Shown: piece by piece, positions 1 through 64,000 of the stretch
How positions within the stretch are numbered: the first letter of the stretch is position 1
Layout of the letters: each line of letters begins with the position of its first letter
Assembly (NCBI RefSeq): GCF_027921745.1
Contig: NC_079238.1
Coordinates: 496,001 to 560,000 of the forward strand
Source: Schizosaccharomyces osmophilus
Taxonomy: Eukaryota > Ascomycota > Schizosaccharomycetes > Schizosaccharomycetales > Schizosaccharomycetaceae
Direction: 5' to 3'
Length of the DNA: 64,000 nt
The notes under the pieces: model-generated
Told to the model about the DNA's origin: nothing
Database searches by the model: none
The model's input: only the letters and a program-made list of their open reading frames with translations
Translations under genes and position numbers: made by a program

Positions 1-732
1 GGATTCAGCAACCTTTTGATCATCTTCCATTTTGCTTCTCGAAACCGCCAACGCAAGTATAGCATAAAACGATACCAACCATACACCCTTTGTGTGGTTT
101 GGATCCACATATAATTTGTGTAGTTCGGCCATAAAGTCATTTTCGTAAAATATCGGCCACCAACAGTTAATATAGCGAAAGTACCACTGAATGCGAGCAA
201 CAGCCCATTCATGCTCAGGTACATCAGGAAAGTCCTTATCCCAACTAGGGAAAGAATGAGCAAACAAGTCATCAATATTTGTATCTGAAGGAGATAATTT
301 GAATAGCTTGGAATATTCCTGTAATTTATTATCAACTAATGAGCTAGCGTCTCGAATTTGGGATATCAATGAGGGAAAATCCCGAGTTCGGAATCTACTA
401 GGCGGCTTATAAGAATCCTCAGCAAGGTTCAACAACCTGTCCAGCTTATCCTCAACATTTCGAAGGCGAACATGAAGTGAATAATTATCCTTTGTATCAG
501 GAGATGCGCTAACATCGTAACTAGGACTATCCTCCGATTCAAGTGAAGGCAGCCGAGTCTTCGCTTGTGCATCATTTTTCATTTTGAGACTATACCGCTT
601 CAGTCTCTTTGAATAGTGACATACTTCATTGTAGACCAAACAATTTTGACACCTGGGAAGCTCACGATTACATCGAATCTTTTTCCTCCGGCAAAAGTCA
701 CAAGCTTTCTTGGGTTTTTCGACGCCGTCCAT
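1..732 (-). CDS. Zn2Cys6 transcription factor, N-terminal 244 residues (cut by window edge)
   Basis: Reading leftward from the ATG at 732-730, an open frame runs off the window with no stop, so only the N-terminal 244 residues are present. Cysteines at 11, 14, 21, 28, 31 and 38 give C-x2-C-x6-C-x6-C-x2-C-x6-C, the fungal binuclear zinc cluster that binds CGG-type half sites. A basic linker follows (about 40-52), then an acidic stretch and a possible short coiled coil (about 85-105). The last third, rich in Trp, Tyr and Phe, resembles the start of the fungal-specific regulatory domain. The factor is expected to be nuclear. Its target is unknown; the neighbours ach1 and an ALAS-like gene are candidates only by position. 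The family is clear, the orthologue is not. Confidence 0.9.
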   Translation of the reverse strand, partial: MDGVEKPKKACDFCRRKKIRCNRELPRCQNCLVYNEVCHYSKRLKRYSLKMKNDAQAKTRLPSLESEDSPSYDVSASPDTKDNYSLHVRLRNVEDKLDRLLNLAEDSYKPPSRFRTRDFPSLISQIRDASSLVDNKLQEYSKLFKLSPSDTNIDDLFAHSFPSWDKDFPDVPEHEWAVARIQWYFRYINCWWPIFYENDFMAELHKLYVDPNHTKGVWLVSFYAILALAVSRSKMEDDQKVAES

Positions 733-1298
733 CTGTGAGTTTGCAATTGTTTTATTCTCTACAATTGAGATTCCAATGAATCTAATTCTTAAAATCTAAG
801 AGAACATACGCTAAAGTGTTTCGTTCGGTAGTGTATGGGTATTAGTAAAATTTCGTGAACATTTAGCAAATCGTAATATGAAGATTAATGTTCAGAAGCA
901 AGGAAACGTAGGTAAATTCATTAAATATTCTAATTAATTTGAATATCGATCATATATAAAATTTTTCAATAATAAACACAAGGGCCTTCCAACAAAAACA
1001 AGAAATGTACTTGGAAGGACACCCTAAATTACTCAAACTGAATGAGAGAACCAAAAAGCATAAAGAAGATTATAAGTTTTATTAATTTTGGTCATTCATG
1101 TACTCAACCATGCTACGGCATTCTTAAAGATGGCAAAGAAAGCAAATCATTCTAATATTTCATGGACCATGAAATCTAAGCTTTTGATATTTTCCTCTAT
1201 TCTTGTTCAATTTCTTTTGATCAAAGCGAATTGTATCATAATGAACCGTGCATGTCAACAAAGATCATTGCAGGGGAATTCCCAGGTCGCCGACACGC
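733..1298. other. Intergenic: promoter of the Zn2Cys6 gene and 3' flank of ach1
   Basis: AT-rich spacer between two leftward genes. It should hold the ach1 3' processing signals (low end at the right) and the promoter of the zinc-cluster gene. A TATA-like run on the minus strand lies near 953-962. Two short plus-strand frames here have no family features. Confidence 0.6.
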
Positions 1299-2864
1299 TT
1301 ACCAAGATGAAACCTTCATGCTTCCTTTTTCAAGAAAAGACGTATGCATATTAAATGCTTTATCCAAAAGGACGGGCTCGTGCCCCATCTTTCTTTTTAG
1401 ACAAGCAGATTCTGCCAAAGTAAAATAATCCATCAGGATGGGACGGTAAACAGGATGAGCACAATTTTTGATGACTTTTATTGCTCTTTCTCTCGGGGAG
1501 AGACCACGAAGGTCTGCTAACCCTTGTTCCGTGACGACAATATCAATATCATGTTCTGTATGATCGACGTGTGTCACTTTAGGAACTATGGTAGAGATAC
1601 CGGTTGGATCTGTCTTGGACGGTCTTACAGAGGGAGTGTGCATAATGCTAAGCTTTGCATTTCTCATAAAATCTCCAGAACCTCCAATGCCGTTGAGCAT
1701 CCGACTTCCCATTACACAGGTACTGTTCACATGCCCGTACAAGTCCACTTCCACAGGGGTATTCAGCGAAATGCATCCCAAACGTCGAATTATCTCTGGG
1801 CTATTGGTGATTGCTTGAGGACGGAGAGTCACTCGTTCTTTGTAAAAGTCCCACTCTCTGTAAAAGTTTTCCAGTTCTTGGGGTGAGAAACGAAGAGACA
1901 TGGACGATGCGTACTGAACAGTGCCTGACTTTAGCAAATCCAAAAACGCATCTTGTAAAACTTCAGTCCAAACTTGAAGATTTCGGAAAGAAGAATTACC
2001 AAGCCCTTCGACAACGGAGTTTGCAATGGCACCGATGCCAGATTGGATTGGATGTAAATTATTTGGAAGCCTTCCCCGATGAGTTTCGTGCTTAAAGAAG
2101 TCTATAATATGATGCGAAATTGATTTGGTAGAGCTATTTCCTGGCTCTGTACGAGTTGGAAATTTCCCATGAGATCCCTCAACGATTCCCACAACCTTCC
2201 TAGGATCCAGAGGAATTGCCGTTTTTCCAATTCTGTCTTTAGAAGTACAGACGTTCAGCGGTCTTCGGTAGGGAGGCGAAGTAGGTACGTATAAGTCATG
2301 GATTCCCTGAAGCGAAGGACTATTGGTATTCATTTCGACAATTACCTTTTCAGCTGCTTGGATAAGTTCAGGTGTCACACCTACCGAAGCTCCTGGAACG
2401 AGATCTCCTTCTTCTGTGATCTCTGTAGCTTCTACAATTGCTATATTCAAAGACTGAGGCTTTCCATCCTTTGCACCCAGATGTCCAGATGTCAGCTGCT
2501 CCGCGAAATCTATAAGGGAGTGATCATGAAAATCGATCTTTCCATTGTTTAGACCTTTGTTGATTGATTTGCTTACTTGGTAAGGCGATCTGCTGCGGAC
2601 CATACCTAGTTCAGACAAAGCCAATTCTGTAACTGTACCTCCAGACGAGCATACTCGTAAATCAAACACGGGTCTAGCAAATGATCCATTTGATCTGACC
2701 TCGTTGATCACTGGCTCTAATGACTGCAAAGGATAATCAACTCCAGTAAATCCTGACCAGCCAATCGTCTGGTGACCTTGGAAGTTTGAAAGCAAACTAG
2801 AGGGCTCTATGATTTTGTTCCGCAAATATTTACATCGAACCCGAGACAATAATTTTGAGGACAT
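1299..2864 (-). CDS. ach1: Acetyl-CoA hydrolase / acetate CoA-transferase, mitochondrial
   Basis: 521 residues, close to the usual length of fungal Ach1. The family transfers CoA between acetate and other short acids (mainly succinyl-CoA) and detoxifies mitochondrial acetate. The N-terminus has several Arg/Lys, few acids and no early Glu, consistent with a mitochondrial presequence. The family I CoA-transferase segment IQSGIGAIANSVVEGLG lies at about 273-289, followed by the conserved WTEVLQD element; Glu301 in it is the likely catalytic glutamate that forms the CoA thioester. A conserved C-terminal block with TEQGLADLRGLSPRERA is also present. The gene is divergent from the ALAS-like gene on a shared 514-base promoter region. 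No intron is needed. Confidence 0.93.
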   Translation of the reverse strand: MSSKLLSRVRCKYLRNKIIEPSSLLSNFQGHQTIGWSGFTGVDYPLQSLEPVINEVRSNGSFARPVFDLRVCSSGGTVTELALSELGMVRSRSPYQVSKSINKGLNNGKIDFHDHSLIDFAEQLTSGHLGAKDGKPQSLNIAIVEATEITEEGDLVPGASVGVTPELIQAAEKVIVEMNTNSPSLQGIHDLYVPTSPPYRRPLNVCTSKDRIGKTAIPLDPRKVVGIVEGSHGKFPTRTEPGNSSTKSISHHIIDFFKHETHRGRLPNNLHPIQSGIGAIANSVVEGLGNSSFRNLQVWTEVLQDAFLDLLKSGTVQYASSMSLRFSPQELENFYREWDFYKERVTLRPQAITNSPEIIRRLGCISLNTPVEVDLYGHVNSTCVMGSRMLNGIGGSGDFMRNAKLSIMHTPSVRPSKTDPTGISTIVPKVTHVDHTEHDIDIVVTEQGLADLRGLSPRERAIKVIKNCAHPVYRPILMDYFTLAESACLKRKMGHEPVLLDKAFNMHTSFLEKGSMKVSSW

Positions 2865-3378
2865 GAAGCAACTTTAAAGTAGCTTGAAACTAAAAAAAGA
2901 AAGAAAAAGAAAAAGAAATGTTACAATTTTTGCCATTTCTCGCGTTGCAGCTTAAAGCACAAAAAGATCTCACCTATTGTTGGGCATCTCTTCTAAGATT
3001 TCACTCGATCTCTGTCTAGTGTGAAGTCTCTCCTCTTGGCGTTTGTTTTTCTTCAGCAAATAAGAAAGGAATATGTAACTTTGGGAACCTGTTGGTAAAT
3101 ACCCAAACAGTTTCGGCTGTTAAAAACCGAAAGCCAAGAAAATTATCTCTCTTTTTATTTGAAGGACGCTTTTTGCTGTGTTTTCGAGCCCGTGCTACAT
3201 TCTACTTATTTACATTGGCCTTCAGGAAGGAATTCTTGAACAAAAGTTGTTGTAAGCGAAAGATCAAAAGCGTCGTCAAAAGTTGACCATTGGAATTGTG
3301 AAAAACTCTCACGGGTCGAGTTGTACATCTTGAGGTTCTCAGAAAACTTTAGTTTATTTCGAATATACTCTCATTAGA
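2865..3378. promoter_or_regulatory. Divergent promoter region, ach1 (left) / ALAS-like gene (right)
   Basis: The only space between two divergent starts. A CCAAT box on the minus strand (ATTGG at 3289-3293) lies 90 bases before the ALAS-like start; CCAAT is the target of the Php complex, which controls respiratory and iron-linked genes in S. pombe. A purine-rich run lies just inside the ach1 side (about 2892-2915). No experimentally supported TSS. Confidence 0.5.
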
Positions 3379-4749
3379 ATGATCTTGTGGGCGAACAGCA
3401 TCAAAGCTCAAAGGTCAAGGATCGGTACTTTACCGTTTCAGCAGTTTTTAAAGTCGTTTGCAAGCGACTCAAGATTGGGGTTCAATTATGATGCTGCATT
3501 CCAAGGAGAAATTCAAAAAAGAAAAGATACCAGTACTTATAGAGTGTTAAGTAACATTAATCATGTTATCAATCACCAAGGCCCTAAGGCATACACGAAT
3601 GATCACAGAAAGGTAATCGATGTCTGGTGCAGTAATGACTACTTGGGAATGCGGATGAACAACGAAATTTCTAGTGCTATCCACTCGTTTGTCGATAGGT
3701 ACGGTGTTTCTTCAACCGGCTCCAGGAACATTGCCGGGCATAACCAAGTCTTTGTCGACTTGGAGAACTCTTTGGCGAATCTTCATCGAAAGGAAGCTTG
3801 TCTCGTTTTCAACAGTGGTTATGTTGCCAATGACACTACACTCGCTACCCTGGCACAAAAGCTTCCTGGTTGCGTTTTCTTCAGTGATGAGCTAAATCAC
3901 GCCTCCATGATTCAAGGAATTCGAAACGGGAAAGCGGCCAAAGTTATATTTAAGCACAATGATATACAGGATTTGGAAGAAAAACTAAGTAGATACCCTC
4001 AGAAAACTCCTAAAGTCATTGCCTTTGAGTCCATTTACAGCATGAATGGTGATATTGCTCCTATTGAATCCATATGCAGGTTGGCAAAGCAGTATGGTGC
4101 ATTGACATACCTCGACGAGGTTCACGCCGTTGGAATGTATGGAGAACGGGGCGCTGGCGTTACTGCTGCACTGAACATTTCAGATCAAGTAGATGTTATT
4201 ACTGGTTCTTTGGCGAAATCTTATTCAGCGACAGGTGGGTATGCAGCGGGGTCTTCTGCCTTTGTTGATTTCATACGTTCTTTTTGCCCTGGATTCATTT
4301 ACACTTCTAGTCTTCCTCCTCATGATATCGCTGCTGCTTTGACATCTGTGGAGTATCTAAAATCTTCAGACAAGGAAAGAGCCCTTCAAAAGTCTGCCGT
4401 CCGTAAATTAAAAGATGCTCTAAGCGATTCTGGAATCCCTTTCCTTTCCAACCAATCTCATATTGTCCCCATTATGGTTGGGCACCCAGAGTATGGAAGA
4501 TTGATTAGTAGGGATCTTATAAAGGATTACAACATTTATCTCCATCATATTAATTATCCTACTGTTGCAAAGGGAACAGAACGTTTGAGAGTAACGCCTA
4601 CACCTCTACATAATGATGAGGCTATTTTGAAGCACTTTATAAGTGCCCTGAAAGAACTATGGAAAAAATACGATTTGCATGGTATTGATCATTGGAAAGC
4701 AAATGGATTCTCTGTCAATGACCCATGCCACTTTCCTCTTGTAGCATAA
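3379..4749 (+). CDS. hem1: 5-aminolevulinate synthase-like protein, short form
   Basis: 456 residues of the PLP-dependent alpha-oxoamine synthase family. ALAS condenses glycine with succinyl-CoA in mitochondria, the first step of haem synthesis. ALAS rather than KBL/BioF hallmarks are present: CSNDYLGM (84-91), GYVANDTTLATL (147-158), LNHASM (172-177), DEVHAVGMYG (246-255), YTSSLPP (308-314) and INYPTVAKGTERLRVTPTPLH (391-411). The PLP lysine is Lys280. Two oddities: the loop round it reads GSLAKSYSATGGY where the family usually has GTLGKAFGxxGGY, and the N-terminal extension is short, whereas fungal ALAS is typically about 550 residues with Cys-Pro haem-regulatory motifs in the presequence; the only CP here (303-304) is internal. 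It could be the main haem enzyme or a divergent paralogue. The start is the first ATG in a long open frame. Confidence 0.85.
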   Translation: MILWANSIKAQRSRIGTLPFQQFLKSFASDSRLGFNYDAAFQGEIQKRKDTSTYRVLSNINHVINHQGPKAYTNDHRKVIDVWCSNDYLGMRMNNEISSAIHSFVDRYGVSSTGSRNIAGHNQVFVDLENSLANLHRKEACLVFNSGYVANDTTLATLAQKLPGCVFFSDELNHASMIQGIRNGKAAKVIFKHNDIQDLEEKLSRYPQKTPKVIAFESIYSMNGDIAPIESICRLAKQYGALTYLDEVHAVGMYGERGAGVTAALNISDQVDVITGSLAKSYSATGGYAAGSSAFVDFIRSFCPGFIYTSSLPPHDIAAALTSVEYLKSSDKERALQKSAVRKLKDALSDSGIPFLSNQSHIVPIMVGHPEYGRLISRDLIKDYNIYLHHINYPTVAKGTERLRVTPTPLHNDEAILKHFISALKELWKKYDLHGIDHWKANGFSVNDPCHFPLVA

Positions 4750-5197
4750 AATTTTAGTATGACAAGCTAGAATGAATTTGATTTACCTTTTGTAAGAAAT
4801 GTAGTACCCATCGATTTTCTTCTTTTTTTCAATTGAAACTATAGATCTCAACTATTGTATGCCAAGCAGTTTATAAAATTGATTGAAATTTATTGAAAGC
4901 GAAACCATGGATGTTCGCTTCTCTGCTTGTCGTACACTCTGATATGCATAAGCTCAAAGCAAGCTTACCAGTGTTAAGACAGCCGAGGTGTCTATGCTTG
5001 TTTTGAATCCTTTCCGCTCAGCTACTAAAACATTGAATACAAATTGAATACAAACTAAAAAAGAAAGCGAAAACTGCATATAAAGTAGATAGAAAAAAAA
5101 AAAAAATAAAGGCTCATTATGGTGTGCCTATATATTCGTCTATGATGAAAAAAGTAAAACAAAAAAGGGTTTCATATCTATGTTAGCATGAGAAGAA
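4750..5197. terminator. Convergent 3' region between the ALAS-like gene and cao1
   Basis: AT-rich spacer between two converging stops. An A-tract followed by an AATAAA-like hexamer lies near 5091-5110, and T-rich runs lie near 4820-4830. No gene is seen. Confidence 0.55.
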
Positions 5198-7327
5198 TTA
5201 TTCATGACAGCTGTGACAGTCCTTCTTTTGTTCATTTTGGTGATCAAAGTAGGGTTCACCAAATGCGAGTCTAGAAGTTGCATCTGTAAGACTTTTTAGT
5301 AAGTCTTGGCCACGGTGAGAAGATTTTTCTTGGTCAGCCTTCACTTTGGAGGTCAATACGTTACGGGATGGAGGAACGTCCAAAGCGGGATTGCGGAGGA
5401 AGAAGTTTCTAGGACGTAAAAGAAGACTGATGGGCTCAGCAGGCATTACAGGGAAGTCTTCAGGTGCGGGAAAGTGGGTAATACCAAAGGTGTGCCAAAC
5501 GACAATATCACTGTTTTCTACATTTCCATCTTGGTTCTCTTCGATCCATTCGGGCAAGCCCTTGGAAGGCTCACCAGAGGTTTGAGGAACGTAGTCACCG
5601 GCGGGATAGAGTTGGCCATCCTTGTAAGGGGTGACATGCATATGATGACGGGCAAAGCCAGCTCGATTGGAGACCAAGGAGCCAGGACGAGCCAGCAATG
5701 GAGGGACTTCACGAGAGACAAGCTTGTAGGAGACGGGCTTTTTGGAGTAAGGATGCAATTTGTTGGGGTTGCAAATCTCCCAAGTACGGGAGGTAGTACC
5801 ATCATAGTCGCTGATGGCTTCTTTGACGGTCTTGGCGACGGTACGTTTATTGGTAAAGGCATTACCGTAGTAGTTTTCTTTGGATCCGGGAAGACCGTCA
5901 CCACTAACGGCATCATTAACGGCGACCGAGTTATCCAAACCATCGACCATGGGGTTGAGACGAAGGCAAAACAAGTGTTGATGATTGTGAGCATTGACTT
6001 GGGGATAGACTTGTGTGCCCCATCCATTGGTGTCCTCGTCTGGATTCATGGCATAAGTATTGAGGATACCAGTAAGTTTGAGTTGGCATTCAATGACACC
6101 GTCCATGTGGAAGGTCCAATAGATCATGTACTCATAGTTGGCAGCAGTGAAAATCTGGGAAACGACGAGCTTGATACCACGGGTGGAGATGGTAGTTTGA
6201 AACTGATCACGGAAATCGGAGTGTTTGAAGAGGACGCCATCGTCTTCTTCGTGGATGCAAATGGCATTCTTTACATGCTGGACTTCACCGGTATGGCGAA
6301 CGAAATGGGCGTCCAAATAATGAATGACACCCTTGCAATCGCAGCCCAAGGCTAAAGGATTGGTAAGGAAGCCGGCACCGTATTCACCCAAGTCAAAAGC
6401 ATGCTTGCGTTGATGGGGATGTTCTGGGTTGCCGTAAGGGACAACCATTTCAGCAAGGGACATGCGATAGAAAAGAGGGCGAACGTTGCCATGGTCGTTG
6501 TAGGTGATATCGGACAAGACAATACCTTCACGGTAGTTGAAGCCAATGTGGAAACGGAAGTTTTGCCATTCAATGTAACGTCCTTTGAGGGTAAAGTTGA
6601 CTCCCTGGGGTTGGGCAATGGCGATGGGCTTGACTTCGCGCATCTTGCCATACTCCTCTTCGGCATCTTTCTGGTTGAAATTGGAGTGCTTATGCTTGGA
6701 TAAGGGTCTGCGGACAGAGGGAATGTCAATAGCAATGACCTTTTTGGCATCGGGGTCGATGACGGGGCAAAAGTCGAGAGGATGGGAGTATTGGGAATCG
6801 TCTTCGTTGGATCGATAGTACATGAGGGCTTGTTGAAGACGACGGCTACTGCCAAATCGCTCATCATAACCAATGGTCCAAGGATCACAATACACGTGGT
6901 CGATTTCATCAGCGGGGACACCGGACAAAATGCATTGTTCTTGAATCTTGGGATCATTGCGAACAACCGATTCGGTTTGTTCCATGGTATCGGCGGTAAT
7001 GATGGGACAAACACCAGTCATGTGTTGCCAATCCAAGATGGATCGTTTGGTCAAATTGACTTTGCCCTCTACGAGTCCTGAAACATCAGCTTCCAAAACC
7101 ACGACGAGTGCAATCCGATCGGGGCGAGGCTGTGCATTGGGATACTGCTTCCAGGCCAAATACTCGTACTTGGGAGGCTCGCTCAGGGTAATCACATTGA
7201 AGCTATACTTGTGCTCGGGGAAGGACTTGCGCACAAGCTCCACAGCCAGCTTTAATTCCTCTGGGCCCAGAGGGTCCATAGGATTTGAATAGTCATCATG
7301 GTGAGGTTGGGAAGGCAAGAGAGTCAT
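5198..7327 (-). CDS. cao1: Copper amine oxidase
   Basis: 709 residues, about the length of S. pombe Cao1. These quinoproteins oxidise primary amines to aldehyde, ammonia and hydrogen peroxide, letting yeast use amines as nitrogen; fungal forms are usually peroxisomal or cytosolic. Tyr398 in the NYEY motif (397-400) is the residue converted to topaquinone. Asp312 in FDLGEYGAG (311-319) is the catalytic base. Copper ligands are His449 and His451 (HQH) and His618 in THFPAPEDFPVMP. No signal peptide or intron is seen. The C-terminus has an unusual Cys/His pair cluster (CHSCHE) and no clear PTS1. The gene is divergent from an ammonium transporter on a GATA-motif-rich promoter, as expected for two nitrogen-source genes. 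A large antisense open frame over this gene is a coding shadow. Confidence 0.97.
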   Translation of the reverse strand: MTLLPSQPHHDDYSNPMDPLGPEELKLAVELVRKSFPEHKYSFNVITLSEPPKYEYLAWKQYPNAQPRPDRIALVVVLEADVSGLVEGKVNLTKRSILDWQHMTGVCPIITADTMEQTESVVRNDPKIQEQCILSGVPADEIDHVYCDPWTIGYDERFGSSRRLQQALMYYRSNEDDSQYSHPLDFCPVIDPDAKKVIAIDIPSVRRPLSKHKHSNFNQKDAEEEYGKMREVKPIAIAQPQGVNFTLKGRYIEWQNFRFHIGFNYREGIVLSDITYNDHGNVRPLFYRMSLAEMVVPYGNPEHPHQRKHAFDLGEYGAGFLTNPLALGCDCKGVIHYLDAHFVRHTGEVQHVKNAICIHEEDDGVLFKHSDFRDQFQTTISTRGIKLVVSQIFTAANYEYMIYWTFHMDGVIECQLKLTGILNTYAMNPDEDTNGWGTQVYPQVNAHNHQHLFCLRLNPMVDGLDNSVAVNDAVSGDGLPGSKENYYGNAFTNKRTVAKTVKEAISDYDGTTSRTWEICNPNKLHPYSKKPVSYKLVSREVPPLLARPGSLVSNRAGFARHHMHVTPYKDGQLYPAGDYVPQTSGEPSKGLPEWIEENQDGNVENSDIVVWHTFGITHFPAPEDFPVMPAEPISLLLRPRNFFLRNPALDVPPSRNVLTSKVKADQEKSSHRGQDLLKSLTDATSRLAFGEPYFDHQNEQKKDCHSCHE

Positions 7328-8459
7328 TCTAGCTAGCGGCGGGATCGACAGGAATCAATTCCAGTGGTGTACTGATCTCTTTTGGGAAACTTCTTTTGGA
7401 TTGGAAAATGCAAAAGAAAAGGAAAAAGAAAAACAAAGATGAAAATGGAATGAAACAAAAGAAACCAAAATAAACAAAAAACAAATAAGAATAGAAAAAA
7501 AAACCAATATTCTAAAACATAATTAGTATTCTTCATTCAAGTCATGTCTGTTCATGGGCATCACCACGGGCACCATCACATCGCGTCGTCGTCTCTTCTC
7601 TTTCATGGTGGTGCATCTCTCTCTCCCATACACCCACCCACACAATTCCAATGCCACTTCTCTACAGAATGCGTCTATTATGACTTGACTCAACTACCTA
7701 CAATGAATGACCACCTTGCTTACCTCTTCTATACTTACGAGACTTGTTTTTCTGCCTTTGTCCTGAACCGTACCTGCCTCTTTATATACCTTTGGGCTCT
7801 TGGACCCTTAGACCCTTGGACTCTTGCAATCTCCCCTCGTACTATCAGCATCTGAGCAGTCTGTGGTTATCATGCGAAATCATATCTAAGGTTCGATGCA
7901 TATACTATCTTGACCACTACATTTATCTTTTCATGAACCTTTTCTTCAACGTTCGTTATCGCTATGCTTTAATTGGGTTACCATTGCTTCGCCATGGCGA
8001 AGGATGGATTTAGGTTGATAAAACCCGAAGTGCGATAAACAAGGGTATCTGATGGAAACATTTCATCATGGATGCAAGGCTCAATACAAACAGTGACGGA
8101 GCTTGGAAAAGTTCTGTTCCATTATTGGGTTGTTTTGAAGGGTTTTCTATTCCATTGCAATTTGATGGTCTTTTGGTACTTTAATAAGTGACTTATGTCG
8201 AATAAAGGAATTGATAGTTTGTTTTGTTTTAGTAGAGATAAACGAGAAGTACGAAAACGAACTATATATACATGCATATGTAGAATTGAAAGGATTTCCA
8301 AAAGTGAAACGAAACAAAAAAGGAATCGGAAAAGGAAAAACGAATCAATTAGTAGGGAAGAACGAAAATCAAAGAATTGATAAAAAAAAGACGTACCCCC
8401 CTTTAGCGACACCAAACTCAAAGCACAAAGCACAAAGCACAAACCAACATTTACTCAAT
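7328..8459. promoter_or_regulatory. Divergent cao1 / ammonium transporter promoter with GATAA cluster
   Basis: 1.1 kb between two divergent nitrogen genes. GATAA, the core site of GATA factors, occurs at 8017-8021, 8034-8038 and 8237-8241 on the plus strand and at 7867-7871, 7923-7927 and 7956-7960 on the minus strand. A TATATATA run lies near 8262-8270, before the transporter start; no ATG follows it until 8460. Other low-complexity items are CAT/CAC repeats at about 7557-7580, imperfect CTTGGACCC repeats near 7799-7826 and three AAAGCAC repeats at about 8420-8440. Confidence 0.6.
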
Positions 8460-10031
8460 ATGAACCCTCCATGGAACTCGTCAACTGCTTCTGGTTCTCC
8501 TTTCTTGTTGTTTCGCCGAAATGCCAACTCTAGCATGACCGAGGCAAACGATCTCATGGCAAATACTTACTCGCCAGCCGATATGGCCTATGTCTTGCTT
8601 TGCTGTGTGGTCGTCTTTCTCGTCACCCCCGGTATCGCCCTCTTCTACGCCGGTATGACCCGGAAACGCTCTGCGCTTTCCATTCTCACCCAATCCTTCC
8701 TCGTCACTGCGGTCATCTTAGTTCAATGGTACCTTTTCGGCTACTCGCTGGCCGTGGCTCCTGGCTCTTCTTTTTATGGATCCCTTTCTCTTGGCGGCTT
8801 ACACAATGTTTGGTTCGACCCTTACATCCCCGGTTCCACCATTCCTGCCATCGTCTACTTTCCCTTTGGCGGCCTTTTCGCCGTCACCACTGCCCAACTT
8901 TTGATCGGCGCCATGGCCGAGCGAGGCCGTCTTGTTCCCTCGCTTGTCATCGCCTTTTTGTACATTACCTTCGTTTACTGTCCTCAAGCATATTGGACAT
9001 GGTCCTCCAAGGGTTGGCTTTTCACCATGGGTGCCTTGGACTTTGCCGGTGGTGGTCCCGTCCATATTTCTTCTGGGTTTGCTGCTCTCGCTTACTCATT
9101 CGTTTTGGGTCGCCGTCATGAACCTTCGTTTTCCGAAGACTCTACCAATTCCATTGACGGCGAATTTTCTTCTCAACACGTCGTCCAAGAAGACCCTTCT
9201 TCCCAATCTTGGATTTCCTCCACCATCGTCCCGTGGGGTTCTGTCCGATGGAAGGATTCTCTCGGCCGCGGCCATATTCCCAATTTTCCTGCCCATAATC
9301 CCACCATGGCCTACATCGGTGTCGTCTTCATTTGGTGTTCTTGGCTCACTTTTAATTCCGGAACCCTTCTTGCCATCAATCTTCGCACCGCTTACATTTT
9401 CGCAAACACCCTGATTTCCTCCAGCTTTGCTTGCGTCACCTGGACCGTTGTGGACTATATTCGCTATCGAAAGATATCCGTCCTTGGCGTTTCTGAAGGA
9501 GCCATTGCTGGCTTGGTTGGCATCACGCCTGGCTGTGGTCATGTTTATCCTTGGGGTGCCGCTGTGGCAGGTATTTTCACCGCCATTGTCTGTAACCTCC
9601 TCCACGATATTGGTAATTGGCTTGGCATTGATGAAACTCTTCGCGTCTTCAATTTACATGGAATCGGTGGTATTATGGGCTCCATTGTCTTGGGTGTTGT
9701 TGCCCATCCAAACGTCGCTGCTTCCGACGGTGCCACTGTTATCAAAGGCGGTTGGATCGTTCATCATTGGAAGCAAATGGGCTACCAGTTTGCCTCGTTT
9801 ACCTCCGTTGCTGTCTGGTCCTTTGTCGTCACTGCGGTCATTTGCCTGCTTGTCGACATGATCCCTGGATTGCAAATTCGGTGTACCCCCCAGGAAGAAG
9901 AACAGGGCATGGACTTTGTTGACTTAGTTGAACAAATTGATGAGAAAGCAGGCCCCTCGACCATCCGTGTCATTCAAGCGCAAGAGGTGCAGGAGTCCAT
10001 GGATACTTCTGTTACTAGCAAGAAACAATGA
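8460..10031 (+). CDS. amt3: Ammonium transporter (Amt/Mep family)
   Basis: 523 residues with about eleven hydrophobic membrane segments, the Amt/Mep/Rh fold, in the plasma membrane; it imports ammonium at low concentration. The family signature DFAGGGPVHISSGFAALAYS lies in the middle, and GMTRKRSALS follows the second segment. A hydrophilic loop of about 40 residues, rich in Ser/Glu, follows the signature. The C-terminal cytoplasmic tail ends acidic and Gln-rich. The frame stays open to 8211, but that upstream part is Lys/Glu-rich low complexity; ATG 8460 is the first ATG after the TATA run and gives the normal family length. Adjacent cao1 and MDR genes match the S. pombe SPAC2E1P3 order, hence the amt3 symbol; paralogy with amt1/amt2 is not excluded. 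Confidence 0.93.
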   Translation: MNPPWNSSTASGSPFLLFRRNANSSMTEANDLMANTYSPADMAYVLLCCVVVFLVTPGIALFYAGMTRKRSALSILTQSFLVTAVILVQWYLFGYSLAVAPGSSFYGSLSLGGLHNVWFDPYIPGSTIPAIVYFPFGGLFAVTTAQLLIGAMAERGRLVPSLVIAFLYITFVYCPQAYWTWSSKGWLFTMGALDFAGGGPVHISSGFAALAYSFVLGRRHEPSFSEDSTNSIDGEFSSQHVVQEDPSSQSWISSTIVPWGSVRWKDSLGRGHIPNFPAHNPTMAYIGVVFIWCSWLTFNSGTLLAINLRTAYIFANTLISSSFACVTWTVVDYIRYRKISVLGVSEGAIAGLVGITPGCGHVYPWGAAVAGIFTAIVCNLLHDIGNWLGIDETLRVFNLHGIGGIMGSIVLGVVAHPNVAASDGATVIKGGWIVHHWKQMGYQFASFTSVAVWSFVVTAVICLLVDMIPGLQIRCTPQEEEQGMDFVDLVEQIDEKAGPSTIRVIQAQEVQESMDTSVTSKKQ

Positions 10032-10486
10032 TGTTTGTCGTAAATTTTCGACCCTTATAGATGTAAAATGTTTGTCATACTATTCTCGTTTTTTTTTATT
10101 GTTTTTGCTTCTATGTAATCAATCGCACTATTATCAGCAATGTTTACATAGGTAATTTATTTTCTTCTAAGCTCCAACAATGGCAACTCCATTGTCGTAT
10201 CTGGTTTGTTTAAGTTTTCTTTTATATCTCATGCCAATTTACAAATACAAAACTACGTTCCTCATTACTTGCATGTCTGTAAATAAAAAAAAAAAAAAAG
10301 AATCCTGTCTTTTTGAATTTTATTGTTTATTATTTATACCCCTCAAGTCTCAATGTATGAGAGGAAGAAACAAAAAGAAAGAAAAGAAGAAAAGAAAGAG
10401 TTTTTCGTCTTTCGCAAAATTGATTCGACAAAAGCCTTTTCTGAGACGAAATTAATATTAACAAAATTATATATCATCAATTTGCT
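10032..10486. terminator. Convergent 3' region, transporter / MDR oxidoreductase
   Basis: Spacer between converging stops with T-rich and A-rich runs (A14 tract near 10287-10300; purine-rich block 10361-10400). No gene is seen. Confidence 0.5.
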
Positions 10487-11533
10487 CTAAACATTAATGA
10501 CAAACTTTACAGCACTGTGGTTTCCAGACGAAAACTCTCTTAAAGCATCAGGAATCACTTCTAATCCACCTTTAAACTCTCTAATGGAATTAGCGACTAT
10601 TATGCCTTTCTCCAGTAATGTCGGCAGTACCTCAAAAAGCTTAGTTGTATGTTCATAATCTTCATTATTGCCTTGCACTGTTTCACCATAAAAATCAAAC
10701 TTCTCATTAAACAAGGAAAAACTAAATGCGGTAATGATGTCGACTGCTTCTTCACGAGGGTTCTCTGGAGGCCCCAATACAGTAATAAGTTTCGCAGCTT
10801 TTGCTTCTAGGCTAAATGCCATGATACACTTCGTAATAGTTTGTGGAAGACTGATGGCGTCAAAGCCAAAGAATACAGAATCATCCGTAGCTTGCTTGAT
10901 TTTCTCAACCACCTGGCAATCATGATAGTCAAAAACGAAGGAGGCTCCGAGTTTCTTTATTTTTTCAGCATTTTTGTCAGAACAAATCGCGACGACATCA
11001 CAACCTCCTAATTTTGCCAATTGAACAGCATATTGGCCAACGGCCGAAGAGGCGCCCCAGACCAAGAACCATTTCCTTCGTGACGGATTGGCAGAGCCAT
11101 CGGGTCGAGGCAATGGTAATCCAATTCGTTGATGGATTCCTTGGGAAGCAGTGGTGAGGGCACAAGGAAGTGTACAAGCCTCTAAAGATGATATGCTATC
11201 CGGAACAAGGTAAACGAGTTTGGCATCCGCACAAACGTATTCAGCCCAAGCGGATCCCGAAATCGAGAAAAACCCAGGCACCCAACCTGCAACTCTAGCA
11301 CCCATGTACTTGGAGGCATCCACTCCCTCTCCAACTTCTTCTACAATTGCCACAAAGTCGGTTCCGCCGATTGCGCCCTTCGGAATCGGTACATTGTAAG
11401 CTATTTTCCAATCAATCGGATTCAGCCCAATATGTAAAACACGACCCAACAAATGTCCTTTGGTCAGGGTTGGTTTTTCTGCATTTGTAACGTACTCTAT
11501 TCCTTGTTCTCCATCTGCAACCACTGCCTTCAT
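10487..11533 (-). CDS. MDR-family (zinc-type alcohol dehydrogenase-like) oxidoreductase
   Basis: 348 residues of the medium-chain dehydrogenase/reductase superfamily, enoyl-reductase/quinone-oxidoreductase subgroup; NAD(P)H-dependent, substrate unknown. The N-terminal GroES-like half contains GLNPIDWKIA and GGTDFVAIVEEVG; the Rossmann part has VWGASSAVGQYAVQLAKLGG (about 162-181). The structural-zinc cysteine cluster is absent, as in the non-zinc subgroup. An in-frame TTG at 11545 would add four residues, but the first ATG is at 11533. It resembles the fungal gene next to amt3 in S. pombe (SPAC2E1P3.01 as I recall). It could act in stress or aldehyde metabolism; this is inference. Confidence 0.88.
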   Translation of the reverse strand: MKAVVADGEQGIEYVTNAEKPTLTKGHLLGRVLHIGLNPIDWKIAYNVPIPKGAIGGTDFVAIVEEVGEGVDASKYMGARVAGWVPGFFSISGSAWAEYVCADAKLVYLVPDSISSLEACTLPCALTTASQGIHQRIGLPLPRPDGSANPSRRKWFLVWGASSAVGQYAVQLAKLGGCDVVAICSDKNAEKIKKLGASFVFDYHDCQVVEKIKQATDDSVFFGFDAISLPQTITKCIMAFSLEAKAAKLITVLGPPENPREEAVDIITAFSFSLFNEKFDFYGETVQGNNEDYEHTTKLFEVLPTLLEKGIIVANSIREFKGGLEVIPDALREFSSGNHSAVKFVINV

Positions 11534-12093
11534 ACTGTTGTCCAATTCAGTAAAAAATCACAAGGCACTTTTGCTCGTAATCCAAAAAGGTGATCTGTAC
11601 CTAAAACAAAACAATGTTATGTAAAAAGAAATATATATTTTTTAAATGTGTTATATATAAACTAGAGATTTGGCTGCTTACTTTAGCCCATAGAAGTATG
11701 CGCTTAAGGATGGTAAGGTGTGGAAGTAAGCTGTCTACTTTAACAGCGGGGAAATACGTTTTTTTAAGCGAAGGAATCGCATAACGTAGTATGATATCAG
11801 AAGAACAATACAAAAACATATGGATGGAATTTCATTTTCTTTTCTTCTATTATGGAAATCATTCTCTTTTTACCTTTATTGTTAGTGTTTGGTCTATGAC
11901 TTTAATTGTAAGAATTTGAGCGGTTTTGGTTTAATGGGTATATCAATACAAAAAAGAATTCACATTCATATAGTCTGAAAACAAAAAGGTATATCATTGG
12001 CGAAATATAGATTTAATGGCATAATCAAAATCATACACAAAACAAATGAGAGCGTTCTGCGAGTCTTCAAGAGATACGCAATTCATAGCGAGT
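11534..12093. other. Intergenic: MDR promoter and 3' flank of the ketoreductase
   Basis: AT-rich spacer between two leftward genes. A TATATATAAA-type run lies near 11650-11660. The only frame of note (72 codons, minus strand) is lysine/leucine-rich low complexity and is not called. Confidence 0.5.
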
Positions 12094-13116
12094 TTACTTG
12101 GCTTGAGAAAATTCCTTAGCACGCTCCCAAAGCTTAGCGGCAGTGTCAATGTAAGTTTGCTCTTCAGAGTAGTACTTCATACCGAGAGATTTGGAGAGAG
12201 AGTTATCTATAGTATAGTGCTTGCTGTTAAAGGGAACCTCCGAAGGCTCGGAAATGAGATCTTTCTTCTCGGGGAATTGCTTGAGGAAAACATTGCTCAT
12301 GGTGTTGGTGAAGAAGGAACCTTGAGAGACAAGCAAACGACCGTTGCTCAATTCAGAGCGTTTGAGAGCCACAACGTGAGCATCGGCAATGTCACGAACA
12401 TCAACTTCGAGATGTTGCGTAGAAGGTTGAAGCTTGGAGCCATTGATGACATTCCAGAGTATTTGGTTTGAGGTGTTCAAAGAGTCCATACTGTTCATGG
12501 GATGAATGGGAGGACCAAAGACGTAGGGAGGGTTGACAGCGGCAATGTCGAAGTGAGGTTGCTTTTCCTTGACAAAGTTATGAGCAGCCTTTTCAGCGAA
12601 AACTTTAGAGGCGCAATAGGCGACGATACCATTGTCGGTCTTGACAGCCTCCTCATAGGTAATAGGGTTCCAGTCCTTCTCAGTATAGGTATAGCCGTTG
12701 TAGGGATCCTTGGTGAAATCGCCGACAGCAGCAAAGGAAGAAGTGATGACAACACGCTTGACCTTGGGTTCGGTCACGGCCGCTTCCAAGGCACTAAGGG
12801 TACCTTGGACAGCGGGATCCAAGAGTTGAGCCTTGTTGTCAGTAATGTTTGTAACGATGAAAGGGGAAGCTATATGACAAATATAGTCACAGTCCTTGAC
12901 GACATCCTTGAAGGCATTGGGTTCCATAACGTCTTTGACGATTACAAATTCGATTTTGCCCTTGAGCTCGGGGTTCAAACGGACAAGCTCGTTTGCCTTC
13001 TCCATGCTACGGACGGTACCACGTACACGGTAGCCCTGCTTGAGTAAAGAGACAGCGACATGAGCTCCAATGAAGCCGGTAACACCGGTAACTAAAACCA
13101 ATTGTTGGTCTGACAT
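12094..13116 (-). CDS. NADPH-dependent ketoreductase, Gre2 / flavonol-reductase-like
   Basis: 340 residues of the extended short-chain dehydrogenase family (dihydroflavonol reductase/cinnamoyl-CoA reductase/yeast Gre2 group), cytosolic. The nucleotide-binding glycine motif VTGVTGFIGAHVA is at 9-21. The catalytic Ser lies in VVITSSFAAVG and the catalytic Tyr-Lys in YCASK, in normal spacing. The frame extends 11 codons upstream to 13149, but that start is not ATG-MSDQQ-like; ATG 13116 places the glycine motif at the usual distance. Yeast homologues reduce methylglyoxal and diketones and are stress induced. An AP-1 site (TTAGTCA) and a CRE-like site (TTACGTCA) lie 147-188 bases upstream. It matches the recalled SPAC513.07 position beside the dihydrodiol-dehydrogenase-like gene. 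Confidence 0.93.
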   Translation of the reverse strand: MSDQQLVLVTGVTGFIGAHVAVSLLKQGYRVRGTVRSMEKANELVRLNPELKGKIEFVIVKDVMEPNAFKDVVKDCDYICHIASPFIVTNITDNKAQLLDPAVQGTLSALEAAVTEPKVKRVVITSSFAAVGDFTKDPYNGYTYTEKDWNPITYEEAVKTDNGIVAYCASKVFAEKAAHNFVKEKQPHFDIAAVNPPYVFGPPIHPMNSMDSLNTSNQILWNVINGSKLQPSTQHLEVDVRDIADAHVVALKRSELSNGRLLVSQGSFFTNTMSNVFLKQFPEKKDLISEPSEVPFNSKHYTIDNSLSKSLGMKYYSEEQTYIDTAAKLWERAKEFSQAK

Positions 13117-13262
13117 TTTTTTTCTACTATAGATTTCAATCACAACCAAAAAGGGCCTGATTACTCACCAAAATTAAATTCAAAACAAGTAGCTTGTATG
13201 AATGAAAGGAATCTGCTGACTTGGAATATATACTTATATATACTTTAAAGACTCATCCAATA

Positions 13263-13304
13263 TTAGTCATTCTTCCAGTCAATAGGAAAAAAAAAATTAC
13301 GTCA
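13263..13304. promoter_or_regulatory. AP-1 site (TTAGTCA) and CRE-like site (TTACGTCA)
   Basis: TTAGTCA at 13263-13269 is a Pap1/AP-1 consensus; TTACGTCA at 13297-13304 is an Atf1-Pcr1/CRE-like octamer. Both lie within 190 bases of the ketoreductase start and suggest induction by oxidative or general stress. Binding is inferred from motif only. Confidence 0.5.
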
Positions 13305-13869
13305 CCGTCGTTTTCGGGCGAGACAAATTTCACATTTCCACGAAAGGAGAGAGACTGTGTGTGTTCTGGTGTCTTAAGTGGAACTAAAGTGGGTCCGTTC
13401 GCATCGGACCGGTAAAAATTTTCGGCCTCGTATAATTCTGGTTCTTTCTCGAATACTTCCACCAACGTATCATACTAAAGAGGTTTATACGATGCCGTAG
13501 TTGGGTTGATGTTTCGTAGTTGAGGTTATACTTGGGACTTGGAAAGGAGGGTTGAAGACTGTGTGAAGGATGCCATTTGCTAGATAGTAGAAGACTTGTG
13601 TGGATCGTCTAGGTTGTTGACGAGAGCCATTCCGGAAATGGGTTACTTGCTGGGATCCAAAAGCGAGTGTTCCGGCCGATTCCCTTAATCATCTGAAATC
13701 TAGTCGATGGTAGCCTTCTCTCGGACGATTTCCAATGATCCATTGAGTTCTTGAACGTCAGAGGAAACGTTTTCCGATAGCCTGAATGGAGGAAAAAGTC
13801 ACTCTAAGACGGCCGTCCTCGAGTTGTCGGTTTCGCAGCAATTTCGTTTTGGAATGCTAATGGTTATCT

Positions 13870-13893
13870 CTGAAAAGGGGAATTCCTTTTCAG
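13870..13893. repeat. Short inverted repeat, 9-base arms
   Basis: CTGAAAAGG at 13870-13878 and its complement CCTTTTCAG at 13885-13893, separated by six bases. It lies just left of a longer perfect inverted repeat. Confidence 0.7.
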
Positions 13894-13914
13894 TCAATCC
13901 TCTGTCTTTCTGCT

Positions 13915-13959
13915 TTTGTAAATAAACAACAAACAAAATGTTTGTTGTTTATTTACAAA
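13915..13959. repeat. Perfect inverted repeat, 21-base arms, 3-base loop
   Basis: The left arm 13915-13935 (…GTAAATAAACAAC…) is exactly complementary to the right arm 13939-13959, with spacer AAA. The arms contain forkhead-like GTAAATA/TGTTTATTTAC motifs. It is intergenic between the ketoreductase and the dihydrodiol-dehydrogenase-like gene. Confidence 0.9.
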
Positions 13960-14716
13960 TGAGATCACCCGCGTGTCTCCACATAGTGGATCAAACTAAT
14001 GGTCATACAGTTTGTGGTAGCGAAACCGGTTTTGATATATTTATATTTACAAACAAAACTTGCAGCTCGAAATCGACTCGAAATCGTGTCGTGGACTTTT
14101 GAAACCAGAGAAAAGACAAATGTGTTTTATGAAGGAAACGACAATGCAACGAATCCAACAGGAAGAGGAGTTGAACAATAAGTGATTCATGAAAATCGAT
14201 TACAATGTCTCAGCAAAAACAATTGAAAGCCGAATTTACTGCTTTCAATCATTTCATCTCGTGATACTATTCTGCCAAGCAGGGAGTCATATCTTATAAC
14301 GCTTTTTTCGTACAAAAAAGGACTACAATGAATCATTTCAACCCATGAATAAAAAGTGAAATCGATCGATAAACATACGGCGTTTCCATCCTACCAAAAG
14401 CCATCCTGCTTCTTTTCCATCAAAGCAACGCAATTGAATTTTGATTATTCTCTAGAAAGTAAAGAAATTTGAGATCTGTTATAACTTCTTTTTCAAAGGA
14501 AATCATTTCAACTTGTTCTTGTAGAATTTCTATCCAACGAATCTCTGACGTATATCTTTACAGGCCTTTTCATAGTGTAAATTTACAGATTCACATTAAA
14601 CATACGCTTTTTATACTGCAAATACCAAGTATTTCTCTTAATTACGCTCTTTTTTGTTCTATTAATTCTCTTCTCCGACATTTCTTGTTTTCTTCAAGAA
14701 ATCTTTCTCTTGTACC

Positions 14717-15829
14717 ATGGCAATTGGTAAAACCTCTACAAACGTTCCTGTCTTGCGCTGGGGATTCCTTGGTGCTGGCAATATTGCTACTGATTTTGCA
14801 AATGATTTGATAAAAGCCCCCCAATACCACAAGCACCAGCATGCGCTTGTTGCAGTTGCTACTCAAAACAGCCGAGAAAGAGCCGCTGCTTTTGCTGAAA
14901 GGTACAAGAATGAAAATTCTTCTCCTAAAGCATACGGATCTTATGAAGAATTACTTCAGGATAACAACGTTGATATTGTCTACATTAGCAATCACCATCC
15001 TCAACACTATGGTACCGTCAAGCTAGCTTTGCATGCTGGAAAAGGTGTCTTGTGTGAGAAACCTTTGACGATTAACTATCCTGAATCCCTGGAATTGGTA
15101 AAGTTAGCTCGCGAGAAAAAGGTGTTCTTTGCCGAAGGTTTCTGGATTCGCTTTTTCCCTATCGTGAAAAAAGCACAGCAACTATTACACGAAGAGCGTG
15201 TCTGCGGAAAAAATCTTCGACTCTTTATTGACTTTTGTCAAGACTCTAAGTTTCGCGAGCTACCCAAGGACTCTAGAATGCTCAATGTCTCTTTAGGTGC
15301 TGGTGTGCTTCTTGACATGGGTGTATATCCTTTGACCTGGTCTCAGGTCCTCTTGTTCGACGATCCCATAAACCAAAAAAATGATCCTACAGTTTCTTCC
15401 AACGCTCTCACATTCACTGATCACAATGGCGATGTCGGCGATTATTCCACTGCTGTCACTTTGGTATTTCCAAAGTCTCAAGCTATTGCCGTCTTATGTA
15501 CTTCCATGGATCGTGATCCTGTAACTCAAGACTTTTTGCGTATCGATGGAGACAGTGGAGCTCAGTTGATTATTTCTGGTAAATGTTTTCGCCCTCAAAT
15601 ACTGACCCTAAAAAGGCCAGATGGGAAATCGGAGACTATGGATTTTTCCTTCGATGCCACAGGATTCTTTTATGAGCAAGATGCAGTTTTTGAATATATT
15701 ATGAATGACCTTAATGAAGCTTCTGAAATTCCTCATGCAGAGACTCTTCGAATGATGCGCTTAACGGACCAAATCCGTCATCAATTGAAGATTTCCTACC
15801 CTGCCGACATTCAGTTTACCACGAATTGA
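14717..15829 (+). CDS. Gfo/Idh/MocA oxidoreductase, dihydrodiol-dehydrogenase-like
   Basis: 370 residues. The N-terminal Rossmann domain has [17 protein letters not shown] (about 15-31), the GxGxxA nucleotide motif; the EKP motif [10 protein letters not shown] (about 111-120) is the family hallmark, with Lys in the NADP/catalytic site. The closest named relatives are trans-1,2-dihydrobenzene-1,2-diol / D-xylose (NADP) dehydrogenases. Cytosolic; the physiological substrate is unknown. ATG 14717 is the first in-frame ATG before the glycine motif. In S. pombe the homologue (recalled as SPAC513.06c) is likewise beside ams1 and the ketoreductase. Confidence 0.92.
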
Positions 15830-16005
15830 TGCATAACAAACGATTGCATTCTCGCCTTTACCCAGAAGGAATCTTATTCTGTTTTAATAAAATTAAAAGA
15901 TATCTACTGAATTGATTTAAAGTATCTTAGTATTACAAAACTGATCATGCATCGATTTCTTGTAAACAATAAATAGTCATTAATTATTCTTATTCGCTTA
16001 ATCAT

Positions 16006-19000
16006 TTATAAACTCATCTTAAAAGATGCTATTTCAAAGGCTTTCATTTCAATCTGCAAATGGTATCCATCTTCATCTTTTTGTAAATTGACTTGCGCTA
16101 TATCCTCTTCCAAAATGTTACACTTGGTAGCGCTCTTAACTTCACAGCTTTTTAATGTCAATCTGCATCTTGACTTGCCTCCCAGGGACTCGTAAAGACG
16201 AAGAATTATCGCGTTCTCGTCCTCAGCTTTCTTGATGTTGCTAACTATTATGTTTTCATCACCTTCCACTCGAACAAAATCTAAAGCTTCCATGTTTGTC
16301 TGTATAGAGTTTTTGTTGACGAATCTAAAGAGACTATTAAGCTTGTAAGCAGCTCGCACTACGTTAGGCCCAAGTGCACCTTTGTGAGGCAAGATTGAAT
16401 AGCGGAAGTAATGCTTGCCCATGTCCGCATGAGCATCTGGTTGTTTTGGAGACCTTAACAATGAGAGTCGCATTAAGTTTCCATGCGTAGAGAATCCATA
16501 CTTGCAATCATTCAATATTGAGACACCATAATTGTGCTCGGAATAATCTGCAAACTTGTGATGGCACACTTCAAATTTCGCAACGTCCCAGGATGTGTTA
16601 TAATGCGTCGGTCTGTGTGTGACACCAAATTGAGTCTCGTAGCTAACATAATCTGCATGGATGTCCACGGGAAATTCAACCTTTAAGAATTTGTAGTCTT
16701 CATTCCAGTCGACCTCACAGGCAAAATCTACGCTTAATGCGTCAGCATCATTGTTGTAGCCTGAGAGAGAAATGACCGTTTTGATGCAACTTTTTTCGCT
16801 TATAGGAGTTTCAACAAGTATTGATGCTTTAGCAGGTCCCTGTTCATAGACTTGTGCTTTCCCTTCTGTGAGGATCTTGTACTTATCGAGAGAATAAATC
16901 TCGGTGTCCCAAGCTGGAAAGCTCAATGGGGTATCCTGGAAGATCACATACTGGTTGGCACCAGTTTTGTTAATTCCGGATTTCAAATCCAAAACTTCTC
17001 TGTCATTATTAAAATCATGAATGCTCGTAATTAAACCAGCTTTGGAAATCCGAACTAAAAGCTTATCTGTGCGAAGTACTAAGCAACCGTTCGACTCATA
17101 GGCTCGGGCTGGATGCTTAACATGATTTTCGGAACGTACCAAAATACTTGGGTTATCAACTGATTCATAAAAGGGCAGCGGAGTAGTTTGCGCACTTTCG
17201 TCCACGACACCTCCCACGTTCCAAGGTAAGGTGGTTAGAAGGTAATCAGGTAAGATAGTATGGTTTGTGATTTGTCTGAATCCTAACTGATCTAATACGG
17301 TTTTGATCAAACGTTCCGATGATTGGAAAACGTTGTGCATCATGGGTATTGCGTCGTTATAAACCATTTCAATACAGGATCCAGGAAGAACATCGTGAAA
17401 TTGACATAACAAAGTTGTTTTCCATAGCTCATTGATTTCTTGGACGGGATATTTGAATCCAGGAATGCGAGCAAAAGCTAACGTTGCAAAATATTCCAAA
17501 TCGTGGAGTGAAAATTCTGCTTTTCTCATGGCCGATTTAATTTCTGACTGTGTTGTATAAGTTCCTCGGTGGAATTCAAGATACAATTCGCCAACCCACG
17601 ACGGTAGTTTTTCTGCATTACTCGTACGTTTGAATACTCCATCAAAAAAGTCATCAACCGAATTTCCAAGCTTGACGTCAGGTAATTCTCCCACTGTATT
17701 AGCTACTCCCTTGCATCGGCGAAGCTTTTCAAGCATTTCAGGTGTAGGTCCACCACCTCCGTCACCAATTCCAAATACCAGTAGACCTGCTTGATCATTC
17801 TCCAAGTTTTTGTGTTGAGAAACTGAATTCATTATGTCGGAAACATTAGTGTCTGCCGTGTAAGTATCCGCAGGTGGCATATGACACAGGACTTGAGATC
17901 CATCTAGTGCAACCCAGTTAAAGGTATTATGAGGGAAAGAATTAATGTTACTCCAAGAAAGCTTTTGTGTCAAGAACCTGTCCATTCCTGCAAGACGACA
18001 AATTTGTGGTATTTGACTGGAATAGCCAAATGTGTCGGGCAACCAGAAAGTGTCGCAGCGCACATCGAATTCATCTTTAAAGAAACGTTGGCCAAAAAGA
18101 AATTGACGAATAAGAGATTCACCACAAGGAAGGTTCGTATCATGTTCTACCCAACTTCCACCGACCGGCAAGAACTGCCGGGTCTTTACGTGTTTTTTCA
18201 GTCTTTCGTAAGTTTCCGGATGATCTTGTTTTAACCATTCGTACTGCTGAGCTTGGGAGCAGACAAAACGATATTCTGGGTATCTATCCAGCAAATCTAA
18301 TTGCGTGGTCCAAGACCTCACAATTTTGCGCCTTGTCTCTGCAAAAGGCCAAAGCCAGGCTGTATCAATATGACAGTGGCCTACTGCGTATACTTTTGTT
18401 TGGTTGGGATTTGTTTCCGTAACGTGTTCAGAATCGATATTCTCTCCAAGGTAAAGCTTTGCAAGGGATCTACAATGCTCAATAGTGGAAGCGTCTTCAG
18501 GGTGAAATGCATTCATTATTTCATGACATAATTGCCTTGCTCTGAACTTTTGCCAAGACTTTGATGGGAATTCCTTGGCACTTTGCTGTATTATCATGAA
18601 ATCACAGCGCAAAGCTCGAGCTGGCAGATTAGGAACCATCAGATCTGCCTTTCTCAACATGAAATGCCGGTTGGGATCAGGTGGAGCAATTTGGTCTGAA
18701 CCTCCACAACCAAACATTCCATTGCAGGCCATTTCAATATAAAATATATGGACATTGTGATCCTTCTGCCAACTTTTAGGAAGGATGTATTCGGTTCTTT
18801 CAGAGCTGCTGAACGCTTGGACTGGTTGATAATCTTCCGAGTAGACCAAGCCTTCGTTACCACAATCCCAGTCGAATATGACTTCCTTATAATCTGACCA
18901 GGCATCGGGAATGCGAATTTCGACTTGGACCCAAAAGGTAGACCAACTGGGACCGAATGCATCCCCCTTGTAGGCAACTTGTTCAAAATTTACTTTTCCA

Positions 19001-19245
19001 ATGATTTCACGAACGCTAGGTCGTTTTAGATCAGGAACGGGATAGACTCGTAAATTCACATATCCCTTTGTAGTGTCTTTTTCCACATCTTTAATAGAGT
19101 TGTCAATGCGGTGTATATCATATAACTGAGGAAGATTGAACTTTTTGTATTCTCCTTCGGAAAGGAATTGATCAAGATGGTTTTCGTAAATGGAGTCGAC
19201 CTGCTTTGCAACGGGTGTATTGTTGTACACTGGATAACAACTCAT
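16006..19245 (-). CDS. ams1: Alpha-mannosidase, GH38, vacuolar-type (Ams1)
   Basis: 1,079 residues, essentially the S. pombe Ams1 length. It trims alpha-mannose from free oligosaccharides; in fission yeast Ams1 reaches the vacuole through a selective autophagy-related (Nbr1) route rather than the secretory path, consistent with no signal peptide here. The zinc site is in [12 protein letters not shown], with His292 and Asp294 as ligands; the nucleophile is Asp404 in [10 protein letters not shown]. The central helical domain and long beta-rich C-terminal half are uninterrupted. The gene converges with the dihydrodiol-dehydrogenase-like gene (176 bases) and is divergent from the pheromone gene across about 1.6 kb. 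Confidence 0.96.
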
Positions 19246-20835
19246 ACTTCAGGCTTTCTTTTGAAAAATAAATAATAGAGTGCCAAGTGATCGAAAAATA
19301 ATCGAGTTGTAAGGCGGAAAAATTACACTAGGATTCAATCAGCACTGTAGAAGTTCAATTGTGGGAGGATAAAAGCAAGAGAAGTGTTTTCTTAATCAAT
19401 TGTATTTATAATGGACTGCATGTATTTGAATGTATTGTGAATTTGGTTTAATATAGCCTTTGGAACGAGGAATTCATCCTTTAAATCAACCACGTAAATA
19501 ATCGTCATCGGTAGGTTTTTATCTTGGGGCTGCGTTATTTATCAGGTAGAAAGGTCCTTGATGATGGTGAAATAAACATTAGAAAATTACTTCTATGAAA
19601 TTCTTTCCTTAGAAACCAACTTTGCTGATCTGATAACGTTTGAATTTCAAAGTATGCATCAAGTATCAAGAGTAGACTTGGTCCATTTGCCGTCTTGCTC
19701 TAGTACTATTGCATAGAGTGTACAATTTCAAATTCTTTTTGGTAAATTAGATATGAGTAAGGTTGAACCGATCGAGTCTTGCATGGACAAGTAAACAAAA
19801 TCTCGTTAAGTCGTCATCACCAAATCAAAGGCTCTTTGGAATAAAGTTTTAGTGTGTTTTCAATAGATTAGATTCTCGTGTATTTGTAGAGCATATTTGA
19901 AGGAAATTTTCAGTAAAATTGGTGCCTTCCATAGTAGACGTTGATGGCTTAACTAAACACTTACCTGAGGCCTTCAAGAAAAAAGAGGTATTGCAAATGA
20001 AGGCATTTTAGGGAAACATTTTTTTAAGTTTTTTGTATGTCCATTCATTTATATGAATGTAAACGATGAAAACTGTACTTGTGAAGAAAATAAATCTTTG
20101 TTATTCAGATCGATTCCATTCCGAACTCAAAGGTTCCTAGAACAGAGAGGATGTCGTTTATGTTTTAATTCTTAAATTAAGATGGTTTTCTGTGTTTTCC
20201 ATTTATTCCCTTTCGAAAGTTATGTCACTTGGGAAGTAACGCACCTGATGCGCATTGTCAGAGTTTCATATTTTTGACGACTCCCTCTAAAAATCATGAG
20301 CTTCAAAAACTTCGTATTGGAAAACTTGGAAATCAAATAATCTACCATTTTCATGATCTTTTCGCTGTACCGGATTTTTGAATTCTCTGCACATACTTAT
20401 GCCACAAAGGGTATGTATCGTTTGTGAATTTATAATTTAACTATGCAGAAAAAATAAGGATTTTGTTGGATTTGAACTCCAAGTTGCTTTTCGCTACGAT
20501 CTTTTATCTTTTTACATACGTTTGTGAGTCACAAAAAGGGTTGCATTGTGAGTATTCAAAAAATACTGTTCTTTTAAAAGGATTCCTATTCATTTTTGAC
20601 TTTGCTATTGTTTGAGATCCGATGACGAACATTCTTTGACGTTTTGTACAATGGAACGCTTTGTCTGAGAAGAATTGAATTGAAACAAAGAGAGCCGGGA
20701 CAGCTAAGAATGTTACTTTCACACATTATATAAATAAGAGTTTTTTGAATGGAATTCCCCATCCAAAATTGGATTTTCTGTCTCAAAACTTGTTTTCACT
20801 ATTTGACCAAAACAACTTTTTAGATCATCTGCAAT
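19246..20835. other. Intergenic: ams1 promoter (left) and M-factor promoter (right)
   Basis: 1.6 kb AT-rich spacer between divergent starts with no frame above chance. The right-hand 200 bases carry mating-type motifs described separately; a weaker TR-box-like ATCTTTGTTA lies at 20094-20103. Confidence 0.5.
20648..20692. promoter_or_regulatory. M-specific promoter motifs: ACAATG and a near TR-box
   Basis: ACAATG (20648-20653) resembles the M-box bound by Mat1-Mc, and AAACAAAGAG (20683-20692) is a reverse-strand TR-box with one mismatch to TTCTTTGTTY, the Ste11 site. They lie 144-188 bases before the pheromone start. A TR-box beside an M-box is the known layout of S. pombe M-cell-specific promoters. 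Confidence 0.5.
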
Positions 20836-21040
20836 ATGGATTCTATGAAAAGCAACACCAACACATCTAGCTCTTCTCTTGTGAACAATGCTCCCTCTAA
20901 GCCTACTGTCACTACCAGTGGAGCTCAATGGTATCAACCCAAACCTCCTGGAATGTGGTATGTGGAACTTATACCTTTGCTTAACTAAGCTTGAGAAGAA
21001 CGGTAAACTAACCTTTAACTTTTTTAGTGTTATTTCTTGA
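20836..21040 (+). CDS. mfm2: M-factor mating pheromone precursor (two exons)
   Basis: Exon 1 is 20836-20957, intron 20958-21027 (70 bases; GTATGT donor, CTAAC branch at 21008-21012, TAG acceptor), exon 2 21028-21040. The product is 44 residues, the length I recall for S. pombe Mfm2, and starts with MDS as that protein does. The C-terminus reads …WYQPKPPGMCVIS: CVIS is a CAAX box, so Cys41 should be farnesylated, VIS removed and the cysteine carboxyl-methylated. The intron splits the Cys41 codon (TG|T); unspliced, the frame reads GMW and ends without a CAAX box. Mature peptide by analogy: YQPKPPGMC (S. pombe YTPKVPYMC). The Ser/Thr/Asn-rich prepart lacks a signal peptide, as expected for ABC-exported lipopeptide pheromones. 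The position between ams1 and the phosphoglycerate-mutase-like gene matches S. pombe mfm2. Confidence 0.93.
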
Positions 21041-21481
21041 TACTTCTTTGAACTTTTTTTTTTGATGATTCGATTTGGTTCTATGATTTGAGGTTTTGCT
21101 AGTTGGCAATTGCACAATGTTTCCAGGCATCCCATTCCAATTCCATATCGACAACGATTCAATTGTTTTGCTTTCGTAATATTTATGATATTTATATTAA
21201 TACTATTGTTATTTTCCAAGGTTTTTTTCATACAAAGTAATGCATACTTACCTTTTACAGACCTTACTATACAGTAGTAGTAATTGTCGTTGTTTTATTA
21301 GTAGTTGCATCATATAGGGTATTATCATTATTAAAAAAAAATATCCTTAACTAGGTTTATTAAAATCATACAGAGTTCATTGGGATCATCATAAAATCAT
21401 TGAGAGTGAATGAAGTCCTAGGGACTTGGGACTTGGGACCAAAACAATTATAAAGATGAATGTTTCCTAGAGCTGCTGTAT
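21041..21481. terminator. Convergent 3' region after the M-factor gene
   Basis: AT-rich; contains a 7-base triplicate (GGGACTT, 21422-21440 region) near the end of the neighbouring minus-strand gene. The M-factor 3' UTR should end here. No other gene is seen. Confidence 0.45.
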
Positions 21482-22150
21482 CTACTTCTCTTCAAGTGGA
21501 GTAAATCTCCAAGTCTTGTCGCTGTAGTAATGAAAAGTGTAGCCCCCATGCTGGCAAGCACTAAACGAATTCTTGTCCTTAGGTGTAGCATTCAAAGTTT
21601 CTCCGGGCTTTTGGAAACCGCAGAAGAGACGGATACAGACACCATGGGTTACGACTGCAAATGATTTTTGAGGCACCTTTGCAAAATATTCAGCCAACTG
21701 CTCTGTCTTTTTCACACTGGTCTCAAAGTCAGCTTTGTGGATTCCTTCCTTTTTGGGGTACAGCTTGTCTTCATAGCAGGCTGAAAAGTCGTATCTAGGA
21801 AATTGCTGTTCCAATTCCGCAACAGGTGTTCCAACGTTACATTCCCAATCTCCGCAATCCTGCAAAGTGGGAAGGATTTTTACGGGAAGATGATCTTCAA
21901 ATATGTAATCTTGGAAAGCAATTGTCATTGTTTCAAGAGCCCGGCGTAAAGGAGAGCAGAATATAATTTCTATAGGAAGTTTTGCATCTCGAAGCTGAAC
22001 TCGAGCCTGTTCAGCTTGCTTAATACCTTCCTTATTCAACATGGGATCGTGATCTCGATGTACACCCTCCTCATCGGTCTTGTGGTCCACAAGTCCATGA
22101 CGTAAAAAGTAAATAGTCTTCTTGTCGTCCTGTCTAGTAGCAAAAGCCAT
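21482..22150 (-). CDS. Histidine phosphatase / phosphoglycerate-mutase-family protein
   Basis: 222 residues of the histidine phosphatase superfamily. The catalytic motif FLRHGLVDHK is at 15-24, with Arg17, His18 and Gly19; the second catalytic His is in VVTHGVCIRLF, in normal order. The size and the lack of the full glycolytic PGM insertions suggest a small cytosolic phosphatase (Det1/SHB17-like group in fungi) rather than the glycolytic enzyme. Substrate unknown. It matches the S. pombe gene recalled as SPAC513.02, neighbour of mfm2. Confidence 0.9.
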   Translation of the reverse strand: MAFATRQDDKKTIYFLRHGLVDHKTDEEGVHRDHDPMLNKEGIKQAEQARVQLRDAKLPIEIIFCSPLRRALETMTIAFQDYIFEDHLPVKILPTLQDCGDWECNVGTPVAELEQQFPRYDFSACYEDKLYPKKEGIHKADFETSVKKTEQLAEYFAKVPQKSFAVVTHGVCIRLFCGFQKPGETLNATPKDKNSFSACQHGGYTFHYYSDKTWRFTPLEEK

Positions 22151-22686
22151 TTTTTCAAAACTTGATGTTTTTAACCCTGGTACTTTGGAGGTTTGCTTTC
22201 TTCTGTATATGACATCTCGTGTTATTTATACTGTACTTATGAAGTCAAGATCCATAATGCTTGGAATTTCCATGACAGTACATTTACGTGTACTCGAAGT
22301 GATGTGAATATGCAGTAAGGTGGTTACATTTTCCATCTTGTGTAAAACCAATATGGCAAAAAGCTCCATCCAGCGGTTTCGAAACTACACTGTTTATTGC
22401 ATTCTATCACTTAGAAGAAGTGTTACTATTTTTGTTCTTTATTTCGGTTCAGTTTCAATGTATAGTCATGGATTCTTTCTTTAGGAAAACACAAAAGCGC
22501 TGTTTGAAACCATACTAACGAATTTTTCATTATTCACTAAGAGACTATAGGAAAGACACTCTTCTACGGTAGTCAACATAAACGTATGAAAATCATGAAA
22601 AATATGTATTATTCATAAAGAACAGAAAATATTCAATGAGCCGTGATCCAACAAAAGGAGAGATAATATTGTAAATTTATGTAAAT
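22151..22686. other. Intergenic: phosphatase promoter and 3' flank of the MDR reductase
   Basis: AT-rich spacer between two leftward genes with no coding or repeat signal. GTTATTTATAC near 22219-22230 could serve as a TATA element on either strand. Confidence 0.45.
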
Positions 22687-23736
22687 TTACTCATCGGCAA
22701 TCTTGGAAAGTGCCTTGCCAAAGTTGTTTCCTTGAAGGACAGCAAGCAAGCCTTCAGGAACAGAACCCAAACCCATGTAAACATCATACTTGTATTTGAG
22801 CTTTCCTTCGGCAATCAGTTTGGGCATTTCACGGAAGTATTCCTCTTGGTAGAGAGGCAACAAGTTGAAGACAATGAAGCCTTCGATCTTAATACTCTTG
22901 GTAAGGAGTTGGGGATAATTCTTCAAACCATAAGGATTGGGGTTGTTGTATTGACTGATGCAACCGCAAAAAATGATACGAGCGTGGAAGTTTGCGTTTA
23001 AGAGCACGGCGTCCATTGTTTCGCCTCCGACATTCTCAAAGTAAATGTCGATGCCCTTAGGACAGACACGAGGAAGAGCGTCATGGACATTTTCCTTTTT
23101 ATAGTTAAAAACTGCATCATATCCAATGTCCTTCAAATGGGCGAGTTTCTCATCCGATCCAGCACTTCCTACAACGTACAAGCCCATAGATTTCGCCAAT
23201 TGACCCACCACTTGACCAACAGCACCAGATGCTGCAGAGACGTAAATGGTCTCACCTGCCTTGGGTTGTCCAATATGCTTGAGTCCAACATATGCGGTTT
23301 GACTGGGCATTCCCAAAGCACCCACGAAGGTCATCAAAGGCAAATTGTATTCGTTATTGATAGTTTTGACCATGCCCATAGCCTGTTTAGGCACAAGTGT
23401 ATACTCTTCCCAACCGCTCAAGAAAACGACATGGGAACCCGTCTTGTGTTCTGGAACTGCAGACTTGACAACTTCAGCAAGCGTTAAGTTTGGAATCGCT
23501 TGTCCTAATTCCAAGGATGGCAAATAACTCTTGTACTTAGGATTTTGCATGCGAATACGGATGTAGGGATCGATAGAAGTGTAAATGTTTCTCAAAAGTA
23601 AAGGATGCTCTTCATCAACCTTGACAGCTTCCAAATTGTAAGGACGTTCTTCCAAACCGAAGTGTTCTCCAATTTTGGGATATCCTTCAGTAGGATCAAT
23701 ATACTTCTTTAAAACAATAGCGTTATTCGAACTCAT
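22687..23736 (-). CDS. NADP-dependent alkenal / leukotriene-type double-bond reductase (MDR)
   Basis: 349 residues of the MDR superfamily, subgroup of 2-alkenal reductases and leukotriene B4 12-hydroxydehydrogenase/curcumin reductases, which reduce alpha,beta-unsaturated carbonyls with NADPH. The Rossmann motif SAASGAVGQVVGQLAKSMG (about 163-181) is the AxxGxxG form; IYFENVGGETMDAVL is the conserved block of the subgroup; YTSIDPYIRIRM is the usual N-terminal signature. No zinc ligands, no targeting signal, no intron. The neighbour is the PDR transporter, in the order recalled for S. pombe SPAPB24D3.08c-.09c; a joint detoxification role is inference. Confidence 0.93.
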   Translation of the reverse strand: MSSNNAIVLKKYIDPTEGYPKIGEHFGLEERPYNLEAVKVDEEHPLLLRNIYTSIDPYIRIRMQNPKYKSYLPSLELGQAIPNLTLAEVVKSAVPEHKTGSHVVFLSGWEEYTLVPKQAMGMVKTINNEYNLPLMTFVGALGMPSQTAYVGLKHIGQPKAGETIYVSAASGAVGQVVGQLAKSMGLYVVGSAGSDEKLAHLKDIGYDAVFNYKKENVHDALPRVCPKGIDIYFENVGGETMDAVLLNANFHARIIFCGCISQYNNPNPYGLKNYPQLLTKSIKIEGFIVFNLLPLYQEEYFREMPKLIAEGKLKYKYDVYMGLGSVPEGLLAVLQGNNFGKALSKIADE

Positions 23737-24382
23737 ACTACTAACAATAAACCAAAACTGGTATTCTTCTCTGCGACTTTAGAGTAGAGCAACAGCTTCC
23801 TTTTTATACCGACGTAAACTGCCATTAGTAATACATATCATATATCGTCATTAGTAATACAACTTTCCATTCTCTCTGAAGAAGTCGATCGAAAGATTTT
23901 TTTTAGGCACTAACCGAAGCTTATTACACTAAAAATGAAACGTACTGTCGGTAAATAAAGAAGGAAATACACAAATAAAAATAAAAAAAGGAAATGAAAT
24001 GAAATGAAAAAGGATATTAATGAAACGATTGTTACTAAAAATTGTTTGTCTCTTTCAATGGTTTGTACGCAAAGGGTGTGAACGATCAAAACTTTCAAAT
24101 GTAAACTTACTAGGTTTCTTACTTTTTACGTGCAAAGATTGTCTCCATTCCATAATTGGTCAGTTTATTAATTTTATGTGTCTTAGATATCTTCAAAAAT
24201 GAAAGCAAAAAAAAAAAAAAAAAAAAAAGGTCGTTATGAACATTCAGCTCTGTTTTGCAAGGACCAATGATCCTTTCTAGGTCATTATTCCGAATTTATC
24301 TCTTTTTTTAGAGCTCTACATTTTTCATGCATATACAGGATCACAATTGCTAACGCAAGACAGCACAAGAAACTATGTCATT
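23737..24382. other. Intergenic: MDR promoter, A22 tract, pdr1 3' flank
   Basis: Spacer between two leftward genes. It holds a run of 22 A at 24207-24228 and a repeated ATTAGTAATAC(A) near 23824-23860. No gene is seen. Confidence 0.5.
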
Positions 24383-27300
24383 TCAGCTTTCTTTCTTTTC
24401 TAACTGTTTGCTTTTCTTCCGAGTACGAGCGACTCGTTTCCGAAGGATTGTACTAAGGAGTATATGAATGGGTAATCTTCGAATAATCTCATATATAAGG
24501 ATCGCAAAGCCAAGATTAAAGGCAGCATATCCTATAAGGATACCAAAGTTTCTCCATCGATGATGATAACTATACCCAAAATTGGCTAGAACCTCATCTG
24601 CGACTGTGTATGGACAAAACTCACAGCTTGTGATAGCTTCCGGGTTATAAACAGCGCCAGCACCGGATGAATTTATATAATCCATAAAATATTGTCCACA
24701 GGTAAATCCTGAAGGGGGGTCAACCATGTATAATTCACCACGTTCACAGACAATTGGTACATTATGCAAGTTGTTTCCAGTCATCCCTTCAAGGAAGTAT
24801 TTATATGGACTAAGGGCGTTCATCCATTTCCAAAAGCCTATAAGCTGACTAGGTAATTGAACCATGCCATTAAAATACTGTACAAACACGAAAGCAGTAC
24901 CGCTCAGTAGGGACGCAGTACCAACACTTGGAGAAATGGTGGCAATGCCAATACCAAACGTCGTATAGTACAGAGCAAAAGCCATCATGATCAACCAAGC
25001 GTAACCACCGTAAAAAGGCGTATTGTGACCACTCAAATAATAACCGCTTGGGTAGTACCAGCATAAGAAAAACAGTGTTCCAAAACTACAATTTATGACA
25101 GCTTCCGTGATGAAAAAAGCAAAAATAAAAGCAGGGCGGCTATAAGTTGCAGAGTTTTCTTCCTGGTACTCGTAAACATCACGTAAATAAATAAATTTTG
25201 GTATCAGCCCGTTAACAAAAGAAGTAGAAGCAATCGTTAACATATAGGCAGAAAACATTTTGTTCTGTGTTCTCTGCACTCCATTTCCTTGTTTATAGAA
25301 CGCAAATCCAATAAGTAACCCAGCCAAAATATTGAACAATAACCGACTAATCAGAAGTGTAGGGTCCCTCCAATAAAGAGTGAAATTCCGCTTCATAATC
25401 TTGAATGTTTGGTAGGACGCGCTACTCAAAAACTCCTCTTCAGAACGTACCTCTTCATCACTTATTGTGCTGCTCCTTAAATGGTCGAGTTCTGAGATAA
25501 GGTGCTTATGTGCGTCCGTCGATTCCCAAGCAGCTCCATAATCTATTTCTTCCCCTTCGTTTCTGTAATATAGACATCTTATTGCATAGTCAGCAGGATC
25601 TTTGTCACTATTTTCGTCATTTCCATGAAGTTTCTTGAAATACTTTGTCACTGTTTGAGCATAATTGCCTATGTCACCAAGGTAAGCGGTCCGACCGTAG
25701 CCATCAAGAACCATTATTGAATGAAATAAATTAAGAAGTCGCGAGCTAGGTTGTGAAGTCGAACACATAATCGACAGGCCTGCATTTGCTAGTTTTCGAA
25801 GCGTAGCCATAAGCATCCAAGCGGATTGACTATCAAGTCCTGACACGGGTTCATCCAGAAGAAGAGCAGATCCCGGCCTTGCAACTAACTCAATTCCGAT
25901 TACTGTCAGCCTTTTGTGATATAAGGATAAGCCTCCACCTATGTCGCCAACAATGAATTTAGCAACATCATATAGACCCAAAAAATCAATAACCTTGTCT
26001 ACATACTCATAGCGCTCGGACATGGATACCCCACCACTTTGACGAAGCGAAGCATGTAGTCGAAGGGTTTCTCGTACAGTATACTGAGGAATAAACATTA
26101 AATGGTTCGGCACGTAGCCAATCCTTTTCCGTAAATATTTTGGATTTTTTATCCCATTTAAAGTCACTTCTCCTTCAACAATTCCCGATACACCACGTTG
26201 CGACAGTGTTTTAAGAAATACAGATTTACCTGACTTATTTTCACCAATCAATGCCATTAATTGTCCAGGCTTAATGAAACCATTGAGATTTTTCAATACA
26301 GTTTTCTGTACTCCTCCTTCTAAAATGAAAAAGGATAGGTTCTTCCAGCATAGCGACAATTCGTCCGTCGTTTTTAAAGACGTGGAGACGTCCATTGACC
26401 TATGGATTTTTTGTTCTTTATTCTGTTTCAATAATTCTTCATTAGTATTATTCGCCCATGAACTTTGAATAGTTGTGTATAATTTTCTCATCTGAAACTC
26501 AGGAATGGCAAAAGGCGTCTTATCATATACAATAAAATTGGCTATCAAAAGAGACAGCAGCAAAATAAAAAGCGAAAACCCAAGAATTATACCACAATTC
26601 CTCCATAAAAAGGAGCTTTTATATTGAAAAACGGTATTCAAGTAAGTGATGCCTATGATATGAGGAATTCCAGCTACACTAGACGGAGAAGGGCATATAT
26701 TGTTCAGAAGAGAGAAACGTAAATTTGGTATTATCGCCGAACAATTGAATACTCTGTTTTTGAACTCATTCAACATGACAGATTCATACCCATACTGAAT
26801 AGGATTCGCATAACTAAGCCATCGGAACCACCATCCAATATAAGAAATTGGCATTACAGAACCGCAAAATGAAATAAAATAGATAGCGGCAAGGCCACCT
26901 ATAAAAGCTGCGATTTCTGCACTTTGGGAGAGTAAAGCGACGAATCGAAAAATTGATGCCATACAATAAGTAATTAGAATGGTAAACAGAAAAAAGGTAA
27001 AGAAAGCACCAGCATTGACTCGAAAACCAACTAAGAAGTAAACAATTATATCAAACATCCCAACAAATATCAAGCGAAGAGGGAATTCCACTATGGTCGA
27101 GCCAAATAAAGTTGCCGATGGTTGATATAAGCATTGGATTTGATGTTTGGCAAACAAAGATTTTTTCATAAATATAATGTCTACCTCAGACATTGTTTGA
27201 ATAGCGGTAAATATAATTGCAGCTGAGAGAACGCTAGCTCGAGAATAAAGCGTTCCGGATGAATCTTGAATTTGATAAAAAATAGAACCAAGCATAAACC

Positions 27301-28633
27301 CTTGAAATATATAAGAAAAAATAAAAGTTAAGTGAAAAGAATAATCGTGGAGATAATGGAAGTATGTCACTTTAGCAAAAGCCCATACTTGTAGTCTGTA
27401 AGGAACGACAGAGGGGATTCGATTGAAGAAGCGCTTCCACTTGACAATAGGCGTATTGGAAGAATCCTTTGTGTGAAAAGCCGAAACATCACTATGGTGT
27501 TCCGTATACTGATCGATTGCTGATATTAGATGCGCATAATCCTTGCTTTGAAGCCAGCATTGACGGAATTCAGCAGGGTTAGATGGTATAAAGCCTTTGT
27601 GATTTTTATTAACAACTCGAAGCTCTGGATAGAACAATGAAGTGACAAATTCACCAATAGTACTGTGACTTTGCGGAATGAAACCAAGACCTAAAAAGTA
27701 GTCTTTCACGCGGGAAGAGGGACCGTAAAAGATTTGTTCACCTTCATATAAAACAGTTACCATATCAAACATTCGAAGGATTTTATCGGACAACTGATTG
27801 GAAACCGCAGTCAAGGTCATTCCAAAGACATGGGAGATAATTTTAATTCTTGAAAGAATGTGCGCAGCAGTCACCGAATCGAATTCACGCAGAGTATTGT
27901 CCCAGCATTGAAATAACGGTCGTGCACACATCGTTTCTGCGATATTGATGCGTTTCTGTTCACCTCCACTTATAACTTTGAAAATTCGACGATTATAAAA
28001 TGAATTCAGTTCAAACGCATCGCATATAATTTCACAAATCCTTTTAATTGTTTCCTCACGAGAGACATCATAATGTTTCACGTCAGGAAGGCGACAGGCG
28101 CAAACAAACTCCAACAAACGGCGTACACTGATGGTTGCAAATGATAAATGGTCATCATCGTGATAACTTAGATCGGTTTTATATTGACTATGCATTGTGC
28201 GATAATCCAAGCCGCTATAATTAAGCGTTCCTTCCAACATTTCATTCTTCTCGATTACTCCACTCAAAACTTTGAGCAAATTATGAGACCCTGATCCTTC
28301 ATGACCAATTACTAACAAAAAGGCACCTGGGTCTAATACAGCGTCAAATTCCTTTATCAAGGGAACCGTATTACGTTTAGGCTTTCTGGAAAACAAAACA
28401 TTCAAGGGATACATCAATTGATCCAGAAGAGAAGTGATCGTGAGACGTTCATTATATTTCCCAAAGACTTTAAATCCTCGTGCGCAAAATCCAGTAACTC
28501 GATCACGAATCCCAAACCCCTCCAGTGTGTCTGCATACTCTCGAATCCTTTTTTCAAACTCTCGCGCTGAATCTGCATCTTCACTTACGGGTCCTGTAGT
28601 ACCCACTTTTTGCTGGTTAGCCTTTTCCCTCAT
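24383..28633 (-). CDS. pdr1: PDR-type (ABCG) full-size ABC transporter with degenerate ATPase motifs
   Basis: 1,416 residues, NBD-TMD-NBD-TMD, the pleiotropic drug resistance layout, plasma or internal membrane. An in-frame TTG lies upstream at 28657, but the first ATG is 28633; numbering uses that. NBD1 Walker A is G110-H-E-G-S-G-S-H117, lacking both the K/C and S/T of the family (usual fungal form GxPGSGCT); the signature is SGGEQKR and the Walker B region CWDNTLREFDS. NBD2 Walker A GENKSGKS (797-804) is intact, LLLDEP (about 924-929) is intact, but the H-loop position is Ser960 in CSTSQP where PDR proteins have CTIHQP. Each TMD has about six helices with a large extracellular loop before the last. 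Transport activity cannot be assumed. An ATGACGT site lies 114 bases upstream. Confidence 0.93.
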   Translation of the reverse strand: MREKANQQKVGTTGPVSEDADSAREFEKRIREYADTLEGFGIRDRVTGFCARGFKVFGKYNERLTITSLLDQLMYPLNVLFSRKPKRNTVPLIKEFDAVLDPGAFLLVIGHEGSGSHNLLKVLSGVIEKNEMLEGTLNYSGLDYRTMHSQYKTDLSYHDDDHLSFATISVRRLLEFVCACRLPDVKHYDVSREETIKRICEIICDAFELNSFYNRRIFKVISGGEQKRINIAETMCARPLFQCWDNTLREFDSVTAAHILSRIKIISHVFGMTLTAVSNQLSDKILRMFDMVTVLYEGEQIFYGPSSRVKDYFLGLGFIPQSHSTIGEFVTSLFYPELRVVNKNHKGFIPSNPAEFRQCWLQSKDYAHLISAIDQYTEHHSDVSAFHTKDSSNTPIVKWKRFFNRIPSVVPYRLQVWAFAKVTYFHYLHDYSFHLTFIFSYIFQGFMLGSIFYQIQDSSGTLYSRASVLSAAIIFTAIQTMSEVDIIFMKKSLFAKHQIQCLYQPSATLFGSTIVEFPLRLIFVGMFDIIVYFLVGFRVNAGAFFTFFLFTILITYCMASIFRFVALLSQSAEIAAFIGGLAAIYFISFCGSVMPISYIGWWFRWLSYANPIQYGYESVMLNEFKNRVFNCSAIIPNLRFSLLNNICPSPSSVAGIPHIIGITYLNTVFQYKSSFLWRNCGIILGFSLFILLLSLLIANFIVYDKTPFAIPEFQMRKLYTTIQSSWANNTNEELLKQNKEQKIHRSMDVSTSLKTTDELSLCWKNLSFFILEGGVQKTVLKNLNGFIKPGQLMALIGENKSGKSVFLKTLSQRGVSGIVEGEVTLNGIKNPKYLRKRIGYVPNHLMFIPQYTVRETLRLHASLRQSGGVSMSERYEYVDKVIDFLGLYDVAKFIVGDIGGGLSLYHKRLTVIGIELVARPGSALLLDEPVSGLDSQSAWMLMATLRKLANAGLSIMCSTSQPSSRLLNLFHSIMVLDGYGRTAYLGDIGNYAQTVTKYFKKLHGNDENSDKDPADYAIRCLYYRNEGEEIDYGAAWESTDAHKHLISELDHLRSSTISDEEVRSEEEFLSSASYQTFKIMKRNFTLYWRDPTLLISRLLFNILAGLLIGFAFYKQGNGVQRTQNKMFSAYMLTIASTSFVNGLIPKFIYLRDVYEYQEENSATYSRPAFIFAFFITEAVINCSFGTLFFLCWYYPSGYYLSGHNTPFYGGYAWLIMMAFALYYTTFGIGIATISPSVGTASLLSGTAFVFVQYFNGMVQLPSQLIGFWKWMNALSPYKYFLEGMTGNNLHNVPIVCERGELYMVDPPSGFTCGQYFMDYINSSGAGAVYNPEAITSCEFCPYTVADEVLANFGYSYHHRWRNFGILIGYAAFNLGFAILIYEIIRRLPIHILLSTILRKRVARTRKKSKQLEKKES

Positions 28634-29154
28634 GAACGTTTCCAGATTATCCTTCAAATTAAATGAAATCTCTACTTTTCCTTTTTTCTCTTTACGAGCA
28701 TGTGAACGGGAAATGTAAATTCACATCAATTAGTATGAAGAACCAGATGACGTTAACTTTTGCGGTCTTGAAATTTTTCTGCGAAACCCCAGAATAAGCT
28801 ACCGAGGCCTTCCTTTCGACAGGACCTTCGGTTACTCTACTCTTTCTTTCATTAGATGTCGTTTAAAATCGCTGATGACAGTTGTATTCCTCAGTGGAAC
28901 GTGTCTATTCAATCCTACATTTATAACCGCTAGTTTATAAGGCAACATGGCCATGTAATAACTAGGCAATTTGAGGATTTGGAGAATAAACACGCTACAA
29001 CGCAGCTAGCATCATGGTGTTACAAGGAAGACGAAACGAAAAATTATAAACACATTCAAGATGAAAATTGAAATATGAGATATTAAATTATACAATCAAA
29101 AAATTACAGGTATAATAAAGAAATGAAATGAAACGATGGGAAAGTGGTTAAGGC
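28634..29154. promoter_or_regulatory. pdr1 promoter and agl1 3' flank; ATGACGT site at 28747-28753
   Basis: Spacer between two leftward genes. ATGACGT (28747-28753) is the M26/CRE heptamer bound by Atf1-Pcr1 and suggests stress control of pdr1. Nothing else is recognised. Confidence 0.5.
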
Positions 29155-32094
29155 TTACCATGTTATAGTCCAATTGCTTGCAAAGGCGCCGGCAGAAGTG
29201 AACTTGTCCAAGTTGGTAACCACCAATTCTTGAGTCCGGTCCGAATAAGTAAAAGAGTTGACGCTGTTGTTGTTGAATTGAATTTGCTTAGGAGAAGATG
29301 AAACACCTAGGATTGTGACATTTGCCAATGGTACATGCACGTTGTAGGTACCGAAAGAGGCACTAGACAACTTGTTGGACTCGGCAGAGAAATCAACCCA
29401 TAAGGTAGCATTGGGAGTGAGAGAAACACCATCATCAGCGTACACATTACCATAAGCAGTTCCTTGTTTGTCAAGGGCCACAAGCAAGTTGAATGGATTT
29501 TCACGAGTTTCTTCAGTGGTGTATGCGGGTTGCTGCATAGGGATAATCTTGCTGCCACGAACAGCAACGTTGATGTGTTCAAGAGGAGCATCCATTGTCT
29601 TATTTTCATAAGGCTTGTGCTCAATTGCAGTATGGTTGTACCAGTCGTACCAGACGGTGTCTTCATCACCAGGGAAAACACCATTCACTGTGGTTGTGTT
29701 GGGTTCCAAAACTGGAGTAATCAACAAGGAATCGCCAACCATGAATTGACGGTCAGCTCCGGCTAAAGATGGTTCATCGGGGAACTCGAAGAAAAGAGGA
29801 CGGATAAGAGTGCTTCCATCGTAGGAAGCTTGTCTAAACAAAGTGTACCAATAAGGCAACAAGGAGTAGCGAATATTCATAGCTCGGCGTGAAGATTCAG
29901 CAACAGAAGCCCATAAATATGGCTCTTGACGGATACTACCTTGCTGATTATGGTTTCTGTAGAAAGGTGAGAAAGCACCCATGGCCATCCACCTTGCGCA
30001 CAGTTCTTCATCACTATTATCTTGAAAGCCGCAAACATCAGCGCCAACCATGGGAACACCCAACATGTTGAACACCATCATTCCAGAGATTGAAAAAAAC
30101 ATGTTGGGCCAATTGGAATGATTATCTCCAAGCCAGTGTGCAGAATACACACCAGAACCTAAGAAAGTCGACCGACTTAGAATGAATGGACGAACCTCCG
30201 GCTGTAAATCAGTCAGAGCCTTGTGCGTGACTTTGATTTCTCCATATCCGTAAACGTTGAACAAGTTGTAACGAAGAGTTCCATCATGATGAGTAGCGTT
30301 GGGACTGACACCGTGGTTGGCCAAATCGTGGTTTCCCTGTTCTGTATTAATAGCATAAGGAGGGTGATTTATGTCATATTTAGGTTGTTGTCCTTCGGAA
30401 ACGGCTGTTGGATAGACAACTTGCATAGAAGATGTTGCAGTGGCATAATACTGGCTTAAGGATGCGCTGCTGGCAGAGGCATATTCAGTTTCATTTGTAA
30501 GGTTAAAACCCTCGGGATAATTCAAAGTAAGATCATTTGGCTCACCGGGAAGCTTAAAAGGAGCATGTACTGGGTTCATGTTTACAAGTTCAGAACCACA
30601 AGATCCAACACAGTAGGAAGATGGCTCATTCATGTCTAGCCACAATCCGCTGAAAGGGATATAGTCAGAAGAGTTGGATCCTAAAGCATAGGACATATTG
30701 TGGATACCGTGTTTCCAATAATCTTGAACGCTAGGATTGGTGAAGTCGGGAAATACAGTAAATCCAGGCCATACTTCTCCAATGTAGAGGCTGCCATCAG
30801 GATTTTTGAGGAAGACGTCCTTCTCGATTCCCTCATAGTATGGTCCATACGAATCGTCAGAACGATTGGATGGGTTTGCGGCATAAACAGCTGCATCAAC
30901 TATGGGAACAAAGTGCTGATGAGCAAGCTCGATATCATGGAAGAAATCAATCATTTGTTCACGGGGATAAGATATGGGATCAACTGTAAAATCACGCATG
31001 TTGTGCATATAATCGATATCGCTCCAGAAGGTTTCAATGGGAATATCAAATTTGCGCATGTTCTCTCGGACTTGAATAATTTCATCAATGTTTTCGTAAC
31101 CCCAACGGCACATGTGAAAGCCCAGAGTCCAGTACTGTTGCATTTGAGGAAATCCAACGGATTCAATGAACTGAGTAATCGTATTTTGTGGCTTTTTACT
31201 ACCGGAATAAACATAGAGGTCGATAATACCACCGATCATTCGATATTGGAGATACTTTGGACGCAGTACGACATCCATGCCGTTGGCGGTAAGCATTAGC
31301 ACGCCGTGGGAGGAAGAAGTATGCTTTTGTTGTTGAGTGCTGGAATCATTGACGGGATTGTATCTTTGCTCGAGGTAAAACGGATGAGTTCCATACATGT
31401 TCTGGTCAAGAGGAGAAGCTTCGTCGTTGGCCCAGAAAGTACGAGTGAGATTATTTCCCAAGCGTAAACCATGTATGGTTTCAGCAAGACCGTAGATATT
31501 GTAGTCTTCAACCATGTTGGTGGTAAGCTCAATGTACTGATCTTCAAAGATTAAAGGATGGCCTCTTGTGTCAAATAAGACTTCTCCGTCGGATTTTCTG
31601 GTAATCCAAAATTCAAAAGGATCGGCATTGAAGGAAAAGTTATAGTGGACGTTGAATTGGTTGACAGAGGAAGGATGATAAAGAGGAGCATCCCAAACAT
31701 CATGACGGCTGCTAAATTGAAATTGAGTGCTGTTTATGTCTCGAATTGAGACATGAATACGTTCTTCTGTCTCATAAGTGACATTTAAAAACAATTTTTT
31801 ATAATCAGTACCATAAGCATAACAAGGGGAACCGATAAGTTCCAAGGAACCTATGACACCCTGCTCGGTGGACGAGATTTCTTTGGCACGATATCCATGA
31901 CAATCGCCTCCTCGATATGCTTCATACACCGATAATCGCTGTGGAATTCCCTGTTGGGGAGGAATGGGAGTTGGCTCTACACGATAACTAAAACTAGTGG
32001 AACTTGCAGAGTCATCCGCCAGCGAGACAAACGGAAGAGAGGAGAGGTAGAAAAAAAAGATGGATCCAAAAAAAAACTTTAAAGGGAGCTGCAT
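29155..32094 (-). CDS. agl1: Secreted alpha-glucosidase (maltase), GH31
   Basis: 979 residues; S. pombe Agl1 is of similar length. It hydrolyses terminal alpha-1,4-glucose of maltose and malto-oligosaccharides outside the cell. The signal peptide has a basic start and a Phe-rich core (about 1-25) with likely cleavage before ADDSASS. Catalytic nucleophile Asp487 lies in GLWLDMNEPSS, the helper Glu490 in the same motif, and the acid/base Asp657 in HWLGDNHSNW. More than a dozen N-x-S/T sequons fit a glycosylated secreted enzyme. The beta-rich C-terminal domains are intact. No ATG occurs on the sense strand for 426 bases before the start, which suggests a fairly long scanned leader. Follows pdr1 as in S. 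pombe (SPAPB24D3.10c recalled). Confidence 0.96.
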   Translation of the reverse strand: MQLPLKFFFGSIFFFYLSSLPFVSLADDSASSTSFSYRVEPTPIPPQQGIPQRLSVYEAYRGGDCHGYRAKEISSTEQGVIGSLELIGSPCYAYGTDYKKLFLNVTYETEERIHVSIRDINSTQFQFSSRHDVWDAPLYHPSSVNQFNVHYNFSFNADPFEFWITRKSDGEVLFDTRGHPLIFEDQYIELTTNMVEDYNIYGLAETIHGLRLGNNLTRTFWANDEASPLDQNMYGTHPFYLEQRYNPVNDSSTQQQKHTSSSHGVLMLTANGMDVVLRPKYLQYRMIGGIIDLYVYSGSKKPQNTITQFIESVGFPQMQQYWTLGFHMCRWGYENIDEIIQVRENMRKFDIPIETFWSDIDYMHNMRDFTVDPISYPREQMIDFFHDIELAHQHFVPIVDAAVYAANPSNRSDDSYGPYYEGIEKDVFLKNPDGSLYIGEVWPGFTVFPDFTNPSVQDYWKHGIHNMSYALGSNSSDYIPFSGLWLDMNEPSSYCVGSCGSELVNMNPVHAPFKLPGEPNDLTLNYPEGFNLTNETEYASASSASLSQYYATATSSMQVVYPTAVSEGQQPKYDINHPPYAINTEQGNHDLANHGVSPNATHHDGTLRYNLFNVYGYGEIKVTHKALTDLQPEVRPFILSRSTFLGSGVYSAHWLGDNHSNWPNMFFSISGMMVFNMLGVPMVGADVCGFQDNSDEELCARWMAMGAFSPFYRNHNQQGSIRQEPYLWASVAESSRRAMNIRYSLLPYWYTLFRQASYDGSTLIRPLFFEFPDEPSLAGADRQFMVGDSLLITPVLEPNTTTVNGVFPGDEDTVWYDWYNHTAIEHKPYENKTMDAPLEHINVAVRGSKIIPMQQPAYTTEETRENPFNLLVALDKQGTAYGNVYADDGVSLTPNATLWVDFSAESNKLSSASFGTYNVHVPLANVTILGVSSSPKQIQFNNNSVNSFTYSDRTQELVVTNLDKFTSAGAFASNWTITW

Positions 32095-33625
32095 CTTTCT
32101 TAACGATAGAATGAAGAAAAACAGAAAACCAATGAGGGATCGTATTATCGAATCGTGTTACTCACAAATGGACACTAAAATGATATTGAAGTAACAGAGG
32201 GATCGTTCAGCAGTTTGTTAGGAAAGGAGAAGGAAAACGACAGAGTAAAGTAGGGAGAAACGACAAGGAAAAACAAGGTAAATACCAAAACGATGAATGG
32301 TAAACAATCACTTTGAAATTGGCAAATGTCAGTGCGAACCTAAAACCCGCTTGGAAATCAAAAGCAAAGTTAAAGCGGAAAGTTAGAGTTGATTTTGTTT
32401 GCAAAGAAATCGAGTTGAATCCAATACTTTGGAGACGGTTTGATACTCAAAGCCTGGATGGAGAAAAAGTGATTGGAAATCGACCGAATTTATAAATTTT
32501 TTTTCCAACCAAGACGATTGCATGATGGAAAATAAGAGACGTAATTTTGACAACTAAAACAAACCATAATTTCTTCATGCAAGCATTCTTGACATAGGAA
32601 GGGCCGAATTGACCAAAAGTGGAATGTAAATAGAGGAGTTATGAACGAATGTTGTAGCGGAGATTTCGGGCCGGAGGGTATCCTCAAACAATTTAGGTTT
32701 TTGTTGACATATCGAAAAGAGATCTCGAACTACCCAAGCATGAGCGATGTTCGGTAAAAGCAAAATGGTATGACAATATGCTTCAAGGAAACGGCAAGAA
32801 CGAATGAAATGGGCTCCACGTATCCTCCCAATTGCGGAGAAAGCCATTCAAATTGCGGTTTCCTCTTAGTGCTTACAACCAAGAAGATGGGCGGGAAGGG
32901 AGTTGGGAATGAGTGGAAAACCAGCAAACATGGATTTGAATGAAAAATAACTTTTCTGTGTCTTTTAATGAGAAGACCGTTGATTTTAACGTCGCACAAG
33001 TGCTAAAATTTTTTTTAGTCGCAGATTTGTTTTCATGCTAAAGCCTTAACTTATGGTTTGTAAGGAAAGTGGAGAACAGGAGCTTGTTCTCCACTTTTTC
33101 TCCGCTTTTTGACCACTTCCGAGTGATCGATGATCTAAGAAGAGGGGTCAAAATGTGGAGTAGACGAAAATAAGGACGAACTTTGGGAAGAGGGTCCCAT
33201 CGCCAGATTCCCTCTTTTCCACTTCCATCTTCTCCCAACATCTCTCTAGGAAAAACTTGGATTTTTATACAATTGCAAAATTTGTCGTCGAAATGTGTGC
33301 CTAATTGCAATGATCTCGATGGAACTGTCCATGTTCGAACGCTTCCACTAGGACACATGACTTTTTACGTTATCATGCCCTTTCAGTACTTTTTGTTACT
33401 CTCTATTTGTAAAGTATGCTAACTACCTACCATCTACAACAGAACGCGTCTATAACAAAGAATAAACGCGATTTGTGCATCTACCGACAACATGCGATAT
33501 ACGATTCCTCCTGGCACTAGCCTACGAATTGAGTAGTAGGAAAAAATATCATAGCATTCGTTCATTATCTTTTTTTTTTTAGGTCTACGCTAAATCTTTA
33601 TTACAATTGGACAACCCCCATATTT
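32095..33625. other. Long upstream region of agl1; 3' flank of the Hsp31-like gene
   Basis: 1.5 kb between two leftward genes. The first 426 bases (agl1 side) lack sense-strand ATG, with a TTTATAAA box at about 32488-32496. Further right lies an inverted repeat (33066-33097). Short minus-strand frames at 32575-32999 and 33038-33358 have no family features. Confidence 0.5.
33066..33097. repeat. Inverted repeat, 13-base arms, 6-base loop
   Basis: AAAGTGGAGAACA at 33066-33078 and its exact complement at 33085-33097, spacer GGAGCT. The T-run that follows makes it look like a hairpin-plus-U tract when read rightward, but no rightward gene ends here. Confidence 0.8.
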
Positions 33626-34342
33626 TCATGCCTTGGAAGCTTGGAGGGCGGCTTTGGCGGTAGAAGCGGCGCTTTGAGGATTGACACCGGTCACGACGCG
33701 AGAATCGCTTTGAACAAAATCGTCCGTGGGAGAAGGTGGGTCAATGAAATGAGCACCAGCATCCTTGAAAAGATCATTCATGGTTTGCAGGTGCTTTTCC
33801 TTCATAATATCCAATATCTTCATGCTTTCTTCTCCGGCCCTGTTGAAGGCAGTCACTTTACGACCTTGAACGATCGAAGATGCGTTTGGACGAGTCAAGT
33901 CAGCAACAAAAGGAAGAATGACAGGACCATGGCAAACTGCAGATACAACTCCTCCATTTTTGTAAATTTGTGCGGCAACGGCTTGCAAATCAATCGCTCC
34001 TGGTAAGTCAAAAAGTGCAGCATGACCACCAGCGACAAAGAATATATTATATTGACTATAATCCACATCAGCTGCACGCTTCATCTTGTTTATGGCGGTC
34101 CAAAATTCATTGCTCTTGTCGTGGAGCACATTCTTTATTTCTGCTGGTAATTTGGATTCATCGACGGAAACGTCGTCGAATTTGCAAGTTCCCTTTTCAG
34201 ATGTAATATCGACTTCCAAGCCAGCTTGGCGGAAAATTTCATAGGGTGTTAAAAGTTCAGAGAAATGCACACCCGTGTTTCTACCATCGGGATAGATGGG
34301 ACCGTAATAGCTGCTAGCTACCAACAATGCTTTTCCTGTCAT
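33626..34342 (-). CDS. DJ-1/PfpI family protein, Hsp31-like glyoxalase III
   Basis: 238 residues, usual Hsp31 length. The nucleophilic elbow SAVCHGPVILP puts Cys137 and His138 in the canonical positions; Glu29 in HFSELLTPYE is the third member of the Cys-His-Glu set of Hsp31-type glyoxalase III, and AGGHAALFDLPG is the family loop. Homologues convert methylglyoxal to lactate without glutathione and act as stress chaperones. Cytosolic; no targeting signal. S. pombe has several paralogues (hsp3101-3105), and I cannot tell which one this matches. Confidence 0.94.
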   Translation of the reverse strand: MTGKALLVASSYYGPIYPDGRNTGVHFSELLTPYEIFRQAGLEVDITSEKGTCKFDDVSVDESKLPAEIKNVLHDKSNEFWTAINKMKRAADVDYSQYNIFFVAGGHAALFDLPGAIDLQAVAAQIYKNGGVVSAVCHGPVILPFVADLTRPNASSIVQGRKVTAFNRAGEESMKILDIMKEKHLQTMNDLFKDAGAHFIDPPSPTDDFVQSDSRVVTGVNPQSAASTAKAALQASKA

Positions 34343-35901
34343 TTTAAATGCGAAGAATACAACAAGAATGAATGGGCAGATAAATTTCTCAATGAATGCG
34401 GTGATATTGGTTTCTTTGGCCGCTTTGTATATTCTATTCTTGGGGCTATGGTGTCACCATTGATGATCAAATACCTTCTTTCACTATAAATTTACATAAC
34501 ACGGGTACGTTATCCTACATACGTTTCTCAGGTGAGGATGTCATATTTCGACGTTTCGTACAAAAGTATGAAACGAAAGATGAGAAAAATAAAAAGCACA
34601 CTGAGAAATCAGTAGTTTGTTTTTCTTCAAATTTCTCAATTTCTCAATGTAAATCCAAACATTCTGTTCTAAACTGCCATTGTAGTCCTCCTTCGGGTTA
34701 AACAACAAAGTACAAACAGGAAGCTCGTTTGTTTTTTTTTTTCTTGCTCTAGTCTTCTTTACGACTATCCCGTTAATTTAATTCTCAAAAATGACATCAC
34801 TTTAATTCGTTCAATGGAGCACTGAAAGAAATTGGTTATAGTTTCATGCCTTGTGTTTTTAGGTGAAACAAATTTGAAGGCTTCTTTCTGCGTTCAAAGC
34901 CTTCGATGAAGGCAAATTATCAAACGATCGTTGTTCTTTCAGTATGAAAACAGAGGTCAGGGAACGAGTTCCGTGAGATCAAAAGGGAACCAAATGACTT
35001 TACTGCCTGCAATGACAATTGCATTCATCCTGACAAGGCTCATTCGGAATTCATCAAACAAGTGCCGGAAGAGACTGTACAAGGTTTCACAAACAATTTC
35101 GTCACTCCACTCTATAAAGCACTTTGCAGATGAAGATTGAAGGAAAGAAATTAAAACCAAAGATGAATTGTTCAAGATAATATAATTAGTATGGTCTTAC
35201 GACTCTTTGTAAAACTCTAACATATTTGATTCTTTGACAAGGATTGCTGTTGTCGAAATATTCTTGGTCCATTCGTCATGGGAAAAAATAAGCAACAAGT
35301 AAACGAAAGACTTTATTGAAACGAAACTATTTATGCAGTTTTCCGAAATGAAAGAAATGGAATATATCTACATATAGAAAACGTTTCTACTCTACGAAAT
35401 ATCGCATGGTATATTTGTGGTCAACGTAAAAAACCCAAGGTGTCGTATATGTGGTTCGTTTAGGTGACTTTTGTCTTTTGAAATTCCTTTTTCACTAAAA
35501 GATCGGTTATTGTTGCCTTATATCACAATATTATAGGACGTGGACTTTCATCATATGGTTTCGTAGCAGCGTACAAACTATGTGTATGTAATACTTACAT
35601 AGAGCTCTTCTTTATTAACAAAAGAAAAGTGAGAACATGCAAAGAATTTAATTCCTTCCGTTTAATACATCAAAAACGCTACTTCATTCAGTGCTCCGTC
35701 GGCTGTTGCTCTTTTCATTCCCGTTCCGTTTGATACATCAAAAACACTACTTCATTCAGTGCTCCGTCGGCTGTTGCCCTTTTCATTCCCGTATTTTTCT
35801 TTGGTATATAAGCAACGATTAGTCATATTTTCCTGGAGTTAGGATCAAGAATATCCATTTGAATGGTATAGAAAGAAAGCGTTTCAAGTTCTATTCATAT
35901 C
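34343..35901. other. Long divergent intergenic region, Hsp31-like / FMN dehydrogenase
   Basis: 1.56 kb between divergent starts. The right end has a 68-base tandem duplication (35656-35791), TATATAAG at 35805-35812, an AP-1 site TTAGTCA at 35819-35825 and a two-codon upstream ORF (ATG-GTA-TAG, 35863-35871). The central part holds only short frames with no family features. Confidence 0.55.
35656..35791. repeat. 68-base tandem duplication in a promoter
   Basis: Copy 1 35656-35723 and copy 2 35724-35791 are directly adjacent and differ at three positions (65/68 identical). The unit carries TTCATTCAGTGCTCCGTCGG. It ends 14 bases before the TATA box of the FMN-dependent dehydrogenase gene. Confidence 0.95.
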
Positions 35902-37128
35902 ATGTATCGTAATTATAGCTGGTACAAGGCCACAGAGCCTAAAAGCTACGAATCTGAAATTTATGATAATGGTCTCAACTTTGAGCGACCCAGCATCAGC
36001 GTTGACCCTAGCAAGTGGGAACCGTTAGCCATAGAACGCTTGTCCAAGGATGCCGCTGGTTATGTTTATGGTTCTGCAGGAACACGTGAGACCACCGATA
36101 AAAATCACGAGTCTTATAAAAGATGGTCCATTATCCCCAATCGTTTAGTCAAGTCCGATTTTCCAGACTTACGTACGAAACTTTTTGGCAGAGAATATTC
36201 TTTCCCCATTGCTCTAGGTCCTGTTGGTGTTCAGCGGATTGTTAATCCAGAAGGTGAGCATGGTTCCAGTAAAGCAGCGACTCTTGAACATGTCCCGTAC
36301 GTCATTAGTACCGCTGCTTCTATGAGCTTTGAAGAAATTGCCGAAAGTAGCGGCCCTGGAGAAAGATGGTACCAGCTTTACTGGCCTTCGAACGAAAACA
36401 ACGACATCACCGCTAGTTTATTGAAGCGTGCAAAGAGTATTGACTGTAAAGTTCTTGTTGTCACCTTAGATACATACATATTGGGATGGCGCCCTTCCGA
36501 CATGGACAATGGTTATGATCCTTTCCTAAAGCCCGACAAAATTGGCGTTGCCTTAGGATTGAGCGACCCCGTTTTCCGTAAGCGCTTCAAACAGGAACAT
36601 GGTGTCGAGGTCGAAGAAGATTTACACAAGGCTGCTCGTGAATTTTCTGGCATTATATTCCCTGGACTTTCTCACGATTGGGAAGACCTAAAGTTCATTC
36701 GAGAGAACTGGGATGGCCCTATTGTTCTCAAAGGTATCCAGAGCGTTGCTGATGCAAAAAAGGCTGCTGAGTTCGGTGTAGACGGTATCGTTGTCTCCAA
36801 TCATGGAGGTCGTCAACAAGATGGTGGTGTGGCTTCTTTAACAATGCTACCAAAAATCGTCGACGCAGTTGGGGACAAACTCGAAATTCTCTTCGACTCC
36901 GGTATAAGATCTGGCTCTGATATTGTAAAAGCACTTGCTCTTGGTGCCAAAATGGTACTCATCGGTCGTCCTTACATTTACGGGCTCGGTATTGCAGGCA
37001 CAAAAGGTGTTCGTCATGTAATTCGTTGTCTTCTTGGCGACTTGGAGTTGACCTTGCATTTGTCTGGTGTTCCTTCAATTGCACCGGAGCACTTAAACCG
37101 TGATCTCTTGTTGTATGAAGATCATTAG
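35902..37128 (+). CDS. FMN-dependent 2-hydroxyacid dehydrogenase / lactate 2-monooxygenase-like
   Basis: 408 residues of the FMN alpha-hydroxyacid oxidase family (glycolate oxidase, lactate oxidase, lactate 2-monooxygenase). The active-site signature VSNHGGRQQDGG near residue 300 carries the catalytic His and substrate-binding Arg; SGIRSGSDIVKALALGAKMVLIGRPYIYG is the phosphate-binding half of the barrel. No cytochrome b5 domain is fused, so it is not a classical cytochrome b2. The long N-terminal helix region and the WRPSDMDNGY loop resemble lactate 2-monooxygenase-like fungal proteins. It likely oxidises L-lactate or a related 2-hydroxyacid; no presequence is evident. The pair with the adjacent zinc-cluster regulator matches the S. 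pombe order recalled as SPAPB1A11.03-.04c. Confidence 0.92.
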   Translation: MYRNYSWYKATEPKSYESEIYDNGLNFERPSISVDPSKWEPLAIERLSKDAAGYVYGSAGTRETTDKNHESYKRWSIIPNRLVKSDFPDLRTKLFGREYSFPIALGPVGVQRIVNPEGEHGSSKAATLEHVPYVISTAASMSFEEIAESSGPGERWYQLYWPSNENNDITASLLKRAKSIDCKVLVVTLDTYILGWRPSDMDNGYDPFLKPDKIGVALGLSDPVFRKRFKQEHGVEVEEDLHKAAREFSGIIFPGLSHDWEDLKFIRENWDGPIVLKGIQSVADAKKAAEFGVDGIVVSNHGGRQQDGGVASLTMLPKIVDAVGDKLEILFDSGIRSGSDIVKALALGAKMVLIGRPYIYGLGIAGTKGVRHVIRCLLGDLELTLHLSGVPSIAPEHLNRDLLLYEDH

Positions 37129-37439
37129 ATATGATTCACTTTTTATGATGAAGTTTTGTTTATGAAAATATTCGTTTTTTTATGAAAACAGAGTGCAAGC
37201 AAGTATGACTTTTGTAAGCTAATTAGTATGAGTACTTCGTCTTATCATAGCAGTTTTATTTCCACCGTCATATATATAATTTGATAACCAGAAAAAAATA
37301 AACAAGTATTATTAGAATTAAACCAAAGATTATGTACAAATAATTATACCACTAAGTATTAGGGAAAGAATCTGACTCGACCGAGTTCAAACAAGTTGGA
37401 TCTTTCTTCGGTATTATATAAATTAATCCACCATTGAAC
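37129..37439. terminator. Convergent 3' region, FMN dehydrogenase / Zn2Cys6 gene
   Basis: Short AT-rich spacer between converging stops with ATATATAA and AATAAA-like runs near 37270-37305. No gene is seen. Confidence 0.5.
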
Positions 37440-39485
37440 TTATTCAACTGGCAAGTCGTTATGAGTTATAAACAGTTCACTCTCCGTAGCAGTGTCAAAA
37501 TCTGCAGAAACATCTTGACTTCTAATGCTACTGTCTCCGTCTAAATCAGTTCTCAAGTCTACAAATTCGTTGGAAGACATTAAGTAGTTCCTTGAAAACG
37601 GGAATTCTCGGTTTAAAGGGGAATTTGAATCTTCCATTGTTGTCCCGTATTCCAGAATGGAAGCAGGAAACCCTGGAATTCTATATTTGACGAACGGCTG
37701 CTTTTCAACATAGTGGAAGCGGTAGTAGTTATACATCATCTTAAAAGTTTGCAGCATTCCCTTATTGAAAGTCCAGTATTTAGAACGTTCACGTAAAATT
37801 AAGTAATCGATTCGACTAAACTGCAACGCATCAAGAAATTCGTTATTGGCATTTTGTATGCAAAACTTATTAAGCATATGGATAGTAGAAGCCGTCAAAA
37901 CTGAAAAACCAAAAAACGGAGTCATCGCATAATTCAGAGGTTCTATTGAAAGTCTCGTTATTATATTTGCAGAATTTATAACACGGGTCAAAATCGTCTC
38001 TATCCAAGAGGTAGGTACAGCTTGTCCATATCGTTCGGATACAGATGCAAACAAATCTGATTTTTGTACATTCGTTGGAAACAAGTCTAAGGCATTTCTT
38101 AATAGATAAACATTTGTTACATGGAACAATATATGCATAAAGATAAAACAACCACCAGAACAATCACCAGGAGCACTATATATACTGTAATTTTCGTCCG
38201 TCAAGCTCAATCGGGGAGAAAGGTTTTTTGACCAATTTTCTAAGACCGCTAACTTTTGTTGAAATAAAGATTGTGGCATCCAAGGGGGCACAATATCTTG
38301 CGAATATCCACCACGAAGCACCCATCGGGAAATATCACTCCATATATCGGACAAACGGATAAGACTGCCCATTGTAAAACTCAAAAAGTCGCTTGCTGTA
38401 CTTGTAGAAGTAGCGTTTGGAGATTGGCCTTCAAAAGTGTTTTGAGGGATGGATCCATCGAAAAATTCTGTTACAACCGGCTGAGAAAAGCAAAAGTTAG
38501 CCTCAGGGCAAGGAAGCTGAATTGAAGTTTTGTTAGGATTGAGGGAAATAGTTCGAAGTTTGGAAGGAGCCATAAACCCCGTAGCGAGAAGTCGCTCAAT
38601 CATAAAACAAGACCAATATGTTCTTCGCCGCTGCTCACCTTCAGCCCAATTAAACATATCAGGTAAGCTGGAGAAAGAGTCTTCGCTAAAATCATTGCCC
38701 AAATCCAACGAATCTGCCATCCGTAAAGCCATTCCTAACAGTAGCCATGCTTTAGGGCTTCGGCCAGCACCCAGTTCAATCAGGCAAAGCATTAGCAATG
38801 CGGATATGTTAATTAACGAAATGTCTTGAAGTTGAAACGAGAGCAAAGAGAATGCATTTTTTGCATAATATTCGGAGGCAGCAGAAGGGGACTTGAAAGT
38901 ATTGATTTCTTCTTGAGAAAACCTGGCAGCATGAGCGCAAATGCAAAGAGCTAATAATGGGTGAACAGTACCTTTCGATATCTGGGAAGTTATGCTGGGT
39001 TTATTAAATATGCCGTAAAGTTCAGTATACGATGTTTTCAGGAAGATTTCCCACATCTGTAACAATTTCCGGTTGGAAGGTATTTTTAGCTGCTTTTGCT
39101 GATCCTCTAAACTTGTGATTGGTAAAGGAAATTCCATCGATTCAGCAGACGATGGAGAGACCGTGTTAGAAAATGAGTGAACAGGGAAATACGATGGTAT
39201 CTGTAAATTTATAGTATCCAATTCTGGGTGTGTATGTTGTTGGCCAGTTATGCTGCCAACTTTTGTGGACAAATGATTTGTGAATGATGGAGACGAACGC
39301 TTCCCTCTCATGTTGGGTCGATCAGGCCAGACGCATTCCACATTATTATTCAAACAAGCTTGGCAGGCGGGCTTTTCACCTGAACACTTAACTTTCTTTT
39401 GCCGACATCGAAGGCAAGCTTGAGCAACCTGACTAATCACTCTTCGTTTTCGAGGAACAGGTTCTTTTTCAACTGTAGTAATCAT
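37440..39485 (-). CDS. Zn2Cys6 transcription factor with fungal regulatory domain
   Basis: 681 residues. Cysteines 24, 27, 34, 41, 44 and 51 form the C-x2-C-x6-C-x6-C-x2-C-x6-C binuclear cluster, preceded by a basic patch (KEPVPRKRR). The fungal-specific regulatory domain spans about 140-420, including the motif around RRRTYWSCFMIERLLATG. The acidic Ser-rich C-terminus could activate transcription. Nuclear; target unknown, with the convergent FMN dehydrogenase a candidate. S. pombe has a zinc-cluster gene in this place (SPAPB1A11.04c as recalled). It is a different gene from the partial zinc-cluster gene at the left edge. Confidence 0.95.
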   Translation of the reverse strand: MITTVEKEPVPRKRRVISQVAQACLRCRQKKVKCSGEKPACQACLNNNVECVWPDRPNMRGKRSSPSFTNHLSTKVGSITGQQHTHPELDTINLQIPSYFPVHSFSNTVSPSSAESMEFPLPITSLEDQQKQLKIPSNRKLLQMWEIFLKTSYTELYGIFNKPSITSQISKGTVHPLLALCICAHAARFSQEEINTFKSPSAASEYYAKNAFSLLSFQLQDISLINISALLMLCLIELGAGRSPKAWLLLGMALRMADSLDLGNDFSEDSFSSLPDMFNWAEGEQRRRTYWSCFMIERLLATGFMAPSKLRTISLNPNKTSIQLPCPEANFCFSQPVVTEFFDGSIPQNTFEGQSPNATSTSTASDFLSFTMGSLIRLSDIWSDISRWVLRGGYSQDIVPPWMPQSLFQQKLAVLENWSKNLSPRLSLTDENYSIYSAPGDCSGGCFIFMHILFHVTNVYLLRNALDLFPTNVQKSDLFASVSERYGQAVPTSWIETILTRVINSANIITRLSIEPLNYAMTPFFGFSVLTASTIHMLNKFCIQNANNEFLDALQFSRIDYLILRERSKYWTFNKGMLQTFKMMYNYYRFHYVEKQPFVKYRIPGFPASILEYGTTMEDSNSPLNREFPFSRNYLMSSNEFVDLRTDLDGDSSIRSQDVSADFDTATESELFITHNDLPVE

Positions 39486-39827
39486 TCTTAAGTTGATAGG
39501 TTGATTCTTTATTCAAACAATAACATATATAAATTAACCATAAAGTCACCATGAACGTGCTAATGAAAAGAATTTTATAATCAAGTCAATAATTGTTCTC
39601 TTATTAACATACAATCCGTCCAAATCCGAGTTTTGTATTCGTTACAAACATACACAAAACCTTGAAATGGTCTGGTGCAATCGAACTTCTTCTTTATCAA
39701 GCAAATTAATCAATTTGCTCCTAATTATTTATTTTTCATACATTTAGGCTTTTCGTAAGCTTGTAAGAAGGATATAAAAGAGTTTAGCTGTAAAAGAAAA
39801 ATTCTGCGTGTTTGCATTCAGTATCAA
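39486..39827. promoter_or_regulatory. Divergent region with TATA box before a candidate small gene
   Basis: Upstream of the zinc-cluster gene (left) and of a candidate small gene (right). TATAAAA at 39773-39779 lies 55 bases before ATG 39828, a normal spacing for yeast. Confidence 0.4.
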
Positions 39828-40067
39828 ATGTCGCTCGTGGGTAACAATATGACTGTTACTTCAGGTGGTAAGTGGAATTATTGAAGTTTGTAAGTGATTT
39901 ATTGTTTCGATATCGTCCAATTTCTTTTACGTATTCATTAGCTTATGTTTTTTATGTGTTTGAAAGGAGCCGCTTTTAGTGTGAATGTCAGAGGCTCTGG
40001 GAAGAAGAGTACTGAGTACTGTAAACAAACAGCTGAATGCACACATTTTCGGTTGAAAAGTTCGTGA
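39828..40067 (+). CDS. Candidate small spliced gene, unknown (model uncertain)
   Basis: ATG 39828 follows a good TATA box and opens a short frame that meets a consensus GTAAGT donor at 39868. If spliced to the AG at 39965-39966, the product is 46 residues: MSLVGNNMTVTSG joined to a basic tail with FSVNVRGSGKKSTEYC and two cysteines, ending at the TGA 40065-40067. AATAAA-like signals follow at about 40093-40105. Weak points: the acceptor is AAG and no CTRAY branch site is visible. Splicing to the CAG at about 39991 gives another short tail, and without splicing only 18 residues are encoded. I do not recognise the product; it could also be a non-coding transcript. Confidence 0.3.
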
Positions 40068-40482
40068 ACTAGTTTTCTTTTCTTATCTTTTAAATAAATA
40101 AATAAGTAGATGTCTGATGGGTTGGTGGACTTTTTCTGGTAATACCATTTGCTTTACTACTTAATTGTAATAACGGAAGTTTCTCCAAAAAAAGCCACCT
40201 AGCAACAAAATCCAAAAGAGATGAAGAAAAGAAGAATAAAAAGAGTTCAATGAAATTTATTTGCCTTATTTCTCCATCTCTTTTGATTTTGACATTTGTT
40301 TACTATGTTAATTATTACTAAATTAATGTTTACATATGACTTAACAAACCACAACGCTATACGGTAAGTTATAAATGTGAACTATGCAAGGCCTCGCTAT
40401 TTACATACTCCTTGACTAGCAGAAGGCGAAATCTCAGCAAACACCTAGAAAAGTAGGGAATTGAACGACATAAAGGTTATTC
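40068..40482. promoter_or_regulatory. sap49 upstream region
   Basis: AT-rich spacer with AAATAAATAAATAAG near its left end (possible 3' end of the upstream transcript). No distinct promoter motif is recognised. Confidence 0.4.
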
Positions 40483-41522
40483 ATGGCTGCTCGAGAGGAA
40501 AAGAATCAAGAAGCAACTGTATACTTGGGAAATTTAGATGAGCGCGTGACCGATTCAATTCTATTTGAGCTGTGTTTGCAAGCTGGTCCTGTTGGTACGT
40601 GAAATGAATTGATTTATAAACTTCATAATTTGTTTACTAACCGTCAGGGAATATTCATATCCCAAGAGATCGCGTCCGAAACAGCCATAATGGGTTTGGT
40701 TTCTGTGAGTTCGTAAACGAACAAGATGCTGAATATGCGTGCCAAATTTTCAATCAAATCAAGATATATGGAAAGCCACTGCGGGTGAATAAATCGAGTC
40801 AAGATAGAAATACAGGAAGCTTGGTAGGTGCCAACCTCTTTATTGGTAATTTGGATCCTCTGGTCGATGAGCGCGTTTTATATGATACCTTTTCTGCTTT
40901 GGGTCAATTAATCAAAACACCACAAGTTGTTCGTGATGATAGTGGTCGCTCAAAAGGTTTTGGATTTGTGAACTTTGATAGTTTTGAGACCGCGGATGCC
41001 GCCATTGAAGCAATGAACAACCAATTTTTAATGAACAAACCCATCACCGTTTCTTATGCATATAAACGAGAAGGAAAAGGTGAACGACATGGTGACCTGG
41101 CTGAAAGAAAGTTGGCTGCTGCCGCCAAGAAAAACAAAGTTGCAATTACTCCACAATCTACACTTCCCCCTGGGTTCACTCCTGCTGATCCTTCTTCCAC
41201 TGCTGCTTCCTCTGGTTCAGCTACTCCCAACGTCGCACCCACTGCCATTCCTCCTATTCCCGTTATGGGAGCTAATGCAACTGCACCTAGCGTTCCCCTT
41301 CCTGGCGCAATGCCATTCGCAAGTCCACAGGTATTCCCCCCAATGCCAAACATGGCGCCCATGATGAACATGCCCTTTAACCCTATCGGTTCTGCTATGA
41401 TACCTCCTCCTCCTCCTCCTGGAATGATGATGAATGCCCCACCATCTACCGTTTCTGTTCCTGGTATGCCACCGATGCCTGCTTATCAAGTACCATCCCA
41501 ATCAAATCAACAAAATCGGTGA
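40483..41522 (+). CDS. sap49: U2 snRNP SF3b subunit Sap49 (SF3B4), two exons
   Basis: Exon 1 40483-40594, intron 40595-40647 (53 bases; GTACGT donor, CTAAC branch 40637-40641, CAG acceptor), exon 2 40648-41522; 328 residues. Two RRM domains: RRM1 about 12-90 with VYLGNL (RNP2) and GFGFCEF (RNP1), RRM2 about 100-180 with LFIGNL and SKGFGFVNF. The C-terminal third is Pro/Met/Ala-rich with a poly-Pro run. SF3B4 tethers U2 snRNP near the branch site and contacts SF3b145. Nuclear. It opens the block that follows S. pombe SPAC31G5 order. The intron lies inside the RRM1 helix region, phase 1. Confidence 0.96.
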
Positions 41523-41898
41523 TTGTGCTGTACTGGTTCACGGAAACGTTTAAAAGAGCCCTTGTATGTATACTAGAAATCTTCGTTGACTATCGTACCG
41601 ATATGATTTTGATAACAAAATATTTAATAGATTTGCAATTAGAGCTACCTACCCAAAAATTAGACGATCAATCCATTCATCTCGTAACGCATTTTGAATT
41701 GCTTTCCAAGTATTCTATATAGTAATACAATCACGAATTATTACTATACCACATAATACCTGCCTCGTTATGCGACTCGATGTTTTCGTCTGTATGTGCT
41801 TCAAGCCTCTCTCTCTACACCAACCAACACCACCCACAAAGAATTGAAGGGATTATTCCATTCTACTTAGGCTTTATCCCTTCTCTAAGTACTTGAAA
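41523..41898. other. Tandem intergenic, sap49 3' / rot1 promoter
   Basis: 376 bases with CT-rich runs (CTCTCTCTACACC near 41809-41822) close to rot1. No gene is seen. Confidence 0.4.
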
Positions 41899-42658
41899 AT
41901 GATTTTTCCTCTTTCCATTTTCTTTTGCAGCTTTCTTTGGATCGCCAAGTTGACATATGCAGACGTTTCGGATCCAGATATTGTCGGCTCTTGGAGTTCC
42001 AAATCACAAACAGTAATGACTGGTCCTGTATGTATTGATTTTATCATCATATTTCGTACGAGAATGCTAACACTTGAAATTCTAGGACTTCTTCGATCCA
42101 ATGAACGAGGACTTTTTCGAACCTGACCTTCCTGGTATTAGTTACAGCTTTACGGATGATGGTCACTTTGAAGAAGCATTATACATTATCAAACCAAATG
42201 CTACTTTTCCTCACTGCCCAAAGGCATTTTTGCAATGGCAGCATGGTTCTTACACCATTAATGACTCAAAGTCTATAATCCTTTCACCCATTAGAGGTGA
42301 CGGACGTCAGCTTCAAAGTGACCCTTGCAACTTTAAAAATTATTCATCTTACACTCGTTACACCCAAGATGAAGTCATGAAGGAATACTCTGTAAGCATC
42401 GATAAGTATCACGGTCGCTATAAGCTTGAACTTTTTGAATGGGATGGTACACCCAAGCAACCTATGTATCTTGTGTATCGTCCCCCCAAGATGCTTCCCT
42501 TTTCGTTTTCCGGTGTTACCGATACTAGCCAACTCCAGCAAAAGCGTTGGCTATCAAGGTTAGCCGCAACCCTTGCCGAGAAGCATACTACCACAATCTG
42601 GTGGTTAGGTTTAACTTTTATTGCTATTGGTAGTATTGGCTATATAATCGTATCCTAA
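41899..42658 (+). CDS. rot1: ER chaperone Rot1, two exons
   Basis: Exon 1 41899-42027, intron 42028-42085 (58 bases; GTATGT donor, CTAAC branch, TAG acceptor), exon 2 42086-42658; 233 residues. The spliced join gives the family core …GSWSSKSQTVMTGPDFFDP, and further blocks LPGISYSFTDDGHFEEALY, WQHGSYTI and DGRQLQSDPC match Rot1. N-terminal signal peptide (about 1-21), luminal body with N-glycan sequons, C-terminal membrane anchor (about 213-231). Rot1 is an essential yeast ER protein helping folding and beta-1,6-glucan synthesis. The family is short of paralogues, so the call is firm. Confidence 0.94.
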
Positions 42659-43339
42659 TGAAGCCAATCTTATTCATTCTTTGGTAATTCCGTTATAAAA
42701 ATATCTTTCTTCTTTTAACGTATATAACAACACTCATTTATCGAATTTTTTTTCGAATATGCTCTTCGAGGTTATTTGCACAGAAAACGTGCGTTTTTGA
42801 GGAGTAGCGCAAAGCCGGAATGTTTTATTCATTCATTCTTTTTATTTTTTACTTTACTTATCTATGGTCTTGGGTTAACATATAAGAGCTCCCCCCATGT
42901 TATAGCCATGCATTGTGCATTACTCCTTTTGAGTCTTTCGTTCCTTTCTTTCTTTTACTTTTTTTTTTTTCTTCTCTTTATGTGCAACCTAACCTTTTTG
43001 CGTTCCTTCTATTCACTCTTGATTTTCCTATGCCTTGACAGGAAGAAGACAGTGTCGAATATTGTTGCTTTATAAAGATCATTCCTATAGTAACAAATTT
43101 TTTTTGCGAAAAGCATTACAATTTATGTGTACAAAGTAATAACAATGTAGTAAGCATAAACTAAGATTTCCTACAAAGCTGAGAATTGAGAACACTAATA
43201 TTTTATTACTTCCATGAAGGAAATGTATTTTCGTAACGAGGTTTTTTGACCGCAACCCTACCCTAATACAAAACAGTCACATGTAAAAGTTTTGGTGTTA
43301 ATTCTCTTCAACGGTGAATTTTATCTTCAGCAACACAGG
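42659..43339. other. Intergenic with the rps11 promoter
   Basis: T-rich spacer; the T/C-rich part (42830-43020) gives a hydrophobic 99-codon frame by composition only. The right end carries the HomolE/HomolD boxes. Confidence 0.5.
43255..43283 (+). promoter_or_regulatory. HomolE (ACCCTACCCT) and HomolD-like (CAGTCACATG) boxes
   Basis: ACCCTACCCT at 43255-43264 is a perfect HomolE; CAGTCACATG at 43274-43283 matches HomolD (CAGTCACATC) at nine of ten. This pair, HomolE just upstream of HomolD, replaces TATA in fission yeast ribosomal protein promoters. HomolD lies 57-66 bases before the rps11 ATG, which supports that start. Confidence 0.88.
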
Positions 43340-43798
43340 ATGGCCACTGAACTTGTCGTGCAAAGCGAGCGTGCTTATCAAAAGCAGCCTCACATTTTCC
43401 AAAATGCCAAGAAGGGTGCCGGTCGCCGTTGGTACAAGGATGTCGGTTTGGGTTTCAAGACCCCTACTGAGGCTATCTATGGTCAATACATTGACAAGAA
43501 GTGCCCCTTCGTTGGTGAAGTTTCCATCCGTGGCCGTATCTTGACTGGTACCGTCGTTTCCACCAAGATGCACCGTACCATCATCATTCGTCGTGAATAC
43601 TTGCACTTCATCCCCAAGTACAACCGTTACGAGAAGCGTCACAAGAACGTTGCTGCCCACGTCTCTCCTGCCTTCCGTATCAACGAGGGTGATGTCGTTA
43701 CTGTTGGTCAATGCCGTCCCTTGAGTAAGACCGTTCGCTTCAACGTCCTCCGTGTTGTCAAACACACTGAAGGATCCAAGCAATTCGGCAAGTTTTAA
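43340..43798 (+). CDS. rps1101: 40S ribosomal protein S11 (uS17)
   Basis: 152 residues, nearly identical to what I recall of fission yeast Rps11, starting [20 protein letters not shown]. The uS17 core includes [20 protein letters not shown] and the C-terminal [20 protein letters not shown]. It binds 18S rRNA in the small subunit. The frame is open 16 codons further upstream to 43292, but HomolD spacing and conservation favour ATG 43340. No intron in the coding region. Codon use is strongly biased (CGT, GGT, TTC, AAG), as for highly expressed genes. S. pombe has two copies; the neighbours match rps1101. Confidence 0.97.
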
Positions 43799-45308
<1,510 letters not shown>

Positions 45309-45642
45309 GTTCATGTTAGTTTGGAACTTTTGACATTGGACCTCCTTCTTTCATTCAAGTTTAATTCAAACCACTATTTTTTGGTCAATGAAATAATCGT
45401 TTAATTTTTTGGTAATTATTCTTCCTCAAAGTAAGACTTTTAGCTATTTTACATTTCATAATCACCTGTTTCCACTTGCTGTCTCATTTTGATTAAAAAC
45501 AAAAAAACAAAAACATTTTCTGCAAAATTATAAGTATCGTATGCCAAGACACAATTTTATTTTAAAACATTTCAAAGAACCTGAAATAGGCAATCAAATC
45601 ACTCAACAACACATAACGTAAATCAAATCGTGAGTAACCCGA
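45309..45642. terminator. Convergent 3' region, lys12 / ribulose-phosphate epimerase
   Basis: AT-rich, with T-runs for the rightward gene and A-runs near 45500-45515. No gene is seen. Confidence 0.5.
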
Positions 45643-46426
45643 CTATTTTTTCGCCCAAGGCTTGATTTCTTGAGCCTTCAAAACAGAGTTGCGAAGCTCA
45701 GAAATCACTTGAGTAGGGTTCTCTGCTTTGAATACAGCAGTACCGGCAACAATGACATTTGCACCTGCATCTGAGGCAGCGTCCACAGTTTTAGGAGAAA
45801 GTCCACCATCTACTTCGATGTCTAAATTAGGGTGACGCGTACGCAAATACTTCACCTTGGGCAAACATTCACTACGGAAGCTTTGACCACCCTTACCAGG
45901 CTCCACAGTCATAATCAAAGCCATGTCAAGATGCTGCACCAAAGGATCAAGTACTTCAACGGGGGTGTCGGGCTTTACGGCACAACTTACGAGCATACCT
46001 CTTTCGTGGGCCCGGTTAATAATTTCCATATGCTTTTCAGTAGCTTCATAGTGAAAGCAAAACATGTTGGCACCAGCATCCGCGAATTCATCTACCCATT
46101 TTTCGGGGTTCATAACCATAAGATGGCAATCAAAGAAAGCCTTCTCCTGGGTGAAATGGCTACGCATTGCTTTGACGACGATGGGTCCAATCGTGAGAGA
46201 AGGAACAAACTGAGAGTCCATGATATCAACGTGAAGCCAGTCGCTACCGTAATGCAACATGCGACCGACTTCATGTTCAAGGTTGGCAAAGTCACCTAAT
46301 CATTGTTAGCAAGACCTTCTCATCTGACTATGCGGCAGGTAGGAAAAAACGACGGATTCGACAGGATATTATGTTTCTAATAAACTTACCGGACAACAAG
46401 GAAGGTGCAATTTTTGCTTCTGTCAT
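45643..46426 (-). CDS. rpe1: Ribulose-5-phosphate 3-epimerase, two exons
   Basis: Exon 1 46390-46426 (37 bases), intron 46296-46389 (94 bases; GTAAGT donor, CTAAC branch, TAG acceptor on the minus strand), exon 2 45643-46295; 229 residues. Splicing joins MTEAKIAPSLLSG to DFANLEHEVGRM, the conserved N-terminus of the epimerase barrel. Later motifs: LHVDIMDSQFVPSLTIGP with catalytic/metal Asp, DCHLMV, MTVEPGKGGQSF and DIEVDGGLS. It interconverts ribulose-5-phosphate and xylulose-5-phosphate in the pentose phosphate pathway, cytosolic. The intron follows the twelfth codon, a typical 5'-biased position. Confidence 0.95.
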
Positions 46427-47088
46427 TTTGTCGTATCAAAATTGATATATTGGGACTTGGTGGATTTGGGATGAGTTGGGTATTTCGTAATACGAATCCA
46501 TATATAAGAGAATCAAAGCGATGCGCAAAGATCCATCAAAGATTATGTACCTTTAATTTAGTTAATAAAAAAGAACATAAAGAAGGTAATCCTTCATCAT
46601 AAATGGATGTTAATAACATCGCTGCGTTTCTGTTCAAACGTCAAATCTATCCTCCATGGTTGCACCCGGAAAAGGACTTGCGTAGAAAAATAAGCACTAA
46701 ACGAAAAGGAAAAAGAGTGTCTTAAAGGCGATACAAGTGAAATGAGTAGAATTGGCCGAAACCAGAATAAGTTCAAGTACCAGGAGTATCAACTAAAGAA
46801 TGAAACAAGAGAGTTAACTGGAAAGAACGGCTTTACCATAAGCTATCAGTAGTCATCAGGACATCTTTACCTGAGACTCTAGTCAATTCGAGTTTTCCAA
46901 AGTTCAAAGATGAGTTAGAAGCGATCATACCAATCCATATAGTAAATTTGTAAATTAGTACATAGAAACCCGTTCGTGCGTCAAAAATTGCTTTGATTAT
47001 TTTTATAAGAAATTTTCTAGATTTTCACGATGCCTTTGCATAGGAAGGAACTATGCCTTCCTTTTACGCCATAGTTTTGTGATTCAAA
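46427..47088. promoter_or_regulatory. Divergent promoter, epimerase (left) / unknown gene (right)
   Basis: 662 bases with TATATAAG at about 46500-46507 near the left gene. No gene or repeat is recognised. Confidence 0.4.
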
Positions 47089-47880
47089 ATGAAGGGTCAG
47101 AAATCTTCGTTTTCTGTAGATCCTTTGGTGCATATGGTATGCTCTCCATTACGACAGGACTTGTCGACACATCATTTACTTCCCAGAGGTAAGCAAAGCA
47201 GTCTTTGAAGACACTTTTATAGCCTTCTTCTCAGTTCACTTTCCTTGTAACTTTTCATGGGCTAACCATCTCATTTAGAATTAATGGGAAAATTTCCTGC
47301 CATGCGCAATCGTGTAAATCTTCGACTGCTTCCTCTTGCTGATGAACAGCATCCTCTTTTCAGTCGTCATGTGTCGATCTACTGCAAGCTTTCAAAATCA
47401 CATTTACAACCTTCTTCCAAAAAGATTTTTAAAAGATGGAATATGGAATTAAAACAGGCCGGAAATCCTTCGACCTTGCACTTTCTTCAATCCCAGCTGG
47501 AGTCTTCTCTCAGCCGTCTCATACCATCGCAAGAAGAACAGGAGAGCCAAGGATGGATTCATCAACCAGACTTTGATGGTTGTCATTTACATGTCCTAAA
47601 CACAAAGAGTGTTCCTACTGGACTTTGGATTCAATGGAAGTTTGACGATTTAACCTCTGAGCAAGAGCATACGAAAAAGCAACTGCAAAGCCAATATCCT
47701 CAAAAACCGTACTTACCAATCTACAAGACAATTTTACTAAACACTTATGAAAAAAAATTGGCACGTTTCTTTCCAGAACATACAACTTATACATTTCTTC
47801 CTATTTGTCCATCGACTACAAAACTCGGCATAATATTATGGAGATTATTGTTTTTACATGAAGAATGGAAATTTACTTGA
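47089..47880 (+). CDS. Unknown conserved-looking protein, two exons
   Basis: Exon 1 47089-47188, intron 47189-47278 (90 bases; GTAAGC donor, CTAAC branch near 47262, TAG acceptor), exon 2 47279-47880; 233 residues. The join gives …STHHLLPRELMGKFPAMRNRVNL, which reads like continuous protein. The product is basic, without signal peptide or clear membrane segment, with a Gln-rich middle (about 95-115) and a C-terminus ending HEEWKFT. I do not recognise a family. It sits between the epimerase and dni2, where S. pombe has an uncharacterised gene (SPAC31G5.06 as recalled). Its 3' end lies 38 bases before a cluster of TR-boxes. Confidence 0.8.
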
Positions 47881-48255
47881 ACGTTCTATGCGTCCATGCC
47901 TGTAGCAGCGTTCCAAGCTTCTTTGTTCCCGATTTCTTTGTTTTGTGAAACAAAGAAATAACACGAAATAAGAGTTGATGTCACAAGGTTTTATTTTATT
48001 TTCTTTGTTACATTGCTGCTTTATTTTTTTCTTTCTTTCTGATGGATGCCTTATGTACGGAAACCTCTTCCTTTTTGTGCACCATTGAGTATTGCAATTG
48101 AAGTGTTTGGTGTAGATTAAACGCACAAACCTTGTGATTCAATAGGTTCTTTCTTTTCTTTTCGCTTATTCTATATCTGTTCTTGACCGTTGACTCAGAC
48201 AGCGTATTTCACTTTTTTATCTATTTACAGCAGGTTGCAGTTTTCCCCCATCATC
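47881..48255. other. Tandem intergenic with the dni2 promoter
   Basis: Contains the TR-box cluster (listed separately), another near-match TTCTTTGTTA at 48001-48010, and a T-rich run. The last 200 bases lack ATG on the sense strand, compatible with a leader. Confidence 0.5.
47919..47957. promoter_or_regulatory. Three perfect TR-boxes (Ste11 sites), two in inverted orientation
   Basis: TTCTTTGTTC at 47919-47928, TTCTTTGTTT at 47934-47943 and the reverse AAACAAAGAA at 47948-47957 all match TTCTTTGTTY exactly. The last two form an inverted repeat with 12-base arms (47932-47943 and 47948-47959) and a 4-base spacer. They lie about 300-340 bases before the dni2 start. Confidence 0.75.
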
Positions 48256-48960
48256 ATGTTCTTCATCAAGTACATCCTTCAAGCCGCTTGTGGCTTTTGT
48301 CTTTTGGGCGCCTGGATAATATTGGCTTTGGTCATGACCGGCTGCAAGTCCGAGACGAGCTCCCATCTATCCTTGTTCAATTTGTCAAGTCGTTCTGCCC
48401 AAGTTAATGTTGGATTCTTTTCCATGTGTTTGGTCGGCGGAAATAATTCTGTCAGTTGTGACAAATTTACAAATGTCAGAAGCATCCCTTCTTTCTCAAT
48501 GGCTGATTTGCGATCCAAGTTTCTTCTCCCGCAAGTCCATCCATGGATGGTTGTGTTTTCGTTTTCTGTTTGTGGTGTCTGCTTTCTTTTGGCAGCTATC
48601 GCTGCGATCCCTTTTATGGACCGACTCCCTTATTTGCGACTTATTCGACTTTATTTGTCGGTGTTTACTTTTCTAAGTATTCTGGTCACGTCTCTATTTG
48701 TGCATGTATCTGTCACTTCCTTTGTCATGGCGATTGAAGATGCCGATGTTTACCTTCATGCTGCCGTAGGAAAGAAACTTGTCATTTTGATGTGGGTATC
48801 CATGGGTCTTCTTGCTCTGGCAACTCTTATTGATACCATTTTCTACGTTATATCAACGAAAACAGAGAATATCCGCCAAGCCCTATTTGAGAAAACGTTC
48901 AATTTATCACGGTCAAGTACGGCTGTATCTTCTAATACTTCGTCTAGCATTAAAAAGTAA
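48256..48960 (+). CDS. dni2: Dni1/Dni2-type claudin-like membrane protein (cell fusion)
   Basis: 234 residues with four predicted membrane helices (about 4-27, 97-120, 130-152, 172-199), a first extracellular loop with Cys residues and N-x-S/T sites, and a Ser-rich cytoplasmic tail: the SUR7/PalI-like tetraspan layout of fission yeast Dni proteins, which act at the cell-fusion site during mating. The frame is open 22 codons upstream to 48190, but ATG 48256 begins directly at the first helix. The family call rests on topology plus position (S. pombe SPAC31G5.07 dni2 between the same neighbours). The TR-box cluster upstream fits nitrogen-starvation/Ste11 induction. Confidence 0.87.
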   Translation: MFFIKYILQAACGFCLLGAWIILALVMTGCKSETSSHLSLFNLSSRSAQVNVGFFSMCLVGGNNSVSCDKFTNVRSIPSFSMADLRSKFLLPQVHPWMVVFSFSVCGVCFLLAAIAAIPFMDRLPYLRLIRLYLSVFTFLSILVTSLFVHVSVTSFVMAIEDADVYLHAAVGKKLVILMWVSMGLLALATLIDTIFYVISTKTENIRQALFEKTFNLSRSSTAVSSNTSSSIKK

Positions 48961-49573
48961 GCGGCTTCATACCATTATTTTACGGCACTCTTTCTCTCTT
49001 TTCTTTCTTTTTGCTTCCTTCAATCTTTGGAATCTTGGATCTAATGTCTGGCCTTTTGTTTATTAAATTATCTCACGATAATATGTGTTTTGTGTCTTTT
49101 TACAGCTTTTACCATGCGATGACTTTTCAGCAGTTAATAGTTCGTTTTCTTATAGAGGATATACGTTTCATTTCTTTTAATTTTATGCATTCTTTTCATT
49201 TCTATTTCGTTTATATTTACTTTTATGCGATTTGTATATATTGATTTACTAAATGGCTTCAAAGTAAACAAGAGATGCTTAAACCACATATATACCTCAT
49301 CTTTTTGCTCTTATACTACACATAACATTGAGTTTATTGTAACTTGCATAATTTCTTATTTATTTTATTGTAGTCATCTAATTTTTACTATACCTTAAAT
49401 CAATTGTCATTAAAAATCATTTTCAATAGTGATACGGAAAGAGGTTTCCCAAAGGTTCCTTTCTTTCCCATCTTAAACCGTCTCGGTGCACGAATTCCTC
49501 ATTTGCGGTTTCTTCCATATCCATCGTTGTTTATAATTAGAAAGCCACTTGTTCGTTTACTAGAAAACAAAGT
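48961..49573. other. Tandem intergenic, dni2 3' / ups1 promoter
   Basis: T-rich, 613 bases; short frames here are Phe/Tyr-rich composition artefacts. No gene is seen. Confidence 0.45.
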
Positions 49574-50326
49574 ATGAAGTCGATATTGTTGCTAAAGACT
49601 GAGTCCAAACCGGTCGATCCGTATATTGATGCATTTCGACAGTACCAACGAAATGCATTTTTTTTGGCAGTTTTACAGCATCAACCCATAAACGAAAACA
49701 TTTTACAAATCAAGCTTTCTCAGTTGTTGTCCAATTATTGCGGATTGATTGTGACCAGTCAGCGAGTTAGTGAAACCCTTAGTGCTGCGTTGAAACAGTT
49801 GGATAAATCCACTCAAAAAACCATTTTGAACTCGATTCCGGTCTTTACGGTGGGTCCGGCAACAGATGACAGTATTCGAAGACTAGGATTCCAACAAACG
49901 TTTGGCAGGGATTGCGGGCGCGGTGAAACCTTGGCTGATCTCATCCAAGGTTGGTACCAAAAGACTCGTCCATCAAAGCCTTTGCTCTTTTTATTAGGTG
50001 AAAAGCATCGCGATATTATTCCTAAAAAATTAGGGCGAGACCGCATTGAAGAGTTGGTAGTTTATGTAACTCAAGAGTTCGAGCAAAGTCAAAGCCAGGT
50101 TTCAGCTATCATTAAAAAACACCCAGAAATCGACTGGATCGTTGTCTTTAGCCCTACACAACTTTGCTCAAAATTAGCTTCTTTTTCAAGGAAATTAGCA
50201 ACCATAGGCCCTACTACAGGAAATCATCTTCAAAAGCTTGGCATCGAGCCAAACCTTGTTTCTTCGGCTCCTAATCCAGTCAGTTTAGCGTCAGGAATAT
50301 ATGAATATGATCAAAAACATGAATGA
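49574..50326 (+). CDS. ups1: Uroporphyrinogen-III synthase
   Basis: 250 residues of the HemD family: two alpha/beta domains and weak sequence conservation. Typical spots are GLIVTSQRVSETL (about 57-69), FTVGPATDDSIRRLG, LFLLGEKHRDIIPKKL, DWIVVFSPTQL and ATIGPTTGNHLQKLG. It cyclises hydroxymethylbilane to uroporphyrinogen III in haem synthesis, cytosolic. The window therefore holds two haem-pathway genes, this one and the ALAS-like gene. Its stop lies only 17 bases from the stop of the converging spk1. Matches SPAC31G5.08 by position. Confidence 0.92.
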   Translation: MKSILLLKTESKPVDPYIDAFRQYQRNAFFLAVLQHQPINENILQIKLSQLLSNYCGLIVTSQRVSETLSAALKQLDKSTQKTILNSIPVFTVGPATDDSIRRLGFQQTFGRDCGRGETLADLIQGWYQKTRPSKPLLFLLGEKHRDIIPKKLGRDRIEELVVYVTQEFEQSQSQVSAIIKKHPEIDWIVVFSPTQLCSKLASFSRKLATIGPTTGNHLQKLGIEPNLVSSAPNPVSLASGIYEYDQKHE

Positions 50327-50343
50327 ATGAAATCATTGTTTTC

Positions 50344-51462
50344 TTAACGGAAATTGACTTCACGGTAAATTAGAGCCTTCAAAACGGGGATTTCCAATTC
50401 CTCCTTTTTACAATAGAGATCCACAAGGTTTGGCGGCATAGGAGGTGCGGTGGGTTCATCATCTGGATCATGATAAGCAGCGACATAAGGATGCTCTAGG
50501 GCCTCTTCAGCGGTAATGCGCTTATCGGGATTAAAAGTGAGCATACGCTCGACTAAGTCAATAGCTTCTGGAGAAGCATGGGGGAACATGTTTTTGAACG
50601 GCACTTTCGAGGTGAAGGGCAGACTTCGAATGTATTTACGAGCACGTGCAGAGCGAATTCTGTTAAAATCATCCATCGTCGGTGTTCCCAGAACGTTCAA
50701 GATTAAGGTAATTTGACTATGGTAGTCTTTTCCGGGGAAAAGAGGACGAGCGCCTAGCATTTCGGCTAAAATGCAGCCGGTGCTCCAAATATCAATGGCC
50801 TTGCTGTAGTCGCAGAAACTAAGCATGATCTCCGGAGCACGGTACCAACGAGTAGCCACATACTCTGTCATGAAGCCAGGACTTCCATCTTGCACTGTGG
50901 TGGTGGAACGGGCGAGGCCAAAATCTGCAACCTTTAGATCACAATTAGCATTTAAAAGAAGATTTGATGGCTTCAAATCACGATGCACGACGCCGGCGCT
51001 GTGCATGGCCTTCAAAGCACGAAGGATTTGGTATGTGAAATATTGGCAATGATCATCACTTAGGGGTTGGGAGCGAATAACACGGTACAAGTCAGTTTCC
51101 ATAAGCTCTTGCACAATGTACACGTCTTCCAGCTCTTGATAGCTTGGAGGTGGGAGTATATCCAAGATAGCAATAATGTTTTCGTGATGGAAATGGCGCA
51201 ACAAGCGAATTTCGCGTAGTGTACGTAAAGTAAAGACAGGATGGTTAAAAGGGTGAATCTTTTTCACTGCAACCTTGATGCCGGTCGGCTTATGGACAGC
51301 GGAACAGACGACACCATAAGCACCTTGTCCAATAAGGCTTGTCATTTGATAATCTCTGGGCAACTCAAAGTTGAGATTATTAATATGCGGGCTTCGACGA
51401 GCATTGTTTGTCGAGCGATGGGTTTTCTCAAGGATAGCATTAGCGGAAGTAGCACTGGCCAT
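50344..51462 (-). CDS. spk1: MAP kinase Spk1 (pheromone response)
   Basis: 372 residues, as in S. pombe Spk1. Gly loop IGQGAYGVV (44-52), VAIK-type lysine Lys67 in VAVKK, catalytic loop HRDLKPSN (160-167), DFG at 180-182 and activation lip TEY (Thr199-Glu200-Tyr201). The C-terminal lobe ends with the ERK-type extension. It is the MAPK of the Byr2-Byr1-Spk1 cascade needed for mating and sporulation and is itself induced through Ste11. Two perfect TR-boxes in inverted orientation lie about 515-540 bases upstream. The first in-frame ATG fits the S. pombe N-terminus MASATS. Confidence 0.98.
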   Translation of the reverse strand: MASATSANAILEKTHRSTNNARRSPHINNLNFELPRDYQMTSLIGQGAYGVVCSAVHKPTGIKVAVKKIHPFNHPVFTLRTLREIRLLRHFHHENIIAILDILPPPSYQELEDVYIVQELMETDLYRVIRSQPLSDDHCQYFTYQILRALKAMHSAGVVHRDLKPSNLLLNANCDLKVADFGLARSTTTVQDGSPGFMTEYVATRWYRAPEIMLSFCDYSKAIDIWSTGCILAEMLGARPLFPGKDYHSQITLILNVLGTPTMDDFNRIRSARARKYIRSLPFTSKVPFKNMFPHASPEAIDLVERMLTFNPDKRITAEEALEHPYVAAYHDPDDEPTAPPMPPNLVDLYCKKEELEIPVLKALIYREVNFR

Positions 51463-52472
51463 GGTTTCAATTATGGATCGTAAGCGAAAAGAATAAATAT
51501 ATTAAGAGAGACAATCGTTAGAGTGAAAGTTCTTTATTTCAGAACTCCGTTGTGGCGATATAAATCAAAATAGCAAGAATTTCAAAATTCTTCAAAAGCA
51601 AAAAAATTACAAAAAAGAGCCGAGTTGCTTTAATGAAAGTAATACTTAAAAGAAAAAAACAGCGATTCAGCGAGTTTTAACACAAAATTTCTTTCATAAA
51701 TTGTAGATTCTCCTCTTCGAGGATAAACAAAGCAGAAATCACGGTCGACGCGTTTCAAAGCAAACAAAATGTGGAATAGCTAGTCCTTCTTTGTCAATGA
51801 CTTCAAACAAGGAAGAATGCGCACGTTCAACAAATAACAAAAAGCGACAAAAATCCAAAGACAGTAGATACCTTGTGACGATGTCTTTCTACGAAAGAAT
51901 ACTTTCTTCTCTGGTAAGCGAGGATGGTTCTACTCAAGTTTCAAACTGCTTGGGATCACATTTATAGCGCTCTCAGAACAAAGAAACTTTTTCTTTGTTT
52001 ATTTAAAGCGACTTGCCTTTGCTCCCTTCGTTAGATAAAGACGGTGTGACCTGGTGTTGAAGGATCAAGTAACACCCATATAGGAGGAAGAGCGACGCGC
52101 TTTTGCTATTCTTGTTTACCCTAGAGGAAACGTATCTTTCCCCAACTACTAAAACGATTTGCATTGTGTGGAAAGCACAAGGAAATGCGATTTAAAGAAA
52201 TTTATCTTCTATTTATATGATCTTAAGTAAGTCACAGTATAGAAGTCCCGCGAAAAAAGCGTCTAGAAGTCAAGAACTATCGAAAGTCCTGATTTACGTC
52301 GCGTCTACGAGACAAATGAATGTAGCACAGTGATTTTTGCAAAACATGTGGTGTTAATTTGGAAAATAATATATATATATAGTTATTTATTGCGTGATTT
52401 TGGATTCATTGCTTTGTTTACTTGACATGACATGGCTAACGTTTTAGTTAGATCTCCATTTTCTTCATTGTT
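51463..52472. other. Divergent promoter region, spk1 / eta2
   Basis: 1.0 kb; holds the paired TR-boxes, another near-match AAACAAAGCA around 51726-51735, and an (AT)n run at 52369-52380 before eta2. No gene is seen. Confidence 0.5.
51976..52000. promoter_or_regulatory. Paired perfect TR-boxes upstream of spk1
   Basis: GAACAAAGAA at 51976-51985 (reverse-strand TTCTTTGTTC) and TTCTTTGTTT at 51991-52000 match the Ste11 consensus and face each other across five bases. Confidence 0.75.
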
Positions 52473-54176
52473 ATGAGCAACTTTGTTGGCACAGAACCCA
52501 ATTGCAATAGAACATCTGAGAAATATCTGTATTCTTCAAACAAGGACGCGTCTTCACATAAATCTTTGATTTCAAATCCATGTTCCATTGAGGATAGTCA
52601 CTCTGATACGCTACAAAGAGAGGTTACTAGTAATAGTTATAGGGACCATAATATCAACATGATCAATTCTATCAACAACCCTTTTCAAAGTCCTTCTAGA
52701 AATGTGCGAAAGGACGTATATGACTTTGATGAAGGGGATGAATTTGTCTTTGGCTCTTTAGCAATTAAGCCATCTACGCCCCAACGACTTGCCGTTACTA
52801 CGTGGACAGAAGACCAAAGAGAATGCTTAGAAGCTGCAAAGCAGATTATTAAATCTAATGTCTATTCATCTATCATTATTCGGACATATCATCCTAAACG
52901 CAAACAGCAAGAATCATCTGGAGATGTTGAGGTGGATCCAGCTACCGTCGATTCTGAAACTTCATTTGTAGTAAAGAAAAGGAAAAGTAGCTGGACGGAA
53001 GAGGATGAAACGTGGTTTCGATGCAAAATCGACGAACTCTTACAAGCGCGATCGATTTCTCCTAACCAAATGAAAGAAATCCTGGAAACTTCGGATGCTA
53101 AGACACGCTTATTTGGGTTCTTGGAGTCTGCAAGGTTGTGCTTGCAGCGCTCTGAGAACTCCTTGTTGGCGTATATGCGAGCCATTTTCGAAGTGACTGG
53201 TTATGAAAGACGATCTATTCAAGATATCGCTCTTGAAACCGCCGATTCATCGATTCCTGTCTTTGACCGTAGAGATGCCGAGTATATTCATGGCTGTGTA
53301 TTGTCATTTTGTGAAAACGAGGGCATCACGTTAGATGAATTTGGTTATCGTATATGTAATCCCAACATACGGTACACCGGACAGCAATCATTGTATAACG
53401 AAATCCTGCTAGAGATTCAAAAGGACATTGACAAAAAGTCTCTTATAAATTATATAAAATTCGTATATTGTCCGAAAAACGAACAGGAAAGCTGGAGTGA
53501 AGAAACGTCTCAGAGGCTTTATCAACTGGTAAGTGAACAAGGAACGAAGTGGAATTGGATTGCAATTCAGTTAGGTCTCCCGTCAGAAGAATGCGCCCTA
53601 CTATGGAAATTTGCAGCAAAGCCTTCTAATAGTTCTTCTGCAAAGTCTTTGACGAGCAGTTCAAAGTCCGGCTCTACAAGTTCATTTGGAGAATCTACTC
53701 GTGAGGGATCTGAATTTGATTTCAAGATCCGTTCGTCGACTGATAAGGAGAGTCTTGTGAAGACTCAAAAAGCGGAAGACCATCCCAAACCCAGTGCCGG
53801 AGATACAAATGAAGAGCCCTCGGTTACGAAATCGAAATCTGATGATAAAAATAAACAGGGAAAGAAAAAAAGTAATAAAAAGAAAAAGAAAAAAAACGCA
53901 TCCAGGTTTTATGCTGGAGATAGTTTACAGCTATTAGAGCATGTTCACACTTCTGTACCAGCGGATGCGAAAATCACAGCAGATTTGGATTGGAATCGAA
54001 TCTCAAACGTGATGTCTAAATGGACAAACGAAGAGCTTAAATTACAAACCGACAACTTAATTTCTACTGTCAAAGGATGGAAGAAAAAACCTCTTCACCA
54101 GAATATCAAAGCAGCCATTGATGAATTAAAAACTTTACCCCAAGGAACATTAAAGCAGACGAATCGGAAAAACTAA
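52473..54176 (+). CDS. eta2: Myb/SANT-domain transcriptional regulator Eta2
   Basis: 567 residues, close to S. pombe Eta2. A SANT/Myb-like helix set with spaced tryptophans lies at about 339-380 (SWSEE…WNWIAIQLG); two further W-containing segments (TWTEDQRE at 110-117 and SSWTEEDE at 172-179) look like degenerate Myb repeats. A strongly basic Lys run (about 462-475) is a likely nuclear signal, and the Ser-rich linker 385-430 is likely disordered. DNA binding is inferred. It lies in SPAC31G5.10 position between spk1 and pac2. Confidence 0.85.
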   Translation: MSNFVGTEPNCNRTSEKYLYSSNKDASSHKSLISNPCSIEDSHSDTLQREVTSNSYRDHNINMINSINNPFQSPSRNVRKDVYDFDEGDEFVFGSLAIKPSTPQRLAVTTWTEDQRECLEAAKQIIKSNVYSSIIIRTYHPKRKQQESSGDVEVDPATVDSETSFVVKKRKSSWTEEDETWFRCKIDELLQARSISPNQMKEILETSDAKTRLFGFLESARLCLQRSENSLLAYMRAIFEVTGYERRSIQDIALETADSSIPVFDRRDAEYIHGCVLSFCENEGITLDEFGYRICNPNIRYTGQQSLYNEILLEIQKDIDKKSLINYIKFVYCPKNEQESWSEETSQRLYQLVSEQGTKWNWIAIQLGLPSEECALLWKFAAKPSNSSSAKSLTSSSKSGSTSSFGESTREGSEFDFKIRSSTDKESLVKTQKAEDHPKPSAGDTNEEPSVTKSKSDDKNKQGKKKSNKKKKKKNASRFYAGDSLQLLEHVHTSVPADAKITADLDWNRISNVMSKWTNEELKLQTDNLISTVKGWKKKPLHQNIKAAIDELKTLPQGTLKQTNRKN

Positions 54177-55747
54177 TCTTGTTTGTTTGTTACATATTAA
54201 ATGACCCTCCTTTCACATCGTAATTTTCTTTGTTGGCCTATGTATAATCTTCCGTTGTTTACGCAAGTCTGCTGATCCCAGTGTTATTTATTTTCGTTTC
54301 TATTGATTTCATTGATGATTATGAATCGATTTTAATCTATGTCGAATAATTCATACAGAAGATGAATGAATACACGTGAAACTTCTACAAACTCTGATAT
54401 TGTTCTATTTTGATGAAACCACACAATCTAAAGTTTCGCTTTTGAAATCATGAAAAGCAAATGTATGAATGACTTTCTTCTTTTCTGAACGCTCACGAAA
54501 TGACTGTTTTAAGCCTTTGTCAGTTTGTGAATTCATTCTTATGTTTTTATAACACACGACTACAATATTCTTGCCACTGTCTCAAACAACTTTGAAACGC
54601 GCAATTCCTTTGTCAGAGGTTCTGTAGCAGTTTTAATTTTTCCCTCACAACGTCTTGTGTTTACATCATTCCTTTATAAAGGGTTGATTAACATGTCAAC
54701 GGTGGTAAAATAGTCACAAATAGAGTGGACATTACCGAAAAACGGTTACCTTCACTTTATCTCATCCATACAGTGATATAAAAATTTTTTGTGACTTGCT
54801 AATTGGTGTGTGTGCAGACTTAAGTGCACGGTGTTGTGAAGCTAAAAATTTTATAACTCGCTAAACGGGTCACTGCTCCTTCGCATATAAAACTTTTTTT
54901 AACCCTAGTATATCTACCTTTTTCCTTCGCAAACATCAGCGTTGCTTCTTAAAAAGCTGGAAATTGAGAGCTTCTTGTCACCCTTGATAAGCGTCTATTG
55001 ACGACTACTCATAGAGGCTTGGCAAAGAATTACGTTCGAAACCGTTGCTCCTGTTCGAAGTCTTTGTTGCTTTCCTAGGTTCGAGGTTAGCGTCGGCGGG
55101 TTTTTGAGTATATTTGTACGATCAAAGATTTGTTATAAAGCACACGCTTTGGCAGATCAATATATTCACGTCACCGAAAGTACAATACTAGATCGACGGG
55201 CATTTTTATTTGCTGGCCTGTCTCTTCTAATTTTGAGGTGCAGGTAAAAAAAAAAGGGTGCTGTCGAACACTTACGTACAGACTGAAGAACACGGTAGAG
55301 TTAAGATTTGCTGGTTGAGAAAAGCAACTTGAGTTAGACCTTGTTTATTATTTCTGCTTTCATTCATAAATAATTTACTCGGTCTTTCAGCTGGATTAGA
55401 AACGTTTTTGGTTGCTGAAGCTGGAACAGAAAGGTTAGTATTCGATACGAATATTTGTGTTTGAATAGTTGGAAGGTTATTGGGAATTTTCCATTTATTC
55501 ATACTGTACATATAAAGTTTTTACGGCTTGTTAAGCTGTGATTTTTCTAGTTTTGTTTCTTCTCGCGGGGTGTGGGACGAACAAACTTTTATCATCCCTT
55601 TGGTTAATTTGTTGACTTTCCAAAGAAAAAAAAAAGTTTATTTATTACAAGCATTCTTACCCTACGGTGGGTTTGTATATTGACGAGTGTTCTATTCGAT
55701 ATCTATAAGGTTTTGTTAAGCCTATTTTGATTTCAGTCACATTTATC
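54177..55747 (+). promoter_or_regulatory. pac2 upstream region: promoter and long ATG-free leader
   Basis: 1.57 kb. From 54696 to 55747 (1,052 bases) the plus strand has no ATG, while the minus strand has about a dozen. TATAAAA occurs at 54777-54783 and 54886-54892; the second would give a leader of about 830 bases. The rest is AT-rich with no convincing frame. The left 500 bases hold the eta2 3' flank and one near TR-box (TTCTTTGTTG, about 54227-54236). Confidence 0.65.
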
Positions 55748-56446
55748 ATGCAGACTTATAGCGGTGTCATCAAAACTCCGTTGGATGCCATTATCCTATT
55801 TGAGGCCTGCCGAATTGGCTTATTACCTCGAGTACAACGCCGTCTTTCTGACCACGAACGAAGCTTGATTTGCGCTGGTAGCGTATTTGTTTGGGACGAA
55901 CGGGAAGCTGGAATGCGTCGTTGGACTGATGGTAAATCATGGAGTGCTTCTCGTGTGAGTGGCTCCTTCTTAACATATCGGGAAATGGAAGGAAAACGTA
56001 AGCCTTACCAAGGAACTTCTAGTGATAGTACTGTGAAACGGTCTTCTTCAATAGACCCTCATAACTCTTTAAACTCTTTTCAACAGGACGATAGTGGTGC
56101 AGGGAGCATGAGTGACGATAGTTCTATGGATGACGAAAATATGCGTGGTTTGCATTATAAACCTAACGGTTTAATAAAACAATCCTTTAGTATCACTACG
56201 TCTTTGAACCACAAGTTACATTTGATTTCTTACTCTTCTCCCATTCCAGATCCTTCCCTTGTTTCACCATCTTGTGATGTGAACTTGTCACGAATCACGA
56301 TTCCTTATGGTTTGTATCCTGATGCTGGCCCACCGCTTGTGCAAGCACCCAAGTTCCTCGCTCCTTATGATATACCCGTGGAAAAGGTTGCTTGTAGTGA
56401 GGATGCTCGGGTTCTGGACAAACTTCGCCAAGCATTATGGTTGTAA
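55748..56446 (+). CDS. pac2: Pac2, Gti1/Pac2 (WOPR) family regulator of sexual development
   Basis: 232 residues. The WOPR DNA-binding domain begins at once: TYSGVIKTPLDAIILFEACR (3-22), then GSVFVWDEREAGMRRWTDGKSWSASR and FLTYREME, the family core. The second WOPR half, YKPNGLIKQSFSITT, follows a Ser-rich spacer (about 90-135). In S. pombe Pac2 represses ste11 and so delays mating independently of cAMP. ATG 55748 is the first ATG for over 1 kb; seven codons of open frame precede it but lack an ATG. S. pombe Pac2 is similar in length. Nuclear. Confidence 0.96.
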   Translation: MQTYSGVIKTPLDAIILFEACRIGLLPRVQRRLSDHERSLICAGSVFVWDEREAGMRRWTDGKSWSASRVSGSFLTYREMEGKRKPYQGTSSDSTVKRSSSIDPHNSLNSFQQDDSGAGSMSDDSSMDDENMRGLHYKPNGLIKQSFSITTSLNHKLHLISYSSPIPDPSLVSPSCDVNLSRITIPYGLYPDAGPPLVQAPKFLAPYDIPVEKVACSEDARVLDKLRQALWL

Positions 56447-57908
56447 GAATTCTTACTCCAAAGATTGTTTAGCATGTTGTTGAACAGTCTCTATTTTATA
56501 CTGCAGATGCATGATTTGAAACTGTTTAGATAATTTACCATACAAAGCGGGAGTTTTGTATGCTTATAATACTTTAGTATCTATCCAACTTGTTTCTGTG
56601 GTGAATGTCGGTTCATGGCATTCGTTCGTTTAATTGTTTTTTAAATGTTTAGATCTTAGGTTTTTTCCTAATAACTGTTAACAAAAGTTAGTTTATAGAT
56701 GTTTCGATACAGATAGAAAAAATTTTAACGGCAGATTGTATTTCTAACTTTTCATGAAAATTATGAAAATGGAAATGCAACATAATTTTTTATATCAAAA
56801 GATTTTATGGAAAGATGTGATGTTTCCATTCGTTGTTTATGCGTAGGAACAAACGTTTGTTTAGTTTAGAGGCAGCAGGAGAAATCGCCAAATACGGAAA
56901 GCAGAAATCAGGCGCTGAATGATCCTAACGAATATATTGGATTTCTGTGTCTTCAAAGTGAAAGAACGAATAAATTTATCTAGCTAATTTCGAAGAAGTT
57001 TTACATAAATCATGGTAAACACAACTTGTGTCTCGTGAAATTGGATGTGCTCTAAAACTGGTCAATTTCAAGATTGACTCTTGCGGGAGAGACTTGGAAG
57101 CTAAAGCCACTACAATTTGTCCTATTCATAAACTCTACAAAGGGAAATCCAAGTTATAGCTGGCTATAACAAGCAGTATTTTTTTCTACTGTGTGTAAAC
57201 ACTGTTCAACTAGGATGCAGTATGCCGAATGTTATGTTATTTTATATATGTCTTTATTATTCCACTACAACTACGTAACTTTGGTTGTAAAAGAATTAAA
57301 TTTATGTGTGCTCTATATAAATCCAATATATAGTAAAAACAGGAGATGAACTAAGAGTAAAATGACAGAAAGACCAGATAATTATAAAAACGTAGGAAGA
57401 AAAATAACATACAAGAGAAATACCAGGCATCCTTTCCTAAAACCAGGACTATCTCAAGGGAAAACCGTTGACTTCAGCCGTGAACATTGAAACGAATGTA
57501 AAGAATAGTAATAAATAGAGTTATGGAATAGTTTCTTTAAATAAACAAAGAAAGAAAGAGTTACATATTTAGACTTTTCAGACGATCAAACATCAAAAGT
57601 TCGGATATTAAGACTTTTCCTGAAGCATATATATTACAGTAACAACAAAGGCAATTTGGAATTATTCGGGAAGCAGAGCATGTCTTTCTTTCTTTTAATT
57701 ATACAAGGGCATTCACAATAAAGAAATTAATAAGCAAAAAGATTGGAGTATGCTTCAATCGTTGTCTTGTAACCATTAGACGAAACTAGGTTCAAAAAGG
57801 AAAAAATAATATAAAATTCTATCATCAAAAACGGAAAGCAAGAGGGATGTCGGAAGGTGAAACAAGGGAATAAAACATAAACGAGGGAAAGGAGAAAGTA
57901 ATAACGAT
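56447..57908. other. Long convergent intergenic region, pac2 / maf1
   Basis: 1.46 kb AT-rich between two converging genes, unusually long. It holds a perfect TR-box on the reverse strand (AAACAAAGAA, 57543-57552) and a small palindrome GTTATAGC-TG-GCTATAAC (57153-57170). No frame with family features. A non-coding or antisense transcript is possible. Confidence 0.45.
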
Positions 57909-59005
57909 TTACTCGTCCATATTGGCTACCCAATCGTCCTCAAAATCACTGGGTTCGCCATCCTCTGGAACCGGCGTTAGGACAGATTCATCTTCGTTTG
58001 CATACTGGTTTTGATACGTGCCCTCTTTTCCAAGACCATGAAGGGAAAAATAGAGCATACGTTTCATATTCTTGTTGAAGAAAAAGTATGACATGCTCCA
58101 AATCAAAGCTTCGTCTCCATAAGGATCGCTATCGCTGTCGGGAGTATAAGAGTAGATATTACATTCTGAAAGGTTGATATGTCGGTCTACTGTCTCCCAA
58201 AGTTTGTTTACACTTATTCTACCGCGACCCATGCCATTGATGGTTGCATTCACACTGTCCAAAACCCGTGAAAGCAAAGGTTCTTTGTAAAAGTCTGTCG
58301 GCTGGAGAGTACTAAAGTCATGATCAGGATGAGAGGCATTTAGAGTAGCTACAATATACATAAACGTGCGACGCGAAGAGGACTGATCGAGGGGTCCGAA
58401 AGGGCTCTGTTGTGTCCAACTGAAAGCAACTTCAGGGGATTTGCTACTTGAAAAAGCAAGCATATCCTCTTGGCACCGCGTCTCAATGGCCTTGTATAAC
58501 TTTTTATCCGAACCGGTAGACTAGAAAGACGGTTAGAGAACCATTGAAAAAAAATAAAAGAATTGTAAGAAAAGTTAACATCAGCACTCTGGGGGGGTTG
58601 TTCGATGGAAACGATCACGAACTAAGAAGAAAAGAAAAGGCAACATCTCAATCTGCACGCGTTTCCACAACCTCTGCCACATCGAGGATAAGAACTGCAA
58701 ACGACTCGGAAGATTGAACGCGTTTCTTGACGAAACGGCAGTGTAGTTAGTACAAACCCTCGACCTTCATCCATAATCGTTTTCCAGAAAAACCGGCGTT
58801 TGACACGTTTCTTTCGTTTTCTTTTAAAAATTTGTTCTTTTACTTACTTTTGTTGTGTAGATTTCGCATTTCCCATGTATCCGGCAATCGTCAGCATCAA
58901 ATGACAACGCGTTGTTGATCGCGTCAAGTTCGGCAAGTTCAAGAAACTGCACATCATGTTTGCATTAGCAATTCATGTTCCAAACATCAATTCTATTACC
59001 TTCAT
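57909..59005 (-). CDS. maf1: Maf1, repressor of RNA polymerase III, three exons
   Basis: Exon 1 59000-59005 (only ATG-AAG), intron 58947-58999 (53 bases, CTAAT branch, CAG acceptor), exon 2 58848-58946, intron 58521-58847 (327 bases, GTAAGT donor, CTAAC branch, TAG acceptor), exon 3 57909-58520; 238 residues, the S. pombe length as recalled. Splicing yields MKFLELAELDAINNALSFD, the conserved Maf1 A-box start. Later blocks FSWTQQSPFGPLDQSSSR, the DPYGDEALIWSMSYFFFNK segment and the acidic C-terminus are classic Maf1. It shuts down Pol III in poor nutrients and is controlled by TOR/PKA phosphorylation. Matches SPAC31G5.12c. Confidence 0.96.
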
Positions 59006-59600
59006 AGCAATGTTTTCTAATGTTTACTTGCTTTCTTTTGTTTCTTATTGTTGGTTAAGGGCAGACAATTGTAGTGATGAAACACACGACGTCAGTTGTC
59101 ACTCGTCCTTACAGTAAGTTTCCTTATCTATTATAGTGCTTCATAATGATATTGACCGAGCTGAACGGAAAAGTGCGAAGTAATATATTGCATAATGGAA
59201 CGCAAAGCGCTTTTGGAGAAGTTCCAAATGTAAATAAATAAAGGAAACGAATAAATAAACTAACTAAACAGTAAAAATGTGTCTTAAAACAGAGCCTTTT
59301 GGTCTTAAACTAAGTCTAAAAATATAAAAAATAAAACTTGTCCATAAAATAAACAAATAGTCTTTTAGTGGCCACATATGGAATTCATTGTCGCTTTCTT
59401 TTCCTCCTGGCAGAAAATCCGTCATGAAGGAATCAACTACTATACATTTGTTTAATAAAAAAAACGTCTTGAATAAATGAAGCACGACAGAAGCAATTCA
59501 ATGGATTTCTCGGTATTGATAACCCAACCCACCTTCAGCGCAGTATAGTATATTATATAGGATATGACATGCCTTGGGGACACTTTCCTTTACGCATGCC
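59006..59600. promoter_or_regulatory. Divergent region, maf1 / FAM32A-like gene
   Basis: 595 bases. A possible extra short exon starts at ATG 59077 and meets a good GTAAGT donor at 59114; the continuation is unclear. A GACGTCA motif lies near 59088-59094. TATATTATATAGG lies near 59548-59560, before the FAM32A-like start. Confidence 0.4.
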
Positions 59601-59960
59601 ATGGACTTTGCAGGCGGCTCATTAAAACTAAAGAATGTCAAGAAAAAGCCGTTGAAAAAGAAAAAGAAAAGCTCTAAAAAACTTAGCGAAAAAGCTGATC
59701 AATATATGGCAGCTGAAGACGATGATTCCAAGAAGAAAAATCCATCAGACTATCAAATGCTACGAGTTTCAGAATCCCAAGATGAAGCAAGGGATTCGAC
59801 GGAAGCTGAACGACAATTCGAAGCTATTCAGGAGAAGCGGCTTCTGGAAAAAGCCCAAAAGGAGCGATTCAAGACTCATAAAGACAGAGTGGATGATTAC
59901 AATCGACTATTGGGGAATCAGTCAGAACACTTTGAAATGCCAAAGATTGGCCCAGGCTAA
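59601..59960 (+). CDS. FAM32A-like small basic nuclear protein
   Basis: 119 residues: N-terminal MDFAGGSLKLKN followed by a Lys-rich block (about 12-35), a charged middle and a conserved C-terminal half with TEAERQFEAIQEKRLLEKAQKE and HKDRVDDYNRLLGNQSEHFEMPKIGPG-like end; this layout is the FAM32A/DUF1754 family. Human FAM32A is a late step-II spliceosome factor, so a splicing role is plausible. The frame is open nine codons upstream, but the family starts at the second methionine used here. In S. pombe an equivalent gene is recalled in the same place between maf1 and rpn11. Confidence 0.88.
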   Translation: MDFAGGSLKLKNVKKKPLKKKKKSSKKLSEKADQYMAAEDDDSKKKNPSDYQMLRVSESQDEARDSTEAERQFEAIQEKRLLEKAQKERFKTHKDRVDDYNRLLGNQSEHFEMPKIGPG

Positions 59961-60608
59961 ATAAAACGCTTCTTCTTTCTCTTTGCCTTCCTTTCTTTGC
60001 CTCCTCTCTTCCCTTTCTTGTTTTCTTTACTTTTTTTACTTTTTTTCTATTTAATGAAATGAAATGATGACTGTAAATGGTTTAACGAAAAGGAGCTTAT
60101 GGTCGTAATATAGTGTATGATATATAAGTTTGGACATCGTAAAAACTAGTTAAGGTACTCGTTAGACATCAAATAAACACATTGTCGCAATATAAAAAAA
60201 TTACGAAATAGTACACAAGAGCACGTAAAATGCAAATGGGAGGGTTAGTGAGAGTACTAGCCTTTCCATGGTCATAGCTGGAAACAGCGAAACCTGTGCA
60301 TTACCAACAACAGTAGCAGTGTAGGTGAAGAACTTTGTCCATCCCATTTTTGTTTGTTTGGACTCTCTGTTTTTTCTACGATACCTTTTTAAATTTTTTA
60401 CAAGAAACCATTTCCGAACAGAAGGAGCTAAAAGCGACTCTTTTCGACCAAGTGATACGTAAAGTCGTCTTTTCTGTTGATTTCTCGGATTTTGCTTTCT
60501 AAACTCTACCAACTAAGACGCTATAGATATTCTATTTGATACGTGCTTTCATAGAAGCATACACCTTTTCCTCTTTAAGTTCAATATATTCTTTGCCATA
60601 TTTTCATA
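59961..60608. other. Intergenic, FAM32A-like 3' / rpn11 promoter; possible small minus-strand frame
   Basis: CT-rich run after the upstream stop (59966-60050). A minus-strand frame with ATG at 60347 would give 48 residues ending in a hydrophobic segment; support is weak (see findings). Confidence 0.4.
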
Positions 60609-61535
60609 ATGGAGTCCTTACAGCGTTTGTTACAGGGAGCACGCATGGGTGCTGGTGTCATGGGCGACCAGCCTCTTGTTGATAATTCGGAATGCGTTTA
60701 TATCTCGTCCCTCGCGCTTCTGAAAATGCTTCGTCACGGTCGCCACGGTACTCCCATGGAAGTTATGGGTTTGATGTTGGGCGAATTCGTGGACGATTTT
60801 ACTGTTCGTGTCGTTGATGTGTTTGCCATGCCCCAGTCAGGTACTGGTGTTAGTGTAGAAGCCGTGGACCCTGTTTTCCAAAAAAACATGATGGATATGC
60901 TCAAACAAACTGGTCGACCCGAAATGGTGGTCGGTTGGTATCACTCTCACCCTGGTTTTGGTTGCTGGCTTTCTAGTGTGGATATCAATACTCAACAATC
61001 TTTTGAACAATTGACTCCTCGCGCTGTCGCTGTCGTTGTAGATCCCATTCAATCCGTCAAAGGTAAAGTTGTCATCGATGCTTTTCGCTTAATTAATCCT
61101 TCCACTTTAATGATGGGTCAAGAGCCCAGACAAACGACCTCCAACTTAGGTCACATCAATAAACCCAGCATCCAAGCTCTCATCCACGGTTTGGGAAGGC
61201 ATTATTACTCTCTCCGCATCAATTATAAAAAGACTGAATTGGAAGAACTTATGCTTTTGAATCTTCACAAGCAGCCTTGGGCTCACGGCCTTTTGTTGGA
61301 CAATTTTGATACTTCTGCCAACAAAAATCAAGCTACTATGGAACGCATGAAATCTCTTTCTGAACAATATACAGAGCGTGTTCAGAATGAAATTTCCTTG
61401 ACTCCTGAGCAACTTCGAATCCAGTATGTCGGTAAACAAGATCCCAAAAAGCATTTGGATGCCGAAGTCTCCCAGTGTATCGATACAAACATTTCTTCCA
61501 TGTTGGCTGGCATGTTAGATTCTGTTGTATTTTAA
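60609..61535 (+). CDS. rpn11: 26S proteasome lid deubiquitinase Rpn11 (JAMM metalloprotease)
   Basis: 308 residues, as in S. pombe Rpn11/Pad1. MPN+ domain with Glu51 (EVMGLMLGE) and the JAMM motif H112-S-H114-P-G-F-G-C-W-L-S-S123-V-D125: two zinc His, zinc Asp and the catalytic Glu upstream. The C-terminal helices mediate lid assembly. It removes ubiquitin chains en bloc from substrates on the proteasome. Codon use is moderately biased. No intron. Gene order with gcv1 matches SPAC31G5.13-.14. Confidence 0.98.
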
Positions 61536-62318
61536 TGGTTATTCTTTTTATGTCAAAAAATCGATTTTCGTGTTTTTATGAGTTGCTCTTTTCAGTTATT
61601 GAACCACGAATTCGTAGCTTCGAACTCTTTTCATAAGCTATAAGCATGATGATGGTCATGAAACAAGAATCCTATGTAACGTTTTGTTCTATAAGGACGT
61701 GATTATTTGTTTTAGAAATCTACCTTAGTTATACTACCCACTATGTTGACTTGAGACAGACGAATTCCCAAAGTACGCTAGTGTTTTAGATTCCTTTTCA
61801 AGGTGCTTTTGGTGTCTCTATAATTATGTAAGGTAATTAGAAAATACGAATTAAATCTTTCTTAAACATTGTACAGTTTCATTCCTTCTTTCTCCCTTTC
61901 TGCACTTGTCTTCTACAGTGGGATTTTATTTACATTTTTCTTTTGGCAATCGTACCAGTCATGTAATTGATCTCATGATTCAATTGTTTCGTTTAGACAT
62001 TTTTACAATGCTCCCTTAATCCAATGTTATTGGGGTGTTTTGGTAAAAATTTAAGCTTGATAAGTCTCGTACTTCTTTTTCCGAAGATCTCATCTCAGGT
62101 CGAAAGGCATTCCCATACGACTACTTATATCTCTATATTAGACATTGCCATTTGAAACCCGCCCAACTTGCTTGCATACAAAACAAAGTATAATTTTTAT
62201 TAAACTGTTGTTGACGCTACATCAGAAACACGTTATTGAAATTGCCAAATTTAGGTATTGTTTTATTGATAAGTAGAAACTTTTGGTATTGTAAAACATA
62301 CTTTGAGCTCGATTGAAT
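61536..62318. other. Tandem intergenic, rpn11 3' / gcv1 promoter
   Basis: 783 bases, AT-rich with T/C-rich runs near 61875-61915. No gene, repeat or recognised promoter motif. Confidence 0.45.
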
Positions 62319-63488
62319 ATGGTTACTTCTATAAAATCCCGTGTTCTTCCCTCTGTTATCAAAAGAGCCAGCTCTTCTTCAACTGCTTTAAAGCATACTC
62401 CTTTGTACGATCTTCATGTCAATGCAGGTGCTACCATCGTACCGTTCGCTGGATTCAGCATGCCTTTACAATATAAGGACCAAACAATCAGCACAAGCCA
62501 CAGATGGACCCGTGAGCATTCTGGCTTGTTTGATGTAAGCCATATGGTTCAGTGGTTTATTCGTGGTGAGAATGCCTCTGCGTATCTAGAAAGTATTACA
62601 CCATCATCTTTAAAAGAACTTGCTCCATTCCATTCTACTTTGAGCGCTTTTACCAACGAACAAGGCGGCATCATTGATGATACAATTATCGCTAAGCATG
62701 ATGACAATACATACTATATTGTCACTAACGCTGCATGCAGCGAAAAAGATGAAGCTAATTTAAAAAAGCATCTTGAGAACTGGAACGGTGTCGAACTTGA
62801 ACGTGTACAAGATCGTGCACTAATTGCGATCCAAGGCCCCGAAACCGCAACTGTTATTCAAAGCCTTGCATCCTCTTATGATTTTTCAGCGCTTAAATTT
62901 GGCCAATCCGCTTATGTTGATATCAAGGGTATCCAGTGTCTGGTCTCTCGTGGTGGTTATACTGGTGAAGATGGATTTGAAATTTCTGTCCCCGCCGATG
63001 CCTCTCTAGATTTAGCTCAAAGCATTTTAGCTAACAAAAATGTACGCCCGATTGGTCTAGGAGCTCGCGATACTTTGCGCCTGGAAGCAGGTATGTGCTT
63101 ATACGGCAGCGACATTGATGACACTACATCTCCTGTTGAGGGCTCCTTATCTTGGATTATTGGAAAACGTAGAAGGGAAGAAAAAAACTTTGTCGGCAGC
63201 AGCCGTATCTTAAAAGAAATCAAAGAAGGTGCTTCTCGCCGCCGTGTGGGTTTCATGATCGAAAATGCTCCTGCCCGCCATGGTAGCATCGTTGAAATTG
63301 ACGGTGTTCAAGTTGGCAACATTACCTCTGGATGTCCTTCCCCTACCCTTGGCAAAAACATTGGTATGGGTTACATTACTACTGGGTTCCATAAGACTGG
63401 TACCTCGGTACATGTAAAGGTTCGTAATAAGCTTCAACCCGCTACGGTAGTTCGTATGCCTTTCGTTCCCTCCAAATATCACAGGTAG
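62319..63488 (+). CDS. gcv1: Glycine cleavage system T protein (aminomethyltransferase)
   Basis: 389 residues. The N-terminus (about 1-25; Lys/Arg/Ser-rich, no acids) is a mitochondrial presequence. Then come TPLYDLHVNAGATIVPFAGFSMPLQY (29-54) and GLFDVSHMVQW, the folate-binding barrel signature; GYTGEDGFEISVP and GLGARDTLRLEAGMCLYGSDI with the conserved Asp/Arg of T protein; the C-terminal barrel has GCPSPTLGKNIGMGYI. It transfers the methylene group from lipoyl-H protein to tetrahydrofolate. A non-ATG frame extension (62313) is ignored; ATG 62319 is the first methionine. Confidence 0.96.
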   Translation: MVTSIKSRVLPSVIKRASSSSTALKHTPLYDLHVNAGATIVPFAGFSMPLQYKDQTISTSHRWTREHSGLFDVSHMVQWFIRGENASAYLESITPSSLKELAPFHSTLSAFTNEQGGIIDDTIIAKHDDNTYYIVTNAACSEKDEANLKKHLENWNGVELERVQDRALIAIQGPETATVIQSLASSYDFSALKFGQSAYVDIKGIQCLVSRGGYTGEDGFEISVPADASLDLAQSILANKNVRPIGLGARDTLRLEAGMCLYGSDIDDTTSPVEGSLSWIIGKRRREEKNFVGSSRILKEIKEGASRRRVGFMIENAPARHGSIVEIDGVQVGNITSGCPSPTLGKNIGMGYITTGFHKTGTSVHVKVRNKLQPATVVRMPFVPSKYHR

Positions 63489-64000
63489 TAACTTGTCCTT
63501 GGTCTCCATTCATTTCTTTTACCTAACGCACTCCCCATTTCCCTTCCACTTCTAATTTTTTGCTAATCCGTTTCCTATTCATTTTGATTGAAATTGAGTT
63601 TTAATCCTGTTTTTCTTTTATTCGCTTCAGCTTGTTATTTCCTGATCAGTTTGTTGACTGTTTCCCTCTTATGGATTAGTTTTACAACGTTATGAATAGT
63701 CTGCTTTTTTTTTCTAATTACAATAAGAATGGATGGTAATGATTTATAAATATATGAACTTTCTATAAAACGCTACCTTGGATTAAATTTGACTTTGTTT
63801 TCGGCGCTTCGTGAAACAGCTAACAAGACGTTACCTGACGTAATTCAACTTCCAACTGAATAGGAAAAACGTAAACTTGTTTTTCGCATCATTTAGGAAG
63901 CGTCTTTTCGAATATCTTGCTTTTTATTAATATAAATGGTTCGTTTTTTTACCCTAATATCCAATATTTTTACTCTATAACGTTCACTGTCAATTCTCTT
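63489..64000. other. gcv1 3' flank and upstream of a gene beyond the window
   Basis: AT-rich; T-rich termination-like runs around 63700-63715 and a CRE-like TGACGTAA at 63836-63843. No gene starts in the remaining bases. In S. pombe the next gene is recalled as a phosphatidylserine decarboxylase. Confidence 0.45.

What the first reader, a model, noticed from the sequence alone, without database searches (positions are those of the whole stretch)
20836..21040. Hidden M-factor pheromone gene whose intron splits the CAAX cysteine codon
Seen directly: a 41-codon frame ends in PKPPGM-TG, then GTATGT, CTAAC and TTTTTTAG, then TGTTATTTCTTGA. Splicing restores Cys-Val-Ile-Ser-stop, a farnesylation box; unspliced RNA encodes GMWYVE and cannot be prenylated. 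The gene is too short for ordinary ORF calling, and a larger antisense frame hides it. The consequence is that lipid modification and export of the pheromone depend on removal of one intron; regulated splicing here would gate pheromone output. Splicing-gated production is inference.
Basis: partly seen in the sequence, partly recalled or inferred. Interest (0 to 1): 0.8.

Follow-up and report, generated by a model that had tools for sequence, protein, structure and literature searches.

The report
Fission yeast M-factor pheromone gene
This is a genuine but tiny fission-yeast mating-pheromone gene whose single intron cuts the codon for the cysteine that receives the lipid anchor; every copy found in this yeast's genome has that intron, and at least one published gene model overlooked it.

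Summary
Window 20836-21040 (+) is an M-factor precursor gene (mfm) of a fission yeast; contig sizes and an exact protein match point to Schizosaccharomyces osmophilus. Exon 1 is 20836-20957, intron 20958-21027 (70 nt; GTATGT, CTAAC, TTTTAG), exon 2 21028-21040. Spliced: 44 aa ending YQPKPPGM-CVIS, Pfam M-factor at 76 bits (cut-off 25). Unspliced: 50 aa without a CAAX box. Neighbours (alpha-mannosidase, phosphoglycerate-mutase-like) suggest the S. pombe mfm2 position. Six mfm loci were found: five intact, all with the intron in the same Cys codon, and one pseudogene that keeps it. S. cryophilus SPOG_01334 reads as the same intron translated. The public S. osmophilus model SOMG_00058 is the intron-retained form of paralogues. 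So the intron is shared, and its neglect hides the CAAX box. Splicing-gated pheromone output is unsupported: this copy has the genome's preferred donor and a CTAAC branch site, and known control is transcriptional; no RNA reads were examined. Side result: all five intact copies encode YQPKPPGMC, against YQPKPPAMC in the sister species S. octosporus.

The parts
20648..20653 (+). ACAATG, candidate Mat1-Mc M-box, 188 nt upstream of the ATG
   Evidence: M-box described in PMC1693924 passages; which letters are the M-box I read off the listed S. pombe sequences and recall, as the underlining is not held
20684..20690 (+). AACAAAG, candidate weak Ste11 box, 152 nt upstream of the ATG
   Evidence: motif AACAAAG from PMC1693924 passages
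20727..20732 (+). TATATA, TATA-like element
20836..20957 (+). exon 1 of the M-factor precursor gene (prosequence and YQPKPPGM plus TG of the Cys codon)
20932..20957 (+). codons YQPKPPGM of the predicted mature peptide plus TG of its Cys codon
   Evidence: peptide boundary by analogy with S. octosporus YQPKPPAMC (PMC6342294 passage)
20958..21027 (+). 70-nt phase-2 intron inside the Cys codon; donor GTATGT
21008..21012 (+). CTAAC branch-site consensus; branch A 16 nt from the intron end
21028..21040 (+). exon 2, 13 nt: T of the Cys codon, Val, Ile, Ser, stop (CAAX box CVIS)
16006..19245 (-). neighbour: GH38 alpha-mannosidase (Ams1-like), probable counterpart of S. pombe SPAC513.05
   Evidence: Pfam; SPAC513.05 labelled alpha-mannosidase
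21482..22150 (-). neighbour: phosphoglycerate-mutase/His_Phos_1 protein, probable counterpart of S. pombe SPAC513.02
   Evidence: that SPAC513.02 is a mutase-like protein is recalled
20719..21231 (-). antisense ORF (170 aa), judged a chance frame

Best explanation
An ordinary, functional-looking M-factor precursor gene of S. osmophilus, the probable positional counterpart of S. pombe mfm2 and one of five intact redundant copies. The pre-mRNA carries one short intron inside the Cys codon of the CAAX box. The spliceosome removes it, most likely constitutively; this restores CVIS, and the precursor is farnesylated, trimmed, methylated and exported as YQPKPPGMC(farnesyl)-OMe. Output is set mainly by transcription in M cells (Ste11 with Mat1-Mc). 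Shown: gene, intron signals, the same intron position in all six loci found, candidate promoter boxes, CAAX on joining. Inferred: splicing itself, processing, export and transcriptional control, from S. pombe and from conservation.
For: PF03855: 76.2 bits for the spliced form; 63.5 bits for the unspliced form, which matches only up to residue 40. Five of five intact loci joined in silico give ...WYQPKPPGMCVI(S/A). Read-through tails differ (WYVELIPLLN, WYGYTFA, WYGNFFF(N/Y)TILY) whereas the exon-2 tail keeps CVI. Public relatives P0009, P0010 and P0011 (S. cryophilus, S. octosporus) end in MCVIA. S. cryophilus P0002 reads MWYE...FFSVIT, as expected if a 69-nt intron in the same codon is translated. 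All five intact copies have an ACAATGG and an AACAAAG upstream. Neighbours resemble SPAC513.05 and SPAC513.02 around mfm2 = SPAC513.03. The genome encodes one STE3-type receptor match (196 bits) and one ICMT match (103 bits; that family also rings in 5 of 14 control genomes).
Against: No RNA, proteomic or mating data were examined. The public S. osmophilus annotation has the intron-retained ORF for at least one paralogue (SOMG_00058); its pipeline used vegetative RNA evidence and a visual inspection against cDNA reads, and whether reads supported that model is not known. The gap between M-box and Ste11 box (30 or 42 nt) is longer than the 14-26 bp described for S. pombe.
Confidence: 0.9

Rival explanations
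1. Splicing-gated pheromone: removal of the CAAX-splitting intron is regulated by cell type or starvation, so that unspliced, unprenylatable precursor is made in non-mating cells.
For: In all five intact loci the CAAX box exists only after splicing, so a gate would act on all M-factor at once. Four of five use GTATGG, a donor with little excess over the reversed pattern (49 against 30, four of the 49 being these genes). A public model of a paralogue is unspliced.
Against: The copy in the window has the preferred GTATGT donor (197 against 34) and CTAAC. Known control is transcriptional (PMC1693924 passages). The annotation pipeline kept ab initio models (keep_preds), so an unspliced model is weak evidence of retention. 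Paper searches (one search listed 20 of 26) showed no title on regulated mfm splicing; I saw listings and passages only.
Confidence: 0.06
2. The unspliced 50-aa ORF is the real product, as the public model SOMG_00058 of a paralogue implies.
For: SOMG_00058 (P0012) equals letter for letter the unspliced reading of the copies starting at C1:87278 and C1:124042.
Against: The tails after the donor share only the donor-encoded WY and lack a CAAX box, while exon 2 keeps CVI(A/S/T) in paralogues and relatives. Donor, CTAAC and acceptor persist in six of six loci.
Confidence: 0.03
3. The 170-aa antisense frame is the gene and the sense frame is a by-product.
For: It is the longer ORF, and in the corresponding antisense frame ORFs of 164, 105 and 163 aa occur in L003, L004 and L005, which are near-identical copies.
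Against: No Pfam family. In the closest paralogue, L002, the frame is 52 codons stop to stop without a Met. ORFs of 170 aa or more arise about 0.45 times per 64 kb in random order-2 sequence (9 in 20 trials). The sense frame has curated-family homology.
Confidence: 0.01

Closest known systems
M-factor precursor genes mfm1-mfm3 of S. pombe (Pfam PF03855; mfm2 = SPAC513.03)
   Same: Precursor family, single nonapeptide before the prenylated Cys, redundant copies, M-box plus weak Ste11 box upstream, and for this copy the mannosidase and mutase-like neighbours; S. pombe mfm genes contain introns (PMC6342294 passage).
   Different: Mature peptide YQPKPPGMC instead of YTPKVPYMC. Whether the S. pombe introns sit in the same codon could not be tested: no S. 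pombe DNA here; Kjaerulff 1994 and Davey 1992 are not held.
So-mfm1 to So-mfm6 of S. octosporus
   Same: Six genes there, six loci found here (five intact, one pseudogene); the copies in a species encode one mature peptide.
   Different: YQPKPPAMC there, YQPKPPGMC here: residue 7 is Gly in all five intact copies and in the pseudogene remnant.
SPOG_01334 of S. cryophilus OY26
   Same: Same precursor; its 67-aa public sequence reads as a 69-nt intron in the same Cys codon translated (inferred from the protein).
   Different: The spliced form would end AMCVIT; its public name is only 'hypothetical protein'.
a-factor genes of Huntiella (filamentous ascomycetes)
   Same: Farnesyl-type pheromone genes in several copies per genome.
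   Different: Stated to lack introns (PMC10182648 passage).

Membership tests
M-factor precursor (PF03855) | match to the curated family above cut-off | tested here: met
   76.2 bits, cut-off 25, residues 1-43
M-factor precursor (PF03855) | short precursor ending in Cys-aliphatic-aliphatic-X | tested here: met
   44 aa ending CVIS after in-silico splicing; 5 of 5 intact loci end CVIS or CVIA
M-factor precursor (PF03855) | redundant genes in one genome encode the same mature peptide | tested here: met
   YQPKPPGMC in 5 of 5 intact loci; the sixth locus found is a pseudogene
M-factor precursor (PF03855) | M-specific promoter: M-box 14-26 bp upstream of a weak Ste11 box | tested here: inconclusive
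   One ACAATGG and one AACAAAG(A/G)G in the 260 nt upstream of 5 of 5 intact loci, but gaps of 30, 42, 30, 30, 30 nt; neither motif upstream of the pseudogene
M-factor precursor (PF03855) | farnesylation, methylation and export as an active pheromone | not testable with these tools
   needs mass spectrometry and mating assays
S. pombe mfm2 orthologue | same neighbours (SPAC513.05 mannosidase, SPAC513.02) | tested here: met
   GH38 mannosidase and His_Phos_1 neighbours; SPAC513 labels in papers; adjacency in S. pombe is read from systematic numbering and recall, not from its sequence
Intron in the CAAX Cys codon as a family trait | same intron position in paralogues and other species | tested here: met
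   6 of 6 loci here; 1 S. cryophilus protein by inference. P0009, P0010 and P0011 do not show whether an intron is present; S. pombe and S. japonicus not tested
Regulated (gated) intron | splicing differs between vegetative and mating cells | not testable with these tools
   no reads available; vegetative data sets SRR21149830 and SRR21149831 are named in PMC10085805

The most novel reading that the evidence does not exclude
All intact M-factor genes of this species, and perhaps of the genus, share an intron that makes lipidation and export of the pheromone depend on splicing. In four copies the donor is the rare GTATGG while the mfm2-position copy has GTATGT, so splicing could set how much each copy contributes and could couple pheromone output to spliceosome activity on entry into sexual development.
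Probability: 0.07. Interest if true: 0.65.

Novelty: new member of a known kind. Interest (0 to 1): 0.3.

Why it matters
It points to a gap in the public annotation of a fission yeast: in the collection searched, pheromone genes are missing or modelled without their CAAX box, so a comparative study of pheromones or of farnesylated proteins could miss them. It gives the predicted S. osmophilus M-factor, YQPKPPGMC, with residue 7 different from its sister species in every copy found, at a site where substitutions are depleted in S. pombe mating competitions (PMC13099959 passages). That makes pheromone-based isolation between S. osmophilus and S. octosporus directly testable.

Tried and rejected
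Considered and rejected: the unspliced ORF as product; the antisense ORF as gene; a chance CAAX junction. An enumeration of GT-AG pairs found one other that gives a CAAX end (20931 to 21027, donor GTATCA): it would encode ...AQCVIS, which deletes the mature peptide and has a poor donor.

Led nowhere: three original M-factor papers are not held. Papers found under mfm and intron gave at most the statement that S. pombe mfm genes have introns. A search for three locus names and the peptide returned 0 papers. A paper on collinear loci of fission yeasts has 0 occurrences of mfm, ams1, M-factor or SPAC513 in its main text. In one search the pattern gave 11 matches with up to 2 mismatches against 7 for the reversed control; the five exact ones and the one-mismatch one are mfm loci, and the five two-mismatch ones (L017-L021) I did not examine. 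A DNA search with the pseudogene's 5' part found itself and the copy at C1:5.04 Mb only, so no further copy.

Not done: no structure prediction, no dN/dS, no RNA reads, no test of S. pombe or S. japonicus intron position.

Full report
Observation. Joined, it encodes 44 aa ending in PKPPGMCVIS; unspliced it encodes 50 aa ending in PKPPGMWYVELIPLLN. The spliced protein matches Pfam PF03855 (M-factor) with 76.2 bits (cut-off 25), the unspliced one with 63.5 bits and only up to residue 40. A scan of the window for any small ATG frame joined over an intron consensus to a CAAX stop returned only this junction (two nested ATGs); 60 random order-2 sequences of the same length returned 1 hit in all.

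Where it is. G000 has three contigs, 11,412,266 bases in all; the two whose lengths were printed are 5,565,604 and 3,504,162. The S. osmophilus reference has three large contigs of 5.57, 3.50 and 2.35 Mb (PMC10085805 passage). A public S. osmophilus protein, SOMG_00058, is listed with a contig of 5,565,604 bases and equals the unspliced reading of two paralogues here. The window is therefore S. osmophilus, most likely the type strain of that paper, at 496-560 kb of the largest contig.

Family in the genome. Protein and Pfam searches gave five mfm loci and a pattern search a sixth, with one mismatch. They are the window gene; copies whose ATG is at C1:5044644(-), C1:87278(-), C1:124042(-) and C1:5476207(+); and a locus starting near C2:2247012(-). 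The three copies at 87 kb, 124 kb and 5476 kb are 96-100% identical pairwise over the 250 nt upstream, exon 1 and intron (the 13-nt exon 2 differs by at most one base). The C2 locus has a shifted frame and an in-frame stop and shows neither ACAAT nor AACAAAG in the 260 nt upstream; I call it a pseudogene. All six have an intron after the TG of the Cys codon: lengths 70, 61, 52, 52, 52 and 69 nt, a CTAAC with the branch A 15-16 nt from the intron end, and TAG. The five intact genes would be spliced to YQPKPPGMC-VI(S/A). Between the window gene and its nearest paralogue, L002, exon 1 is 89% identical, the intron 76%, the proximal 250 nt upstream 65%, and the outer flanks 36-39%, within the range of 15 unrelated 250-nt pairs (11-40%).

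Other species. The protein searches returned 2 and 6 proteins, the window's own ORF among them. S. octosporus P0010 and P0011 and S. cryophilus P0009 end in MCVIA; they do not show where an intron lies. S. cryophilus SPOG_01334 (P0002) reads ...PPAMWYETCIFASQNEAFTKYCMLTFFSVIT: as a translation of exon 1, a 69-nt intron and exon 2, it places the intron in the same codon. Seike et al. 2019 (passages) state that S. pombe mfm genes have introns; the passages seen do not give their position. So the intron is shared within S. osmophilus and, by inference, with S. cryophilus.

Hidden gene. In the protein collection searched, the window gene appears only as the window's own ORF (P0001, no source), and no spliced S. 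osmophilus precursor appeared; SOMG_00058 is a read-through model named 'hypothetical protein'. This absence is limited to that collection and its word-based search. The antisense frame is not what hides the gene; short length and a 13-nt second exon are the likelier cause (inference). The published annotation used ab initio models with keep_preds, vegetative transcripts and a visual inspection against cDNA reads, so the unspliced model does not by itself prove intron retention, but I could not check the reads.

Context. The neighbours are an Ams1-like GH38 mannosidase and a His_Phos_1 protein, the latter 94% identical to an S. octosporus phosphoglycerate mutase family protein. S. pombe SPAC513.05 is labelled alpha-mannosidase, mfm2 is SPAC513.03, and SPAC513.02 is listed under energy production or carbohydrate metabolism (that it is a phosphoglycerate-mutase relative is recalled). 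I take the window gene as the probable mfm2 counterpart. Upstream lie ACAATG (20648) and AACAAAG (20684); the same pair occurs in all five intact copies, with longer gaps than in S. pombe. In S. pombe such pairs bind Mat1-Mc and Ste11 (PMC1693924 passages). The genome also holds one STE3-type receptor match and one ICMT methyltransferase match (the ICMT family also rings in 5 of 14 control genomes).

Is splicing a gate? Patterns GTATGX + 25-55 nt + CTAAC + 4-16 nt + TAG were counted genome-wide against the same pattern read backwards: X=T 197 against 34, A 62 against 42, C 54 against 20, G 49 against 30 (a few matches share a donor). T is preferred. The window gene has T; the four other intact copies have G and make up 4 of the 49 G matches. 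Nothing marks the window intron as weak. The paralogues' less usual donors are the only sequence hint that splicing might matter quantitatively, and they point away from the copy the finding is about. The simplest account is a constitutive intron in a transcriptionally controlled gene.

Side result. The mature sequence is YQPKPPGMC in all five intact copies, and Gly stands at residue 7 also in the pseudogene, against Ala in S. octosporus (P0010, P0011) and S. cryophilus (P0002, P0009). S. pombe making only the S. octosporus M-factor is sterile, and variants at V5, P6, Y7 and M8 are depleted in competition. The main text of the S. osmophilus genome paper has 0 occurrences of mfm, M-factor or pheromone, and that of the 2026 M-factor paper 0 of osmophilus. 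One search listed 3 papers with S. osmophilus and pheromone; I looked into one, where the word occurs only in references. Within these searches and I did not find this peptide in print.

Verdict. Real, functional-looking, a new member of a known gene family; interest moderate to low for the gene, with a useful annotation correction. The gating idea stays possible but unlikely (0.06-0.07).

Noticed in passing
L016, G000:C2:2246887-2246906 (-) and about 106 nt upstream of it: Sixth mfm locus: a pseudogene with a shifted frame and an in-frame stop in the mature peptide and neither M-box nor Ste11 box in the 260 nt upstream, yet with donor, CTAAC, acceptor and CVIA exon preserved.
   Followed up: yes
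L003, L004, L005 (C1 at 87 kb, 124 kb and 5476 kb): Three near-identical mfm copies 87-124 kb from the contig ends, sharing gene and proximal promoter; L004 differs from the other two in the outer flanks, as expected from recent duplication or gene conversion.
   Followed up: partly
window 20648-20690 and upstream of L002-L005: M-box to Ste11-box start-to-start distance is 36, 48, 36, 36, 36 nt (about 3.5 or 4.5 helical turns), against the 1.5 or 2.5 turns reported in S. pombe: longer, but still half-integral. Not tested statistically.
   Followed up: no
window 20932-20957 and the other mfm copies: Residue 7 of the mature M-factor is Gly in every S. osmophilus copy found, Ala in S. octosporus and S. 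cryophilus; a candidate species-specific pheromone change.
   Followed up: partly
public records SOMG_00058 and SPOG_01334: Both read as intron-retained models of mfm genes that lack the CAAX box and are named hypothetical protein.
   Followed up: yes
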